Shown here piece after piece: positions 1-64,000 of a stretch of DNA of 64,000 nucleotides; positions within the stretch are counted from its first letter, which is position 1; each line of letters opens with the position of its first letter. This DNA comes from Candidatus Poribacteria bacterium (GTDB lineage Bacteria; Poribacteria; WGA-4E; PCPOR2b), in assembly GCA_022826645.1 (NCBI GenBank), contig JAJDUM010000003.1, positions 61,328 to 125,327 of the forward strand. Reading direction: 5' to 3'. Position numbers and translations under genes: made by a program. The notes beneath the pieces were generated by a model. It saw only the letters and a program-made list of their open reading frames with translations, had not been told where the DNA came from and did no database searches.

Positions 1-93
1 AGCCGGCGCGTCCGCCCTAATTAGCGGTATCAAGAACACGAGCGCGAGTACCACAGGAACAACTGAAAGTAGTAGTAGGTAACGGCGTTTCAT
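1..93 (-). CDS. 5' end of a secreted/membrane protein (partial, runs off window)
   Basis: Minus-strand ATG at 93, preceded by AAAGGAGGATA, translates MKRRYLLLLSVVPVVLALVFLIPLIRADAPA, a signal-peptide-like start; lies downstream of the sigma/anti-sigma genes. Confidence 0.65.
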   Translation of the reverse strand, partial: MKRRYLLLLSVVPVVLALVFLIPLIRADAPA

Positions 94-122
94 AGAACAG
101 TATCCTCCTTTAGGAAGTCTCT

Positions 123-788
123 TTAATCCAAGGCAATAAGATCAATTCGATCTGTCGTCGAAGGAATAGCGTCAGTGAAAACTTCATTTCCAACAGACTC
201 AACGTCAATTTCAGAAGTAATGACATTATACCATTGATCGACGAGGTCGGTGGCAGCCTCCGAATTTGGTATTTGGATTTCATCGACAAGCGAACTCCGG
301 CTATCCCAAATCGAGGGCACATCTAGGTGTTGAAGCTCATAATGCAACTGTTCCTGCAACTGATCTCCAGGGATTTCAGCCATGAAACTTGAGGAAATAA
401 GCACATCAAAAGGGGGATTATCGGTTGAAGTCTTGAATAGGCGACCGTTAGAAAGTCCCCAAAAACTTAAGAGGAGAGTAAGGACGCAAGCCACACCTGC
501 TATCTTCCACCCATGCATCCTTACCCAAAGGGGAAGGCGGTCTTCCTCGAACCCCTGATTTTGCGAAATCCTTACACGGAGCGTGGGCCAAAACGCTTTC
601 CATGCCTCTGGGGTAGGATACTCCACCGGCACACTGCTCGCGTGATGGATTGTTTCCTCAAAAGTTTGCAATTCCTTTTGGCATTGAGGGCAATCCTCAA
701 TATGGAGTTTTAATTGATTGGACCGTTTTGGAGCCAGTGTCCCTTCAATGTACTCTGGTATTAAATTTTCGACTGATTTACATTTCAT
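123..788 (-). CDS. Anti-sigma factor, zinc-finger type
   Basis: N-terminal CKSVENLIPEYIEGTLAP...HIEDCPQC zinc-finger anti-sigma signature, one TM helix, directly downstream of an ECF sigma gene. Confidence 0.8.
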   Translation of the reverse strand: MKCKSVENLIPEYIEGTLAPKRSNQLKLHIEDCPQCQKELQTFEETIHHASSVPVEYPTPEAWKAFWPTLRVRISQNQGFEEDRLPLWVRMHGWKIAGVACVLTLLLSFWGLSNGRLFKTSTDNPPFDVLISSSFMAEIPGDQLQEQLHYELQHLDVPSIWDSRSSLVDEIQIPNSEAATDLVDQWYNVITSEIDVESVGNEVFTDAIPSTTDRIDLIALD

Positions 789-794
789 AACGGG

Positions 795-1367
795 TCAATT
801 CTCTACGTAAGGTGCAAGTAATTCACGCAGTTTCCGTGTCGCGCTAAACAGATGCGCTTTAACGCTTCCGACACGCAGATGCAGAACATCAGCAATTTCG
901 CGGAGCGCCAATCCTTCGTAGTGTCTCAAAACGAACACCTGTTTCTGCCGTGGGGACAACTGTTGGATGGCGTTCCTGATTTCCCTTCCCAGTTCAGCCT
1001 GTTCTAAGCCATCCATTGTAACGTCCCGCGATGCCCCAGAGGGGAACAGGAAATCGTCAGCGGGGAATTCATCGGCAAAAGTGATATTTTTATGGCTTGC
1101 GCGGCGGCGTGTATAATCGATGCACGCATTTTTGGCAATCCGATAAATCCATGTGTAAAATGTGGACTTGCTTTGAAAACGGTTCAGCGCCTTGTAGCTT
1201 CTAAGAAAAATCTCCTGACAGAGATCATACGCATCCTCTGGATGGTGAGTGAAGTTATAAGCAAGTTCGTAAATCCGTCTCTGATATTTCTGAACTAACT
1301 CACCAAATGCGCGGGTATCCCCACATTGTGCTCTTTTAACGAGGTAGCGATCTGTATCTTCTTTCAT
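795..1367 (-). CDS. ECF RNA polymerase sigma factor
   Basis: Region 2 (YELAYNFTHHPEDAYDLCQEIFLRSYKAL..FYTWIYRIAKNACID) and region 4 (LSPRQKQVFVLRHYEGLALREIADVL) motifs. Confidence 0.92.
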   Translation of the reverse strand: MKEDTDRYLVKRAQCGDTRAFGELVQKYQRRIYELAYNFTHHPEDAYDLCQEIFLRSYKALNRFQSKSTFYTWIYRIAKNACIDYTRRRASHKNITFADEFPADDFLFPSGASRDVTMDGLEQAELGREIRNAIQQLSPRQKQVFVLRHYEGLALREIADVLHLRVGSVKAHLFSATRKLRELLAPYVEN

Positions 1368-1503
1368 GGCGTTGTGCCCGTAGTAGACGCAGTAAGTAAG
1401 GAAAAGTTTAGGTAGCCCAAAACGGGGTATGATGGGCTTTTACAACTCGGTTAAGATCTTTACTGTTGGGGCATTGAAACGGTGGGAGGAAGGCGAACAG
1501 AAG

Positions 1504-1580
1504 TGGAGCCGGTGAGAGGATTTGAACCTCCGACCTGTTGATTACGAATCAACCGCTCTGACCAACTGAGCTACACCGGC
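1504..1580 (-). tRNA. tRNA-Thr (anticodon CGT)
   Basis: Reverse complement GCCGGTG TAGCTC..GTTGA TTCGTAA TCAAC..GGAGGTTCAAATCCTC CACCGGC T CCA folds as a cloverleaf; CCA encoded. Confidence 0.93.
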
Positions 1581-1629
1581 GTGCAAGGAAAACGGTCCCA
1601 ACACAGGTGATGGGACCGTAAGGATGGAG

Positions 1630-1704
1630 ATGCCGAGGGGCAGAATTGAACTGCCGACACATGGATTTTCAGTCCACTGCTCTACCTACTGAGCTACCTC
1701 GGCA
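1630..1704 (-). tRNA. tRNA-Phe (anticodon GAA)
   Basis: Reverse complement TGCCGAG GTAGCTCAGTAGGTAGAGC..GTGGA CTGAAAA TCCAT..GCAGTTCAATTCTGC CCTCGGCA cloverleaf. Confidence 0.9.
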
Positions 1705-1722
1705 CAATGGAGAGCGGGTAGA

Positions 1723-1752
1723 ATAATACCAAATGGAGGAAGTGGATGTCAA
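1723..1752 (-). promoter_or_regulatory. Sigma70-type promoter for the tRNA pair
   Basis: Minus strand TTGACA, 18-nt spacer, TATTAT immediately upstream of tRNA-Phe. Confidence 0.65.
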
Positions 1753-1806
1753 GCGTTTTTTAGACGCATATATGACGCGATGGCTGGCGATGGCGGGTTC
1801 AATCGG

Positions 1807-1842
1807 AAAAATAAAAAGCCCTATGCACTGTACATAGGGCTT
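1807..1842 (-). terminator. Rho-independent terminator of the VOC gene
   Basis: Minus strand AAGCCCTATG-7nt-CATAGGGCTT perfect stem followed by TTTATTTTT. Confidence 0.85.
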
Positions 1843-1863
1843 ACGCTCAACCTCAAATGTTGT

Positions 1864-2274
1864 CTATTGTCGGGGTTGGACACCTGGCCACTGACCATCG
1901 TCCGCCGTCACATCCACTACGATCCCGTCGGGGTCTTCTACCTTGAACGATTCGTCCGGGGGTGAATTTGGATCGTATTCCTCTCCGCCGACCCCATCCG
2001 ATATAATTGTAAATCCGTTTGCCTCACACCGCTTCGCAGCTTCCTGTAGATCTGGGACACGGACACCGATGTGGAGATAGTCCAACATACCGCCGACGTG
2101 CGGCGGACGTTCGGGTCCATTGTGTTGGAAGACGCGGAAGTTGTGGTAGCCATCGGTAAGATCGTAGCAGCCGTCCATCGTCGAAAAAACTTTCAAGCCG
2201 AGGGCATCGCGCCAGAATCGGATAGTCTCTTCCAAATTGGTGGCACGGACACCGACATGTACGAGGGTTGACAT
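1864..2274 (-). CDS. VOC (glyoxalase/bleomycin resistance) family protein
   Basis: HVGVRATNLEETIRFWRDALGLKVF...DYLHIGVRVPDLQEAAKRCEANGF...KVEDPDGIVVDV. Confidence 0.88.
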   Translation of the reverse strand: MSTLVHVGVRATNLEETIRFWRDALGLKVFSTMDGCYDLTDGYHNFRVFQHNGPERPPHVGGMLDYLHIGVRVPDLQEAAKRCEANGFTIISDGVGGEEYDPNSPPDESFKVEDPDGIVVDVTADDGQWPGVQPRQ

Positions 2275-2551
2275 TACTGATTCCTCCTTGTGGAAAGGGT
2301 TACAAAGTTTGGAAAATTATAGCACGCTTAACATCAAGGGTCAAGTGGCCCCTCCCATTCAACCCTGACGGTTTGCATATTACGCTCCTTTAGGAATTCA
2401 TCTTTCACCTCAAAATCGCTCCGCTACAGTTATCGGACATATTTTTTTCTCATTGAGACAGCCCGGATCCTTGCTATGACTAGATCTATATTTTCAGTTT
2501 TTCCCTTTTTTACCCTCAGAATGTCTGATAATGAATTATTATCGGATATTT

Positions 2552-3196
2552 TCAACTGTCCGATTTCTTATTTGCCAAAGTCTTACTTATCTTCTGTAAA
2601 GTTGGAGATTCGCATCGTTTAATGCGGCGATTCGCTATGCTGCCAATCCACAAAGACAGAAACAGAATTACCAAAATTATAAAAAGTAAAAAACCTGACA
2701 CCAGACAGGGCAAATCATCAGGCGTTTTATCCCGTTTATACAATCCCACCGCCACAGCCATAAGTAAATATACATAGAAGACCCACTCATAAAGCCGCAT
2801 TCCTGTCAGTATTTTTCCAAATATGTTATTCCTTATGTCTCTAAAATCTTTATGTCCCGGAATATCCCAATGGTCTTCTATTATGCCCATTATTTCAAAC
2901 CTTATTCTCATTCTGATGTGCAGGACTTTACATAATGTAAACCAAAATGCCATAAGTACTACTCCACCAAAGAATGGAAGCCATAAAGGGAGGCTGTCGT
3001 ACACATAAGAAACTATCAATGCAGCAATGGAGGCTGGCAGGATTACGGCAGTCATCCTGTGAAGCATAGTATCATCTTGCCTCCAAGATAGGCTTTGCTC
3101 TCTATAGCTTTCTATCAAAGGTGCTTCATTCTGGTTTGACATAAAATCCTTTGTAATGAAGGGGATTAGGAGAGCGTTGATTTTCTGCGCCTGCAT
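2552..3196 (-). CDS. Hypothetical membrane protein
   Basis: Long ORF with several hydrophobic segments; family not recognised. Confidence 0.6.
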   Translation of the reverse strand: MQAQKINALLIPFITKDFMSNQNEAPLIESYREQSLSWRQDDTMLHRMTAVILPASIAALIVSYVYDSLPLWLPFFGGVVLMAFWFTLCKVLHIRMRIRFEIMGIIEDHWDIPGHKDFRDIRNNIFGKILTGMRLYEWVFYVYLLMAVAVGLYKRDKTPDDLPCLVSGFLLFIILVILFLSLWIGSIANRRIKRCESPTLQKISKTLANKKSDS

Positions 3197-3223
3197 GAAT
3201 CACAGAGTGAAATCATATAGGCG

Positions 3224-3685
3224 TCATATCATTCGTCGCGCAGTATTCTTTAATATCTCATGTAAAATTGAGTTTTCAATACCATACTTTTTGGCATTAT
3301 GTTCAATGCTAAAATCTATGTCATCGCCTGACGCCCGCCAATCACAAAACATTTCTACAACATCTATCAAGTCCATATCTTTGATGCCATTGGCATGGAA
3401 TTCTGGATGGTGCCTATTTCCTTGCCGGTGCAAATCAATAATATCTTGAAATTCTTCACAATGTTTATAATACTCAGGAGTTCCCCACTTTATTTCCTTA
3501 TCCTTTTTGTCCCAATATGCTTCATAGCTTTTATGAATCTCAGCATCAGTCAACTTTGATTCATCATGGGTAACAGATCTCTTCATCAGCTCGTTACATA
3601 CAACTCGTATCCATGCTTGAACTCCTTGTATGTGTTTTTCAACAGATTCTATGAAGCACATCTGTTTTTCATCAAAACGCCTCAT
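3224..3685 (-). CDS. DUF5662-like protein
   Basis: HIQGVQAWIRVVCNELMKRSVTHDESKL...HHPEFHANGIKDMDLIDVVEMFCDWRAS resembles the DUF5662 family. Confidence 0.55.
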   Translation of the reverse strand: MRRFDEKQMCFIESVEKHIQGVQAWIRVVCNELMKRSVTHDESKLTDAEIHKSYEAYWDKKDKEIKWGTPEYYKHCEEFQDIIDLHRQGNRHHPEFHANGIKDMDLIDVVEMFCDWRASGDDIDFSIEHNAKKYGIENSILHEILKNTARRMI

Positions 3686-3756
3686 ATTATCTCCTTTTTG
3701 ATTTTATATTAAAACTGCCTAAAATGTCCGAGAATGGTATTTATCGGACGTTCTGA

Positions 3757-4455
3757 TCAGCGAAAACCAAAACAAATTCTATAATTCGGATTGAAGTCAT
3801 CTAGAGAAGAATCCACGCCCCCAATAATTGAAAATTGACGCGACAGATTCAACTTCCCACCAATGTAGTATTTTAGCCCACTATTTGAAAACGGACTTGT
3901 GGACCATCCTACGGATCCTCTAAACGCAGGATATACCCCACCCACAATACTATGATCTTTAGCTAACCCAAACCATAACATAGGAGACAATCTTAATTTT
4001 GTTTTGAAGGACTTCAACACCCCGCCACCATAGCTTAACTTCCCTAGGGTCTTCGTCATCACAAACTTCCCCTCATGTCTGGCAGTGCCTCCGCCTCTCG
4101 CAATTTCACTAAATAGAAATACTTTTAGACCTGTTTCCGTCATTGGAATTATGTACCGTATTCCCATCCCTACTATAGGAAAGACTATTGTATCGAAAAA
4201 ATCGGATTTATCCTCCTGAATCCAGACGTTAGTTCCCCAGACCACCTGAAACCTATTACCTATCTTATGTGCTAAGAGTGCTCCAAACACCGTATTGTCT
4301 AACGGTTCCTCATCGTCCCCGCCTAAGATAAGAGTAAACCGAGGAGGTTCCGGTACAAAAACACCCGCACTCCATTGTCCTTCAGTCCTAACAGACACAC
4401 AGAAAACAATTGATATTATAATAATCACGAATAAGATAAAACGACGGAAACGCAC
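3757..4455 (-). CDS. Exported hypothetical protein, possible beta-barrel
   Basis: N-terminal hydrophobic signal; alternating strand pattern; ends in FGFR with terminal aromatic region. Confidence 0.5.
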   Translation of the reverse strand: MRFRRFILFVIIIISIVFCVSVRTEGQWSAGVFVPEPPRFTLILGGDDEEPLDNTVFGALLAHKIGNRFQVVWGTNVWIQEDKSDFFDTIVFPIVGMGIRYIIPMTETGLKVFLFSEIARGGGTARHEGKFVMTKTLGKLSYGGGVLKSFKTKLRLSPMLWFGLAKDHSIVGGVYPAFRGSVGWSTSPFSNSGLKYYIGGKLNLSRQFSIIGGVDSSLDDFNPNYRICFGFR

Positions 4456-4582
4456 AACATTACCTTTCTCCCCCAGCCCAACACCGTTTCACCGGGGAAA
4501 AGCGAAAACAGCATTTACCTCTGAGCACTTCATTTGTCTCTGTGATAAAACCTCTAATAACATCAAATATCCGATAATCGAA

Positions 4583-4840
4583 TTATCGGATATTGTTAGC
4601 ACTACGCATATCACTTTGGTCAATATACTCCTTTATGCGATTAGGAAGGTTTATATCTGTGGCTTTTAAGGAGAGGAAAAGCTCGGATGCTTCGTTCATG
4701 TTGTCATGCTCTATTGCCTTCTTTACCTGAGTCAGGTCATCTATTGCAGAATCAATTTGCTTACAGAGATCGTCTCGCTGCTTATTAGGATCTTTCAAGA
4801 CACTTCTCCTTTCAAATCCCCATTTCTGTAGTTTCGCCAC
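4583..4840 (-). CDS. Small hypothetical protein
   Basis: 85-aa ORF in line with neighbouring minus-strand genes. Confidence 0.35.
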   Translation of the reverse strand: MAKLQKWGFERRSVLKDPNKQRDDLCKQIDSAIDDLTQVKKAIEHDNMNEASELFLSLKATDINLPNRIKEYIDQSDMRSANNIR

Positions 4841-4885
4841 AAAACTGGCGTGGGGACGTGCGCCTCCCTTGCGGTTTTTATCCCC

Positions 4886-5314
4886 TCACGAATCGTGGTG
4901 CGTCAGGTGGTCTATGTGGTTCTGGTTCAGCTTGCTGATTTCAGCTGTCATATCAGACAAACGTTGGTTCATCTCGGTTCGGACATCGGCGATTTCGCCC
5001 CGGACGCCTCCAATCTCACTTCGGAGTTCGTCCCGGACACCTTGAATCTCGCCTCGGAGTTCATCGCGGCCGCTTACGATTTGTTGATTAACTTCAACAA
5101 AACCCTTGTCCATCCGTTCTTCGAGCCGTTCGATGGCATGAAAGAAAGTCTCACCTTGTTCTTTGAGTGCCAGACGAAGATCTTCGCCTTGCTTTTCCAG
5201 CTGCTTGTCGTTTTGTTTGGTGCGGTAGAAATACACACCAACCTGACCGATAAATACCGCGATTCCGAAAAGCACCAATATCGTGTGGCTTGGCGACCAT
5301 GCTGAAAAGTCCAT
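4886..5314 (-). CDS. Membrane-anchored coiled-coil protein
   Basis: N-terminal TM, then a heptad-like repeat ELRGEIQGVRDELRSEIGGVRGEIADVRTEMNQRL. Confidence 0.6.
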   Translation of the reverse strand: MDFSAWSPSHTILVLFGIAVFIGQVGVYFYRTKQNDKQLEKQGEDLRLALKEQGETFFHAIERLEERMDKGFVEVNQQIVSGRDELRGEIQGVRDELRSEIGGVRGEIADVRTEMNQRLSDMTAEISKLNQNHIDHLTHHDS

Positions 5315-5465
5315 TTCAATCTCCTTTGTTCAAAATGTTGTCTATGCGCTTGACGGATTGCCTCAATCTCCAATCTATGATTAGAGTCGAAATGAGACTA
5401 CATACAACATAAATAACCGCAAGCATCATGTCTGCACAATTCATCTGATTTCCCTCATTGTCCAA

Positions 5466-6416
5466 TCAAGTATTCAGATTTGGACGATGGAGTTCTAGCA
5501 CACGAGCTAAATCTTGGGTGGATAGGGCATCATCACTTCTGAGTTTATGGAGTCTCGCACGATTGAGAAGGGCATCAATATAATTAGGATCGTTCACTAT
5601 GGCTTGGTCATATTCTTTCATAGCAGATTCCAAATCACCCTTCTGTTCGTAAGCCATACCGCGATAGTTGAGGAACCGGGCGTAGGAGGGTAACACTGAT
5701 TCGATGTTAGCAAAGGTACGCTTCAGCCTCTCTGCTCGCGTCTCTGAATCTCCATCAAAATAAAGGGAAGCGGCCATGAACGAATCTCGGAAGCCGCGCT
5801 GAAATTTAATAAATCCAAGAAGGTCATTATAGACGGTTACCGGAAAAATATTTTTTTGTTGCAGGTATCGTAGTAAAAAGGATTTTACCTCTTTCGGAAT
5901 AGTAACGACACTTATTTCGTGTGGTTCTATAAAGCCCGTGGACGATCTAACGAATATGCTATTTTGAGCCTCAAGGCGCCCCATCAACTGCTGTCGAGGT
6001 TTTTTGATTAAGTATTTTTGATCTATCGCCTCGGTTCTTTTTAGCAAGATAACCCTCCCATCGTTGGCAAAGGATTTTTCACAGGCAAAGAAAAGGGCGA
6101 TGTGATAATCGGTTGTGAAGTCAATAAGGTTGGTCACGCCGCCGAAGTGTTGGAGTAGGGTCAGTATATCAAAATCGCTAGTCATGTGAGTATAATCTTT
6201 AGCGATTGCCAGATCTTCAGCCTGAACAATTTCGATTTCTTCGTCTACATCAAAATTACGCACCCCTCTCATTTGATCATTGAGTTGGCGTCGGAGGCTT
6301 GAGGAGATTTCCTTGTAACACTCAGCTTCGCCACGGTAAATGTATTTACCTTCGGCTGATTCTTCCTCTATCTCACTAATTATGTTTTTAATTGCCTGTT
6401 GAATATCCTCCGCCAT
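5466..6416 (-). CDS. FRG domain protein with C-terminal TPR
   Basis: YIYRGEAECYKEISSSLRRQL...DFDILTLLQHFGGVTNLIDFTTDYHIALFFAC is an FRG signature; TPR unit FLNYRGMAYEQKGDLESAMKEYDQAIVNDPNY. Confidence 0.85.
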   Translation of the reverse strand: MAEDIQQAIKNIISEIEEESAEGKYIYRGEAECYKEISSSLRRQLNDQMRGVRNFDVDEEIEIVQAEDLAIAKDYTHMTSDFDILTLLQHFGGVTNLIDFTTDYHIALFFACEKSFANDGRVILLKRTEAIDQKYLIKKPRQQLMGRLEAQNSIFVRSSTGFIEPHEISVVTIPKEVKSFLLRYLQQKNIFPVTVYNDLLGFIKFQRGFRDSFMAASLYFDGDSETRAERLKRTFANIESVLPSYARFLNYRGMAYEQKGDLESAMKEYDQAIVNDPNYIDALLNRARLHKLRSDDALSTQDLARVLELHRPNLNT

Positions 6417-6500
6417 GTCCCCTCCTTTATCGTCCCAATAAGCAAACTTATTGGATATTTGCAGCCCTCTTTTTATCGAGCCGGAGAATCACAGTAATCC

Positions 6501-7757
6501 CTAACGGTTCCGCTGCTCATCTTCAAGAAGTTCCGCCATAGCGTAGTCATCGTCAGCGAGTCTACGATTCCCCAGCTTGCCATAAGCTGCGCCACGCCCA
6601 AAATATGAATAAGGAGAATCAGGATTCAGTTGTATTGCTTGGGTATAATCAGCTATAGCACGAGGATAATCCGCTATCTCATAGTAAGCATTCGCTCGAC
6701 TATGAAAGGCAAACGCAAAATCAGGGTTCAATTCTATCGCTTTCGTAAAGTGTGCAATCGCACGGTCAGAACGAACATTACCACTAGGGCTGTCTAAGTC
6801 ATTCAAACCACGAGTATAAAAAGATTCCGCTAAATCTTCTACTGACCCATCTTCAAGAAACTTCGCCATAGCGTAGTCATCATCGGCGAGTCTACGATTC
6901 CCCAGCTTGCCATAAGCTGCGCCACGCCCAAAATATGAATAAGGAGAATCAGGATTCAGTTGTATTGCTTGGGTATAATCAGCTATAGCACGAGGATAAT
7001 CCGCTATCTCATAGTAAGCGTTGGCTCGACTATGAAAGGCAGCCCCAAAATCAGGGCTCAGTTGTATTGCTTGGGTATAATCGGCTATAGCACGAGGGTA
7101 GTCATCTATTGAATAGTAAGCATACGCTCGACTATGGAAGGCATTGGCAAAATCAGGGTTCAATTCTATCGCTCTCGTAAAGTGTGCAATCGCGCGGTCA
7201 TAACGAACATTACCACCGAATCCGACTAAGTTCAAACCACGATTATAAAAAGACTCCGCTGAATTTTCTACTGACTCACTGACTTCCGGCACACCTTCTG
7301 TCAAACGCGGTGGGCGGCGATTGTCGGGCACGTGGGAATCGACAATCACACCTGATACCTCTTGTCTCAAAAACTCCTGTCTCCGGTTCATCTTTTCAAT
7401 CGCCCGCTGAATCGTCTCAACAACCATCTCGCTATCATAGTTTATCTCACTACCCGCAAACCGTAACACAAACCAACCCCGCAACTGCAACTCTCTTGAC
7501 TGAGACCGATCTCTCCGGAATGCATCTCGATTATCTTCACGCGACTCGAAACCATCACAATAAATCGCAATCTGCATATCAGGAAACGCAAAATCAGGGA
7601 TTGTCACCGGTATATCATCATATCTATCTATTATATACTGGGCACACAACTCACGGACTTGAGATGCAGTTAGACATGGATAGAGCTGAATTAATAACTC
7701 ACGTTCTATCGGAGACTCACATCGCTCCAGTAACTCATTTAATTTATTTTCATTCAT
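6501..7757 (-). CDS. DUF559/Vsr-like nuclease domain fused to TPR repeats
   Basis: N-terminus SPIERELLIQLYP...PDFAFPDMQIAIYCDGFES...RDRSQSRELQLRGWFVLRFAGSEI resembles PD-(D/E)XK DUF559 nucleases; followed by six TPR-like units. Confidence 0.8.
   Translation of the reverse strand: MNENKLNELLERCESPIERELLIQLYPCLTASQVRELCAQYIIDRYDDIPVTIPDFAFPDMQIAIYCDGFESREDNRDAFRRDRSQSRELQLRGWFVLRFAGSEINYDSEMVVETIQRAIEKMNRRQEFLRQEVSGVIVDSHVPDNRRPPRLTEGVPEVSESVENSAESFYNRGLNLVGFGGNVRYDRAIAHFTRAIELNPDFANAFHSRAYAYYSIDDYPRAIADYTQAIQLSPDFGAAFHSRANAYYEIADYPRAIADYTQAIQLNPDSPYSYFGRGAAYGKLGNRRLADDDYAMAKFLEDGSVEDLAESFYTRGLNDLDSPSGNVRSDRAIAHFTKAIELNPDFAFAFHSRANAYYEIADYPRAIADYTQAIQLNPDSPYSYFGRGAAYGKLGNRRLADDDYAMAELLEDEQRNR
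6541..7040. repeat. Near-identical internal duplication of TPR-encoding DNA
   Basis: The run CGTAGTCATC..CGAGTCTACGATTCCCCAGCTTGCCATAAGCTGCGCC...GATAATCCGCTATCTCATAGTAAGC occurs at about 6546-6690 and again at about 6872-7019 with very few differences. Confidence 0.85.
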
Positions 7758-7851
7758 TCCAAAATCCTTAAATATCCGAAACAGTAAATTAATACATCTC
7801 TACATTTCCCGCAAGAAAACACCTAATGAAAAAATCTCTCCAAGCAAATCT

Positions 7852-8556
7852 CTAATAAGCGGCGATGCTAGCCCGAATCTTCTCCAATGTTTTTTCTCCG
7901 ATACCTTTGACATTTGTGAGGTCATCAACGGTAGAGAACCCACCGGAGGTTTGGCGGTATTCAATGATGCGTCTCGCCATTGCGGGACCGATGCCACGTA
8001 TCGTCTGTAATTCTTGCGATGTCGCGGTGTTGATGTTGATGCGCGCCCCGTCTGAAGGTGCGGATCTCTCTACGGGAAGCTGCGGGGACACCGAGGGCAG
8101 GGTTGCGGTAGGAGCAGGCACCTTAACGGTCTTGGGTGCAGGCGGGCGTTGCCTCACATCGGGGGTTTGGCGAATTTCCGGCACATAAATCTGCTCTCCA
8201 TCACGAATTTTCGCAGCGAGATTGAGGCTGTGGATGTCGGCCTGGTTTGTCTTGCCACCCGCCTTTTCGATAGCTTCATGGACGCGTGCATCGGTGGAAA
8301 GATAGTAGACTCCCGGCGACCTGACAGCCCCTGTTACGTGGACGGCGATTTCTGGCTTGGGGGTGGGTGCGGACGGCGGAGGTCGGGAGACCGCTGGGCG
8401 TGGAAGTGGATCCGTTTCCGTTTCGACCACGAGATCCGGTTCACCGAGAAAGAGCGTAGGGTGAAAATGCTTTAGCATCCAATACGCCCCGCCCGCGAGT
8501 ATAACGGCAACGAGGATAATGATGATTTTTCGATGTTGTGATTCGAGGAAGTCCAT
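7852..8556 (-). CDS. ComEA-like helix-hairpin-helix DNA-binding protein with SLBB domain
   Basis: VHVTGAVRSPGVYYLSTDARVHEAIEKAGG (SLBB) plus ININTATSQELQTIRGIGPAMARRIIEYRQTSGGFSTVDDLTNVKGIGEKTLEKIR (HhH). Confidence 0.88.
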   Translation of the reverse strand: MDFLESQHRKIIIILVAVILAGGAYWMLKHFHPTLFLGEPDLVVETETDPLPRPAVSRPPPSAPTPKPEIAVHVTGAVRSPGVYYLSTDARVHEAIEKAGGKTNQADIHSLNLAAKIRDGEQIYVPEIRQTPDVRQRPPAPKTVKVPAPTATLPSVSPQLPVERSAPSDGARININTATSQELQTIRGIGPAMARRIIEYRQTSGGFSTVDDLTNVKGIGEKTLEKIRASIAAY

Positions 8557-8577
8557 CTTCTATCTGCACCGACAGAT

Positions 8578-9663
8578 CTACTTAATCCAGCCGCCGCCGA
8601 TGACAGTGTCCTCATCGTAGAACACCGCAGCCTGTCCGGGGGTGACAGCACGGCGTGGTTGATCGAACTTGACTTCAACCTCTGTGTCGGTCAAGGGACT
8701 GATTGTTGCCGGTGCGCCTGCATCCTTATAGCGGATTTTGACTTCGGCTCGAATCGGCTCGGTCAGCTTATCTATGGTGATGAGGTTGACCCGCTCGACC
8801 TGCATCGTATCCGCCAAGAGGTCTTCATTCTTTCCGACGATGATTGTGTTGTCGCGAACCTTTAATTCGGTGACATAGAGCGGCGTTTCGGCGGAGATTC
8901 CTAACCCTCTGCGTTGCCCAACCGTGTAAAACGGAATTCCTTGATGTGTTCCAAGCGTTTGACCTTCTTGGTCAACGATATCGCCCTCTTGAATTTTATC
9001 AGGAATTCGATCCTTGAGGAACCGCTTGTAGTTATCGTCCGCGATGAAGCAGAGTTCTTGGCTTTCCGGCTTCTCCGCTGTCCGCATCTTATACTTCCGC
9101 GCAACCGCTCTCACCTCATTCTTTTCATACCCGCCAAGCGGCATTAACGCTCGGCTCAACTGCGCCTGTGTCAACGAAAATAGGAAATAGGACTGATCTT
9201 TGTGGAGATCAATCCCTTTGCGTAAGAGATAGCGACCTGTCTCCGGATCCTGTTCGATTCTGGCGTAATGCCCCGTCGCCACATAGTCAACTTCCAACTG
9301 TGCTGCGAGCTCAAGTAGTTTTCCAAACTTCAAATCCTGATTACAGATGACGCACGGGCTTGGTGTCCGTCCAGCAACGTATTCGTCAGAGAAGTAATTG
9401 ACGATACTCTCGCGGAAAGGTTCTTCATAATTCACGGCGTAGAACGGAATATCGAGCTGCGTCGCCACCCGCCGCGCGTCCTCGACACCTTCAAGCGAGC
9501 AGCAGTTCGGTTTATCCGACTCGATCTCGATTGTGTCGTGCGTACCGAGTCGCATGGTAATTGCAATCACATCATAGCCGGCTTCGACCATCAATGCCGC
9601 GGTTACTGAACTATCAACACCGCCGCTCATCGCGGCGATCACCTTTGTACCCAATTTAATCAC
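8578..9663 (-). CDS. mnmA: tRNA-specific 2-thiouridylase MnmA
   Basis: AAMSGGVDSSVTAALM, ATGHYARIEQD, DQSYFLFSLTQAQLSRALMPLG, SQELCFIADDNYKRFL. Confidence 0.95.
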   Translation of the reverse strand: MIKLGTKVIAAMSGGVDSSVTAALMVEAGYDVIAITMRLGTHDTIEIESDKPNCCSLEGVEDARRVATQLDIPFYAVNYEEPFRESIVNYFSDEYVAGRTPSPCVICNQDLKFGKLLELAAQLEVDYVATGHYARIEQDPETGRYLLRKGIDLHKDQSYFLFSLTQAQLSRALMPLGGYEKNEVRAVARKYKMRTAEKPESQELCFIADDNYKRFLKDRIPDKIQEGDIVDQEGQTLGTHQGIPFYTVGQRRGLGISAETPLYVTELKVRDNTIIVGKNEDLLADTMQVERVNLITIDKLTEPIRAEVKIRYKDAGAPATISPLTDTEVEVKFDQPRRAVTPGQAAVFYDEDTVIGGGWIK

Positions 9664-9765
9664 CTACATCCACGTTTTTTTGGAATGAAATTCCATTAAG
9701 GATAGCATACGTTCTCATGCGTTGTCAAGATCATCATAATATCCCAAAAGTTTCGATATTTTTGC

Positions 9766-9794
9766 TTGACTACTTTATATTTGTGTGGTATAAT
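9766..9794 (+). promoter_or_regulatory. Sigma70-type promoter
   Basis: TTGACT, exactly 17-nt spacer, TATAAT. Confidence 0.8.
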
Positions 9795-9813
9795 TCACAT
9801 TTAGAAAAACTTA

Positions 9814-9867
9814 ATTTAACGTTCCGTTAAATATAATACTCCCTCATAGGGATAGTGGGAGTATTAT
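9814..9867 (+). promoter_or_regulatory. Double-hairpin 5' leader
   Basis: ATTTAACG-TTC-CGTTAAAT (9814-9832), then ATAATACTCCC-13nt-GGGAGTATTAT (9833-9867), between promoter and start codon. Confidence 0.65.
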
Positions 9868-9894
9868 TTAGATACACAAAGAAAGGAATCCCAA

Positions 9895-10071
9895 TTGAAA
9901 ACTGCATCTCCATCAAAAGTGACGCAGGCAATCCATGTCATCAAGGATCATAGTTGTGAAAAGTGTGGCACGCAAGCGAAGGGCTTCGTCTACCGCAAAG
10001 CGCATCCGATTTACTACTGTCGCAAATGTTTGCGCGATGAGATTGACACGCGTGGACAACTGGTCGCGTGA
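9895..10071 (+). CDS. Small (58 aa) zinc-ribbon protein
   Basis: TTG start preceded by AAAGGAA; MKTASPSKVTQAIHVIKDHSCEKCGTQAKGFVYRKAHPIYYCRKCLRDEIDTRGQLVA with two CxxC pairs; below the apparent 60-aa ORF-track cutoff. Confidence 0.72.
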   Translation: MKTASPSKVTQAIHVIKDHSCEKCGTQAKGFVYRKAHPIYYCRKCLRDEIDTRGQLVA

Positions 10072-10204
10072 CACATGCAAAGCAGGTCCGAGTTTTTAGT
10101 AAAAACTCGGACCCTGTTACACAGTTCCTTAACATGAGCTATAAGAGAAGGTTGGAGAGGCTTTGACAGAGCACCGGAGAGGTTCCCTCTATCAACAGAT
10201 GGCT

Positions 10205-11662
10205 TTATCGGCTGAACCGATCCCGCCAGTGTGGCACAGCCCCCGGCATAATGTAACCTGTCCCGTTTGTGGCTTCAATGATAACACGCTGGAATTGGTC
10301 AGCGTCCACAAACATACCACTGCGAGCAGCCAACGGTCTGACACCCCCAATGATGTTGACTTGTGCACCGGCATGGCGACAGACCTCAACGGACCCTGTA
10401 TATGTATATCCTGTTCCCCGCCCGCTACTGGCGGGCTCATCGGTGATGATAATAAGCACTAACTTCCGATTGTTAGGCGTTTCGAGTTTAGGAACCCCCC
10501 TCATAATTGCGTCTAGCAGATGTTCATTGCCACGCCTCGGTCTCCGAAACAACCTCTTGACCTGATCGGCATTTAACGGCGGTTTCGTTGTCAAAACCGA
10601 GCTCCCGCTCCCCCCCGCTGCCCAGAACCGAATGACTCCAAACCGATAGTCTAGCTCCTCGCTGTCGAAAACCTGGACCAATGCATCCAACCCTGTGCAG
10701 ATTTCATCCACCTTATTGTCCATACTCAAGCTGGAGTCAAAGAGGAACACCAGATCGATGGGTTGCTGTACTGTCTCAGCGATATGTTGAGCAATGCGCT
10801 TGAAAATCCCATCAACCTTGGACATAAAGGGCATAAACAGGTCTGTTAGCACCTGTTCGTCCTTGCGTTGCCTCTCGGGCGCCTCGTACCATCTGGCACC
10901 GCTCAGATAAGCTAATTGTACCTGTATCTCTTCGCTCATTCCGATGACGTGAATCCGAATTTCATCTTCTCTACACCGATCCAGAATTTTCTCAACGAGC
11001 TCACTTTCACGTCCGGTTCCCCAGTCCGTTTTCAACGCATCATTTGTGATGATAACAAAGTGCTTTTCGCCATCCCAAACATGCTTTTCGCCGTCCCAAA
11101 AGTACTCGTCACTATCCTTAGAGTCCCTTTCAGCATTCAAGCGAAACTCCAACTCCGCAAGCCCTGTCATAATCGCGTCAAGCCCGTGTCTAGCAACCAC
11201 GCCCTTAAATCTCATCGGTGATTTGCCAAAGCCCTCTTCAAATATGACGAGCCCTTTCTCTAGCGGTTTGCCCCGTATTTGTGAAGCATCACCTTGAAAC
11301 CAAATGAACGCAGCTCGATAGTCAATCGCTGATTCGTCAAAAACGCTGGTCATCTCAGCGAGCCATCTTTGAATTTTTTCTGGCTCCTTCCCTACCAACC
11401 GCGCGTCAATAACAAACACAAGATCGATCATCTGCTTCGTGCTCTCACGACTCGCACGCCGGGCAATATCCACGAGATTTTTCCCAATTCCATCAATCGC
11501 TGTTTCGCCTGTGCGTTGCATGTCATCAGAGCTAATCATTATTCCTCCGCTTTGAGAGGAGGACGTTGCAATTTCCGCCCTCCCACCGCAACCAATCCAA
11601 GCTGCCGATATCATCAACGCAATTAGCAATTTCCAAAGGGATTGTTTCGTTGATTTCATCAA
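10205..11662 (-). CDS. Lipoprotein with two VWA-like domains
   Basis: Lipobox-like AAWIGCGG; IDLVFVIDARLVG and IDLVFLFDSSLSMDNKVDEI, each starting a VWA-like module. Confidence 0.82.
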   Translation of the reverse strand: MMKSTKQSLWKLLIALMISAAWIGCGGRAEIATSSSQSGGIMISSDDMQRTGETAIDGIGKNLVDIARRASRESTKQMIDLVFVIDARLVGKEPEKIQRWLAEMTSVFDESAIDYRAAFIWFQGDASQIRGKPLEKGLVIFEEGFGKSPMRFKGVVARHGLDAIMTGLAELEFRLNAERDSKDSDEYFWDGEKHVWDGEKHFVIITNDALKTDWGTGRESELVEKILDRCREDEIRIHVIGMSEEIQVQLAYLSGARWYEAPERQRKDEQVLTDLFMPFMSKVDGIFKRIAQHIAETVQQPIDLVFLFDSSLSMDNKVDEICTGLDALVQVFDSEELDYRFGVIRFWAAGGSGSSVLTTKPPLNADQVKRLFRRPRRGNEHLLDAIMRGVPKLETPNNRKLVLIIITDEPASSGRGTGYTYTGSVEVCRHAGAQVNIIGGVRPLAARSGMFVDADQFQRVIIEATNGTGYIMPGAVPHWRDRFSR

Positions 11663-11769
11663 TCTCCTTCCTACATATACGATATAGGTTCACGTAAAAA
11701 GAAATTACAAAGCACGAGGAGCGGCCGAGTTCTTCTAAAAAACTCGGCCGCTCCTGCCGGTTTACGAGC

Positions 11770-12819
11770 CTACTTGAGGATGACCATCCGCCTCGTGGCG
11801 GAATAATCACCTGCCTCGATAGATCGGGATGAAGACACACGGAGTTGGTAGAAATAGATTCCACTTGCTACCGACTCTCCATTGGCATTACGACCGTCCC
11901 AATACGCCGCCTTTGCCCGATCCGCATAATATCCCGCAGGTAGATAGCCCAGATCTAACTCACGCACCAACGCGCCCTTTGTGTCATAGATGGTGATTTG
12001 GACATCGGTAGCGTCGGAAAGGTGATACGGTATCCACGTCTCCGGGTTGAACGGGTTCGGATAGTTAGGCAACAGGATAGTCGCTTTGGGGGTCAACGCG
12101 GCGAGCAGCTGTTCAAGGAAGCGGAGACCCCGTTGCAAGCGTAGGTCGGTAAGGCTTAAACGCTGCGCTTGGGTCAGCCAATTTTGGACATCGCCAGCGG
12201 TAAGCATTGACAGTGCTTGGGGATGCGCCGCAGGTGCTGCTCCTGTATTACCAAGCGCGCCGGCAACCGTGACAAGATCAAGGATATTCACCACACCATC
12301 GCCGTTGACATCCGCACCAATTTGCCCGGTGTGTCCAAGCGCGCCAGCAACCGCAACAAGGTCAAGGATATTCACCACGCCATCGCCGTTGACATCCGCA
12401 TTCACTATGATGGGAAGGAACGGTGCTATATCCCAGAGTAGTATCGTGCCGTCACTACTCCCACTTGCCAGTGTGCCTCCATCAGGACTGAACGATACGC
12501 TTTGGATGCTACCTGTATGCTCTATGAGCAGAGCCCCTTCGGCACCGGTGTGGGTATCATACAGCCAAATACCGAGACTACCCCCAACAGCAAGCAGGGT
12601 GCCGTCCGGCGAATACTGTATGTCAGATACACTCCCTTTACCGATACGGGCTTTGGCACCGTCAGGCAGGGACCATTGTGCGGAATCTTGGGCGAAGGTA
12701 TGGACTGAAAAGAGGGTAAAAAGCATAAGTAACGTCACGATAGTTTTCATGGAAAACGCTCCTTTTTTGAAATGGGTTGAAGCATCTTGCCGTTTTGCTG
12801 TCCCCAATTCGGCAAGCAC
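11770..12819 (-). CDS. Secreted protein: WD40 repeats, two dockerin-like repeats, FlgD-like C-terminal domain
   Basis: VSFSPDGGTLASGSSDGTILLWD; two near-identical DVNGDGVVNILDLVxVAGALG repeats; YPNPFNPETWIPYHLSDATDVQITIYDTKGALVREL...WDGRNANGESVASGIYFYQL. Confidence 0.88.
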   Translation of the reverse strand: MLAELGTAKRQDASTHFKKGAFSMKTIVTLLMLFTLFSVHTFAQDSAQWSLPDGAKARIGKGSVSDIQYSPDGTLLAVGGSLGIWLYDTHTGAEGALLIEHTGSIQSVSFSPDGGTLASGSSDGTILLWDIAPFLPIIVNADVNGDGVVNILDLVAVAGALGHTGQIGADVNGDGVVNILDLVTVAGALGNTGAAPAAHPQALSMLTAGDVQNWLTQAQRLSLTDLRLQRGLRFLEQLLAALTPKATILLPNYPNPFNPETWIPYHLSDATDVQITIYDTKGALVRELDLGYLPAGYYADRAKAAYWDGRNANGESVASGIYFYQLRVSSSRSIEAGDYSATRRMVILK

Positions 12820-13506
12820 TATGGGTTCAATGTAACATCAGGCCGAAGCCCTACCAGACGAAATTGGCTCATGTCAAAAGAACGTGCAAAACACACACTA
12901 ACAGGAACCGAGTTTTTTCGGAAAAACTTGGTTCCTGTTGCACGATTTCCTAACATGAAACCACAAAATTTACATAGAGTATTGACTGTTAGCAATTCCC
13001 ATGCCACAGCCATCTCGAACCGTACACCGTATTGTGGCAACATCAACTGTTTCGCTAAACCCTTTCGCGAGTAAACCTTGCACCTGTTTTTGATACGCGC
13101 TATGATTTCAAAGGGAACCCCGTGATCGCAATAGATTGTTGAAACTGTGCCACACCGTTGTTACAAAAATGATATACCGCTAGGGCGTGTTGACATTTTG
13201 AAGCTGCTCATTCGGCAAACGCTGTAATCATCAGGCAATCTGCCAAATGTAACGCAAACTGTTAGTTTGCAGGCTCGGATCACAATCTAACAGATCGTGG
13301 TACAAAAGTCCGAAATGGTCTCTGACGTGCGAACAAAGGGTTGGGAGCCCCAATCCCTACGCAGGATTATGCGTTTGTGCTCCCTCTTGATGGTCTAATT
13401 GCTGTGTTGAGGGGTGTGGTGTTAATCTATAAATCCTGAGTGTCCTGATAATGTATCAATGATTTTCACATTTTACTCATTAGGTTGCACGCCTGCTTAA
13501 CATGAA

Positions 13507-13537
13507 TAAAAAAAGAGCGTACCAATCAGTACGCCCT
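13507..13537 (-). terminator. Rho-independent terminator of the Rieske gene
   Basis: Minus strand GGGCGTAC-TGATTG-GTACGCTC followed by TTTTTTT. Confidence 0.8.
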
Positions 13538-13569
13538 TTTCTGGTTGTTCGTTAGATTCGTTAGACTCG

Positions 13570-15417
13570 CTAATTATCATCTTCGCGTTCGCTGAGCAAC
13601 TCGCCCCGTGCCAAGCGTTCCGCATTCTCGGTTGACCAGAGGATATTCTTCATCAACTTCTGTGCGGTGATGTAACGGGTCGCTGCGAGGAGATGCATCC
13701 GCTTTTCCTCAGTGTCGTTAGTGAGTGTATAGTGCCGAAACGCAACTTCAAGCACCTGGAACATGTGAAGTTCTGCATCCTCACGGAGCAGAATGTGAGC
13801 CAACGCACGCTTGAGCGCGTCAATGTCGTGTCCTTCCTCCAGATATTGGTTCACAAGGATTTCTGCTTCGTAAACCTTCTGGAAGTCGGCAAATTCCTGA
13901 AAACGATCCAACATCGCATCAACGGAATCGAAGGTTTCATCAAGCCGCTGACCGGGACGAGGGATACGCGCCGCCGGCATATTCAACCAGCGCAGGTAGT
14001 TCAGGAACACGGTGCCGTGGAAGATTCCACGCAGAAGCTCTGCACTCGGCGCGTACTGGAACGTGCAGTAGAGTGCGTGTGCGTAGGAGTAGATGTTTGC
14101 CACATCGTGCCAGTCCCCCTCATTCTTGAGATGGAAGCGCGCGGTCCGAATCGCTGAGGCGTAGGTCATGGCTCGGCAGATGTCAGTAGGCTTCACGCCG
14201 GCGCGGAGTTTCTCCTCAATCTCTGCAACAATGGGCCCAAAATCGTCGCCAAGCATCGTCCGGGTGAACTCCGAAATATCGAGTTCTGCCTCGTTTGCTT
14301 GGTTCTCCTGCCAAATTTCGTCCAAGCGGGCAAAGATCGGCTCCAACACTGGCACACTATCCGCCCATCGAGACGTTTCCTCATGCCGTGTCCGGCTAAC
14401 CAGATCGACCACGATCGGACGCAAAATCTCGTGTGCGCCATCCCATTCGACGTAATCCAGCGCCTCAAACATCTTGTTTGCAAAGTCGAGGGCGTGACCG
14501 TCGCCGGTGAAATAGAAGTCAGTCGCAGCAGTGAACACAAAATCCGCCATGACCGATTTACCGTATCCACGGTCATTGAGTGTGAGCAGGATGCGTTCCG
14601 CAGCACCCGAATCTCGTTTGTCGATAAAGTAACGGAACCACCGCTTCAGGGTTGTCAGGTCGTGTTCCTCTGTCATACGAGGAAACGGTGCACGATATGG
14701 ACGTGAACTTCCCGTTGTTCGACGGCTGATCTGCACAAGTCCATGTACGAGAAATAGGTTGTGATCTTTTGGGGCAACTTCGTCCCATAGACTGGCTGCA
14801 AGCGTAAGAATCGCTACGCCGGACGACCAGCCCTCGCTGCTCTTATGGGCACCGTAGTGGAGCCCTTGTTGAATAATCTCTTGCGGTGTTGCCTCCGCGT
14901 CGGTGAGTGCTGTAACCGCTTTCGCAATAAAGAAGGAACTCCGATCCTTGAGTCCTCGTTCAAGGGCGCGCTTGCCGCGGTCGATGACTCGGCGTTTCGC
15001 TGCGGCTCGCTCTCCGCGGGCAAGCCCGACGTACAGATACCCGTCATCGCGTACTATAACAGGAAATGACTTCAGATCATCTCCAAATTCAAGAAAGCAA
15101 CCGCCCGATTTGAGGTCGAATTCCCAGTGGTGCCAGTGGCAAATCAGGACACCGTCTCGGACGCTGCCTTCGGACATCGGGTAGCCCATGTGGGGACAAC
15201 GGTTGTCTACTGCATAGAATTTATCCTGATACTTAAAGGCGGCAAGGTGGGTCCCATCTACATGGAAAGGTTTCCCTTCGCCATCCTCGAAGGAATCGGC
15301 GGGGCAGAGCTGGTGATAGACCAGATCGGTTTCATCCGTAACATCTGCGGTTGGGAGATCTTCAAAGTTGATTGAACCAGCCGGTGTTTCTTGAGAGGAT
15401 CGAGGTGAAATACTCAT
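13570..15417 (-). CDS. Rieske [2Fe-2S] protein with large C-terminal helical domain
   Basis: Rieske boxes CPHMGYPMSEG and CHWHHWEFDLKSG; about 500 further residues of unrecognised, mostly helical sequence. Confidence 0.88.
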   Translation of the reverse strand: MSISPRSSQETPAGSINFEDLPTADVTDETDLVYHQLCPADSFEDGEGKPFHVDGTHLAAFKYQDKFYAVDNRCPHMGYPMSEGSVRDGVLICHWHHWEFDLKSGGCFLEFGDDLKSFPVIVRDDGYLYVGLARGERAAAKRRVIDRGKRALERGLKDRSSFFIAKAVTALTDAEATPQEIIQQGLHYGAHKSSEGWSSGVAILTLAASLWDEVAPKDHNLFLVHGLVQISRRTTGSSRPYRAPFPRMTEEHDLTTLKRWFRYFIDKRDSGAAERILLTLNDRGYGKSVMADFVFTAATDFYFTGDGHALDFANKMFEALDYVEWDGAHEILRPIVVDLVSRTRHEETSRWADSVPVLEPIFARLDEIWQENQANEAELDISEFTRTMLGDDFGPIVAEIEEKLRAGVKPTDICRAMTYASAIRTARFHLKNEGDWHDVANIYSYAHALYCTFQYAPSAELLRGIFHGTVFLNYLRWLNMPAARIPRPGQRLDETFDSVDAMLDRFQEFADFQKVYEAEILVNQYLEEGHDIDALKRALAHILLREDAELHMFQVLEVAFRHYTLTNDTEEKRMHLLAATRYITAQKLMKNILWSTENAERLARGELLSEREDDN

Positions 15418-15762
15418 GATGTAAACCTCCTTGTTACGTGAACCGTAAGACGTGATAGATTACCGCCACTTTTTCATTTAATCTGATTCGTTCATAGTGT
15501 AGCGGGTTTCGTAGATATTGTCAACACAATTAGAGAATGTCTTGGGGAAGCAGTGTCGAGATATGAATCTCGACCTACGGATTCTTGCCTTGCCGTGATT
15601 TCAGATAACCGCAGCGGCTTCTAACCCCTCATTACCAACAGCGGGACAAGTCCGAGAGGATCCCGGGATCGGGGCTGCCCCGCCTATAGGTCGAAAAAAC
15701 GTGTGACTATAGGCAGTGGAGCATAAACCAACACACAAAACCAAATCCCCCTAAGAATTACA

Positions 15763-16025
15763 TTCTATAGGACTTACGCAGTTGAACGCTCAAAACCTTG
15801 TAGTTCGGCGATTCATCGCCGCCCCGATAAATCCCCGATGAACTGGAACAAGCGGGATTCAAAGCAACTGGACACCGTTACCAACCCTAGTCTCCCCGAT
15901 GGAATCGGGACAGGCGGAACGGACGCCCGATGAATCGGGCAACTACAGCAGAGACTCCATAAGGAGCCCGTAGTGAACAACGATCATTGTTCACTACTGA
16001 AATTCGTAAGTCCTAATTCTATTTA
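15763..16025. repeat. MITE-like element with terminal inverted repeats
   Basis: Left end TTCTATAGGACTTACGCA; right end reverse complement AGAATTAGGACTTACGAA; internal perfect hairpin TAGTGAACAA-CGATCA-TTGTTCACTA; no ORF. Confidence 0.5.
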
Positions 16026-16189
16026 GACGTGCTGAGGATAGGAAGTTTACATCTCGCCAACATTAGTTTGAAGATATCCAAGATCTGGAAAAAGAATTGC
16101 CCGTTCCCACCGACTGATGTTACAATACCTTGTGTGTATTGTGCTTCATTTACCATATTCCGCACATCATCACGAGTAGATATATTTCG

Positions 16190-16930
16190 ATGTCAGCCCA
16201 GCAAGAGATTATAATCCAACCGCTAAATTACCCACTGATCTATGTCCCTGAAGGAGCATTCATTATGGGAACGCTCCCAACGGGATTACGAAAAACTGAT
16301 CATGAGGAACCGCAGCGTACGGTGACGCTCAACGCCTACTATATTGGCAAGTACCCTGTGACTAACGCCCAATATACACAGTTCATGGAAGACACGGGTT
16401 ATTATCCGCCGCGTTTCCATACCGATCCGCGCTTCAATGCGCCGGACGGCCCTGTGGTTGGGGTCAGTTGGTACGACGCGCGGGAATTTCTGCGCTATCT
16501 CAACGGATTGACAGGCGAAGCGTATCGTCTGCCGACCGAAGCGGAATGGGAGAAAGCAGCACGAGGCACCGATGGACGAGAGTATCCGTGGGGAAATGAA
16601 TGGGACCCATCGAAAACGAATTCGTCGGAAAGTGCTCTCAAACAAACAACACCCGTTGACAACTATCCGGAAGGCGTCAGTCCCTATGGCTGCTACGATA
16701 TGGGCGGTAATGTCTACGAGTGGTGCATGGATTGGTTTCACCCGGAGACTTATAAATACGCACCGGCGCAGAATCCCTTCGGTCCAGCCGAGGGCAGGCG
16801 CAGGACCATCCGGGGCGGGTCATGGGTACCGCGGGGTCAATTCGCGGCGCGATGCGCAAATCGTGCCGCGTATGAACCGATAGAAATGGTGCATAATGTT
16901 GGGATTCGGATTGCGGAATCAGCTTCATAG
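16190..16930 (+). CDS. Formylglycine-generating-enzyme (SUMF1) domain protein
   Basis: VPEGAFIMGT...PVTNAQYTQFMEDTGY...PVVGVSWYDAREFLRYLNG...YRLPTEAEWEKAARG...GNVYEWCMDW...RRTIRGGSW; start set to MSAQQE. Confidence 0.93.
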   Translation: MSAQQEIIIQPLNYPLIYVPEGAFIMGTLPTGLRKTDHEEPQRTVTLNAYYIGKYPVTNAQYTQFMEDTGYYPPRFHTDPRFNAPDGPVVGVSWYDAREFLRYLNGLTGEAYRLPTEAEWEKAARGTDGREYPWGNEWDPSKTNSSESALKQTTPVDNYPEGVSPYGCYDMGGNVYEWCMDWFHPETYKYAPAQNPFGPAEGRRRTIRGGSWVPRGQFAARCANRAAYEPIEMVHNVGIRIAESAS

Positions 16931-16960
16931 ACTAACTGATTCACAAGAGTAGGTGACCCC

Positions 16961-18517
16961 ATGTTACATCGCAGAAGTTCCCGTCCAGCCTTAATCTACT
17001 CGCTTATCATTCACCTCATCGTTGCAGTCATCATGATGCAATTACAGATCGAGCAGCGTCAACTACCCTTTTTTGATGATACCGTTCAGGTCAATATCAC
17101 CCATTTTGAACGTCCGGTAGTTGTCCCGCCCAAGCCGGTTGAGTCGCCGCCCCCCGAACCTGTGGAGGTTGTTCAGGAGGTTTCTCCTCCTACGCCCAAG
17201 CCGAAACCTGCCTCCACGGCTGATTGGCTGTCCATTGATTCCCTCAAGACCAATCAGCGCGAAGCAATTGGGTCAAAAGTTGATGCATCTCCCCCGTCGG
17301 ATAGGGTTGAATCTGTTTCTCAGCCAGAATTATCCTCAAAAGCGCGCCCAGATTCCAGAGCGGTTCCCGTGACAGCGGTAGATGTATCAAGAGAAGCGTC
17401 CGAAAGCGGCGCACCTCTGGCAGCCGATCAGGATATCAAAATAAATGACGGGGACAGCAATCTATCAGAGAGTTCTCCTGAAATCGGTGTAGCAACCTTA
17501 CGCGTTGGACGAAAACGCGGCGAAACACTTGACGGAATGCCTATCGGAAATTCGGGCGGAGGTATTCCTTCGGGGACCTCTACGGGTGACAATTACGTCC
17601 AGATGATGACTGAACTGGCTCGAGACCTGACAGATGCGGCGATCGTTACCGAAGTCGATCTGGTTTTTGTTATCGACAAGACAGGGAGCATGGAAGACAA
17701 CGTCCGTGGTATCCGCGCTTACATCGATCTCTTGTTTGAGCATTTCACACGTTCAGGACATGATGCAGCTTTTGGCTTGGTCACCTTCGCGGACACCACA
17801 GAAAGCAAACCGAAGGTGCGGGGGGTTACGACGAATCACAGCAAATTTAAGAACTGGCTTTATAAGATTAAGTTTGAGGGCGGTGGTGACCTCGCTGAGT
17901 CTGGACTGGATGCGTTGATGGCCGCACTAAACAGGTCTAAATTTCGAGACAACACTCAACGATTTTTCGTTCTTGTGAGCGATGGTGCCTTCCACGATGC
18001 GGATTACGACGGCAGATCGGAGTATAGCCAGGATGGGGTTATCGAAACACTACAGCAACAAGGGGTTCGTGTTGATGTGATTGGACTGAATTTCCTGCCC
18101 ATCAAGCAACTCGCTTGGGCAACAGGCGGTGTGTGGCGGCAGATCCCCGGCAGAGGCTATATGGAACATATCCCGCGAACACTGACAGCCAAAATGCTTT
18201 CTGAGCTTGGAGTCCTTGGTTTCGACGGAGACGAATTAGATGCGGATGAGGTTGTCGTCTACCTCCGTCGTGATCCGCGTCCAAGGTGGCTGGAGGTCAC
18301 GTGGAAAGTGCTCAACCCGTTGGGTGAACGATGTTATGGACCCTTTTCACAACGTCTTGACATCCCAAACGACGGGTCAGAGGTGCTGCGGTTCACCCCG
18401 AGTATTGATGTCAATCAGTTTCGATCTGCAAAGGGCACGTACACTGTTATTTACCATATCGAAAACAACCTTGGGCATCGGAGCATTTTGCGCCGTACCC
18501 TTGACTATGGAGGCTGA
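16961..18517 (+). CDS. TonB-like N-terminus fused to VWA domain
   Basis: N-terminal TM, Pro-rich PPKPVESPPPEPVEVVQEVSPPTPKPKP, then VDLVFVIDKTGSMEDNV VWA MIDAS-type motif. Confidence 0.85.
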   Translation: MLHRRSSRPALIYSLIIHLIVAVIMMQLQIEQRQLPFFDDTVQVNITHFERPVVVPPKPVESPPPEPVEVVQEVSPPTPKPKPASTADWLSIDSLKTNQREAIGSKVDASPPSDRVESVSQPELSSKARPDSRAVPVTAVDVSREASESGAPLAADQDIKINDGDSNLSESSPEIGVATLRVGRKRGETLDGMPIGNSGGGIPSGTSTGDNYVQMMTELARDLTDAAIVTEVDLVFVIDKTGSMEDNVRGIRAYIDLLFEHFTRSGHDAAFGLVTFADTTESKPKVRGVTTNHSKFKNWLYKIKFEGGGDLAESGLDALMAALNRSKFRDNTQRFFVLVSDGAFHDADYDGRSEYSQDGVIETLQQQGVRVDVIGLNFLPIKQLAWATGGVWRQIPGRGYMEHIPRTLTAKMLSELGVLGFDGDELDADEVVVYLRRDPRPRWLEVTWKVLNPLGERCYGPFSQRLDIPNDGSEVLRFTPSIDVNQFRSAKGTYTVIYHIENNLGHRSILRRTLDYGG

Positions 18518-18531
18518 GAAGTTATAATCAG

Positions 18532-19500
18532 ATGGTATTAGAGAGACGGCTTGCAATGAGTGCAGTATTTAGCGCAGCGCAGCTGTGCCAGCAGGTGCAG
18601 GCGGATATGGTGAAAGTGGATGCGGTGGAGAAGGCGGATCGAAGCCCGGTGACGGTGGCAGATTTTGGATCTCAGGCTCTAATCTGTCAAGCGATCCGCG
18701 AGGTGTTTTCGGACGACATCATTGTCGCTGAAGAGGATTCTCAGACGTTGCAAGAAAACCCGCAACTGATGGGACGTGTAACTGAGTATGTCAACCGCTT
18801 TGCTGTAGGGCAGCCTTCAGCGGAAACGGTGTGCGACTGGATCGATCATGGTAAGGGACAGGTGGGAGAACGTTTCTGGACGTTGGATCCAATTGATGGA
18901 ACGAAAGGATTCTTGCGGGGCGATCAGTACGCCATTGCACTGGCGCTGATAGTTGACGGGGAGGTAAAACTCGGAGCCCTGGGTTGTCCGAATCTGAAGT
19001 GGAACTTGGACGATCCGGGATCACAATCCGGCTGTTTATTCGTCGCGGAGAGAGGAACGGGCACGCGGATACTATCGTTGGATGCGCAATTCTCAGAAGA
19101 GGTTCGTATCTCTCATACCGCCCATCGTTTTGCAGAGAGCGTTGAATCCAGTCACAGCGACCTTGATACTCACGCACAGATCGCTCAACAGGTTGATATT
19201 ATCGAACCGCCGATCCGGATGGACAGCCAGGTGAAGTATGGCGTGCTTGCGCGGGGTGAAGCGTCTGTCTATATTCGCCTGCCGAACCCGATGACACCGG
19301 ACTACCGTGAGTACATCTGGGATCATGCCGCTGGGTTGATTGTGGTGGAAGAGGCTGGTGGGGTGGTAACGGATGTCGATGGACGGGAACTCAATTTCTC
19401 GCGGGGGAGGCGGATGACCGGCAACCGTGGAATTTTAGCGACGAATGGGGACCTACACTCCCAAGTGTTGGAGTGTATTCGTAAGTGCTCCCAGAATTAA
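18532..19500 (+). CDS. 3'(2'),5'-bisphosphate nucleotidase / inositol monophosphatase family (HAL2/CysQ-like)
   Basis: SPVTVADFGSQALICQAI...IVAEEDS...FWTLDPIDGTKGFLRGDQYAIALALI...WDHAAGLIVVEEAGGVVTD. Confidence 0.9.
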   Translation: MVLERRLAMSAVFSAAQLCQQVQADMVKVDAVEKADRSPVTVADFGSQALICQAIREVFSDDIIVAEEDSQTLQENPQLMGRVTEYVNRFAVGQPSAETVCDWIDHGKGQVGERFWTLDPIDGTKGFLRGDQYAIALALIVDGEVKLGALGCPNLKWNLDDPGSQSGCLFVAERGTGTRILSLDAQFSEEVRISHTAHRFAESVESSHSDLDTHAQIAQQVDIIEPPIRMDSQVKYGVLARGEASVYIRLPNPMTPDYREYIWDHAAGLIVVEEAGGVVTDVDGRELNFSRGRRMTGNRGILATNGDLHSQVLECIRKCSQN

Positions 19501-19682
19501 TGATGAGAAAGTTAATTCATTAGGACTTATGCATTTCAGCGCGGGGCAAGATGCCCCGCCTACGGTTTTTGAGGCAAGTCGGTGCTGTTGCACCAATTCT
19601 TAACATGAGCGAAAAGAAAATATAAAACATAAAGAAAAACCGAGTTTCTGCTGTACAACTTTTTTGACATGAGTCACAAAGT

Positions 19683-20738
19683 TTAATCCACAGGTTGCGC
19701 TGCTGCTGGGATCTCGACGCCCTGCTCTGTCCAAAAGCGATCTGCGCCAGGGTGGAGCGGGATTACGAAGGCTTTCAGCGCATTTTCGAGCGTCATGTCC
19801 TTTGCGGCGGGGGTGGTGGTCACCAAAACTTTATGTCCCGCTTGATCGTAGAGATGTTTCAGGATGGTGTAGATCGTTTCCTCGCTGATATCCTTGTGCG
19901 CGATGAGGACTGTTGGCATCAGGAATGTATTGACCGGCTGGACATCTTTGTAAGCCTTGTCGGGGAGCCTACCGGGCAGATAGAAGGGATATTTCTCGTA
20001 AAATCCGTACTTTTTGGCGGGTGCATCGAAGTCGATTAGGCGGACAGATTTGATTTCGGAGACATAAATGATAGCTGAATTGGGCGCATTGACGAGCCAC
20101 TGAAAACCGTCCACCTGCCCATCGCGCAGGGCATCCGCTCCTGCTGTCCCTCCTTTATAAACCGGCGCGAACTTACCGTGAATTCCTGCAACTTTCGCGA
20201 GACGTTCCAGTGTCTGTGCAGAGCCTGATCCGGCTGCGCCCATCGCAACTTTCTTCCCGACAATATCCTCAAATTTATGTACATTGCTGCCCGCTAAGGT
20301 CACAAATTGATTGTAAGCGATATAGAGCAGCGTTACCACTCGGATATTTTCTTTTTTTCCCTCTTCGGCAAAAACCTCCTCGCCATGATAACCCAGATAG
20401 ACATCGGAGGCAAATGCAACGCCCATATAGTCCCCGCCGCTGTTGACGCGACGCACATTTTCGATGGAGCCGGCAGACGCTTCGACAGAGATTCTGATGC
20501 TGGGTTCCGCTTTTGAAACAACCGTACCAATTCCACCCGCGAATGGTGAAAACGTCCCACCGACCGCCCCACCGAGGATGGAGAGCCATATCTGTTTCTC
20601 CTTCGGCTTGCTTTCCTGAGCGGTCCCTTCCCGGGTGGACGATTGTTTCTCCCCGCCTTTCTGATTATCGCAGCCATAGATCAGCAGCCCCAATATACAG
20701 AAAATGGATAACCATAGATGAAATTTCTGTCGATACAT
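19683..20738 (-). CDS. TAXI-family TRAP transporter solute-binding lipoprotein
   Basis: Lipobox LLIYGC; ILGGAVGGTFSPFAGGIGTVVSK...VEASAGSIENVRRVNSG...VGKKVAMGAAGSGS. Confidence 0.88.
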   Translation of the reverse strand: MYRQKFHLWLSIFCILGLLIYGCDNQKGGEKQSSTREGTAQESKPKEKQIWLSILGGAVGGTFSPFAGGIGTVVSKAEPSIRISVEASAGSIENVRRVNSGGDYMGVAFASDVYLGYHGEEVFAEEGKKENIRVVTLLYIAYNQFVTLAGSNVHKFEDIVGKKVAMGAAGSGSAQTLERLAKVAGIHGKFAPVYKGGTAGADALRDGQVDGFQWLVNAPNSAIIYVSEIKSVRLIDFDAPAKKYGFYEKYPFYLPGRLPDKAYKDVQPVNTFLMPTVLIAHKDISEETIYTILKHLYDQAGHKVLVTTTPAAKDMTLENALKAFVIPLHPGADRFWTEQGVEIPAAAQPVD

Positions 20739-20757
20739 TTTGCTCCTTTACCGTCGA

Positions 20758-21468
20758 TTATGCTCTGCCGTAGACAGGAATTGCTGCGCCGTTGATGATA
20801 GCAGCGGCATCGGAAATAAGGAATAGGATAACGTTGGCGATATCGTCGGGCGAGACCCAACGGGAGTGATCTTCGCCGGGCATCCCTTCGCGGTTCGCAG
20901 GCGTATCAATGATGCTCACCAGCAGGGAATTGACGTTAATCCCCACGTCCTTCACTTCCTCCGCGATTGACTCTGTGAGAATCCGCACACCGTTTTTGGA
21001 GACGGAATAGGCACCCAGTCCAGCAATCCCACTTAATCCTGCGCGTGCAGAGGTATTCACAATTTTTCCATATCCTCGCTCAGTCATGTGTGGCAGCACC
21101 GCTTTGCAGCAGAGAAAGATAGATTTCAGATTGAGATCCATCATGAAATCCCATCGTTCCTCAGCCATTTCGGCGACAGGGATGCCACCGACAAAGCCGC
21201 CGATTGTATTTATGAGAACGTCGATCTGACCGAACTGGTCCAATATGGCTTGGACGAAATTTTGAACTTCCGTTTCAATCGTTAGGTTTGCACGAATTAG
21301 TGTTACTTGGGATTTGAGGGGACCGATCTGACGCTCGAATGGCTCGATATTGCGTTCGGAGGTGTAAGGGATCGCAACTTGATAACCTTCCTTGAGCAAG
21401 GCTTCCGCGACGACCGCTCCCAATGCCCCGGTCCCGCCAGTGACAATTGCAAATCGTTTTTCAGCCAT
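20758..21468 (-). CDS. SDR family oxidoreductase
   Basis: VTGGTGALGAVVAEALL, NTIGGFVGG, YSVSK. Confidence 0.9.
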   Translation of the reverse strand: MAEKRFAIVTGGTGALGAVVAEALLKEGYQVAIPYTSERNIEPFERQIGPLKSQVTLIRANLTIETEVQNFVQAILDQFGQIDVLINTIGGFVGGIPVAEMAEERWDFMMDLNLKSIFLCCKAVLPHMTERGYGKIVNTSARAGLSGIAGLGAYSVSKNGVRILTESIAEEVKDVGINVNSLLVSIIDTPANREGMPGEDHSRWVSPDDIANVILFLISDAAAIINGAAIPVYGRA

Positions 21469-21529
21469 CTTCAGACCCTTTCTTGTTCAAAGCGTGAAAC
21501 AGATCTATACTCACAGATCGTATAGCCGA

Positions 21530-23113
21530 TTAGATCTTGGGACCTGCCGCTTGGACGGCCTCTGTTGCGCTATCGACGAATTGTTCAAAGTTTCTCACAA
21601 ACATCTTAGCGAGTTCTCGTGCTTGGCGGTCGTAAGCCGCACCATCTTTCCATGTGTTGCGCGGTTTGAGGACTTCAGGCGGCACCCCTTCGCAGACGGT
21701 TGGGACATGGATTCTGAAGATTGGATCTGGCTCTGTTGGTACATCCGTCAGTTTACCCTTCAAAACGGCATCAACGATGGCGCGGGTGTACGCAATTTTC
21801 ATTCGCGCCCCTTCGCCGTAGGCACCACCGCTCCATCCGGTGTTGATCAACCAGCAATCCACGCCATGTTGATCTATCTTTTCGCCAAGCATATTGGCAT
21901 ATACAGCGGGATCTAAGGGCATAAATGGGTCGCCGAAACAGTGGCTGAAGGTCGCTTCGGGTCGGTCTCCTAATCCCTGTTCAGTGCCGGCAACCTTCGC
22001 GGTATACCCAGAAAGGAAATGGTACATCGCTTGTTCGGTCGTCAATTTTGCGACCGGAGGCATCACGCCAAAGGCATCGCAGGTGAGCATGATCAGGTTC
22101 TTTGGATGCCCACCGACGCCTTCCGGCACGATATTATCGAGGTGTGTAATTGGGTAGCCCGCACGTGTATTTTCGGTTAATGAGTCATCATCGAGATCGA
22201 TTCGGCGCGTTGCCGGATCGAGAATCACATTTTCCAGCACCGTTCCAAACTTGTGGGTACAGGCGTAAATCTCTGGTTCCGCCTCTTTGGACAGGTTAAT
22301 TGTCTTCGCGTAACAACCGCCCTCAAAGTTGAAAATACCGCGATCGCTCCAGCCGTGCTCGTCATCACCAACGAGACTTCTGCCCGGCGCAGAGGAGAGT
22401 GTTGTTTTTCCTGTGCCAGACAGTCCGAAGAAAAGGGCGATATCCCCATCGGGTCCAAGGTTCGCTGAGCAGTGCATTGGCAGCACCCCCTGACCCGGCA
22501 ATAGGTAGTTAAGGTATGTGAAAGCCGATTTTTTTATCTCTCCGGCATACTTTGTTCCGCCAATAAGGACCAAATTCCGTTCAAAATTTATAAGGATAAA
22601 GGTGGCCGAGTTGGTGCCGTGCAATTCAGGATTGGCATGAAGTCCCGGGAAATCAATAATTGTAAAATCGGGTGAACGGTCTGGAGACAACTTGTTGGCG
22701 GGAATGAGGAGGCTTTGGGTGAACAGGCTGTGCCACGCATACTCAGTGATGGCACGAACGGCAATGCGATGCTGTGGATCGGCACCCGCGTAACAATCTT
22801 GAACAAAGACATCACGTCCCTGGATATAGGTCAGCATGTGATTATACACGCGATCGAAGTATTCTTCGGAGATGGGACGATTAATATTCCCCCATGAGAT
22901 GTTATCTCGGCTTGACGATTGCTCAACGATAAACTTATCGTTGGGTGAGCGACCTGTATGGGGACCCGTTTCGACGATGAAAGGACCGAAGTGAGCGATT
23001 TGCCCTTCGCCCCGCATGAGGGCTTCTTCATATAGGGTGGGTGTTGATAAGTTCCAATATAGATTTTTAATATTAATTATTTTATGATCTTTTGACAGCT
23101 GAGCTTTGCTCAT
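21530..23113 (-). CDS. pckA: Phosphoenolpyruvate carboxykinase (ATP)
   Basis: GLSGTGKTTLS, GDDEHGWSDRGIFNFEGGCYAKTINLS, NTGWSGGAYG. Confidence 0.97.
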   Translation of the reverse strand: MSKAQLSKDHKIINIKNLYWNLSTPTLYEEALMRGEGQIAHFGPFIVETGPHTGRSPNDKFIVEQSSSRDNISWGNINRPISEEYFDRVYNHMLTYIQGRDVFVQDCYAGADPQHRIAVRAITEYAWHSLFTQSLLIPANKLSPDRSPDFTIIDFPGLHANPELHGTNSATFILINFERNLVLIGGTKYAGEIKKSAFTYLNYLLPGQGVLPMHCSANLGPDGDIALFFGLSGTGKTTLSSAPGRSLVGDDEHGWSDRGIFNFEGGCYAKTINLSKEAEPEIYACTHKFGTVLENVILDPATRRIDLDDDSLTENTRAGYPITHLDNIVPEGVGGHPKNLIMLTCDAFGVMPPVAKLTTEQAMYHFLSGYTAKVAGTEQGLGDRPEATFSHCFGDPFMPLDPAVYANMLGEKIDQHGVDCWLINTGWSGGAYGEGARMKIAYTRAIVDAVLKGKLTDVPTEPDPIFRIHVPTVCEGVPPEVLKPRNTWKDGAAYDRQARELAKMFVRNFEQFVDSATEAVQAAGPKI

Positions 23114-23164
23114 GCAGTTCTCCTGACAGCTGATCTCAGATTAAACAGAGGGCACAGATTTTTT

Positions 23165-24181
23165 CTACTTCTCAATTGGAACGACTCCGATTCCGGGCAG
23201 ATCGGGCAAAATGAGTTTGCCCTCTTCAAGTGTTACGCCGCGATATGGATCGTTCGCAACCAGTAGATGTCCGTCCAGGTCTGCGTAATCCACAAGCGGT
23301 GTCAGATGTGCTGCTGCCGTAATGCCGAGAGAACTTTCAATCATACAACCAATCATCACTTGCAGCCCATGCGCTCGCGCAATGTGAATAATTCGCATGG
23401 CTTCGAGTAGACCACCACATTTGACCAACTTAATATTAATACCATCAACACAGCCGACCAGCGAGGGTATATCGGCGGCACGTTTTACGCTTTCATCGGC
23501 AAAAATTGGGAGTTCCGAGTGCTCGCGGACAAACTTTAATCCCTCCAGGTCGTCTGGCTTTGTGGGTTGCTCAATCAACTCAACGCCGTAAGGGGCAAGT
23601 TCACGAATCTTACCGACTGCTTCCTTGGGCGTCCACGCTGTGTTGGCATCCACATAGATCGGCTTATCCGTGACTTCGCGGAGTGCACGGATAAGCTCTA
23701 AGTCGCGGTCGGTGCCGAGTTTCACCTTGAGAAGGGGGTACGCCTCGGCTTCATGCACCTTTTGCTGCATGATCTCCGGTTCATCAATTCCAATTGTGAA
23801 TGTCGTCAGCGGCGTCTCCTTTGGATCGAGTCCCCAGAGCTGATAGAGCGGCACACCTAATTTCTTTCCAAGCCGGTCGTGCAGTGCCATGTCGATGGCG
23901 GACTTTGCAGCGTAATTATGACCGAGAACCGATTCAAGTTCTGACATGACACTTTCAATCGCATCGAGATTCCCATCAAGGCCTGTATCGAGGATGTCAA
24001 ATGCGACTTGAACCGTTTCGACGGTTTCGCCGTAGAAACGCGCGGGAGCCGTTTCACCAAGTCCGCCATCAATTTCCACAGAAATCACTTGACGGAATTC
24101 ATCGACGGCCCGCCGGGCGATTTTGAAGGGGTGAACAAGTTTGAGGTCGGTGATATGATGTTGGATATTCATGCGAATCAC
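23165..24181 (-). CDS. Mandelate racemase/muconate lactonizing enzyme family (dipeptide epimerase-like)
   Basis: LKVKLGTDRDLELIRALRE...IYVDANTAWTPKEA...ELIEQPTKPDDLEGL...IFADESVKRAADI...NIKLVKCGGLLEA. Confidence 0.9.
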   Translation of the reverse strand: MIRMNIQHHITDLKLVHPFKIARRAVDEFRQVISVEIDGGLGETAPARFYGETVETVQVAFDILDTGLDGNLDAIESVMSELESVLGHNYAAKSAIDMALHDRLGKKLGVPLYQLWGLDPKETPLTTFTIGIDEPEIMQQKVHEAEAYPLLKVKLGTDRDLELIRALREVTDKPIYVDANTAWTPKEAVGKIRELAPYGVELIEQPTKPDDLEGLKFVREHSELPIFADESVKRAADIPSLVGCVDGINIKLVKCGGLLEAMRIIHIARAHGLQVMIGCMIESSLGITAAAHLTPLVDYADLDGHLLVANDPYRGVTLEEGKLILPDLPGIGVVPIEK

Positions 24182-26553
24182 CCAGAACCGTTACCGGACG
24201 CCTTTTTCTCTTTCCACGCCTTGAGGACCTTCTCCGGAGTCAGCGGCTGATCCCAGATACGCACACCAATCGCGTCATAGATTGCGTTGCCGATTGCGGG
24301 CGATGTGGGAACCACGACGATTTCACCGGCACCTTTTGCACCGTAGGGTCCGTGCTGGTGCGGAACTTCGACGATAATCGACTCCATATACTCGTTCAAC
24401 GGCATCTCGACAATGGAGGGAATCTTATAGTCCATTAGGCTGGCGTTGGTCATCTCTCCATTTGCGTCGAAGCACATGTCCTCGTGCAGTGCGATACCGA
24501 TACCCATGCACCCACCGCCGTAGTTCTGCATCTCGACCCCCTGCGGGTTCATCGCCTTGCCGACATCGATCGCAGAGACGAACTTCCGAATACGGACTTG
24601 GCCCGTTTCAACGTTGACCTCAACTTCGGCAGCTTGGGCACCGTGCCCCATGTAAGCCATTGGCTCCTCGCCCTGCCCGGTGTTTGGGTCGTGCGGACTG
24701 GCAGTGACTTCCCATGTCGCCTTGCCGATAACTTCGACATCTGCCGGACGTTTGCCTGCCAACATCTCAACCACAAACAGGTCTTCAACTTCAATGGACT
24801 GCTCGGGAGACCCCTTGACGAAGATACGTCCACCGGAAACGTCTAAGTCGTCCGGGTCCGCTTCTAACTTGGGTGCGGCAAGTGTCCTAATCTGGCTTTT
24901 CGCATCGTCACACGCCATGCGGGTGGCATTGCCGGTGTGGAAGGTCTGGCGACTGGAACCGGCGACATGATCGAAGGGCGTGATTGCGGTGTCCGGGGTG
25001 ACCAGTTTGACCTGATCAATCTCGATCCCGAACTCGTCGGCGACGATCTGCGTGAGAATGGTATAAGCACCCTGCCCCAAATCGACCGCGCTGGTTCGCA
25101 ACTCACAGGAAGCATCCTCATGGACCTTTAATTCCGTGCTGGAAGCGGTCGGTGCGAAGGAATACTTATTACCCAAAGCGATACCCTTACCGCGATACCA
25201 TGGGGATTCCAACGACTCAGAGGGGGTTCCCCACTCAATCGCATCGGCGCATTTGGTGAGACATTCGTGGGCACTGAACGCATGGGCGGGCATGGTGATA
25301 GCAGTGCGCTCGCCTTCGGTCAGCAGATTATTTATACGCAGCTCAACGGCGTCGATATCGCATTTTCTCGCGATGATGTCCATCTGGGTTTCGACCGCCC
25401 AAGCGGACTCTGCACAACCGTAGCCACGCAATGCGCCGCCGGAGACACGGTTGGTATAGACACCGTAGGAGTCCACCCAGAGTGCGGCTAAACGGTAGGA
25501 ACCGGGATAGAGATGGGTGGAGAAAATTGGTTTGAGAATCCCTTCGCCGCTATAGCCTCCGCCCCACAGGATTGAGGTGACTTTGCGACCAATGAGGATA
25601 CCGTCTTTCGTCACAGCATCTTTAATATCGAAGATGAACGGTGTCCGTGCAGCCGTGGCGGAGAGGTCTTCGGCGCGGGTCAAGATAATTTTGACGGGAC
25701 GCCGTGCTTTGCGGGCAAGTGCGGCGGCGATAGCACCCTCTTTGACCGTCAATTTACCGCCAAAGGCACCGCCGACAAATGGAACGATGACGCGGACCTT
25801 GGAGGGCGAAAGATCAAGGGCTTTCGCTAAACCGTCACGCGCGATGTAGGGGGATTGCCCGCCCGCCCAGAGGGTGAGTGAACCGTCGGAACTCCATTGT
25901 GCCACTGCGCCGTGCGGCTCCATACATGCGGTGTGAACATAACCGGTCGCATACCGATTTTCTATGACGTGCCCACCTTCGTCCTCCGCTTTTTTGAACG
26001 CGGCATCCATGTCGCCGTGCCGGATGCGATAGGCTTGCCACAGGTTAGGCGGACGCTCGTCCATGTCGGCAATTTCAAGGAGTTTTTCGTATTCTTCGTA
26101 TTCTTCGTGCAGCACGACGGGCGGATCTAATCTGATTGCTTCCTCCGGATCAAATAGGGGAGGCAGTTCTTCGTACTGGACTTCGATCTGCTCACAGGCT
26201 GCCCGTGCAATTTCTGGGGTATCCGCGGCGACTGCAGCGACGGGTTCACCAACGAGGCGCGTTTTATCGTGGGCAAGTAGATGCTCATCCAACGTTAGCA
26301 CACCCAACCGCACGTCAGGCAGGTCGGCGGCGGTAATGACAGCGCGGACACCGGGCATCTGTTCGGCTTTACTGGTGTCAATCCCCAGAATTTTTGCATG
26401 TGCATACGGGCTGCGCTTCAGCTTGGCGTGGATCATACGCGGCAGCACGATGTCAGTTGTAAATTCCGCAGTTCCCGTTACTTTCTCTATGCCGTCAATA
26501 CGTTTAGTAGAAGTTCCAACAACAGCCATGTTATTTCTCCTCCTCCCCTGCAA
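24178..26553 (-). CDS. Xanthine/CO dehydrogenase family molybdopterin-binding subunit
   Basis: FVGGAFGGKLTVKEGAIAAALARKARRPVKI, RGYGCAESAWAVETQMD, HQHGPYGAKGAGE. Confidence 0.94.
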   Translation of the reverse strand: MQGRRRNNMAVVGTSTKRIDGIEKVTGTAEFTTDIVLPRMIHAKLKRSPYAHAKILGIDTSKAEQMPGVRAVITAADLPDVRLGVLTLDEHLLAHDKTRLVGEPVAAVAADTPEIARAACEQIEVQYEELPPLFDPEEAIRLDPPVVLHEEYEEYEKLLEIADMDERPPNLWQAYRIRHGDMDAAFKKAEDEGGHVIENRYATGYVHTACMEPHGAVAQWSSDGSLTLWAGGQSPYIARDGLAKALDLSPSKVRVIVPFVGGAFGGKLTVKEGAIAAALARKARRPVKIILTRAEDLSATAARTPFIFDIKDAVTKDGILIGRKVTSILWGGGYSGEGILKPIFSTHLYPGSYRLAALWVDSYGVYTNRVSGGALRGYGCAESAWAVETQMDIIARKCDIDAVELRINNLLTEGERTAITMPAHAFSAHECLTKCADAIEWGTPSESLESPWYRGKGIALGNKYSFAPTASSTELKVHEDASCELRTSAVDLGQGAYTILTQIVADEFGIEIDQVKLVTPDTAITPFDHVAGSSRQTFHTGNATRMACDDAKSQIRTLAAPKLEADPDDLDVSGGRIFVKGSPEQSIEVEDLFVVEMLAGKRPADVEVIGKATWEVTASPHDPNTGQGEEPMAYMGHGAQAAEVEVNVETGQVRIRKFVSAIDVGKAMNPQGVEMQNYGGGCMGIGIALHEDMCFDANGEMTNASLMDYKIPSIVEMPLNEYMESIIVEVPHQHGPYGAKGAGEIVVVPTSPAIGNAIYDAIGVRIWDQPLTPEKVLKAWKEKKASGNGSG

Positions 26554-27001
26554 CGCTCAATACTGCTTCCGTCGCGTGCGTATAGACTCCGCATCGGCAA
26601 AGATTCCCCACAAACGCAGAGCGGATGTCTTCTTCAGTTGGGTTCGGGTTTTCGTCCAGCAACTGCTTTGCTGTGAGCAGCATCCCTGGCGTACAATAAC
26701 CGCACTGCACGGCACCGTGTTCAAGAAACGCAGCCTGCAGCGGGTGCAAGTCATCGGGTGCCCCTAGACCCTCTATGGTCAGGACCGATTTCTTATTCGC
26801 CTGTAGCCCAAGCATCAGACACGATTTGACCAGTTGTCCGTCAACCATTACCGTGCAGGTCCCGCACCGCCCATCTTCACAAGCACACTTCGTCCCCGTT
26901 AACCCAATCCCATCACGAATAGCCTCCATCAAGGTGTGGTAGGGTTCAACGAGGATGTCATAATTTTCGTCATTGACAGTCAATGATAATGGGTATTTCA
27001 T
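26531..27001 (-). CDS. (2Fe-2S)-binding subunit of xanthine/CO dehydrogenase family
   Basis: CACEDGRCGTCTVMVDGQLVKSC; CGYCTPGML; GNLCRCGVY. Confidence 0.94.
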   Translation of the reverse strand: MKYPLSLTVNDENYDILVEPYHTLMEAIRDGIGLTGTKCACEDGRCGTCTVMVDGQLVKSCLMLGLQANKKSVLTIEGLGAPDDLHPLQAAFLEHGAVQCGYCTPGMLLTAKQLLDENPNPTEEDIRSAFVGNLCRCGVYTHATEAVLSVAGEEEK

Positions 27002-27024
27002 TAAAACGCCTCCAAATAATCATG

Positions 27025-27142
27025 GTAGATTTTAGACTTACTTATACACTCCCACTACAGAGCCAACCCCCTAAATCCCGCCCCCGATTATATCCCCGAT
27101 ACATCGGGACAGGCGGGATGTACCACTTGTCAGGGGGACTTT
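27025..27142. repeat. Composite dispersed repeat (shared with 43567-43681)
   Basis: GTAGATTTTAGACTTACTTA...CAACCCCCTAAATCCC-[insert CCCCGATACATCGGGAC]-CTTGTCAGGGGGACTT. Confidence 0.6.
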
Positions 27143-27152
27143 GGCAAATGTC

Positions 27153-28025
27153 TTAGGCGGTAGCGCGTGCAATCGCTTCCTCCAATGCTTCTCTGGTCAG
27201 CACACTAACAAGGTCTATTTTGTATTCGCTCGGCGCCATGGGATCGTCCGCTGGTGAGACATGGGCTGCAGCGAGTTCACCGGCTTCGGCAAGCGCTCCA
27301 TTGTTTCCAACGATGCTATTTCCCCTCAGTCGCGCTTCCGCCTCCTGTGCGTGCGCCGGGGCACCTGAACAGTTACCGATTACAACACGGACATCCTCAC
27401 AGTTTCCTGATCCGTCAAGGCTGACAAACGCGCCGACACCGACAACAGGATAATCGCCTGCCCGCAGCGCGAACCGCCGATGCGCGGCTGCGGCGGATGC
27501 GAGATCGAATGATGGAACAACGACCTCGGTCAGTAACTCGCCCGGTCCGGCAGCGGTAGCAAAGGCACCGGTGACAAAGTCACAGATAGGCACAGTTCGT
27601 TCACCGTTTGCGCCCGCCAATTTTACCGTGGCATGGAGTGCGCTCAAGGCGACGGTGATGTCACTCGCGGGATGCGCCTCGCAGATTGCTCCACCGAGTG
27701 TTGCAAAGTTCCGAATCTGTTGGTCTGCGACATCGCTGACAACATCATCTAAGGCACGTAGCGTCGGATGCGTCTCACCTATGCCGCTCAAACGATTCAG
27801 CGTAACCTTTGCACCGATTGTTACACCCTCGTTCGATGCATTTATGTCTTCTAATCCGGTGACATGCTGGATACTGATTAGATGGGACGGTTGACTTAAT
27901 CCATTCCGCAACAGTATCGCCATGCTCTGTCCGCCGGCCACAACCTTCGCACCATCTCCGTGCTCAGCTAACAGTGTGCAAGCCTCCGACACGGAGGTCG
28001 GCTCAAGATAATGACAATCAATCAT
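27153..28025 (-). CDS. FAD-binding subunit of xanthine/CO dehydrogenase family
   Basis: AKVVAGGQSMAILLRNGLSQPSHLISI; IRNFATLGGAICEAHPASDITVAL. Confidence 0.92.
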   Translation of the reverse strand: MIDCHYLEPTSVSEACTLLAEHGDGAKVVAGGQSMAILLRNGLSQPSHLISIQHVTGLEDINASNEGVTIGAKVTLNRLSGIGETHPTLRALDDVVSDVADQQIRNFATLGGAICEAHPASDITVALSALHATVKLAGANGERTVPICDFVTGAFATAAGPGELLTEVVVPSFDLASAAAAHRRFALRAGDYPVVGVGAFVSLDGSGNCEDVRVVIGNCSGAPAHAQEAEARLRGNSIVGNNGALAEAGELAAAHVSPADDPMAPSEYKIDLVSVLTREALEEAIARATA

Positions 28026-28207
28026 GTACTTCCTCCCTCATTTAGACGTGCTATGAGATTTTTTGAGAGAACCCTCACGGTTTTGGGTTTCCCATTATAA
28101 AGAGATTGTATTTTTTCAAATTTCTCAAGATTATAACATAGTTACCCCGAAAAGAGAAACCCAAAAATCAGCGGTGCGCTTTCGTCCCCCAAGCCCCTCC
28201 AATTCTG

Positions 28208-28236
28208 TTGACTCGACTGCTTGGATCTGCTATAAT
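28208..28236 (+). promoter_or_regulatory. Sigma70-type promoter upstream of PQQ dehydrogenase
   Basis: TTGACT, 17-nt spacer, TATAAT. Confidence 0.7.
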
Positions 28237-28304
28237 GGCGGAGGCTTGGTTTACATGGATAACAGCATTCCTATATCAGCTATTGACATAAAGGAGGTCA
28301 ACCC

Positions 28305-30278
28305 GTGATCCGAACATACTCTTCGCTACTTTTCTATATTGTCTCGGTCTTATGCGCAAGCGGTCTGACTGTTCTCCCGGCAGATGCCGGTGAGGTTGGA
28401 GAATGGCGGGCATACGGCTCTGACAAAGCCAGCACCAAATACATCCCACTCAATCAGATTAACAGAGACAATGTCAAGGATCTTCGGGTTGCGTGGCGTT
28501 GGGACTCGCCTGACAATGCGCTCGTCGAAGCCGATCCCAATCTATGGACAATGGTAAACGAAGCCACACCGCTCATGATTGGGAGCGTCATATATACCAG
28601 CACGTCGCTCAATCTGGTAGCTGCCATCAACGCTGCTACAGGAGAAACGATCTGGGTATATGATCCAAAGACCTATGAGGACGGCACGCCTGCCAACACA
28701 GGTTTCGTGCATCGCGGCGTCTCCTATTGGGAGAACGGCAATGACAAACGTGTTCTACTCGGTACAGGCGATGGGTATCTGATCGCGCTTGACGCAGGAA
28801 CAGGGAAGCCGATAGAAGGCTTTGGTAAAGCGGGTCGAGTTGATCTGACGAAAGGCTTGCGCCGTCCGATAAATCGTCGGCTGTACGCTGTTTTCTCGCC
28901 ACCGATTGTCTGTAGAGATGTGATTGTCGTTGGCTCTACGGTTCTGGATTCCTTTGCGGTTAACAAGCCGCCCCAAAAGCTGATGCCGCCGGGAGATGTC
29001 AGGGGGTTTGATGTACGGACTGGCGAGCAACGCTGGGTTTTCCATACCATCCCGCAAGAGGGGGAGTACGGAAACGAGACGTGGAAGGCTGGTTCTTGGA
29101 GGACGACCGGTAACACAAATGTCTGGACGATGATGAGCGCGGATGAGGAGTTGGGTTATGTCTATCTGCCCGTTAGTACGCCAACTAACGACTATTACGG
29201 CGGACATCGGCTCGGAGATAACCTCTTTGCCGATAGCCTCGTATGCCTCAACGCAGAGACCGGGGAACGGGTCTGGCATTTTCAGATTTTGCATCACGGG
29301 CTCTGGGATTATGATCCACCCGCTGCGCCCAATCTGATCGACATCACGGTTGATGGAAAGGAGATCAAGGCGGTCGCTCAAGTGACCAAACAGGCGTTCT
29401 GTTTCGTATTCGATCGCGTTACCGGAGAACCTGTCTGGCCGATTGAAGAACGTCCTGTAGCCCAGTCAACTGTGCCGGGAGAATCCTCGTCGGCTACACA
29501 ACCTTTCCCGACCAAGCCAACGCCTTTCGATCGGCAAGGTGTGACGCCCGATGATTTGATTAATTTCACGCCAGGATTGCGCGAGCAAGCACTCAGTATC
29601 CTCGAGGATTACGATTACGGGACGCTCTATACACCCCCAACCGAGAAAGGGACAATCGCCATGCCCGGTATCCTCGGCGGTGCCAGTTGGGCGGGGGCTG
29701 CTGTTGATCCAAGTAGAGGGATCATCTACATTCCATCGGTCACCTACCCTGCCACGATTACGATAAAAGAAGCGAAAGATCCAGAGGCGGATTACACCTA
29801 TACCGGCTCCCTCGCGTTTGGACCAAACGGACCGCGGGGACTCTCCTTATTTAAGCCGCCTTATGGACGCATCACGGCTATTGATTTGAACACGGGTGAA
29901 CATAAGTGGATGCAACCGGTCGGAGATGGACCGAGGGATCATCCAACCTTACGGCATCTTGATCTGTCGCCGTTGGGCTGGGCACAGCGCAACTTCCCGC
30001 TACTGACTCAATCGCTGCTTTTTGCGGCGACGCAGGCATCGTGGGACGGAACCGGTAACTCGCCCCGCGGTAATGCGATTGAAGTATCCTTCACGGACCA
30101 AAATCCGTTTCTGTGGGCGTTTGATCCTGATAACGGACAGTTGATTTCCAGAACAGAACTTCCCAGTAATGCGCACGGTGCGCCGATAAGCTACATGGCT
30201 GATGGCAAGCAGTTTATCCTGATCCCGATAGGTGGGGCGAATCGTGACGCTGAACTCATCGCGCTGAGTTTGCCGTGA
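28305..30278 (+). CDS. PQQ-dependent dehydrogenase (quinoprotein beta-propeller)
   Basis: GTG start with AAGGAGGT; WRAYGSDKASTKYIPLNQINRDNVKDLRVAWRW; WHFQILHHGLWDYDPPAAPNLIDI; ILGGASWAGAAVDPSRGIIYIPS. Confidence 0.93.
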   Translation: MIRTYSSLLFYIVSVLCASGLTVLPADAGEVGEWRAYGSDKASTKYIPLNQINRDNVKDLRVAWRWDSPDNALVEADPNLWTMVNEATPLMIGSVIYTSTSLNLVAAINAATGETIWVYDPKTYEDGTPANTGFVHRGVSYWENGNDKRVLLGTGDGYLIALDAGTGKPIEGFGKAGRVDLTKGLRRPINRRLYAVFSPPIVCRDVIVVGSTVLDSFAVNKPPQKLMPPGDVRGFDVRTGEQRWVFHTIPQEGEYGNETWKAGSWRTTGNTNVWTMMSADEELGYVYLPVSTPTNDYYGGHRLGDNLFADSLVCLNAETGERVWHFQILHHGLWDYDPPAAPNLIDITVDGKEIKAVAQVTKQAFCFVFDRVTGEPVWPIEERPVAQSTVPGESSSATQPFPTKPTPFDRQGVTPDDLINFTPGLREQALSILEDYDYGTLYTPPTEKGTIAMPGILGGASWAGAAVDPSRGIIYIPSVTYPATITIKEAKDPEADYTYTGSLAFGPNGPRGLSLFKPPYGRITAIDLNTGEHKWMQPVGDGPRDHPTLRHLDLSPLGWAQRNFPLLTQSLLFAATQASWDGTGNSPRGNAIEVSFTDQNPFLWAFDPDNGQLISRTELPSNAHGAPISYMADGKQFILIPIGGANRDAELIALSLP

Positions 30279-30699
30279 TGTTAGGGGTTTACAGAAACGA
30301 TCACCTTCCAACCCGTTAGGCGAGGGAACCTCGCCCCTACAACTGACACAATCAGATCTCGACACGGTAATGCCGATTTTGGAAAATTGACCCACGACGG
30401 GCAACCACAAGTTGAGCGCAGCGAAATCCCGATCTATCGGGGGGTTGCCCCTACAGGAAATCTGTTCAATGTAGGGGCGGTGCCGCGATCAGATCCCCGA
30501 TAAATCCCCGATGAATCGGGACGGGTCCCGACTTGTCGGGATGCCCGGAACGGCACGAGACCAAGGGAACAGGTAGGATTCAAAGTAACTTGCGCCTGCA
30601 CATCAAGCACTCTCGGAATAGAGATGAGCTCGATTCGTCAAACATTAACAGAACTCAACAACTTGGATTATTGACATTATCAATAAAGGAGATGGAATT

Positions 30700-31533
30700 A
30701 TGGGAAGTTTAACAGATCAGGTCGCAATTGTCACAGGCGGTGCTCAAGGCATTGGCGGTGCAACTTCGAGACGGCTCGCTGAATCGGGTGCGAAGGTTCT
30801 CATCGCGGATATGGACGCTGAGACAGCTGAGGCCAATGCTGAGCGAATTCGCAACGCTGGCGGTGTCGCGGAAGTCATTGAGACCAATGTCTCTCGTAGG
30901 GACGATATTGAGGCAATGGTCAGGAGAGCGGTTGAGTTATGGGGGCATCTCAACATTCTTGTCAATAACGCTTTTAATACCACAGAACCGGATGGCAGCG
31001 CGGTGGATTTGTCGGAGGAGGCTTGGGATTATGCGATGAATGTGTTAGTCAAGTCCATGTTTCTGGGCGCGAAATTCGCCGTGCCGGAGATTGAAAAAAC
31101 GGGCAAAGGCAGTATCATCAATATATCGTCCGTCCACGGTCTCCTGATGGCACCGAAAAAGCTGGTATATGAAGCGGGCAAATCCTCGGTCATCGGGGTT
31201 ACCCGTCAGATGGCGATTGACTTTGGACCGATGGGTATCCGCGTGAACGCAATCTGCCCCGGCCACATCGTAACCGAACGCATTGAGGAACATTGGAAGC
31301 AGAACCCCTCGCTGCTGCGTTTTTTTGAGGCGCAATATCCGGTTCGTCGCGTTGGCCGCCCGATTGACATCGCTAACGCCATCAACTTCCTCTGCTCGGA
31401 CGAGGCATCTTTCATCACTGGACACGCCCTGGCGGTCGATGGCGGACTGACGATTCAGCTTCAGGAAGATTTCGGCGTGAATCAGGCACGATTTTTTAAA
31501 GAACATCCGGATACCGATGTATCCTCTTACTGA
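30700..31533 (+). CDS. SDR family oxidoreductase
   Basis: VTGGAQGIGGATSRRLAESG, ILVNNAFN, YEAGKSSVIGVTRQMAIDFGPMGIRVNAICPG. Confidence 0.93.
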   Translation: MGSLTDQVAIVTGGAQGIGGATSRRLAESGAKVLIADMDAETAEANAERIRNAGGVAEVIETNVSRRDDIEAMVRRAVELWGHLNILVNNAFNTTEPDGSAVDLSEEAWDYAMNVLVKSMFLGAKFAVPEIEKTGKGSIINISSVHGLLMAPKKLVYEAGKSSVIGVTRQMAIDFGPMGIRVNAICPGHIVTERIEEHWKQNPSLLRFFEAQYPVRRVGRPIDIANAINFLCSDEASFITGHALAVDGGLTIQLQEDFGVNQARFFKEHPDTDVSSY

Positions 31534-31674
31534 TATCAGTTTCGTTTGCGTAATAGGGTCGTTTAATGCTCCGGGCGGGGCAAGGTTCCTCGCTTACAAT
31601 GTGGGATCCACTACCGGGCATAATGAGTCAGAAAACTGCGAACTAAAAAGCTCTTATTTGCGTAATTTCTGCGC

Positions 31675-31703
31675 TTGAATTGAGTGAAAAATCGTTGTAT
31701 AAT
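31675..31703 (+). promoter_or_regulatory. Sigma70-type promoter upstream of OGG-like gene
   Basis: TTGAAT, 17-nt spacer, TATAAT. Confidence 0.6.
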
Positions 31704-31741
31704 ACGCATAATTCTACAAATAGGCACTTTATCGTTCATTC

Positions 31742-32632
31742 TTGTGTCAGGGGGCTTGCCCTATCCGAATTGAATCTGTCACTGATTTCGATCTGAAGCA
31801 TACATTGGAATGCGGGCAATCATTCCGCTGGCAGCCGTCAACCGATGGCTGGTATTCTGGCGTTGTCGATGGCAGGCAGCTGAGGATACGTCAGGAAAAC
31901 CGGACGCTGATCGTAGAAAGTTCGACCGATGAAGAAGGCGATCGATTAGAAGCCTTCCTCCGCCACTACTTGGATCTCAACCGGGATTTACCGGCGATCT
32001 TGGACGCTGTCGACATTGATCCGTTTATCCACCGATCAATTGAGACGTTCCGAGGAATGCGGATTTTGAACCAAGAGGTGTGGGAATGCCTCGCTTCGTT
32101 TATCCTGTCTCAGAATAACAACGTGCCCCGGATTAAAGGGATGATCCGCACTATCTCCGCACGATTCGGCGAAAAAATCGCCCTTGATGACTCAATTGAC
32201 TACGCTTTTCCGACACCGCAAGTCCTCGCCGAAGCCGGTGTCGAGACACTGTACGATTGTGGGTTGGGATACCGCGCCCCTTATATGTGGACAGTTTCGT
32301 CGGCGGTCGCAGCAGGGGACTTCGACCTTGAAGCTCTGAAGCATATGCCTTACGCGGATGCGAAACAGGAATTGATGGGGCTCAAAGGGATTGGTGAGAA
32401 GGTTGCCGACTGTATCTGCCTGTTTTCGTTGGGACATGTCCAAGCCCTCCCGATCGATGTGTGGGTAAAACGGATTATAGAACGGATTTATCTCAAACGT
32501 GAAGCCTCAATTCGTGAGATTCGTGAGTTTGCCGAAGACTACTTTGGCGAATACCTCGGTTACGCCCAGCAGTATCTTTTCCACTATGCCCGGACGGTTG
32601 GTCTTGAAGATTTGCTAACGAGCGAAGGATAG
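31742..32632 (+). CDS. 8-oxoguanine DNA glycosylase (OGG-like HhH-GPD)
   Basis: TLECGQSFRWQ; ILSQNNNVPRIKGMI; LMGLKGIGEKVADCICLFSLGHVQALPIDVWVKRII. Confidence 0.9.
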   Translation: MCQGACPIRIESVTDFDLKHTLECGQSFRWQPSTDGWYSGVVDGRQLRIRQENRTLIVESSTDEEGDRLEAFLRHYLDLNRDLPAILDAVDIDPFIHRSIETFRGMRILNQEVWECLASFILSQNNNVPRIKGMIRTISARFGEKIALDDSIDYAFPTPQVLAEAGVETLYDCGLGYRAPYMWTVSSAVAAGDFDLEALKHMPYADAKQELMGLKGIGEKVADCICLFSLGHVQALPIDVWVKRIIERIYLKREASIREIREFAEDYFGEYLGYAQQYLFHYARTVGLEDLLTSEG

Positions 32633-32717
32633 AAAGTAAGTTTCAACTCCCTTCGCAGTAAGCCGTAGACAACCCTTCCCCGAAACTTTTAATCACATAA
32701 ATTATCAGGAGACTCAA

Positions 32718-33419
32718 ATGCTCGAAGATTTACGTGACAATGTACTTACACTGTTGGAGGAGCGCGTTGAACGTGCCATTGGGACTATCAACAGTCTCAG
32801 GGCAGAGAAACTCGCACTCGAATCCGAAAACAATCAGCTTCGTAACGACTTGGATCAGCGAGATGTTCAGATTCAGAACCTTGAACAGCGGAACGCTGAA
32901 CTCAACCGCTTCGAAGCAGAGATGACGGTGCTCCGGGCTGAGCGGGAACAGGAACGTCTCGACGTAGATAAAGAGAAAGCGGAAATCCGCGAGCGGCTTG
33001 AAGGACTTATGACAATCCTCGACAATGTTGAGAACAGGTCAGAAGGTCAGGTAGAATCAGAACCCATTGTGCTTGACAACGCATCTGAAGCAAGTGATAG
33101 CATGGAAGAAAGTCAGGTAGAATCGGCACCCACCGTTTTTGATTACATATCTGAGGCAGCAGATAACACGGAAGAAGGTGAGACAGAAGCAGCGCCCACT
33201 GTGCTTGATGATACGTCCGAGACAGTTGATAATACGGAAGAACAGCAGGACGGAGAGCAGGAGATCACTCCCGAAGATACACTCTTTATACCGACGAGAT
33301 TAGTGGAACCGGAAGAAACAGAACAACCGAGTGATTCCGATGACACAACTGGCGAGACAGATGCAGGTGCGGATGAGGAGACGGAAAAAGATACGGACGA
33401 GGAGACGGAATTAGCGTAA
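32718..33419 (+). CDS. Acidic coiled-coil protein
   Basis: N-terminal heptad-rich segment, then acidic repeats (ES/AP(I/T)V(L/F)D..SEA.D..EE). Confidence 0.65.
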   Translation: MLEDLRDNVLTLLEERVERAIGTINSLRAEKLALESENNQLRNDLDQRDVQIQNLEQRNAELNRFEAEMTVLRAEREQERLDVDKEKAEIRERLEGLMTILDNVENRSEGQVESEPIVLDNASEASDSMEESQVESAPTVFDYISEAADNTEEGETEAAPTVLDDTSETVDNTEEQQDGEQEITPEDTLFIPTRLVEPEETEQPSDSDDTTGETDAGADEETEKDTDEETELA

Positions 33420-33495
33420 TACTCGCCTACCAACAGACTGGACTGACAGAAACGAAATCAGCAACGCGCCGAGTAATCCATCAGGACTACAATGC

Positions 33496-34056
33496 ATGAC
33501 CCCTTCGACACTCTTGCGCGGTAGCCGAGTCCGGCTCACAGCATTAACGCAAGACGACCTCCCAACCGTTGCCGAATGGCATCAGAACGCCGAATTCTTA
33601 CAACTATTTGACGCCCTTCCCGCTTATCCTAAGACTGAGACATCGTTAGCACAGCGGTTCGACGACACGGATAAAGCAACTGACGCTTTCCTTTTTGCCA
33701 TTCACCCCCTCGACAGCGATACACCCATCGGGTATGTTGAACTCGACGGAATCCTATGGACACATCGGGTGAGCGGCGTAAGTATTGCTATTGGGGAGGC
33801 AAAGCATTGGGGAAAAGGCTACGGTTACGAAGCCATGCAGCTGATGCTCCAATTTGCTTTTGAGGAACTCAATTTGCATCGCGTCCAACTTACGGTGTTT
33901 AGCTACAACCAACGCGCCATCGCGCTGTACGAAAAATTGGGCTTCCAGCGTGAAGGAGTATATCGGGAACATCTGCAGCGGGATAGGAAACGCTATGATA
34001 TGTATCTGTACGGTCTCCTCCGCTCGGAATGGGAAAAAGGTTTGAAATCACAGTAG
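33496..34056 (+). CDS. GNAT family N-acetyltransferase
   Basis: VSIAIGEAKHWGKGYGYEAMQLMLQFAFEELNLHRVQLTVFSYNQRAIALYEKLGFQREG. Confidence 0.92.
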   Translation: MTPSTLLRGSRVRLTALTQDDLPTVAEWHQNAEFLQLFDALPAYPKTETSLAQRFDDTDKATDAFLFAIHPLDSDTPIGYVELDGILWTHRVSGVSIAIGEAKHWGKGYGYEAMQLMLQFAFEELNLHRVQLTVFSYNQRAIALYEKLGFQREGVYREHLQRDRKRYDMYLYGLLRSEWEKGLKSQ

Positions 34057-34094
34057 ATGCTTGACAAATAAAAAAACAAAATGAGGGATGTACA

Positions 34095-35144
34095 ATGGCT
34101 CAGCGAATCGCGCTTTTTAATCACAAGGGTGACGTGAGCAAGACAACAACGACATTTAATTTGGGCTGGATGTTAGCCTCAAAAGGGAAGAAGGTTATCC
34201 TGGTGGATGCTGATCCCCAATGCAATTTAACAGGGATCGTGCTTGGATACACAGGAATAACTGAGTTTGAGCAATTCTATGAAAAAGAGACCAATTTGAG
34301 AGATGGAATTGCTCCAGCTTTTGAATCTCGACCAAAACTCATTGAAGCGGTTGAATGTATTCCGGTCACAGGACAGAAAAATTTATTTCTGCTTCCGGGT
34401 CATATCCGACTGTCTGAATATGAAGTAACGCTGGGAATTGCACAGGAACTTTCTGGATCAATTCAAACACTTCAGAATTTACCCGGATCGATTGCCTATC
34501 TGTTAGAAAAAACAGCGGAGGAGTTTGATGCAGATTATGTGTTGATCGATATGAATCCGGGGCTTAGCTCAATCAACCAAAATTTACTGATGACAAGTCA
34601 TTTTTTTATCGTCCCAACGAATCCAGATTATTTCTCAGTGATGGCGATAGAGTCCTTAGCAACAGTGCTGCCGAAATGGCACACATGGGCTGAAAAAGCC
34701 CGCACTTTACCAATCCTTCAGACTGCGGCCTATCCATTCCCAGAAATTACTCCAAAACTCCTTGGCGTAATCATTCAAAATTATCCCCCACGAGGTGGTG
34801 CACCCACTGTCGGCTTTCAAAGATGGATCGACGAGATCAACACCACTGTCTCCTCAAAACTGGTTTCCGAATTACGCAAAATTGGAATGATGTTACCTGA
34901 CCAAGTTTACAGGGCGGAAAATATGGGGGCGGCATCCTGTTTGGCAACAATCCCCGACTTCAATACGCTGATTGCCAAATCACAAGACCACCAAACCCCT
35001 GTTTTTGCGTTGACCCCTGAACAGATTGGTCAGGCCGGTGGAGTCGAAGAAATTACACTTAAATCAAGGGATAGTTTTCAGCAGATTTTTTCAGAACTTG
35101 CGGATAAAATTATCGGGCTAACAACTCATGCAAGCAGCGATTGA
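34095..35144 (+). CDS. ParA-like AAA ATPase with non-canonical Walker A
   Basis: ALFNHKGDVSKTTTTFNLGWMLASKGKKVILVDADPQCNLTG; YVLIDMNPGLSSINQNLLMTSHFFIVPTNPD. Confidence 0.88.
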   Translation: MAQRIALFNHKGDVSKTTTTFNLGWMLASKGKKVILVDADPQCNLTGIVLGYTGITEFEQFYEKETNLRDGIAPAFESRPKLIEAVECIPVTGQKNLFLLPGHIRLSEYEVTLGIAQELSGSIQTLQNLPGSIAYLLEKTAEEFDADYVLIDMNPGLSSINQNLLMTSHFFIVPTNPDYFSVMAIESLATVLPKWHTWAEKARTLPILQTAAYPFPEITPKLLGVIIQNYPPRGGAPTVGFQRWIDEINTTVSSKLVSELRKIGMMLPDQVYRAENMGAASCLATIPDFNTLIAKSQDHQTPVFALTPEQIGQAGGVEEITLKSRDSFQQIFSELADKIIGLTTHASSD

Positions 35145-35733
35145 TCAATTTCGGGTAAATATTGCTCGTGTCCGCAATCTTGGGGTTATCCATAATACCT
35201 TAAATGTTCAAACTACCGCAGCAATAGATCTCTCTGATATATTGAGATCTGAAATGGTGATGGCTGTTAGCGCACTTGACTTCTACATCCATGAAATTGC
35301 CAGGCTCGGTATGTTAGAAATTTATCATGAGACTCGTCCTGAAACGTCTGCATTTCTGCGATTTCAGATTTCACTAGAGAGTGTTCGTCAAGCCGTCAGT
35401 AACCCAATGAATGACGATTGGTTAGAACATGAGATTCGGGAACGTCACAGTTGGCGAAGCTTTCAGCAGGCGGATCATATAGCGGATGCTATTCGATTAA
35501 TCTCGGATATCAGTCTGTGGGAACAAGTATCAAACCATCTGGGAATGCCAGCGCAAGATGCAAAGGAACAAGTCAATCTTATCGCCGATCGAAGAAATAA
35601 AATCGTTCATGAAGCGGACATGGATCCAACTCCTTACGATACCCGATGGACCATTGATGCAGCTTTAGTAGATGACGCAATCAACTTTATCGAACAGATT
35701 GCTGAAGCAATATATGACCTATTAACAACCTAA
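35128..35733 (+). CDS. HEPN-type (RiboL-PSP-HEPN-like) protein
   Basis: VMAVSALDFYIHEIARLGM; C-terminal RRNKIVHEAD gives Rx4H; overlaps the ParA-like gene by 17 nt. Confidence 0.78.
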   Translation: MQAAIDQFRVNIARVRNLGVIHNTLNVQTTAAIDLSDILRSEMVMAVSALDFYIHEIARLGMLEIYHETRPETSAFLRFQISLESVRQAVSNPMNDDWLEHEIRERHSWRSFQQADHIADAIRLISDISLWEQVSNHLGMPAQDAKEQVNLIADRRNKIVHEADMDPTPYDTRWTIDAALVDDAINFIEQIAEAIYDLLTT

Positions 35734-35746
35734 AAAGGAAAAAACT

Positions 35747-36646
35747 ATGTCATTAAAAACTGTTGGACTGCTAAGCCCCGGCGACATGGGACATGTTGTC
35801 GGCAACGTCCTTGTTACACACGGCTTGCGCGTGATTACCTGTCTTCAGGGCAGAAGTGAACGCACGCGCGTCCTTGCAGAAAAAGCAAAGATTGAAGATG
35901 TACCGACGTATCATGTACTGGTGAATGAAGCGGATATTATCCTGTCGATTATGGTGCCGGCGGAAGCGAAGGGAGCGTCTCAACTGGTTGCGGACGCGCT
36001 CGCTGAAACGGACACAGATCTCGCCTACGTCGACTGTAACGCAATCGCCCCACAAACCACGCGCCAGCTGGACGAAATCATCACCAAAGCCGGTGGTCGT
36101 TTTGTGGATGCGTCAATTATCGGTCCTCCTCCGACGAAGCCGGGTGCGACCCGCTTCTACGCCTCAGGCGTCCATGTCGGAGAATTTGAAGCGTTGACGG
36201 AATTTGGGCTTGATGTCCGTCCGCTTGGCGATGAGATCGGATTGGCTTCAGCGATCAAGATGTGCTACGCCTCGTTGACGAAGGGCTTGACGGCACTTTG
36301 CACGGAACTGCTGACCGCTGCCGAATTGCTGGGGGTGTCTGACGCGCTCAAGGCGGAATTTCAGATGAGTCAATCGGCGTTGTATCAGCGGATGGAGGGC
36401 GGATTGCCGGGGATGCCACCGAAGTCGAGACGGTGGATCGGTGAGATGGAGGAGATCTCGGCGACGTTTGGTCATGTCGGATTAACACCAAAGATTTTGG
36501 CGGGTGTGGCGGATATGTACCGATTGGTCGGCGAGACGCACCTTGCAGATCTCCCACCTGAAGATTCGGATGCATTCCCAGATCTGGCGGAAATGATTTC
36601 GATTTTGGCGGATGCCGTGAAAGAAGACCGCTCCGGAGAGGCATGA
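35747..36646 (+). CDS. NAD(P)-binding 3-hydroxyisobutyrate dehydrogenase-like protein (DUF1932 type)
   Basis: VGLLSPGDMGHVVGNVLVTHGLRVITCLQGRSERT; AYVDCNAIAPQTTRQL; FVDASIIGPPP. Confidence 0.85.
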   Translation: MSLKTVGLLSPGDMGHVVGNVLVTHGLRVITCLQGRSERTRVLAEKAKIEDVPTYHVLVNEADIILSIMVPAEAKGASQLVADALAETDTDLAYVDCNAIAPQTTRQLDEIITKAGGRFVDASIIGPPPTKPGATRFYASGVHVGEFEALTEFGLDVRPLGDEIGLASAIKMCYASLTKGLTALCTELLTAAELLGVSDALKAEFQMSQSALYQRMEGGLPGMPPKSRRWIGEMEEISATFGHVGLTPKILAGVADMYRLVGETHLADLPPEDSDAFPDLAEMISILADAVKEDRSGEA

Positions 36647-36671
36647 AAGACACCAAAAGTGTAAGGAACTT

Positions 36672-37556
36672 ATGGCACAAGATTGGAAAACAATTATTCC
36701 CCGCGTAGAGCAGCTGCTCGACAAAGTGGAAGGACTCTTAACAGCCAGCACCGCTGCGGTCGAAAACCCCTCTGAGCCGCTCGATGGACATATCGCCTTT
36801 CGGTGGCGGAGTCAACGTCTGATTCCCGTCAAACACCCCGACCTCATGGAACTTACGGATCTGATTGGGGTGGATCGGCAGATTGAAGAATTGGATCGGA
36901 ATACACGGCAGTTCTTGCAGGGCTTACCGGCGAACCATGCGCTGCTGTGGGGTGACCGGGGGACAGGCAAATCGTCGCTTATCAAGGGGATACTCCATCG
37001 GTATGCACCCGAGGGGTTACGGCTGGTCGAGGTGAACAAGGAGGGGTTGCTCCATCTCCAAGAAATTGCCGATCTCTTGTGGGATCGTCCGGAACGGTAT
37101 CTCCTCTTCTGCGATGACCTCTCTTTTAGCGAAGGGGAAGCGGAATATAGGGAGTTGAAAGCGATGTTGGAGGGCGGGATTGCCGCCCGTCCCGAGAACG
37201 TCCTGATCTATGCGACATCCAACCGTCGGCACTTGATGCCGCGTCAAGTCGGGGAAAACCAATATCCCCAGACCGATGAAGATGAGCTGTATCCGCGGGA
37301 AACCACCGAAGAGAAGGTTTCGCTCAGCGATCGGTTTGGACTGCGACTTGCCTTCTATCGGTTCTCTCAACACACCTACCTACAGATTGTCTCCCACTAC
37401 GCCCAAAAGCGTGGCCTGTCTCTCTCAACGGAGGAACTGCATAGGAGAGCGTTGGAGTGGGAAGCGTCGTCGAGCGGTAGATCGGGACGGGTTGCACGCC
37501 AGTTCGTTGATGATCTTGCCGGGCAGTTAGGGTTGGAAGTCAAGCCTCATCTGTAG
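36672..37556 (+). CDS. DUF815-type AAA+ ATPase
   Basis: LLWGDRGTGKSSLIKGILHRYAPEGLRLVEVNKEGL...YLLFCDDLSFSEGEAEYRELKAMLEGGIAARPENVLIYATSNRRHLMP. Confidence 0.92.
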   Translation: MAQDWKTIIPRVEQLLDKVEGLLTASTAAVENPSEPLDGHIAFRWRSQRLIPVKHPDLMELTDLIGVDRQIEELDRNTRQFLQGLPANHALLWGDRGTGKSSLIKGILHRYAPEGLRLVEVNKEGLLHLQEIADLLWDRPERYLLFCDDLSFSEGEAEYRELKAMLEGGIAARPENVLIYATSNRRHLMPRQVGENQYPQTDEDELYPRETTEEKVSLSDRFGLRLAFYRFSQHTYLQIVSHYAQKRGLSLSTEELHRRALEWEASSSGRSGRVARQFVDDLAGQLGLEVKPHL

Positions 37557-37568
37557 CAGTAGAACAGG

Positions 37569-38558
37569 TTACCGCGTTGGATTTTCAGGTTCCTCCGTTT
37601 CGCTCTCAGCCGGATTCCGATCCCGACGGGTCCGTTCAACCTGCGCTGCGCCTTCCGGGTCATCTTCTCTGAGACGACGAAGCCCTTCCTCTGAACCGTA
37701 CTGGTCAAACAACCGCTTCGCCCGCTCTTGTTGCTCCGATGATAATCTCTTCCATCCATGCACTTCTTGACTGTTGACTGGAGGCGTTTCGTGTACATGT
37801 CCCTTTTCCAAATGAACAGAATCCGGCTTGCCCAGTACCCTGACCGATGTTGGTTGAGGCCTTACAGGTAAAATTTCAGAATGAGCAGGTACGGAAACTG
37901 TATCTTCACCAAAATCCTCTGAAGAAACGGTATCGGGCGCAGGCATACTTTGCAGCAACTCCACATGTCCATCAAATAGATGTCCATATTCTTTACCCAA
38001 ATTTTCATCTATGTGTTTAAGGATTCTGTCCGGCGGTGCGTTGATAATCATCGCGTCACCTCGATGTACCACGGAGACACCTAACTTCCTTAGTTCCTCT
38101 ATGGATTCGTTGGTAAAATCGTTGGCTAGATCAAAATTGGCACCTTTTGATTGTAACCATCTTTGAAGCATAAGTGATTTTCGAGTAGCCTCGCTTGGGT
38201 ACAAGTAAAGTGACGCTTCTAAGTAAGCAACACGCTCATCAATTGTCAGCCCTTCTTTCAAGCGTTTTTCTTTTAGTTCCACGTAAGTCTCAACGGCGTC
38301 GGTGTACCCAAACTGCTCCGTGAGTTGGTGACGTAGCTCGGCTACCAGTTCATCGGGAGACATCTCCGACAGCTTCAGTACCTCGTTTTCCCGAGTCGTG
38401 TCCTCACTTATTGTCTCTGCCCCATTCACCGGTTGATCCACGGCGGGAGACGCCGGCGAGAGGTCGTCAATAAACTTTTTTTTATTAATCTCCATATAGA
38501 CAATAAATCCAACGAGTAAAGATAGACAAGCGATGATAGCAGCGATAAGGTTTCTCAT
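37569..38558 (-). CDS. Membrane-anchored hypothetical protein
   Basis: N-terminal TM, then a charged region; no family recognised. Confidence 0.6.
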   Translation of the reverse strand: MRNLIAAIIACLSLLVGFIVYMEINKKKFIDDLSPASPAVDQPVNGAETISEDTTRENEVLKLSEMSPDELVAELRHQLTEQFGYTDAVETYVELKEKRLKEGLTIDERVAYLEASLYLYPSEATRKSLMLQRWLQSKGANFDLANDFTNESIEELRKLGVSVVHRGDAMIINAPPDRILKHIDENLGKEYGHLFDGHVELLQSMPAPDTVSSEDFGEDTVSVPAHSEILPVRPQPTSVRVLGKPDSVHLEKGHVHETPPVNSQEVHGWKRLSSEQQERAKRLFDQYGSEEGLRRLREDDPEGAAQVERTRRDRNPAESETEEPENPTR

Positions 38559-38668
38559 CGGAAAACTCCTTTTCTGTTGAGGTGCCTCTACGAGTTTCGA
38601 CTAGCTGTCAAGCTGTACAACTAGCCGAAACCGGAAGCGTCAAGAAAGACACTTAGGGGGTGACACCT

Positions 38669-39034
38669 CTAGGGACACTGGCTACAACTCGTTACATTTA
38701 CAAATATGGTGTCATCTACGTCATCATAATGCGTCCCGTGACTTGTATGGTCCGGATCCGACTTTTTTTTCGGATGGTCTTGGGAGGGATATGTCATCTT
38801 GATGAGAGTGTATTCATCAGTACTACAAATATCATTCTGGGGGTGAGTAGTAGTAGTATCAACACAGTACTCGGTTACATTAACCGTTTCAACCAGTGAA
38901 GCATGTGCTTCCGCGTTATGTATCCACACGGCTATGGTTGTGACAAGGAAAACCATACCGGTTGTGAAGGTGAGTAAAACAACCCGTTTTCTTGACATCT
39001 TTTTTACCTCCTCTTGGTATGTAGGTTTCATCAT
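38669..39034 (-). CDS. Small single-TM hypothetical protein
   Basis: KRVVLLTFTTGMVFLVTTIAVWI TM; lies downstream of an ECF sigma gene. Confidence 0.5.
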   Translation of the reverse strand: MMKPTYQEEVKKMSRKRVVLLTFTTGMVFLVTTIAVWIHNAEAHASLVETVNVTEYCVDTTTTHPQNDICSTDEYTLIKMTYPSQDHPKKKSDPDHTSHGTHYDDVDDTIFVNVTSCSQCP

Positions 39035-39084
39035 ATTCCTGTTTTGGGAATAGATTGCTTAATAAAAAAACGCTGATAAACTGG

Positions 39085-39720
39085 TTAACTTGCGATTTGT
39101 GCGCTTCGCATCAACTCGTCAATCTTCTTTCTTAGGTGTTCCCGATCCACCTGCAACGAACCAGAAATGATAGCGCAATCAGAGAAGTCCGAGAAGTTCT
39201 TTTTGACCTGCCGCTTCGCCCGTTGTATCCGACCGGAAACGGTCGAGACCGAAAGGTGAAGGCTCCTCGAGATAGCCCGGTAGGTCCACCCTTGCAGATA
39301 GAGTAGGAAGACCTGTTGGGTGTTATCAGGGAGCGCCGCTACCGCCTTGATGAGGCTATCGGAGGTCTCACGCCCATCGACTAGGGAGTCGGGCATCGCT
39401 AAACCATCGGGCACGCCCCCGACATTGGATGCCTGGAGTAATTCAAGCTGCAATCGCCGTTTCCTCAGTGCATCGTGGCAAAGGTTGCAGGTGATACTGT
39501 AGAGCCAACCCATGAACCTATTGGGTGCTTTTAGCGTTCCCAAGTGCTGATAGGCATGGAGAAACGCTTCTTGGACAAGGTCTTCCGCCTCTGACCGATT
39601 ATGGACTTCCGACAATGCTCGGCTTAACAAGCCTATTTGATGCTGTTGCACCAAGCGGTCAAAAGCGGTGTTATCCCCCTGGAGGGTTAAGTTGACTAAC
39701 TTTGCATCGAACGATAACAT
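39085..39720 (-). CDS. ECF RNA polymerase sigma factor
   Basis: HNRSEAEDLVQEAFLHAYQHL...FMGWLYSITCNLCHDALRKRR; LPDNTQQVFLLYLQGWTYRAISRSLHLSVSTVSGRIQRAKRQVK. Confidence 0.92.
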   Translation of the reverse strand: MLSFDAKLVNLTLQGDNTAFDRLVQQHQIGLLSRALSEVHNRSEAEDLVQEAFLHAYQHLGTLKAPNRFMGWLYSITCNLCHDALRKRRLQLELLQASNVGGVPDGLAMPDSLVDGRETSDSLIKAVAALPDNTQQVFLLYLQGWTYRAISRSLHLSVSTVSGRIQRAKRQVKKNFSDFSDCAIISGSLQVDREHLRKKIDELMRSAQIAS

Positions 39721-40003
39721 TGAAATCCCCTCCTTTCGATTCGTTCACCCTAATAGACGTAGAAATTGAAGATATTCAACATATTTTTTTTAGATTTATT
39801 TCATTTTTCGCTCATGTTAATTAAGAAATCGTGCAACAGAAACCGCGTCTTTGGCAGATTGAGTGCAGCAAAATCCCGATATTATTAGGGCAAGGGCAGG
39901 GAAACTCAACCCCCACAGGTTTTTGGGCAGGCACAAGACGTTTGATGAATTCCGTAGGGGCAACCCTTGTGGTTGCGCTTCCTATAGGCTTCTTTTTTTC
40001 TTT

Positions 40004-41902
40004 TTATATGTGAGAAGTGTGCGGTACTGTTTCAATCAGATGTGCGTCGGGCAAGCCTGCCCGAACCTCTGGGTCATTGCTGGTCACAATGACCTGATGT
40101 TCTTCGGCGAGCTGCTGAATGAAGTCGATCATCGCACCGCGTCGATCTGGATCGAGGTGGAGGGTTGGGTCATCGAAGACAAAGAAACCGAGAGTACCCA
40201 GCGCTTCAGAAAGCGCGGCTTTGAAGCAGAGGTAGAGCATCATCTTCTCGCTGCCGCTGAGGAGCATCAGGTTGCGCTCGACGCCTTCGACATTGAGGGA
40301 CGGGAGTAGGTGCTGGCTTTTGAGATCAATCTGAGAGAATCGGGTGAGGTCCATCCGTTCCAACCAACGCTGGATTTCTTTCTCGGCAGGCTGGAGGATA
40401 GTTTGTTGGAGGGAGGCAATTGTCTTGTCAACGCCATCACAGGCGAGTTCAAAGCTGAGGCGGGTGCGTAGAACCTGATTCGCTTGGTATTGAACCCGTT
40501 GTAGTTCTTCAAGTTTATGGGAGATAACCGCTTCTTCCCTATTGAGTCTGTCAAGTTGACGGCGCAGGCTGTCGATTCGGTATTTGAGCTGGCGTCGTTG
40601 CTCCGCGATCTGTGCGGGATCGGCAGATGCATCGGATCTTGGACTGATTTGCGGCGGTGTTGCCGGCTGTAGCGCGCCCAACCGACTGACGATCTCATCA
40701 AACTCACGTTGGAGTTTGGCAAGCTGCTTTTCGGTCCGTTCAAGCTGCTCGACCTTACCTTGCATCAGTTGATGTCGCTGCTTGAGTCCGCGCAGGGCGT
40801 TGATGTTCGCAGTCTGTTCGTCGAGGGTTTTTTGTTGCGCTTCAAGTTCTCGTCGGCTCGCAGCTTTCGCCGCCTCTTTCTCAGCAAGTATACCCTCAAT
40901 GATCTTTTGTTGGACAGGCTGATGGCAGGTTGGGCAGTGACCGTGATCACTGTCGATTAGTTGGCGCAGGGTTTCGCATTCTGTCGCAAGGGTGTGGACT
41001 TGACTGTTCAGACTGCCGATCCGTTGGATGAGTTCATCCCGCCCCTTTTCCAGTCCGCCCGCGCTCGCGGTTGCTGCCTCAATCTCCTTGATGGAGGTCC
41101 GCAGGTGATCCACATCGGTGAAGCCGCTCAGAACTGTGGCGCGTTCCTGGATCAGTCCGTCAATCTCCTTTTGGAACCGCTCTTGTGCCTGGGTCAATTC
41201 GGTGACAAGCGCTGCGTCCCCGCTTTGGCTTCCTTTACCGGTAAGCAGTTCGTACTGACCTTCCAATTTCTTCAACTCTGCCCCGGTCCGTTCAATCTCT
41301 TCACGATGGTTCTTGACAGTCGTCACCCTCATGCTGCGCTGATGCTCCTGTATCCGCTTCTCCTCTCGCCTGGCAATACGCCGTCCTTCAAGGAAACGTT
41401 GACGCACCTCCATCAACCGATCGATGCCGAGCAGCGCGTGTAGTACATCGCGCCGATCTGCGGGCTGCCGTGCGAGGAACTCAAAAATTTCGCCTTCCCG
41501 TAGGAACGTCGCCGCAGCAAGCTGGTGGTAACTGAAATGGAACTTTTGCCGTAGATCTTCGTCCGCCGAGCGTTTGCCGGTAAAGAGGATACGCCATTTT
41601 TCATTATCTTCTTTCTGGCGGAGTTGGACCTCCCCCTGTGTCGAGCGGAATAGTTGATAGCTATGTTCTCCATTGCGAAAATTGAGCCCGGCGGTGCCAC
41701 TGGTCGCGCCCGATTGCGCCATTGCAGGCAAACCCACCTTCGGGACGATCGGCTTGCCTGTCAGCGCGAAGAAAATGGCATTGACAAGCGTGCTTTTGCC
41801 ACTGAAATTGGGACCGAAGATGAGATTCACCCCGTCGCTCAGGTCAAAGTCTCTGCGATCAAAACAGCCGAAAGATTTGAGGATGATCCGTTCAAGTCGC
41901 AT
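40004..41902 (-). CDS. Rad50/SbcC-like AAA ATPase with CxxC zinc hook
   Basis: RIILKSFGCFDRRDFDLSDGVNLIFGPNFSGKSTLVNAIFFALTG; coiled coil; HGHCPTCHQPV; LLSGSEKMMLYLCFKAALSEAL...FFVFDDPTLHLDPDRR. Confidence 0.9.
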   Translation of the reverse strand: MRLERIILKSFGCFDRRDFDLSDGVNLIFGPNFSGKSTLVNAIFFALTGKPIVPKVGLPAMAQSGATSGTAGLNFRNGEHSYQLFRSTQGEVQLRQKEDNEKWRILFTGKRSADEDLRQKFHFSYHQLAAATFLREGEIFEFLARQPADRRDVLHALLGIDRLMEVRQRFLEGRRIARREEKRIQEHQRSMRVTTVKNHREEIERTGAELKKLEGQYELLTGKGSQSGDAALVTELTQAQERFQKEIDGLIQERATVLSGFTDVDHLRTSIKEIEAATASAGGLEKGRDELIQRIGSLNSQVHTLATECETLRQLIDSDHGHCPTCHQPVQQKIIEGILAEKEAAKAASRRELEAQQKTLDEQTANINALRGLKQRHQLMQGKVEQLERTEKQLAKLQREFDEIVSRLGALQPATPPQISPRSDASADPAQIAEQRRQLKYRIDSLRRQLDRLNREEAVISHKLEELQRVQYQANQVLRTRLSFELACDGVDKTIASLQQTILQPAEKEIQRWLERMDLTRFSQIDLKSQHLLPSLNVEGVERNLMLLSGSEKMMLYLCFKAALSEALGTLGFFVFDDPTLHLDPDRRGAMIDFIQQLAEEHQVIVTSNDPEVRAGLPDAHLIETVPHTSHI

Positions 41903-41905
41903 ACG

Positions 41906-42115
41906 TCAATCTCCCGAACTGTCATTGATCATATCGTAGAGCATTTGGACGGTGACTTTATCGACCCCGTGTTCAAGTGCAAATCGAAATGCCTGAACAA
42001 CAGCGGCAACGTCGGCTGCTCCGAGGGCTGGGTGATATTTGCGCTCAGATTTGATCAGTTTTTCGACTTCCCGCTCATAGATTTCACCTAACTCGTTCTC
42101 AAGTGTGGAGGACAT
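41906..42115 (-). CDS. Small hypothetical protein upstream of the Rad50-like gene
   Basis: 69-aa ORF separated by 3 nt from the Rad50-like start. Confidence 0.55.
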   Translation of the reverse strand: MSSTLENELGEIYEREVEKLIKSERKYHPALGAADVAAVVQAFRFALEHGVDKVTVQMLYDMINDSSGD

Positions 42116-42287
42116 CTGTTCGATTTGGCTCCTTGAGGCTTTCTGTTAGCGTTGGTATGCCGGTTTGATTCAAGGGGAGGGCGAATACTTGTAGCACTGC
42201 TTTGGTTCTATAGGACTTAGGCGCTTTCAGCAGGGAACAACGGTAACTGTTCCCCACCGGTCGCTGACTGGAGTACCTATGTAACTC

Positions 42288-43298
42288 TTACACATTAATC
42301 TGATCCAAAATCTCTGCAATCTGAATAGCGTTCAGTGCGGCACCTTTACGGAGATTGTCTGCAACGACCCACAAGTTTAAGCCGTTGTCAATCGAGTCAT
42401 CCTCGCGGATGCGTCCGACATAGACATCATCCTGTCCTGCAGCATTGATAGCAAGCGGATAGGACCGGCTTTTCGGATCGTCGATAACGGTCACACCACG
42501 GGCTTGAGAAAGGATCCGACGCGCTTCATCAGCGGTAAGTTTTCTGTCTGTTTGAATGTTAACGGATTCAGAATGGGCAAAGAATACTGGCACTCGAACG
42601 GTTGTCGCTGAGACGCCAATGGTATCGTCTTCGAGGATCTTGTGTGTTTCCTTTACCATCTTCATCTCTTCTTCGCTGTAACCGTTATCGGCAAAGGGCC
42701 AATCGAAGGCAACGTTAAACGCCATTTGATGTGGAAACTGATCGCATGTAATTGGACGTCCTTCCAATGCAGCAGTTGTCTGATCAACCAACTCAATGAC
42801 AGCAGAACCGCTTTTTCCCGAAACGCTTTGATAGGTCGAAACAACGATACGTTTAATCCCTACTTCGTCGTAGAGTGGTTTGAGTGCCATCAGCATTTGG
42901 ATGGTTGAACAGTTTGGATTGGCGATTAAGCCTTGATGGCGCATTGCTGCTTGCATATTTACTTCGGGGATAACTAACGGCGTATCTGCGTCCATCCGAA
43001 ACGCACTGGTGTTATCAATGACGAGACACTCTTTTTCGATCGCAGTCGGTATAAACTCGCGACTGACGGATGCACCCGCTGACGAAAACACCAAATCGAC
43101 ATCATCAAATGAATCGTGCGTTAGCTCCTCGATTACGATGGGTTGATCTTTGAATGTTAAAATCTCACCGGCAGAACGATGGGAAGCGAGTAACTTGAGT
43201 GAAGCGATGGGGAAAGCGCGTTCTTCCAGAATCTGCCGCATGGTCGTGCCAACCGCTCCTGTTGCCCCAACGATGGCGACACGATAACTCCTATCCAT
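42288..43298 (-). CDS. asd: Aspartate-semialdehyde dehydrogenase
   Basis: YRVAIVGATGAVGTTMRQILEER; LIANPNCSTIQMLMALKPL; start set to MDRSYRVA instead of the track start at 43463. Confidence 0.95.
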   Translation of the reverse strand: MDRSYRVAIVGATGAVGTTMRQILEERAFPIASLKLLASHRSAGEILTFKDQPIVIEELTHDSFDDVDLVFSSAGASVSREFIPTAIEKECLVIDNTSAFRMDADTPLVIPEVNMQAAMRHQGLIANPNCSTIQMLMALKPLYDEVGIKRIVVSTYQSVSGKSGSAVIELVDQTTAALEGRPITCDQFPHQMAFNVAFDWPFADNGYSEEEMKMVKETHKILEDDTIGVSATTVRVPVFFAHSESVNIQTDRKLTADEARRILSQARGVTVIDDPKSRSYPLAINAAGQDDVYVGRIREDDSIDNGLNLWVVADNLRKGAALNAIQIAEILDQINV

Positions 43299-43566
43299 CT
43301 TATAAACCTCTTGAAAATTAGATTTCGCAAGTCCTATTTGGCTAAACTTTTGATGGGATATTCTACCACACTTGGAGAGGTATTCGCAAGCGTAGAAATT
43401 TGTCATGCGAATTCCTATAATAAGGGAGTATCGACATTTTGATGATACCAAATCGGTAAGCACGGCAGAAAAACGGCTATACTAAGCGGGTTAGCTGGAT
43501 CGAATACGGATCTCCGTCCCTTATATCCTAAACCACCGAGAATAATCCTCCGTTTTCGGCACTCCC

Positions 43567-43681
43567 GTAGATTTTAGACTCACTTAGCCATTTCGAATTA
43601 AAGGCAACCCCCTAAATCCCCCTTGTCAGGGGGACTTGATACGCAACCCCCTAAATCCCCCTTGTCAGGGAGACTTGATGC
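43567..43681. repeat. Dispersed repeat with two 39-nt tandem copies
   Basis: GCAACCCCCTAAATCCCCCTTGTCAGGGGGACTTGATAC at 43604 and 43643 (period 39), preceded by GTAGATTTTAGACTCACTTA. Confidence 0.8.
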
Positions 43682-43815
43682 GTAACTTCCTAATTGACCA
43701 TAGATGATTTTTATCGCTAATTGTGGATTGACGATTTCGGCAAGCTGTAGTAAACTAAGGGTGATATTGGTTACCTCGAAAATTGATACGACTGGGAAGG
43801 AGACCTCCGCGGTCC

Positions 43816-44541
43816 ATGGAAAACATCGAAAACCAACTGGACAGATTAGAGCAGGACGGCTTCATACTAATAGAGGGAGCATTATCTCCGGAAGAGACGG
43901 AACATATTCGACAGCGCATCAACCATGCCCGTGAGATGGGCTGGGAGGAAGGGCTTAACGCGGTAGGAAATATGTGGTTTGACACGCTGTTAGACCGAGA
44001 ACCGGAAACGTATGCCCCATTGATAGGACATCCAAATGTCCGACCATACCTCGAAGGAATGATGGGGAAACAGTGTCAACTGCGGAGTTTGCGTGCACAC
44101 ATCAATCCGGGACCGTACCTTCAGGAATGGCACCTCGATTTCTACGGCTACTGGCAGGAGAAACGGGCGGCGGAAAAGCATCGCTTCGCGGTGTCTCCGA
44201 TTGGGCTCAACGCCACCTACTATTTTCAGGACAATGACCCCGGTTCGGGGTATTTGAAGTATGTCAAGGGGGGACATCTTGTCGAGCCACCTCACCTATA
44301 TCCCTTGGACCGTCCCAAGTTTGAGGCGTGGTGCGAGGCACAAGAGCACGTTGTGCTCCACCCCAAAGCGGGCGACTGCGTGGTATTTATCAACCATATT
44401 CCCCACCAAGGCGCGAAAGAACGGGACGATATGGAGCGGAGTAACGTGGTGTGCCACTATCAGGTGACACCGATGTATGATGGGATTTGGCACGTCTCAC
44501 GTCCGCGCGGATATGCGGGAACCTTCCCGTTCGCAAATTAA
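43816..44541 (+). CDS. Phytanoyl-CoA dioxygenase (PhyH) family protein
   Basis: DGFILIEGALSPEETEHIRQRI; EWHLDFYGYW; PKAGDCVVFINHIPHQGAKERD. Confidence 0.88.
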   Translation: MENIENQLDRLEQDGFILIEGALSPEETEHIRQRINHAREMGWEEGLNAVGNMWFDTLLDREPETYAPLIGHPNVRPYLEGMMGKQCQLRSLRAHINPGPYLQEWHLDFYGYWQEKRAAEKHRFAVSPIGLNATYYFQDNDPGSGYLKYVKGGHLVEPPHLYPLDRPKFEAWCEAQEHVVLHPKAGDCVVFINHIPHQGAKERDDMERSNVVCHYQVTPMYDGIWHVSRPRGYAGTFPFAN

Positions 44542-44675
44542 GCCCACGATTCTCTTTTCGATTCACCCTATCTGCACGTAAGAACCTGAATAGCGGAAAG
44601 CGAAGCACTGAAAGTTCAAACAATTTCCATCCTCCTTTCCTCTCCTTCCACCCTCCATTCACTTCTGAAAGTAGT

Positions 44676-45419
44676 ATGCTTACTAAGGAAATGGTTGTTA
44701 ATCTCCCGTCGCTGCCGGGCGTGTATTTTTTTCTTAGCAGGTCCGGGGAGATTCTCTACATCGGCAAGGCAAAATCCCTCAAGAAACGGGTTCGGTCCTA
44801 CCTATATAACTCCAAGCAGAACCGTTGGGGCAAGATTAAACGGTTGGTGCAGCACGCCACACAGGTTGAGTATCAGGTTTGTGCTTCGGAGTTAGAGGCA
44901 TTACTGCTGGAATCCCGGCTGATCAAACATCACCAACCCCCGTACAATACCAGTCTGAAATCTGTCCGGAGATCTCCATTCATTAAGATCTCTACCAACG
45001 AGGATTTCCCTAAGGTAACGATCGTTTTCAAGGAGGAAGCTGATAAAGCCCGATATTTTGGGCCATACTCAAGTCTGAGATGGACAAGGGAGGTTATTGA
45101 AGTCTTACATCGGATTTTCCCGATTCGGACCTGCGACGGAACAATCACCCCACTGCCAGATTTTAAGCCGTGCTTCAGCTACCACTTAAAGCGTTGTCAA
45201 GCCCCTTGCGCGGCGAAGGTCGACCGTAAAGCGTATCGTGCAATGATTAGAGATGTGATTCGGATACTGGATGGGAGATATAAAGCGGTCATTAAGAAAC
45301 TGACCATAGAACGAAACCAAGAGGCGATCGCTCTACGCTTTGAGCGTGCGGCAGCTTTGCAGAAACGCATTGAGCAGATCGAGCGGGTGTTTATCTACCT
45401 TGATGTCCATCGTCGGTGA
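44676..45419 (+). CDS. GIY-YIG nuclease, UvrC N-terminal/Cho-like
   Basis: LPSLPGVYFFLSRSGEILYIGKAKSLKKRVRSYL...ELEALLLESRLIKHHQPPYN; ends after the UVR-like segment. Confidence 0.88.
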   Translation: MLTKEMVVNLPSLPGVYFFLSRSGEILYIGKAKSLKKRVRSYLYNSKQNRWGKIKRLVQHATQVEYQVCASELEALLLESRLIKHHQPPYNTSLKSVRRSPFIKISTNEDFPKVTIVFKEEADKARYFGPYSSLRWTREVIEVLHRIFPIRTCDGTITPLPDFKPCFSYHLKRCQAPCAAKVDRKAYRAMIRDVIRILDGRYKAVIKKLTIERNQEAIALRFERAAALQKRIEQIERVFIYLDVHRR

Positions 45420-45584
45420 GGTGTAAGATTCGGTTTATCGGGAGAGATAGGAATTGCGTGGGAGGGATTTTTGGGGTGTAGACGGTGGCATCAATCGATG
45501 CATCGAGCACAACCTTGCGAAGGTTGAACACCTCCACAAGGTTTGCCTGCCTGTAAAATCGAAGTTTGTGAACCCAGAAGTCGT

Positions 45585-46823
45585 TTATAATTCTCCGGTA
45601 CGTAGTTTCTGAATATAGTTCTCGTTAATATTGTTCGATGGATGGCGGAGTGTGCGGTGAGGTTCCGGGAAGTCCTTGAGCAGTTTCTGGTATTCTTCTA
45701 TCGCCTCGTCCGTCCTGTCCGCTGTTTCATAGATATTGCCAATCCAATATTGTGCCTGCCGCCGCGTATCGTAATCATAGGTTGGATTATCGGCGACCTT
45801 GCGATACGCATTAATTGCCCCATCAGTATCGTCCTTTGCATAATAAATCTGTCCAACATAGAACTGCATATTGGAGGTATTCGCATTGCGCGGATATTTC
45901 TCTATCGCCCCCTCCAGTTGGATAATTGCTTCATCATACTTTTTCAACTTTTCATACGCCCAACCGATGTTAAAGTGTGCATCTTGCGCCATTGTAGTAT
46001 CAGGGAATTTGTCAATCACCTGTTGATAGCTGTCAATCGCCTCATCATACTTGGTTTCTGCGAAATAGGTTTGACCGATACCGAACTGTGCAAGTGGGGC
46101 GAGTTGCTCATGTCCCGAATCGACGACATTCTGAAATTCAACCCGTGCATCCTCATAGGCTTGCTTCTCGGTAAAGATTACCCCTGTGTAATACACGATG
46201 CTGTGGATGAGTTCATTACCTATGAAGTCTTCCCGTAACGCACCCAACGCCTCAAGCGCGGCTGCCCATTTCTCTTTCCCATAGAGACACATCGCCCTAT
46301 TGAAACGCGATTCGTCGGCAAGCACACTGCCCGGATAATCTTCAATGAGCCGATTGAACATCGCCGATGCCCGGTCGTAGTCCACGTCTGCACTTTCAAC
46401 GCTGTCCGTTTTTTTCGTTTCTTCTGCCCTTCGATAGTACGCGATGGCGATAGTGTATAGAGAATCATCCGTCCATTCGCTGTCAGGGTATGCATTAATG
46501 AGTCGCCGAAATAGGGCGAAAGCCTCCTCATCCGTTCGTCCAAGCCGCGATGCCAGCTGATAGATAGCATCATCCGCCCAGCGACTGTCAGGGTATTTCT
46601 CGAATACGTGTCGGTATAAAGCCCTGACCTGGCTTACACGCTTCTGATCTTCATCCTCAAGCGTTACGGGAGGCGTGTCTGCTTTCTGAGCCTTTGCCCA
46701 CGCGGCGTCCGCGTTTGTGTAGTAGGCGGCTAGGTTGTTTGTTGAATTTGACGCCCTACCAACCAAAAAGCCGATTACCAAGGCTACGACAACGATAATC
46801 TCTACAATGATGAATTTTTTCAT
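45585..46823 (-). CDS. TPR protein with N-terminal TM (YbgF/BamD-like repeats)
   Basis: Multiple units such as YDEAIDSYQQVIDKFPDTTMAQDAHFNIGWAYEKLKKYDEAI. Confidence 0.88.
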   Translation of the reverse strand: MKKFIIVEIIVVVALVIGFLVGRASNSTNNLAAYYTNADAAWAKAQKADTPPVTLEDEDQKRVSQVRALYRHVFEKYPDSRWADDAIYQLASRLGRTDEEAFALFRRLINAYPDSEWTDDSLYTIAIAYYRRAEETKKTDSVESADVDYDRASAMFNRLIEDYPGSVLADESRFNRAMCLYGKEKWAAALEALGALREDFIGNELIHSIVYYTGVIFTEKQAYEDARVEFQNVVDSGHEQLAPLAQFGIGQTYFAETKYDEAIDSYQQVIDKFPDTTMAQDAHFNIGWAYEKLKKYDEAIIQLEGAIEKYPRNANTSNMQFYVGQIYYAKDDTDGAINAYRKVADNPTYDYDTRRQAQYWIGNIYETADRTDEAIEEYQKLLKDFPEPHRTLRHPSNNINENYIQKLRTGEL

Positions 46824-47277
46824 TTTTCAAACTCCTGTTGGTGTGGTTTGCCCCTGCTGATGTGTTTTTGTTAAAAAAGCGTGAGCGCATTTTATCATCT
46901 TTGCTTGAAGGTGTCAAGCGCCGATTGATATTGATTCCTCAGGTCCGTGGAACTGCGCTTGTACAGCACTGAACGGAACACACTATCCAAGCGGTTGATT
47001 GTTCCCTCAAGACCATCAGCAACCGGAGAATTAAATTGATATGCCGCTTAGAATTGTGATAAGATGCTTAATAGTGTACACACAGGGGAAAACGGTTTGT
47101 TCCAATTTTGGCGGCAGTAGCTTTTACCTTGAAAATGCGTGATGCGGCCAGAGTGGATAAGTTTGCCCTTGATTTTTCAGCGCCAATGGTGCTAAGGTTG
47201 TGCCTGATAATAGCAGAGAAATCTCCCAAGAACTCAAAATCTATGATAGGTTGGTTTACAATTTCGGAGGATAACAT

Positions 47278-48915
47278 ATGCAATCACCCCATGGGATTAA
47301 ATTTTCAGGATTCCGCCCCTCTGCGATGGGTAGGAACGGCATGGTGACATCTGGACATATGCTGGCATCACAGGCTGGGATTCAAGCAATCTCGGCGGGT
47401 GGAAATGCCGTTGACGCCGCAATCGCAACCGCAGCGGCGTTGGGTGTGGTCGAACCGGCGGGATCCGGCGTCGGCGGAGATGGATTTATCCTGATCTACT
47501 GGGCAGAAACCGGCACGGTAACAGGTGTGAACGCGACAGGTCCAGCCCCTTACGCAGCGACCCGCGAACTGTATCTGCGGGATGGCGGGATTCCGATGAA
47601 GGGGATCCGCAGCGTCTCGGTGCCGGGGATTGTTGATGGCTGGCTGAAAGCGCACGAGCGCTACGGTGTCCTTAAATTGGAGCAGGCATTTGAACCAGCA
47701 ATCTCGCTCTGCGAAAACGGCTTCCCAATCAGCCACAACCTTGCTGGGGGACTCAAAGGCGAAAATCCGCGTTTCGCCGCAGATCCATATACACGCCCAA
47801 TATTTACGAATGATGGCGATCCGCCCGGACCGGGAGAGATTATTTATAACAAGGCACTTGCGGAAACTTTGCGAAAAATCGCAGCAGAAGGACGCGGCAC
47901 TCTTTATGAAGGTGAAATTGCCAGAGCGATTGTGGAGTTTAGCGAACAGTATGATGGATTGTTGACTGAAAAGGATCTGGCAGATTACCACGCCCGTTGG
48001 AGCGATCCCATCCACACGAACTATCGGGGATATGAGGTATATGAGATGCCACCCAATTCGAGTGGACATATCTTACTACAGGAATTGAACATCGTCGAGC
48101 AGTTCGATCTGAAGTCGATGGGCTGCAACACCGCTGAAAGCGTTCACCTGATGGTCGAAGCGAAAAAGCTCTCGTTTGCGGATCGGGAGAAATATATGGC
48201 AGATCCGGATTGGGTCGATGTTCCCATCACAGGCATGTTATCGAAAGAATATGCGAAAAAGCAGGCGGAACGCATTGATCCTGACCGAGCAGCGACTGAT
48301 ATTCCGTCCGGAGGTCCCGAACAATTTGAGGACACCACCTGTTTTTGCACAGCGGATGGCGCAGGAAATGCGGTCTGTGTGTTGCAGAGTATACAGTCGG
48401 GATTTGGTTCAAGCCTCATCGCGGGAGATACCGGTATCTTGCTCAACAATCGTATGACGTATTGGCATCTCGAGGAAGACCATCCGAATTGCCTCATGCC
48501 CGGCAAGCGTGTGCGGCATACCATGAACCCAGTGATTGTAACAAAGGATGGCAAACCCTTCCTTGCCTGCGGAACACCGGGAGCAGATACGCAGGTCCAA
48601 ACCAACCTTCAGCTGATTACACACATCGTCGATTTCGGAATGACGCCGCAAGAAACCGTTGAAGCACCACGTTGGCGTAACCTCCAGAACCCGATGGAAT
48701 CGACCATACCGCACACCTGCGAGGATGCACTCCAGTTAGAAGGGCGATTCCCGGAAGAGGTCCGCAGTGGACTCGCTCACCGCGGTCATGATCTTCGCAT
48801 TTTGGGCGATTGGGACGGGCCCGGCAGTGCGCAGGCGATTCAGATTGACGCAGATTCGGGTGCACTTATCGGCGGCTCAGATCCACGGCGGGATGGCTAC
48901 GCGGTGGGTTGGTAG
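47278..48915 (+). CDS. Gamma-glutamyltransferase family protein
   Basis: GGNAVDAAIATAAALGVVEPAGSGVGGDGFILIYW; DTTCFCTADGAGNAVCVLQSIQSGFGSSLIAGDTGILLNNRM. Confidence 0.94.
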   Translation: MQSPHGIKFSGFRPSAMGRNGMVTSGHMLASQAGIQAISAGGNAVDAAIATAAALGVVEPAGSGVGGDGFILIYWAETGTVTGVNATGPAPYAATRELYLRDGGIPMKGIRSVSVPGIVDGWLKAHERYGVLKLEQAFEPAISLCENGFPISHNLAGGLKGENPRFAADPYTRPIFTNDGDPPGPGEIIYNKALAETLRKIAAEGRGTLYEGEIARAIVEFSEQYDGLLTEKDLADYHARWSDPIHTNYRGYEVYEMPPNSSGHILLQELNIVEQFDLKSMGCNTAESVHLMVEAKKLSFADREKYMADPDWVDVPITGMLSKEYAKKQAERIDPDRAATDIPSGGPEQFEDTTCFCTADGAGNAVCVLQSIQSGFGSSLIAGDTGILLNNRMTYWHLEEDHPNCLMPGKRVRHTMNPVIVTKDGKPFLACGTPGADTQVQTNLQLITHIVDFGMTPQETVEAPRWRNLQNPMESTIPHTCEDALQLEGRFPEEVRSGLAHRGHDLRILGDWDGPGSAQAIQIDADSGALIGGSDPRRDGYAVGW

Positions 48916-48977
48916 AATGCGCTATGTATCGACCGTCAAGGGTGTTTAGGAAAAGGTAGACAAAACGGAGTCAGAAG

Positions 48978-50900
48978 ATGAAGATTTTTGTGCCAGGTCG
49001 GATCTGCCTCTTTGGTGAGCATACCGATTGGGCAGGCGGCTACCGGCGTGTGAATGCCGACTTAGAAAAGGGTTACGCAATCATCGCTAGCACCAATCAG
49101 GGGCTTCATGCCGAGGTTAATCCGCACCCGACCAAACTGATTCTGCGAACGACTCTAAGCGACGGCACACGAATGGACCCGTTTGAAGTGCCGATGGAAA
49201 GTGAGACACTTCTCGCCGAAGCACAGAAGGGCGGATTTTTCAGTTATGCTGCGGGGGTTGCCTACCAGATTCTGACACACTATCAGGTGCATGGGCTTGA
49301 GATTAACAACTATCTGACAGATCTTCCCTCAAAGAAGGGGCTTTCGTCGAGTGCTGCAACCTGTGTGCTGGTCGCTCGCGCATTCAATCGGGTTTATGAC
49401 CTGAAGATGACCGTGCGCGGTGAAATGGAATACGCCTACATCGGCGAGATTACCACCCCTTCCCGATGTGGTCGGATGGATCAGGGCTGCGCTTACGGCA
49501 ACCGCCCCATCATGATGACCTTTGACGGTGATGGGATTGATGTTGAAGAGATCAACGTATCAAAAGATTTATACTTCATCATCGTTGATCTGGGGGCGGT
49601 CAAGGATACAAGGCAGATACTGAATCAGCTCAACCACTGTTATCCCTTTGCCGAGAACGATATGCAGAGGAACGTTCAAAAATATCTTGGTCCAATCAGC
49701 ACCGGGATAACCCACGAAGCGTACGAAGCGTTACAGGGCGGTGATGCGGTACGCATCGGGGAGCTGATGAAAAAGGCACAGTCGGAATTCGATAAACACG
49801 TTCAGCCCGCGTGTCCGTCACAACTCACGGCGCCTGTGTTGCATAAAATTCTCAACTACGAGCCGATTCAGCCGTACATACTGGGCGGAAAAGGGGTCGG
49901 CTCCCAAGGAGATGGTACCGCACAATTTATCGTTAAGGACCAAGAGAGTCAAGAGAAGGCTATCGACATCATTGAACGGGACCTGAAGATGTCCTGTTTG
50001 AAATTGGTTATTCGGGCAGGTCGGCGTGTACGAAAAGCAGTGATTCCCGCTGCCGGTTTTGGGACCCGTTTATTTCCCGCATCAAAAGCGATAAAGAAGG
50101 AACTTTTTCCCATCATCGACAAATCCGGCAAACCGAAGCCGGTCATCATGGCAATTGTCGAAGAGGCAATTAATGCTGGCATCGAGGAGGTTTGTCTTGT
50201 TGTTCAGAGTAGGGACCAGGAACTGTTTGAAAGATTTTTTAAGACCGCTCCGTTTATTGAGAATTTCAACAAGCTATCGAAGGAGGATCAGGAGTATTCT
50301 CAGTACCTGATGGACTTGGGACAGCGCATCTCGTTTGTGACCCAAGATGTTCAGGAGGGCTTTGGACACGCTGTTTTCTGCGCGCGGGAATGGGTGGATA
50401 ACGAACCATTTTTGCTGATGTTAGGAGATCACCTCTATGCATCCGATAATGAAATTTCCTGTGCACGACAGATCTTGGATGTCTATGATCGGGTGGAACA
50501 TAGTGTGGTTGGGCTGAACGTTACACATGCAGACGAGATTCACAATTTTGGTTGCGCGACCGGCACATGGCAAGAGGCGGATACAATTCTTTCAATAACA
50601 GAATTTTCCGAAAAACCCGCTGTCGAATACGCTCGGCAGCGTCTTCGTGTGGAGGGATTGGATGCGGATAACTTTCTGACTGTATTCGGCATGTATGTGT
50701 TAGTACCGGAGATCTTTGACTACCTTGAAGAAAACATCACCCATAGCCTCCGCGAGCGCGGCGAATTTCAGTTGACCTCTTGCTTGGATAAATTGCGGAA
50801 AGAGGATAATTTTTCGGGTTACGTTGTCAAAGGCAGACGTTTTGACATCGGCGTCCCAGAGGCATATCGGCAGACAATGATTGATTATCGCAACGCTTGA
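48978..50900 (+). CDS. Bifunctional GHMP-family sugar kinase / GalU-like nucleotidyltransferase fusion
   Basis: N-terminal MKIFVPGRICLFGEHTDWAGGYR, LPSKKGLSSSAATCV; C-terminal half from about 50040 KAVIPAAGFGTRLFPASKAIKKELFPIIDKSGKPKPVIMAIVEEAINAGIEEVCLVVQ; one uninterrupted frame. Confidence 0.9.
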   Translation: MKIFVPGRICLFGEHTDWAGGYRRVNADLEKGYAIIASTNQGLHAEVNPHPTKLILRTTLSDGTRMDPFEVPMESETLLAEAQKGGFFSYAAGVAYQILTHYQVHGLEINNYLTDLPSKKGLSSSAATCVLVARAFNRVYDLKMTVRGEMEYAYIGEITTPSRCGRMDQGCAYGNRPIMMTFDGDGIDVEEINVSKDLYFIIVDLGAVKDTRQILNQLNHCYPFAENDMQRNVQKYLGPISTGITHEAYEALQGGDAVRIGELMKKAQSEFDKHVQPACPSQLTAPVLHKILNYEPIQPYILGGKGVGSQGDGTAQFIVKDQESQEKAIDIIERDLKMSCLKLVIRAGRRVRKAVIPAAGFGTRLFPASKAIKKELFPIIDKSGKPKPVIMAIVEEAINAGIEEVCLVVQSRDQELFERFFKTAPFIENFNKLSKEDQEYSQYLMDLGQRISFVTQDVQEGFGHAVFCAREWVDNEPFLLMLGDHLYASDNEISCARQILDVYDRVEHSVVGLNVTHADEIHNFGCATGTWQEADTILSITEFSEKPAVEYARQRLRVEGLDADNFLTVFGMYVLVPEIFDYLEENITHSLRERGEFQLTSCLDKLRKEDNFSGYVVKGRRFDIGVPEAYRQTMIDYRNA

Positions 50901-50944
50901 TTCGGACAGTATATCCTGCACTTCTTCCCAGAAAGGAAAAATAG

Positions 50945-51811
50945 ATGTTTGCACTTGAATCAATCAATGATGGATTGGACTTAACTTGGGACGGGCAAAC
51001 TTTGCTGAACTACCATTTTCAAACGGATGGACAGCGAACCTATTGGCAGCCGCTTCGATTACCGGACTCACCGCCGCTGACGATGAATCAACCCGAAGAT
51101 CATATCCACCATCAGGGGATGTGGGTTGCGTGGAAGAAGGTGAACGGTGTGAACTTTTGGGAACAGCCGAAGCCGGGCGAAGATCCGACAGGGTTCGGAC
51201 GGATTGTCCATAAACGGAATGTGGAGCAGTCCGCCGATGCGGAGAAAGCGCAATTCACAGTTGAGAATGCGTGGGTTGATTGGCAAGATGTGACACATCT
51301 GATAGAGACCCGTCGGACAACCGTGTTTCCGCCGGGAGCAGATCATTTAGCTATTGATGTGCATCTCCAATTTCAGCCATATAGAGAAGCGGTGACGTTA
51401 GACCTCAACCGCGGCGAACCGGGACGGGGTGGACTGTTCTATAGCGGCTTGACGATTCGGTTTGACAATGCGCTCACGCCGGGGCAGTTGTTAGATGGAG
51501 ATGGACGCACGGAACCGATGGACATCTTTGGGAAACAGAGCCGGTGGTGCGGTTTTGCTGGAACACACGCGGAAGATGGCGGTGTTTACGGTGCCACGGT
51601 CATTGATCATCCGTCCAACCCGCGGCATCCGACGACGTGGTGGGTGCGGAACCGCGAGAACTACGGTATACTCCATCCGTCTCCGGCTTATTATGAGCCG
51701 TTTGAACTCGCACAGGATGAACGACTTGAGTTCCAGTATCGCGTTGTCCTTCACAAAGGCTATGTGAATCCAGATATAGTTGAACAGCAGGTTCAAGCAC
51801 TCAACGTCTGA
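50945..51811 (+). CDS. PmoA-like/DUF6807 family protein
   Basis: YWQPLRLPDSPPLTMNQPEDHIHHQGMWVAWKKVNGVNFWEQP. Confidence 0.78.
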   Translation: MFALESINDGLDLTWDGQTLLNYHFQTDGQRTYWQPLRLPDSPPLTMNQPEDHIHHQGMWVAWKKVNGVNFWEQPKPGEDPTGFGRIVHKRNVEQSADAEKAQFTVENAWVDWQDVTHLIETRRTTVFPPGADHLAIDVHLQFQPYREAVTLDLNRGEPGRGGLFYSGLTIRFDNALTPGQLLDGDGRTEPMDIFGKQSRWCGFAGTHAEDGGVYGATVIDHPSNPRHPTTWWVRNRENYGILHPSPAYYEPFELAQDERLEFQYRVVLHKGYVNPDIVEQQVQALNV

Positions 51812-51947
51812 ATCCTCGTTTCAGAAGCAAAATTTCCTCTACATTATCACTCAAGTTGCTGCCCATAGGAAACATTGCTAACCAGATGAATGAGGGTTAA
51901 ATCCAGTCAATTGCCACTCGCAGCATAGGCAACGGTCTGAACCTTAA

Positions 51948-52021
51948 AGCCCCAGCGGGGCGACAGGTATATAGAAACACATAAAACCAACCAACGCCCA
52001 AGCCCCAGCGGGGCGACAGGT
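51948..52021. repeat. Two REP-like palindromic repeats
   Basis: AGCCCCAGCGGGGCGACAGGT at 51948-51968 and 52001-52021. Confidence 0.85.
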
Positions 52022-52047
52022 GAACAGGTACTCCACAGAACAACATT

Positions 52048-52359
52048 ATCGCTAATACCTATACCCAACTTTACATACACACTATTTTCGCTGTCAAAGG
52101 CAGGGAATCCCTCATTCCTACGCGGCATAAAGAAGCACTTCACCAATATATTACCCGCATTATCACCCACAAAAAGCAGACAGTGATTCGAATCAACTCA
52201 ATGCCAGATCACCTTCATATCCTTGTGGGTATCACCCCCGACGTTACTATTTCTAACTTGGTGAGAGATATCAAGGCAAATTCGTCAAAATGGATTAACA
52301 AAAAGAGATGGGTTGTTGGCAGATTTGAATGGCAGGCGGGTTTTGCAGCGTTCTCGTAG
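52048..52359 (+). pseudogene. Decayed IS200-like / REP-associated tyrosine transposase (Y1_Tnp)
   Basis: Frame reads IANTYTQLYIHTIFAVKGRESLIPTRHKEALHQYITRIITHKKQTVIRINSMPDHLHILVGITPDVTISNLVRDIKANSSKWINKKRWVVGRFEWQAGFAAFS*; HUH HLH present, start codon is ATC, stops before the catalytic Tyr region. Confidence 0.82.
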
Positions 52360-52500
52360 TTTTGAACCCTGATCTTATCAGAGTTGCTTTGAACTCTCGG
52401 CAGAGTCGGAGTCGAGCAGGTTTGATAAATAGCAACTCGGGTTATAATAAAAGAACGAGTCGGGAACTTTATTTCTGGTATTATATCATAGGAGGTTAAC

Positions 52501-52983
52501 ATGAAAATTGGTGTCCTTTCGGACAGTCACGACAACGTCCCGATGGTCAAGAAAGCGGTCGACCTGTTCAACAGTGAAGGGGTTGAGTTGGTGATACACG
52601 CCGGTGATTTTATTGCGCCATTCGTGGTGGCAGCGATGGCGGGCTTGAAGTGTCGAGCCGTCGGCGTCTTCGGTAACAACGATGGGGAACGTATCGGTCT
52701 TTCTGCAAGGTTTGAGGAAGTTGGAGAGGTTCACCCCAACCTCGCAAGCGTGGAGGTGGGAGGACGCAAGATTGCCGCAATGCACTACCCGGAACTTGCC
52801 GAACCGATCGCGAAAAGCGGTGAATACGATATTGTGATCTATGGACATACCCATGAGATTGATGTTCGTAACGAAGGAACGCTGATCGTGAACCCGGGCG
52901 AGACTGGGGGTTGGACAACCGGCAGATCCACAGTTGCCGTTGTAGATTTGGATTCGTTGGAAGTTGAGATTCGGGACTTGTAA
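52501..52983 (+). CDS. Metallophosphoesterase, YfcE/MJ0936 type
   Basis: MKIGVLSDSHDNVPMVKKAV...VIHAGDFIA...VFGNNDGER...DIVIYGHTHEIDVRNEGTLIVNPGE. Confidence 0.93.
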   Translation: MKIGVLSDSHDNVPMVKKAVDLFNSEGVELVIHAGDFIAPFVVAAMAGLKCRAVGVFGNNDGERIGLSARFEEVGEVHPNLASVEVGGRKIAAMHYPELAEPIAKSGEYDIVIYGHTHEIDVRNEGTLIVNPGETGGWTTGRSTVAVVDLDSLEVEIRDL

Positions 52984-53187
52984 AAGTAGGACCAATCCAA
53001 TTCTTCTGTAGGAGGGATTTCCAAATCCCGATACATCCCCCAAACAGAGAAGAAACTGAAAACGCGTCATCGGGGCTAGGAAGCCCCTCCTACAGGGGTG
53101 AGGAGAAAAACAATTCATTGCGCTACTATAATTGGAAGCGCGTAACTTTGAACCGAATAGCCCTAGCCACATAACAGGGAGTAAATT

Positions 53188-54033
53188 ATGTCGCAACAGG
53201 ATCCGTGGATACCGATCGAACCGGATTGGGAGACGATTTTGGAGAAGTATCCAAATCCAATCCAAGCACTGGCGGAGATGCGCACACCAGCTCCGGTGAT
53301 CCGTCAGGCTTACAATCCCGCCCACTGCGAAGGACTCATCCAACGGTTTATCGAAAGAGATTTGATGTATGATCAGGACACGCATTACAACAATCCGTCA
53401 ATTGTTCCAAGAGAGCGGATAGACATCGGCACCAGTCTGGGCAATCGGGGTAACTCACCGGAGGATTTCTTTTCACACGCCGTAGAGACCCACACCCTTT
53501 TTGAAACGCTGTTCGACGGATACGATAATCCGGTTACAACGCTCTATGAAAATCTTGCCCGTCTGGCACCCGGCAAGCGGGTTGTGACCGCTTATGAACC
53601 TAACGGTCGGCACTATGGGCCTGCGATTTTTCGCATCCACTATGGCGGTATCTCCTACAGCCCCCACTTCGATTCGGTCAGATGGCGGGAGAATCGCGTC
53701 AATTACGAGGTGTATCGCTTCGAACATCAGTTGGCTGGGATACTCTGCTTTCAGAACTCCGAAATTGAGGGTGAAACGGCGCAGTCCATTCTCCATCGTT
53801 GCCTGTGGCAGCCAGAAATTGCTCACCACATCACAGATAACACCTTCCATCAGCACGCAGCAGAAAACAAGGTCGAAAACACTCAGGTCGATTTAGAGGT
53901 GGGGGATCTCTACTTTTTCAACACCCGATGTATCCACGAAGTCCCCGGTATCAAAGGCAAATCCCCACGCACGGTCCTCGCTATCTTTATCGGGTATTCA
54001 CCAGACGATGATGAGGTGTTTGTCTGGGCGTGA
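53188..54033 (+). CDS. Putative 2OG-Fe(II) oxygenase-like protein
   Basis: SPHFDSVRWREN (HxD) and a distal YFFNTRCIHEVPGIKGKSPRTVLAIFIGYS (H...R) spaced like a DSBH oxygenase. Confidence 0.55.
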   Translation: MSQQDPWIPIEPDWETILEKYPNPIQALAEMRTPAPVIRQAYNPAHCEGLIQRFIERDLMYDQDTHYNNPSIVPRERIDIGTSLGNRGNSPEDFFSHAVETHTLFETLFDGYDNPVTTLYENLARLAPGKRVVTAYEPNGRHYGPAIFRIHYGGISYSPHFDSVRWRENRVNYEVYRFEHQLAGILCFQNSEIEGETAQSILHRCLWQPEIAHHITDNTFHQHAAENKVENTQVDLEVGDLYFFNTRCIHEVPGIKGKSPRTVLAIFIGYSPDDDEVFVWA

Positions 54034-54107
54034 AGGTTCATTAGTGCCAACAACGCTTGATTCGCCAGGATCTTATATCGATCGAAAATAAAATAGTGGG
54101 ATCCAAA

Positions 54108-55151
54108 ATGGTAAGACGTAAACCATATACAAAGGTCGATAAAACCAATCAAATTCGTGCTGAACACGTCCGAGGAATGGGAGATATAGTTTTCAAAGGC
54201 TTCCAGTGTTTGAACAGTGAGTGTCAGGAATTTATTTTTATTCCTAAAAATGAAATTGGCGACGATTTCGAGATCACCTGTCCAAGTTGTGAGATGGTTA
54301 TGTTATCAGGGGACGAAACTCAGTTCTATGAGTACCAACTAGTAGATCGGAGAGACAATTCCATAACTGAAGAAGGCACATTTACCATTCTGCATGATTA
54401 TTACATCGAAGAAGCGCAAGAGTATAAGTATTGCATCATTTGCAATACAATTAAACCGCTTCATTTGTTTGACCGGCATAGCTCTCGGAAATCAGGTCGT
54501 CAAGGAGAATGTAGACTGTGCAAAGCAGTTTACAACTCGATTAAGAATAAGACTCGGTTGACAGATCAGCACCGCGAAGCAGCACAAAAGCGGCGAATGT
54601 ATCTCGACCTATCTGCAAGCACCAAAATCAACAGCGAAGAAATCTACATACGTTTTGGCTACCGTTGTTTTAAGTGTGGTAGAGACCTACGAAGAGTTGA
54701 TGCCAAAGAACGCCCGCTTGACCACACACTTCCTGCTGTCTTCTTATGGCCCTTGACAACCGAAAATGCGACATTGCTATGTCGGGAACATAACGGTGAG
54801 AAATCCGGCAATTGGCCCTCAGCATACTACTCAGAAAATGAGTTAAAAACGCTTGCTGTTCTGACAGGTATTCCATACGAGATACTTGCTGGACCACCGC
54901 ACTACAACCCCGAAGCGATTGAACGTCTCAAGACTCCTGAACAGGCCGATCAGCTTCTGACAAAATACGCGGCCTATATAGAAGAAATCATCAAACTACG
55001 CAATCGAGTATTGGAGCACGAAGGGGTTGATTTTTTTAATTATTCAACAACCATTTCACCCGCTTGGATCCGTCAAGCCGATCAGGAATATCAACGAGTG
55101 CTTCATCAGACAGTGGGTGCTAATACAAAACAAGATACTGATGAGAGGTAA
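54108..55151 (+). CDS. HNH endonuclease with zinc-binding CxxC pairs (candidate restriction enzyme)
   Basis: CPSC, CIICN..CRLC, then CFKCGRDL...LDHTLPAVFLWPLTTENATLLCREHNGEKSG; adjacent to the methyltransferase gene. Confidence 0.75.
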   Translation: MVRRKPYTKVDKTNQIRAEHVRGMGDIVFKGFQCLNSECQEFIFIPKNEIGDDFEITCPSCEMVMLSGDETQFYEYQLVDRRDNSITEEGTFTILHDYYIEEAQEYKYCIICNTIKPLHLFDRHSSRKSGRQGECRLCKAVYNSIKNKTRLTDQHREAAQKRRMYLDLSASTKINSEEIYIRFGYRCFKCGRDLRRVDAKERPLDHTLPAVFLWPLTTENATLLCREHNGEKSGNWPSAYYSENELKTLAVLTGIPYEILAGPPHYNPEAIERLKTPEQADQLLTKYAAYIEEIIKLRNRVLEHEGVDFFNYSTTISPAWIRQADQEYQRVLHQTVGANTKQDTDER

Positions 55152-57810
55152 CCGTTCCCTTGTCACGGATGCCGTGAGATTCACAGTGGACAACACTTTC
55201 ATCAAAAAGATCTGCTGAACGAAACCACCGTTTACCAAGTTCTTGTAAATGAGCAGCCATATCACACTTAACACTTTTACCCAGATGCAGCACAAGCACA
55301 CCATCCGATTTAAGCCGTTCCTTTGCTTGGCGAAGAATCGGGATATAGACATCAAAACTGCTTTTTTGCTGTTCATCAACAAAAACTGAGGGGCGGGCTT
55401 CAAAATCACGGTTAGACCAGCCCGAAAACCAGAGTCGCAACCAGTTCGCAAGGTAGAATCGGGTACTATCAAAGAAAGGGGGAGATGTAATAACGGCCTC
55501 CAGTTGGTCAATCTCTCGGGGCCACCAACTTGTTGCATCTTGGAAGAACATCTTGCCGGGACGAAAATCCGCAGGCAAACCTTCGTCCAACCCTCTCTCA
55601 ACTTTCGCACGTAATCGATCAATCAGCGAGCGATATTCATAAGGTCCCGTTGGTTTGTAGGGTGTCAATGGATGAGAACGGCGGCTGAGAGCGTAGGGAC
55701 GGTTGCCGTGTAAAATATGTAACAGTGAGGCAAATACAAATTGCTCTTCAGGAGTCCTCGGTGGATGGACTTGAAAAAAGCGACGCGCCAAGATGATTTC
55801 GCTCAAGGTTTGGGGTTCGTAATATTCAGCTATTTTGCCATTGAAACCCAAGTTATTCACTTCAGCAAGCTCCGCCTCCGTAGTTGAGTGAGATTTAATG
55901 AAATCTTCTATCGTTTCAATAACTATCGTACAACCTAAGGTCGTGGGACGGTGAATCTTCGCACTAGCAATAGCAAAAGCAGCAGGGCTTATCTCAAAAC
56001 CGTAAGCATGTTTGCCAGCTAGTGAAGCCTCAAATGGAATTGTACCAGCTCCCGCAAAAGTATCTAAAACTCGTCCACCCTCTGGAACAAATGTTTTTAC
56101 CAAATGGTGTGCAATAGCAGGCTTGAGTTTGCCGGGATAAGAGCATAGAGAGTGCCAAGCATGTCCCCAATTCCGTTTTGTAAATGGCGTTTTCTGATGA
56201 GGTAAGTTTTGTCTGAAGTTGTCCCATTCGGTACGCCAAGCGGGAACTCGTTTTGGCGGATTGCAGCCTTTATGTTTGGAAACATACTTAAAAACCAGTA
56301 ATGACTGTTTGAGCAACATCCCGCCTCTGGACTTGCGTTTCCGTAGCGTAACAGAATCCTCTTGAACAAAACCGAGTTCACCCAAACAGGTTGACAACAA
56401 TTTATCCACCGGGACATGAATGCCGGCATAGCAAGAGTCGCCGATATCAATTGCGACTATCGCATCAGGGGTTAAGTGAGATCTAATTGCTCGGAATATA
56501 TCCGTCATCTCGCTAAAATAGCTGGCAATCATTCGAGGAATACGGGAGTCGTAGGCATTCTGTTCCAATTTAGAGACGATTTTTTGAACATTCGGGTGAG
56601 ATGGCAAAAGTGCTTTGGAAACAGTGACGTCGTTGATCCCAGCGGTTAATGCTGCCTCACGAAATGTTCTCAAATCCTTTTTTTCTTTTAAGCAACGTAA
56701 GAACCATAATTCTATCTTCGTGTTGCGAAAATAGTTTGTTCCGTTGACATAGGGAGGGCTTGTTACCACAGCATCAATGCCGAGAGGAGATATGCTGTCT
56801 AAAGAACGGGCGTTTTCACATATTAGCAATGGTTCAGTTCTCAGCCCCTCAACATCTTCCCGGATATCACGCACTATCTGATCGATATTTTGGCGAATAC
56901 CTTCAACGAGTGGCACTGTTTGCCGCTCAAGTTCTGTGGCTGTTTTATATCTTAAATCACCGGCACGCTTCATTCGGGAAGCGGGTACAAGTGCCGATAA
57001 GATTGCAACCGTAATTAGGTCTGCCAACATTGCATCCTCAAGAGCTACTTCATCAATCCACGATTTAGCTCGTAAAACTTGGTCATAAACAGGCTCATCA
57101 AAAAATAAGCTATCACCAAAGGTTTGTATGTAAGTTTGATGTAATATATAATCTCGCGGAAATTTTTCCAGTAGGGAACGCAGATCTGCGTTCCCTAACA
57201 TTTGAGTGAGTGCTCGAGCCAATGCGGACCGTTGAGACCATTTTAATCGCCTGACCCGTATTTTTGTTAAACTCATAAACTGCAAGACAGGGTTTATTTC
57301 ACAGAAATAGGAAGTTTTATTGAGTCGCGACGCGGTGAAGGCGGTGGTTCCCGTTCCAGCAAATGGATCTAGAATGGTCTGTGCATTTGGAGTATACTTT
57401 TCTAAGATAGATTCCACGAATTGAGTGGAATATCCCTCTAAGTAAGGATACCATCGAGCAAAGGGTTCTTTTTTGCCACCCTTGAACGTCACAGTTACCG
57501 GATCAAATAATTCTGTTTTTGCATCAACACCTGGTAGTTGAAGCTGAACAGCGTGTTCCCGAATGAGGTTTACGGTGTGCTTTAATTGACGAAGACAATA
57601 GGTGTTTAGTGGTAAATCATCGGCTTCAGCTTTCGACACAAGGGTTTGATAGTCATCCCGTAGCAACTGACGGAGTTCGGCACTGGAAAGATCTTTAACA
57701 TACTTGTATAATTCATCTGTTTTCTTACCAAATGCCAAGGTCAGCGATTTTCTTTGAGATGTGTCCGCCGGATGTTCAGGAAAGTAAACAGCTTTATATT
57801 TTTGAGCCAC
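55120..57810 (-). CDS. Double-domain DNA methyltransferase
   Basis: Two SAM motifs (ILDPFAGTGTTAFTAS, VLDTFAGAGTIPFEAS) and two catalytic motifs (TSPPYVNGTNYF, TSPPFFDSTRFY) in one ORF. Confidence 0.9.
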   Translation of the reverse strand: MAQKYKAVYFPEHPADTSQRKSLTLAFGKKTDELYKYVKDLSSAELRQLLRDDYQTLVSKAEADDLPLNTYCLRQLKHTVNLIREHAVQLQLPGVDAKTELFDPVTVTFKGGKKEPFARWYPYLEGYSTQFVESILEKYTPNAQTILDPFAGTGTTAFTASRLNKTSYFCEINPVLQFMSLTKIRVRRLKWSQRSALARALTQMLGNADLRSLLEKFPRDYILHQTYIQTFGDSLFFDEPVYDQVLRAKSWIDEVALEDAMLADLITVAILSALVPASRMKRAGDLRYKTATELERQTVPLVEGIRQNIDQIVRDIREDVEGLRTEPLLICENARSLDSISPLGIDAVVTSPPYVNGTNYFRNTKIELWFLRCLKEKKDLRTFREAALTAGINDVTVSKALLPSHPNVQKIVSKLEQNAYDSRIPRMIASYFSEMTDIFRAIRSHLTPDAIVAIDIGDSCYAGIHVPVDKLLSTCLGELGFVQEDSVTLRKRKSRGGMLLKQSLLVFKYVSKHKGCNPPKRVPAWRTEWDNFRQNLPHQKTPFTKRNWGHAWHSLCSYPGKLKPAIAHHLVKTFVPEGGRVLDTFAGAGTIPFEASLAGKHAYGFEISPAAFAIASAKIHRPTTLGCTIVIETIEDFIKSHSTTEAELAEVNNLGFNGKIAEYYEPQTLSEIILARRFFQVHPPRTPEEQFVFASLLHILHGNRPYALSRRSHPLTPYKPTGPYEYRSLIDRLRAKVERGLDEGLPADFRPGKMFFQDATSWWPREIDQLEAVITSPPFFDSTRFYLANWLRLWFSGWSNRDFEARPSVFVDEQQKSSFDVYIPILRQAKERLKSDGVLVLHLGKSVKCDMAAHLQELGKRWFRSADLFDESVVHCESHGIRDKGTVTSHQYLVLY
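57172..57197. repeat. 26-bp perfect palindrome inside the methyltransferase gene
   Basis: TAGGGAACGCAGATCTGCGTTCCCTA. Confidence 0.9.
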
Positions 57811-57839
57811 GGTTTTATCTCCTAATATGGTTTTGTATA

Positions 57840-57867
57840 GACTATCATATTATGGTAGTCTTGTCAA
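57840..57867 (-). promoter_or_regulatory. Candidate operator/promoter of the methyltransferase gene
   Basis: Minus strand TTGACA (57862-57867) followed by imperfect palindrome GACTACCATAATATGATAGTC (57840-57860), upstream of the start at 57810. Confidence 0.5.
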
Positions 57868-57979
57868 GACGTTAATCAAACCGAATTGTCACTTATAGAA
57901 AATATAGGAACAATATGTTAGCCTCAAAAACGAAAAAACGAGTCGGGGTATTTTTCATCACACAATACGGAGGGAAGTA

Positions 57980-59029
57980 ATGGTACGGATCGGAATTATC
58001 GGCATAGGGTTCATGGGAATGATTCATTATTACGGGGCGAAAAAGGTCTCCGGTGGCGAAGTTGTCGCTATCTGTACGCGGGATCAGAAAAAGTTGGACG
58101 GCGATTGGACGGGCATTCAGGGAAACTTTGGTCCCCGTGGCGGGAACGAAGACCTCTCACACCTTCGGAAGTATAACCAGATTGAGGATCTCCTCGCGGA
58201 TCCCGATATTGACATGGTGAACATCTGTCTTCCGACGTTTATGCACCAATCGGTCAGCATTGCTGCGCTCAAAGCAGGGAAACATGTGCTTGTTGAAAAA
58301 CCGATTGAGATTCGGCTTGACGCTGCCAATGAGGTAGTGCAGGTCGGCGTGGAAAGTGGGGTACAGTTCATGGTGGCGCATGTCCTACCGTTTTTTGCAG
58401 AATTCGCTTATGCGAAGGGGGTGGTTGACAGCGGAGAATACGGGGAGCTACTCGGTGGCCATTTTAAGCGGGTGATCTCTCAACCGACATGGACGCGCGA
58501 TTTCTCAGATATAGAGCAGAGTGGAGGACCGGGGATTGACCTGCATATCCACGATACGCATTTTATTCAGCTGCTCTGTGGTGTCCCCGACGCGGTGTTC
58601 TCACAGGGCAAACTCGCTGCCGGTAATTTTGTCGAATACCTCACAACGCAGTATATCTACAACGACAAGGATCTCTCAATTAGTTGTTCATCGGGAGCGG
58701 TATCTCAGCAGGGACGGGCATTTTCGCACGGCTTCGAGCTTTATCTGGAAAAGGCGACGCTGTTGTATGACTTCGCAACGCTTGGCGGCGAACCTGTCAC
58801 CTCAACTCCGTTGACGTTGTTGACCAACGATAGGAAGATTCACGAGGTGGATTTGGGTGAGGTGGATCCAGTCGATGCGTTTACGGGTGAGATTCAACAC
58901 GCTGTTGATGCTATTAATAGTGGAAGCGAACCAACCGCCCTATCAGGGGTTGGCGCGAGGGATGCGCTGCTGCTCTGTTATAAGGAAGCGGAGTCGGTCA
59001 GGACAGGGGAGATTGTACCAATTGATTAG
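57980..59029 (+). CDS. Gfo/Idh/MocA family oxidoreductase
   Basis: VRIGIIGIGFMGMIHYYGAKKV...LADPDIDMVNICLPTFMHQSVSIAALKAGKHVLVEKPIE. Confidence 0.93.
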   Translation: MVRIGIIGIGFMGMIHYYGAKKVSGGEVVAICTRDQKKLDGDWTGIQGNFGPRGGNEDLSHLRKYNQIEDLLADPDIDMVNICLPTFMHQSVSIAALKAGKHVLVEKPIEIRLDAANEVVQVGVESGVQFMVAHVLPFFAEFAYAKGVVDSGEYGELLGGHFKRVISQPTWTRDFSDIEQSGGPGIDLHIHDTHFIQLLCGVPDAVFSQGKLAAGNFVEYLTTQYIYNDKDLSISCSSGAVSQQGRAFSHGFELYLEKATLLYDFATLGGEPVTSTPLTLLTNDRKIHEVDLGEVDPVDAFTGEIQHAVDAINSGSEPTALSGVGARDALLLCYKEAESVRTGEIVPID

Positions 59030-59131
59030 GGCGTATTGATATCTGATATCCCGTAGGTCGGGCAGCCCCGATCACGGGATATTCTCGGACTTGCTCGACC
59101 TCAAACCTTCATCAACGAGGGCAATTCGTAG

Positions 59132-59158
59132 GGGACGCAGATCTGCGTCCCGTTTTTT
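59132..59158 (+). terminator. Rho-independent terminator
   Basis: GGGACGCAGATCTGCGTCCC perfect palindrome followed by GTTTTTT, about 100 nt after the oxidoreductase stop. Confidence 0.65.
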
Positions 59159-59221
59159 CTTACGCATAACGCATTACGTATTATTTTATCCCGTATCTCA
59201 ACAGCCAAGTGTCAACAGAAC

Positions 59222-60349
59222 CTAGCAAATCGCCTCACCTGTATCCCCATCAAAGATATGAATCCGTTCAGGTACACAGGTCATCCACAACGTCGCCCCG
59301 ATACTCACTTCAAACGCCATCCCGACTCTGGATTTTAAGATAATATCGTCGCCCGCCTCGTCTTTGCCCAGCGTTAGATCCACAATCGTTTCCGCACCAA
59401 GGGGTTCAAAGCTATAGACTTCTACGGGGATATTTTCTGGGGAACGGTCAGGGCTGATGAGCAGGTCCTCCGGATGCACCCCGAGGACCAGATCCCGATC
59501 ACTTCCTTGTGCAGTTAAGGTGTGGGCGATCCTTCCGTCTTTAACCTCCAACCGATGTCCTCCAACCAATTCCAGATAAACCGTCTCACCGGAAGTAGTT
59601 AGTTGACAAGGGATTAGATTCATGCTCGGACTGCCGATGAAACTGGCGACGAACAGATTCGCTGGGCGGTCGTATATCTCCGTCGGTGTGCCGACCTGTT
59701 GAACCCGTCCTTCGTCCAGTACAGCAACACGATCCGCCATCGACATCGCCTCGATCTGGTCATGGGTAACGTATAGAGTAGTGGTTTCCAGTTGACGCTG
59801 CCGCCATTTAATCTCTGCCCGCATCTCTGTGCGGAGTTTGGCGTCCAGATTAGAGATCGGTTCGTCCATCAGGAAGATTTGGGGCCGTCGCACCATTGCC
59901 CGACCAAGTCCAACCCGTTGTGTCTCGCCGCCGCTGAGTTGATTCGGTTTACGTTGCAGGAGGTGCTCAATATGTAGCATTGACGCAATTTCGGTGACAC
60001 ATAGACGGATTTCGCCCTCTGATAAGCCACGCGGATGTAGCGGAAATGCCATATTTTCGTAGACAGTTAGGTGAGGGTATAGGATATGCGCTTGAAATAC
60101 AAAGGCGACATCCCGTTCGGCGGGTGTGAGGTGGTTAATCTGTTGATTATCGAGGTAGATTGCCCCGTTTTCGGGTAGGTCTAATCCGGCGATACAGCGG
60201 AGGGTGGTTGTTTTGCCTGCCCCGGTCTGACCGAGCAGGACAAAGAATTCCTGATCACGGATATCAAGATTGATTCCGTCAAGCGCGATGATGTCATCGA
60301 AACGCTTGGTGAGATTTTCAAGTGTAACGGTTGGCATAAGTATTGACAT
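59222..60349 (-). CDS. Sugar ABC transporter ATP-binding protein (MalK/UgpC-like)
   Basis: VLLGQTGAGKTTTLRCIAGLD, LSGGETQRVGLGRAMVRRPQIFLMDEPISNLDAKLR, C-terminal TOBE region. Confidence 0.95.
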   Translation of the reverse strand: MSILMPTVTLENLTKRFDDIIALDGINLDIRDQEFFVLLGQTGAGKTTTLRCIAGLDLPENGAIYLDNQQINHLTPAERDVAFVFQAHILYPHLTVYENMAFPLHPRGLSEGEIRLCVTEIASMLHIEHLLQRKPNQLSGGETQRVGLGRAMVRRPQIFLMDEPISNLDAKLRTEMRAEIKWRQRQLETTTLYVTHDQIEAMSMADRVAVLDEGRVQQVGTPTEIYDRPANLFVASFIGSPSMNLIPCQLTTSGETVYLELVGGHRLEVKDGRIAHTLTAQGSDRDLVLGVHPEDLLISPDRSPENIPVEVYSFEPLGAETIVDLTLGKDEAGDDIILKSRVGMAFEVSIGATLWMTCVPERIHIFDGDTGEAIC

Positions 60350-60358
60350 GCTTTCACA

Positions 60359-60402
60359 CGCTAAAGCGAGGGGTTTCGCTCTTCAAACCCCTCGCTTTAG
60401 CA
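60359..60402. repeat. Strong inverted repeat
   Basis: GCTAAAGCGAGGGGTTT-CGCTCTTC-AAACCCCTCGCTTTAGC, perfect 17-bp stem. Confidence 0.85.
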
Positions 60403-60537
60403 TATGAAATTCTTCTACCGACGAGGCAAGCCAAAACAACCGGTGTTATACCTACCAGCCTCTTGGTTATTAAGCCAAGTATGCTGTTAGGCATTAACTG
60501 GTGTATGGCTTTTCAACCCTTAAGGTCAAGGTTGAAA

Positions 60538-60909
60538 TTACTGACCGTCGTCCATGCCATCGTCCATCATGCCGTCGTCCATGCCATCGTCGGTCATGCC
60601 GTCATCCATCATGCCATCGTCGGTCATGCCGTCATCCATCATGCCGTCGTCCATCATGCCGTCGTCCATCATGCCGTCGTCGGTCATGCCATCATCCATC
60701 ATGCCGTCGTCGGTCATGCCGTCATCCATCATGCCGTCGTCCATGCCATCGTCGGTCATGCCGTCATCCATCATGCCATCGTCCATCATATCGTCGTCGT
60801 CATCGTCCATCATACCGCCCATCATATCCTGCATAGCGGAGTCGCTACAACCCATGACCGCGACACAACCGATTAGAAGGAACATCAGAGCCATCTGAAA
60901 TTTTAACAT
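60538..60909 (-). CDS. Low-complexity Asp/Met repeat lipoprotein
   Basis: Lipobox VAVMGC followed by tandem MMDDGM/MTDDGM units; leader resembles that of 61326-62333. Confidence 0.7.
   Translation of the reverse strand: MLKFQMALMFLLIGCVAVMGCSDSAMQDMMGGMMDDDDDDMMDDGMMDDGMTDDGMDDGMMDDGMTDDGMMDDGMTDDGMMDDGMMDDGMMDDGMTDDGMMDDGMTDDGMDDGMMDDGMDDGQ
60550..60800. repeat. Tandem short repeats (ATGCCGTCGTC/ATCCATC family)
   Basis: Repeated ATGCCGTCATCCATC / ATGCCATCGTCGGTC 12-15 nt units. Confidence 0.9.
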
Positions 60910-61325
60910 TGTTAATACTCCTTAATTTTGAAATATGTTTCGCAGCAAGCTTCGGAAACCTGCAAGCTGCGTTACAAGGTAATGACAAGGTACGAATCTA
61001 TTGACAGATAGTTGCAGTAACAAGCGCAACTGACAAAAGATAGGCACCTGCCAAATTCATATTCTACATAACTTCTCTAAGAATATATCACACTTCGCAT
61101 TAATGTTCAACAATTTTTTTAACACGCAGATTGACATCTCGGTGTCTCAAATTCGTAAAACATCGCAATCTGCGCTTTTAAAGTATATCAAGATTGGTTC
61201 AATTTGTCAAATGTCAATAAAACCTATCTTTGGGCAACACGGACTTCAAGACCAATCTTTGATACTGGAAACACTGACCGATGAATGTGTCCCGAAAGGC
61301 TTCTGATTCAGGTTCAGGGTTGACA

Positions 61326-62333
61326 CTATTGCCCCTCGCCATCCATGTCAGGTATCGGGAACGCGAAAACACTGTCGATGGCGGCTCCAAGGTGGCAGCC
61401 ATGACACCCTTGTTGACCGTCAACTCCATCCCCCCCGATTTCAACCGATTCGGCGTTTATATCGACGTACTTATATATCCACCCGTTATGTTCAGCATAT
61501 ATCGGATTATCCGTTTTCACCATTATTGCGCGAGATTGGATAGCGGTGTTAGTAGCATCCATGATATCCTTGACAACCGTAGTCCCGACCGGATAAGCGG
61601 TTATGCTTTCATCTTCCAATGCCATAGCCCCAACGTCGTTGATGTAAACGGTACGGGCGTTCTGACCGTGTGCTCCACCGGTGCCTATAGGACCAGGAAG
61701 GGGATTATTCAGCCATGAAGTGTATCCTGCTAGGTTCACCGTCACAGCCATCATGCCATCGTCAGGCATTGCGCCATCATCGGTCATCGTGTCATCCATT
61801 GAGAAATTGACGAAGACACTGTCTACCGGAGCTGCAGCGTGGCAGGCATGACACCCTTCGGCTGCGTCTGGGAGTCCATCTCCCCCGACCTGCATATAGT
61901 CAGTGTTTTCATCGACGCGAGCATATTTCTTGTATGTCCACCCGTTATGGCGCGAATCGTCCGTCTTCTTCATTGTCGCGACTTTCTGAACAAACGTGTT
62001 CGCGTCGTCCATGATTTCCTTGACAATTATAGTCCCAGCGGGGTAAGCGGTCAGATTTTCATCTTCCAACGCCATAGCCCCAACGTCGTTGATGTAGACG
62101 GTACGGGCTCCCTCACCGTGTACTCCACCGGTGCCCACAGGTTCGGGATAGGTAACATTCGTCGCCCACGAGGTGTACATTGAGATGTACATTGGCAAGC
62201 CAACCATCATGTCGTCCGGCATATCATCCTCTGATGGCGCTGGTATTAATGTTTCTACTACTAGCTGGTCGCAGGAGATGAGGGTAACGCAACCGATTAA
62301 AAGGGCGATTAAACCCATCTGGACTTTCAACAT
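61326..62333 (-). CDS. Lipoprotein with two cytochrome-P460-like domains
   Basis: Two paralogous modules YTSW...GTGGxHGxxARTVYINDVGAMALED...HNGWxYK...CHACH / CHGCH; lipobox LISC. Confidence 0.82.
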   Translation of the reverse strand: MLKVQMGLIALLIGCVTLISCDQLVVETLIPAPSEDDMPDDMMVGLPMYISMYTSWATNVTYPEPVGTGGVHGEGARTVYINDVGAMALEDENLTAYPAGTIIVKEIMDDANTFVQKVATMKKTDDSRHNGWTYKKYARVDENTDYMQVGGDGLPDAAEGCHACHAAAPVDSVFVNFSMDDTMTDDGAMPDDGMMAVTVNLAGYTSWLNNPLPGPIGTGGAHGQNARTVYINDVGAMALEDESITAYPVGTTVVKDIMDATNTAIQSRAIMVKTDNPIYAEHNGWIYKYVDINAESVEIGGDGVDGQQGCHGCHLGAAIDSVFAFPIPDMDGEGQ

Positions 62334-63009
62334 TGCTAATGCTCCTTATTTTAAGATGTGTTTCGTACCAAATTTTCGAAAATTGTAGGCTGCATTAGAG
62401 AGCAGACAAGATGCTAAGTGGTTGGTGCATCAGCACAATGAATTGTGCGTCTACCATTAGAAGATATGCAGGCGTCAGGTTCATATCCCATGCAGCTTCG
62501 CTATGAATATACCATATTTCGGTTTAACCTTCAACGGTTTTTTGTAGGCAGACTAACAGTAGGGCATGTTAGATAGGTTAGACTTGTCAAAATCTAACAG
62601 AATCTAACACTTAGGGCTAGCGCAGTTGAACGATGAGGTTTATAAGTCGATGGTTCATCACCAATGCGGGGCAAGATGCCCCGCCTACGATGGGCGTAGA
62701 GCCTAAACATGCCCTTCGACGTCCGATGAATCCCCGATACATCGGGACAGGCGGGCAACTACAATCTGAAGTGCGTAACTTCTAACTTTTACAGAAATCA
62801 GAGGGTTTAATTGTCGGGTTTCACTATATCTATCCGTAAGGGCGGGCTGCTGAAAGGTGGCACGGCTATTGTGGCTGATAGAGATTTCACCTTTAACTGT
62901 TCAACCCAACCTACAGAACTTGTCAAAATCTAACACTTTTTGCAAAATTTTGGAAACTCGCCTCTGAATCGGAAAACGGAAATGAATCAGCAGACGCGCG
63001 AACGTCTTT

Positions 63010-63978
63010 CTATTTTTTCACCGCGCCAAATGTGACGCCGCGCAATAGGTGACCTCGCATCAGGAAGGTAAAAATTGCAACGGGTAAAAGGAAAACAAAG
63101 GTCGCAGCCGCGATCTTGCCCCAATCGATACCGCTAGATCCGATCGCACTCGTGATCGAGGGTGGCGCGGTTACTGCCCTGCCCCCGACTTCGGTCAACA
63201 CAAGGGCAAAGGCAAACTCGTTCCACGCGGTGATTAGACAGAAAACGGCTGTTGCGGCGATCCCCGTCACAGATTGGGGGAGGACAACTTTGACGAAGGT
63301 TTGAAAGCGGGTATACCCATCGACAAGGGCAGCGTCTTCGTACTCTTTTGGGATTTCGTCGATGAAACCTTTCATCAGCCAGACTGCGAAGGAGACGTTG
63401 AAGGTGGTGTAGAGCAGGATGAGTCCGAGGTGGGTGTCACGCAGTCCGAGCGCGCTGTACATCAGGTAGATTGGGATGACAACGACGACAGGAGGAAGCA
63501 TCCGTGTACTGAGGATGAAGAAGAGGAGATCCTCCTTGCCTGCGACCTTAAAGCGCGAGAACGCATAGGCAGACAGTGTCCCAAATCCAACTGCAAGCAG
63601 GGTGCTGCCGAATCCAATAATGATACTATTTAGCAGTTGGTGGAAATATTTCGACCCTCCGTGTGCAAACAGTGTACAGATAGCAACAATTGCTAATACA
63701 CTTGCACCGACAAGGGACAGGCGAATCCGTCTCGCTTCGGTTGATCTTTGAGGAGAAATCAGTAGGAAAACAACAATTATATAAATCGCTAACATCAGGA
63801 AATTGTAGTTGACCGTGGTCGCAAGCGCGTAAAGACAGGTTAGAATAAGCAGACCGTTCCACAGAAAAGCAAAACGACGCGCAAACGTTATGTTTCGGAC
63901 GGGTAAGAAGCAGGCGAGTATACCAATCAACGCTGCTGCAATGAAGACGTATGTGAGTCCGGGGACTTCATCGGGCAT
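63010..63978 (-). CDS. Carbohydrate ABC transporter permease (MalG-like); start uncertain
   Basis: EAA-type EYEDAALVDGYTRFQTFVKVVLPQSVTGI...AWNEFAFALVL; frame is still open upstream (..FEHYQKLM) to the window edge. Confidence 0.88.
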   Translation of the reverse strand: MPDEVPGLTYVFIAAALIGILACFLPVRNITFARRFAFLWNGLLILTCLYALATTVNYNFLMLAIYIIVVFLLISPQRSTEARRIRLSLVGASVLAIVAICTLFAHGGSKYFHQLLNSIIIGFGSTLLAVGFGTLSAYAFSRFKVAGKEDLLFFILSTRMLPPVVVVIPIYLMYSALGLRDTHLGLILLYTTFNVSFAVWLMKGFIDEIPKEYEDAALVDGYTRFQTFVKVVLPQSVTGIAATAVFCLITAWNEFAFALVLTEVGGRAVTAPPSITSAIGSSGIDWGKIAAATFVFLLPVAIFTFLMRGHLLRGVTFGAVKK

Positions 63979-64000
63979 CAGTTTCTGGTAGTGCTCAAAG

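Follow-up and report, generated by a model that had tools for sequence, protein, structure and literature searches.

Within the window, the 64,000-nt stretch of Candidatus Poribacteria DNA that was analyzed, a gene for a ParA/Soj-like ATPase overlaps a gene for a HEPN protein. With moderate confidence, we read the pair as a mobile two-gene module resembling a toxin-antitoxin system, in which a putative HEPN RNase toxin would be held by the ATPase and the P-loop of the ATPase would be dispensable for that restraint. We favor this reading because of the HEPN family membership, the strict linkage of the two genes, their overlap, the asymmetry of their decay, the lesions tolerated in the P-loop, and the mobility of the pair. 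The surprise for a specialist would be the apparently dispensable P-loop.

Conservation of the overlapping ATPase and HEPN genes

Both open reading frames, with the coordinates and the 17-nt overlap given in an earlier note on this DNA, proved exact (Table 1). The pair lies between a GNAT gene and a DUF1932 dehydrogenase gene, and it is more AT-rich than its neighbors, as had been judged by eye, with a G+C content of 43.3%, as low as in only 4% of segments of the same size, vs 51.5% upstream and 52.4% downstream. At positions 37632-37700 of the window, about 70 bp of sequence have 75 to 87% identical copies on several other contigs of the same genome and of relatives, and represent a small repeated element.

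Table 1 Features of the ATPase-HEPN locus, in window coordinates
Feature	Position	Strand	Remarks
ParA/Soj-like SIMIBI ATPase gene	34095..35144	+	349 aa, PF13614 AAA_31
HEPN (RiboL-PSP type) predicted RNase toxin gene	35128..35733	+	201 aa, all-helical model
17-nt overlap of the ATPase and HEPN genes	35128..35144	+	kept across phyla
Walker A segment HKGDVSKTTTT	34122..34154	+	ATPase residues 10-20
Putative HEPN catalytic motif RRNKIVHEAD (R155, R156, H161)	35590..35619	+	HEPN residues 155-164 of 201
Second conserved HEPN motif S48-A49-x-D51-x3-H55-E56	35269..35295	+	long second helix
Inserted segment, GNAT gene to DUF1932 gene	34057..35746	not assigned	three species of the genus lack it, two keep remnants

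The window ATPase belongs to the AAA_31/ParA family (PF13614, 100 bits) and matches PHROG 164, annotated as ParA-like partition protein (174 bits). Its AlphaFold model has a pLDDT of 83, and the best PDB matches are 3pg5 (DIP2308), Soj, and ParA. The Walker A sequence is present as originally read, but its deviation is not a hallmark of the system. The norm for the family is HKGGV[S/G]KTTTT, with HKGGVSKTT in 106 of 132 distinct ATPases and HKGGVGKTT in 16, and the S15 of the window ATPase is the majority residue. The only other distinct ATPase with Asp at position 13 is that of a cyanobacterial pair (L140), and G13D is a single-base change, the codon being GAC in the window vs GGC in a decayed copy of the sister species G005. 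The "deviant" Walker A of the window is the family-norm KGGVSKTT with a lineage-specific G13D change.

The second protein matches PF18735 (RiboL-PSP-HEPN) with 40.4 bits, above the cut-off of 28.4, and the same match was found in the HEPNs of 27 of 27 relatives. The Rx4H motif, with the spacing counted from R156, had been correctly recognized, although it lies about 40 residues before the end of the protein and is not terminal, as had been claimed. R155, R156, and H161 are unchanged in 110 of 110 intact pairs and in 116 of 116 distinct intact HEPNs. The predicted structure is all-helical with a pLDDT of 94. A Foldseek comparison of the model with the PDB gave zero matches under an E-value of 0.001; HepT-type HEPN toxins recur among the weak top 50 matches together with other helical proteins, and a sequence search of the PDB gave no match. 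Since the structural matches are weak and mixed, the HEPN call leans on the profile match. A chance motif was ruled out by the Pfam threshold and the pLDDT of the model, and the assignment of the protein as a HEPN is judged solid. PF18737 (MAE_28990/MAE_18760-like) is unmatched by the window HEPN and was matched weakly in six of the 27 relatives (best E-value 4e-4), with two ParA-linked cyanobacterial HEPNs narrowly above its cut-off. PHROG 13503, which has no assigned function, matches the window HEPN with 127 bits and the HEPN of Pseudomonas phage WX-TY with 328 bits, and can be annotated as a predicted HEPN family.

When GTDB genomes were searched with the ATPase, 80 loci were found, 56 to 67% identical to the window protein, in Cyanobacteriota, Chloroflexota, Spirochaetota, Bacteroidota, KSB1, Electryoneota, Acidobacteriota, Planctomycetota, Pseudomonadota, Poribacteria, and Latescibacterota, and the pair itself is present in at least 10 phyla; many of the genomes surveyed are MAGs. 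The HEPN gene lies directly 3' of the ATPase gene in most of the 80 loci. All-against-all clustering of flanking genes gave pair clusters of 80 and 71 loci, followed by an Uma2-like cluster of 12, and no third conserved gene beside the pair in the 80 loci. Among 340 cyanobacterial genomes drawn evenly, the ATPase occurs in 28, the HEPN in 29, and both side by side in 27, so that the co-occurrence check proposed earlier returned a strictly conserved two-gene unit in 27 of 28 ATPase-bearing genomes. Cyanobacterial HEPNs that match PF18735 or PF18737 strongly but belong to other subfamilies have no such ATPase adjacent, and the ParA linkage is therefore specific to the subfamily of the window HEPN. 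A second, divergent cyanobacterial branch of the pair (L300, L305, L307, L309, L310, and L329), with ATPase scores of about 360 bits and HEPN scores of about 160 bits, sometimes shares a genome with the main form. Of 110 distinct intact pairs, 85 share the 17-nt overlap and 16 have one of 8 nt, and such conservation suggests translational coupling in which the ATPase would be made first.

Unequal decay of the two genes and lesions in the P-loop

A decay survey was anchored on the HEPN so that loss of the ATPase would be visible, and covered 101 places in 98 genomes; this anchoring, if anything, favors loci with an intact HEPN. Both genes are intact at 74 of the 101 places. The ATPase is intact and the HEPN broken by frameshift, stop, or deletion at 10 places in 10 species (G144, G306, G032, G040, G421, G440, G499, G605, G066, and G668, the last with an N-terminal lesion only), and the reverse was found in one clear case (G543). 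At four further places an intact HEPN stands beside an ATPase that runs off the contig end, and at 12 places both genes are broken, remnant, or remote. One reverse loss in 11 has a binomial probability of 0.0003 by gene length and 0.006 at even odds. The set of loci anchored on the ATPase, which is biased toward the ATPase, holds about 10 further HEPN-only losses (e.g., L027, L068, L080, L090, and L092) and one reverse (L032). Breakage of the HEPN while the ATPase survives is the pattern expected of a toxin and its restraint, and the asymmetry supports the direction in which the ATPase would restrain the HEPN, although a useful role of the ATPase apart from the HEPN would produce it as well.

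A damaged P-loop stands beside an intact HEPN in nine of the 110 intact pairs: those of the window (G13D), L140 (G13D), L151 (K16S), L083 (K16T), L076 (K11N/G12S), L297, L137, L296, and L310, with K11E also among the lesions. Lesions at HEPN R155 or H161 were found in none of the 110. The HEPN partners of the P-loop mutants have on average 0.44 deviant conserved sites, vs 0.48 in other HEPNs, whereas the mutant ATPases themselves have 2.2 deviant sites elsewhere, vs 0.66 in other ATPases. That an intact HEPN can coexist with these lesions suggests that ATP binding is dispensable for restraint; nucleotide cycling may instead serve HEPN release. The lesions might also mark pairs already inactive for another reason.

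Mobility, proposed mechanism, and alternative explanations

In the genus of the window genome, three species (G001, G003, and G004) lack the pair and have the GNAT and DUF1932 genes next to each other; at the same site a C-terminal HEPN fragment is all that G002 retains, and G005 has no more than pieces of both genes. The pair is present in 16 of 58 relatives, a patchy presence with repeated loss. The window copy is 55 to 62% identical to copies from the same bacterial order vs 66% for Chloroflexota and cyanobacterial copies, and in the tree it falls outside the Poribacteria group. The empty sites and remnants in sister species, the position in the tree, and the low G+C content indicate horizontal acquisition of the window pair; low G+C is weak evidence of transfer, and the empty sites are stronger.

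The pair was also found in filamentous phages, tailed-phage contigs, plasmids, and prophages. Pseudomonas phage WX-TY (L332) carries it with an intact HEPN, both proteins matching PHROG 164 and PHROG 13503; it is on Burkholderia glumae plasmids and in accessory positions of conjugative plasmids. The HEPN led to 17 viral contigs, 16 of which carry the pair. None of the ATPases of these phages, plasmids, and viral contigs showed a P-loop lesion. In phage Pf1 (L330, AY324828.1), an unannotated HEPN lies at 4022-4629 after the "Soj-like" ORF, with its C-terminus out of frame in that record. P22-like Salmonella phages and Escherichia coli prophages carry ATPase-only relatives (L331, L336, and L337) with KGGVSKTT, which adjoin CI/C2-type repressor genes and beside which no HEPN was found; such relatives are also present in lambdoid prophages.

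In the mechanism we propose, the HEPN would be a metal-independent RNase toxin, as its fold and invariant Rx4H motif suggest, and the ATPase, made just ahead of it from the overlapping frames, would keep it inactive by direct contact, as the linkage and the decay pattern suggest. The ATPase protein would be required for restraint, whereas an intact P-loop apparently would not. More tentatively, nucleotide binding or hydrolysis would be more likely to free the HEPN upon some trigger, and the window copy, with its G13D P-loop, may be unable to leave the restrained state. A specific and rather unlikely version is a nucleotide-gated lock, in which nucleotide-free or monomeric ATPase holds the HEPN until ATP-driven dimerization on invading DNA, or release from DNA, frees it. 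If this were so, the P-loop mutants, including that of the window, would be naturally disarmed versions, and the ATPase-only copies of lambdoid and P22-like prophages would represent either relics of the lock or counter-measures against it.

Of the earlier suggestion that the ATPase senses or restrains a HEPN RNase and is not part of a partition locus, the restraint direction is supported by the decay asymmetry, and no partition partner was found. A locus for ParA-type partition or cargo positioning, next to which the HEPN gene lies by chance, would agree with the family and fold of the ATPase, yet we consider it very improbable and have rejected it: the HEPN linkage is strict over many phyla, P-loop loss is tolerated, no ParB-like gene adjoins the pair in the window, as noted before, and the best parS match in the whole 64 kb, at 36820, is only 13/16. 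The ParABS signature KGGxGK[ST] reads KGDVSKT in the window and KGGVSKTT family-wide. None of the three findings named at the outset as fatal to the toxin or antiphage idea, namely, lack of a HEPN fold, lack of co-occurrence, or a ParB/parS partner, was obtained. It is improbable, too, that the ATPase is a positive partner that positions or activates a HEPN harmless alone. The P-loop lesions would then simply switch the system off, but the HEPN should outlast the ATPase as often as the reverse, and the observed ratio is 1 vs 10. For the window copy itself, there is a lesser chance that the pair is decaying without present function, with the ATPase disabled by G13D and the HEPN to follow. This would fit the broken remnants of two sister species at the same site, the three species without the pair, and the GGC codon of the sister remnant vs GAC in the window; however, the window pair retains both frames and every other highly conserved ATPase site, and G13D is shared by a cyanobacterial pair (L140) that is otherwise intact.

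Abortive infection or superinfection exclusion, in which the ATPase would sense an invader (e.g., by ParA-type DNA binding) and trigger shutdown of the cell by the HEPN, is possible but on balance doubtful. It is compatible with the mechanism favored here and could be its purpose. The pair is carried by filamentous phages (Pf1 and WX-TY), tailed-phage contigs, and conjugative plasmids, its presence is patchy through repeated loss, and a few defense genes (DpdF, MADS, and PsyrT) lie near some loci. However, there is no third sensor gene and the neighbors are mostly ordinary: in the 30 loci scanned, defense genes are scattered only, and they were not counted as evidence. No PADLOC model matched the HEPN, and the ATPase matched only PDC-M28B, over 39 N-terminal residues. 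The original idea of an antiphage pair gains from carriage on phages, prophages, and plasmids but is not matched by a known defense model or by more than sporadic defense-type neighbors. Inoviruses carry toxin-antitoxin pairs and superinfection-exclusion genes (PMC6813254), which makes defensive or addictive use of the pair plausible, and an antiphage role likewise appears plausible.

Comparison with known systems

Among ParA-type ATPases, Soj (2bek), pNOB8 ParA (5u1j), and DIP2308 (3pg5) have the fold and Walker motifs of the window ATPase; unlike the ParA/Soj/MinD partition and positioning ATPases, the window ATPase has no ParB/parS, has an obligate HEPN partner, and belongs to a family in which P-loop loss is tolerated. 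In Salmonella 14028s, activation of RtcR, for which cleaved tRNA is the presumed signal, requires the Gifsy-1 genes STM14_3218 (ParA-like) to 3220 (PMC9879122). With its 840 bp, STM14_3218 is shorter, and it is mentioned as a lead only. Elsewhere in the window's own genome (L002, G000:C63:55291-59247), Schlafen/AlbA_2 and PLD-SNF2 helicase proteins flank a distant ParA-like ATPase (23% identity, KSGAGKTS). The AlbA_2-ParA pair recurs in a cyanobacterium (L187), and this locus is a candidate separate defense operon.

In the type VII HEPN-MNT (HepT-MntA) system, as proposed for the window, a neighboring gene encodes a nucleotide-using protein that restrains a HEPN RNase. The partner there is an MNT nucleotidyltransferase, whereas that of the window is an AAA_31/ParA protein, and the comparison yielded no evidence of chemical modification of the window HEPN. 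If our reading is true, a ParA-type motor joins the list of toxin locks, and both PHROG 13503 and the orphan "ParA" of phage Pf1 gain a suggested function.

The closest precedent is the dyad of a HEPN (MAE_18760 family) and a ParA/Soj protein predicted as a toxin-antitoxin system by Anantharaman et al. in 2013, who proposed that the ATPase is an antitoxin, acting through nucleotide-dependent conformational change or phosphorylation, and the HEPN an RNase toxin (PMC3710099). In the literature searched, outside which most subscription papers lie, no experimental ParA-HEPN pair was found. Like the 2013 dyad, the window pair is a two-gene unit of a ParA/Soj-like SIMIBI ATPase and an Rx4-6H HEPN; it may differ in HEPN subfamily, as the window HEPN falls in PF18735. 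The window pair would be a further case of this kind and is probably toxin-antitoxin-like. The 2013 prediction thereby gains a defined family, with a stable overlap, presence in at least 10 phyla, in phages, and on plasmids, and natural mutants on both sides, and with it the specific prediction that the ATPase protein, and not its ATP site, would be needed to keep the HEPN quiet.
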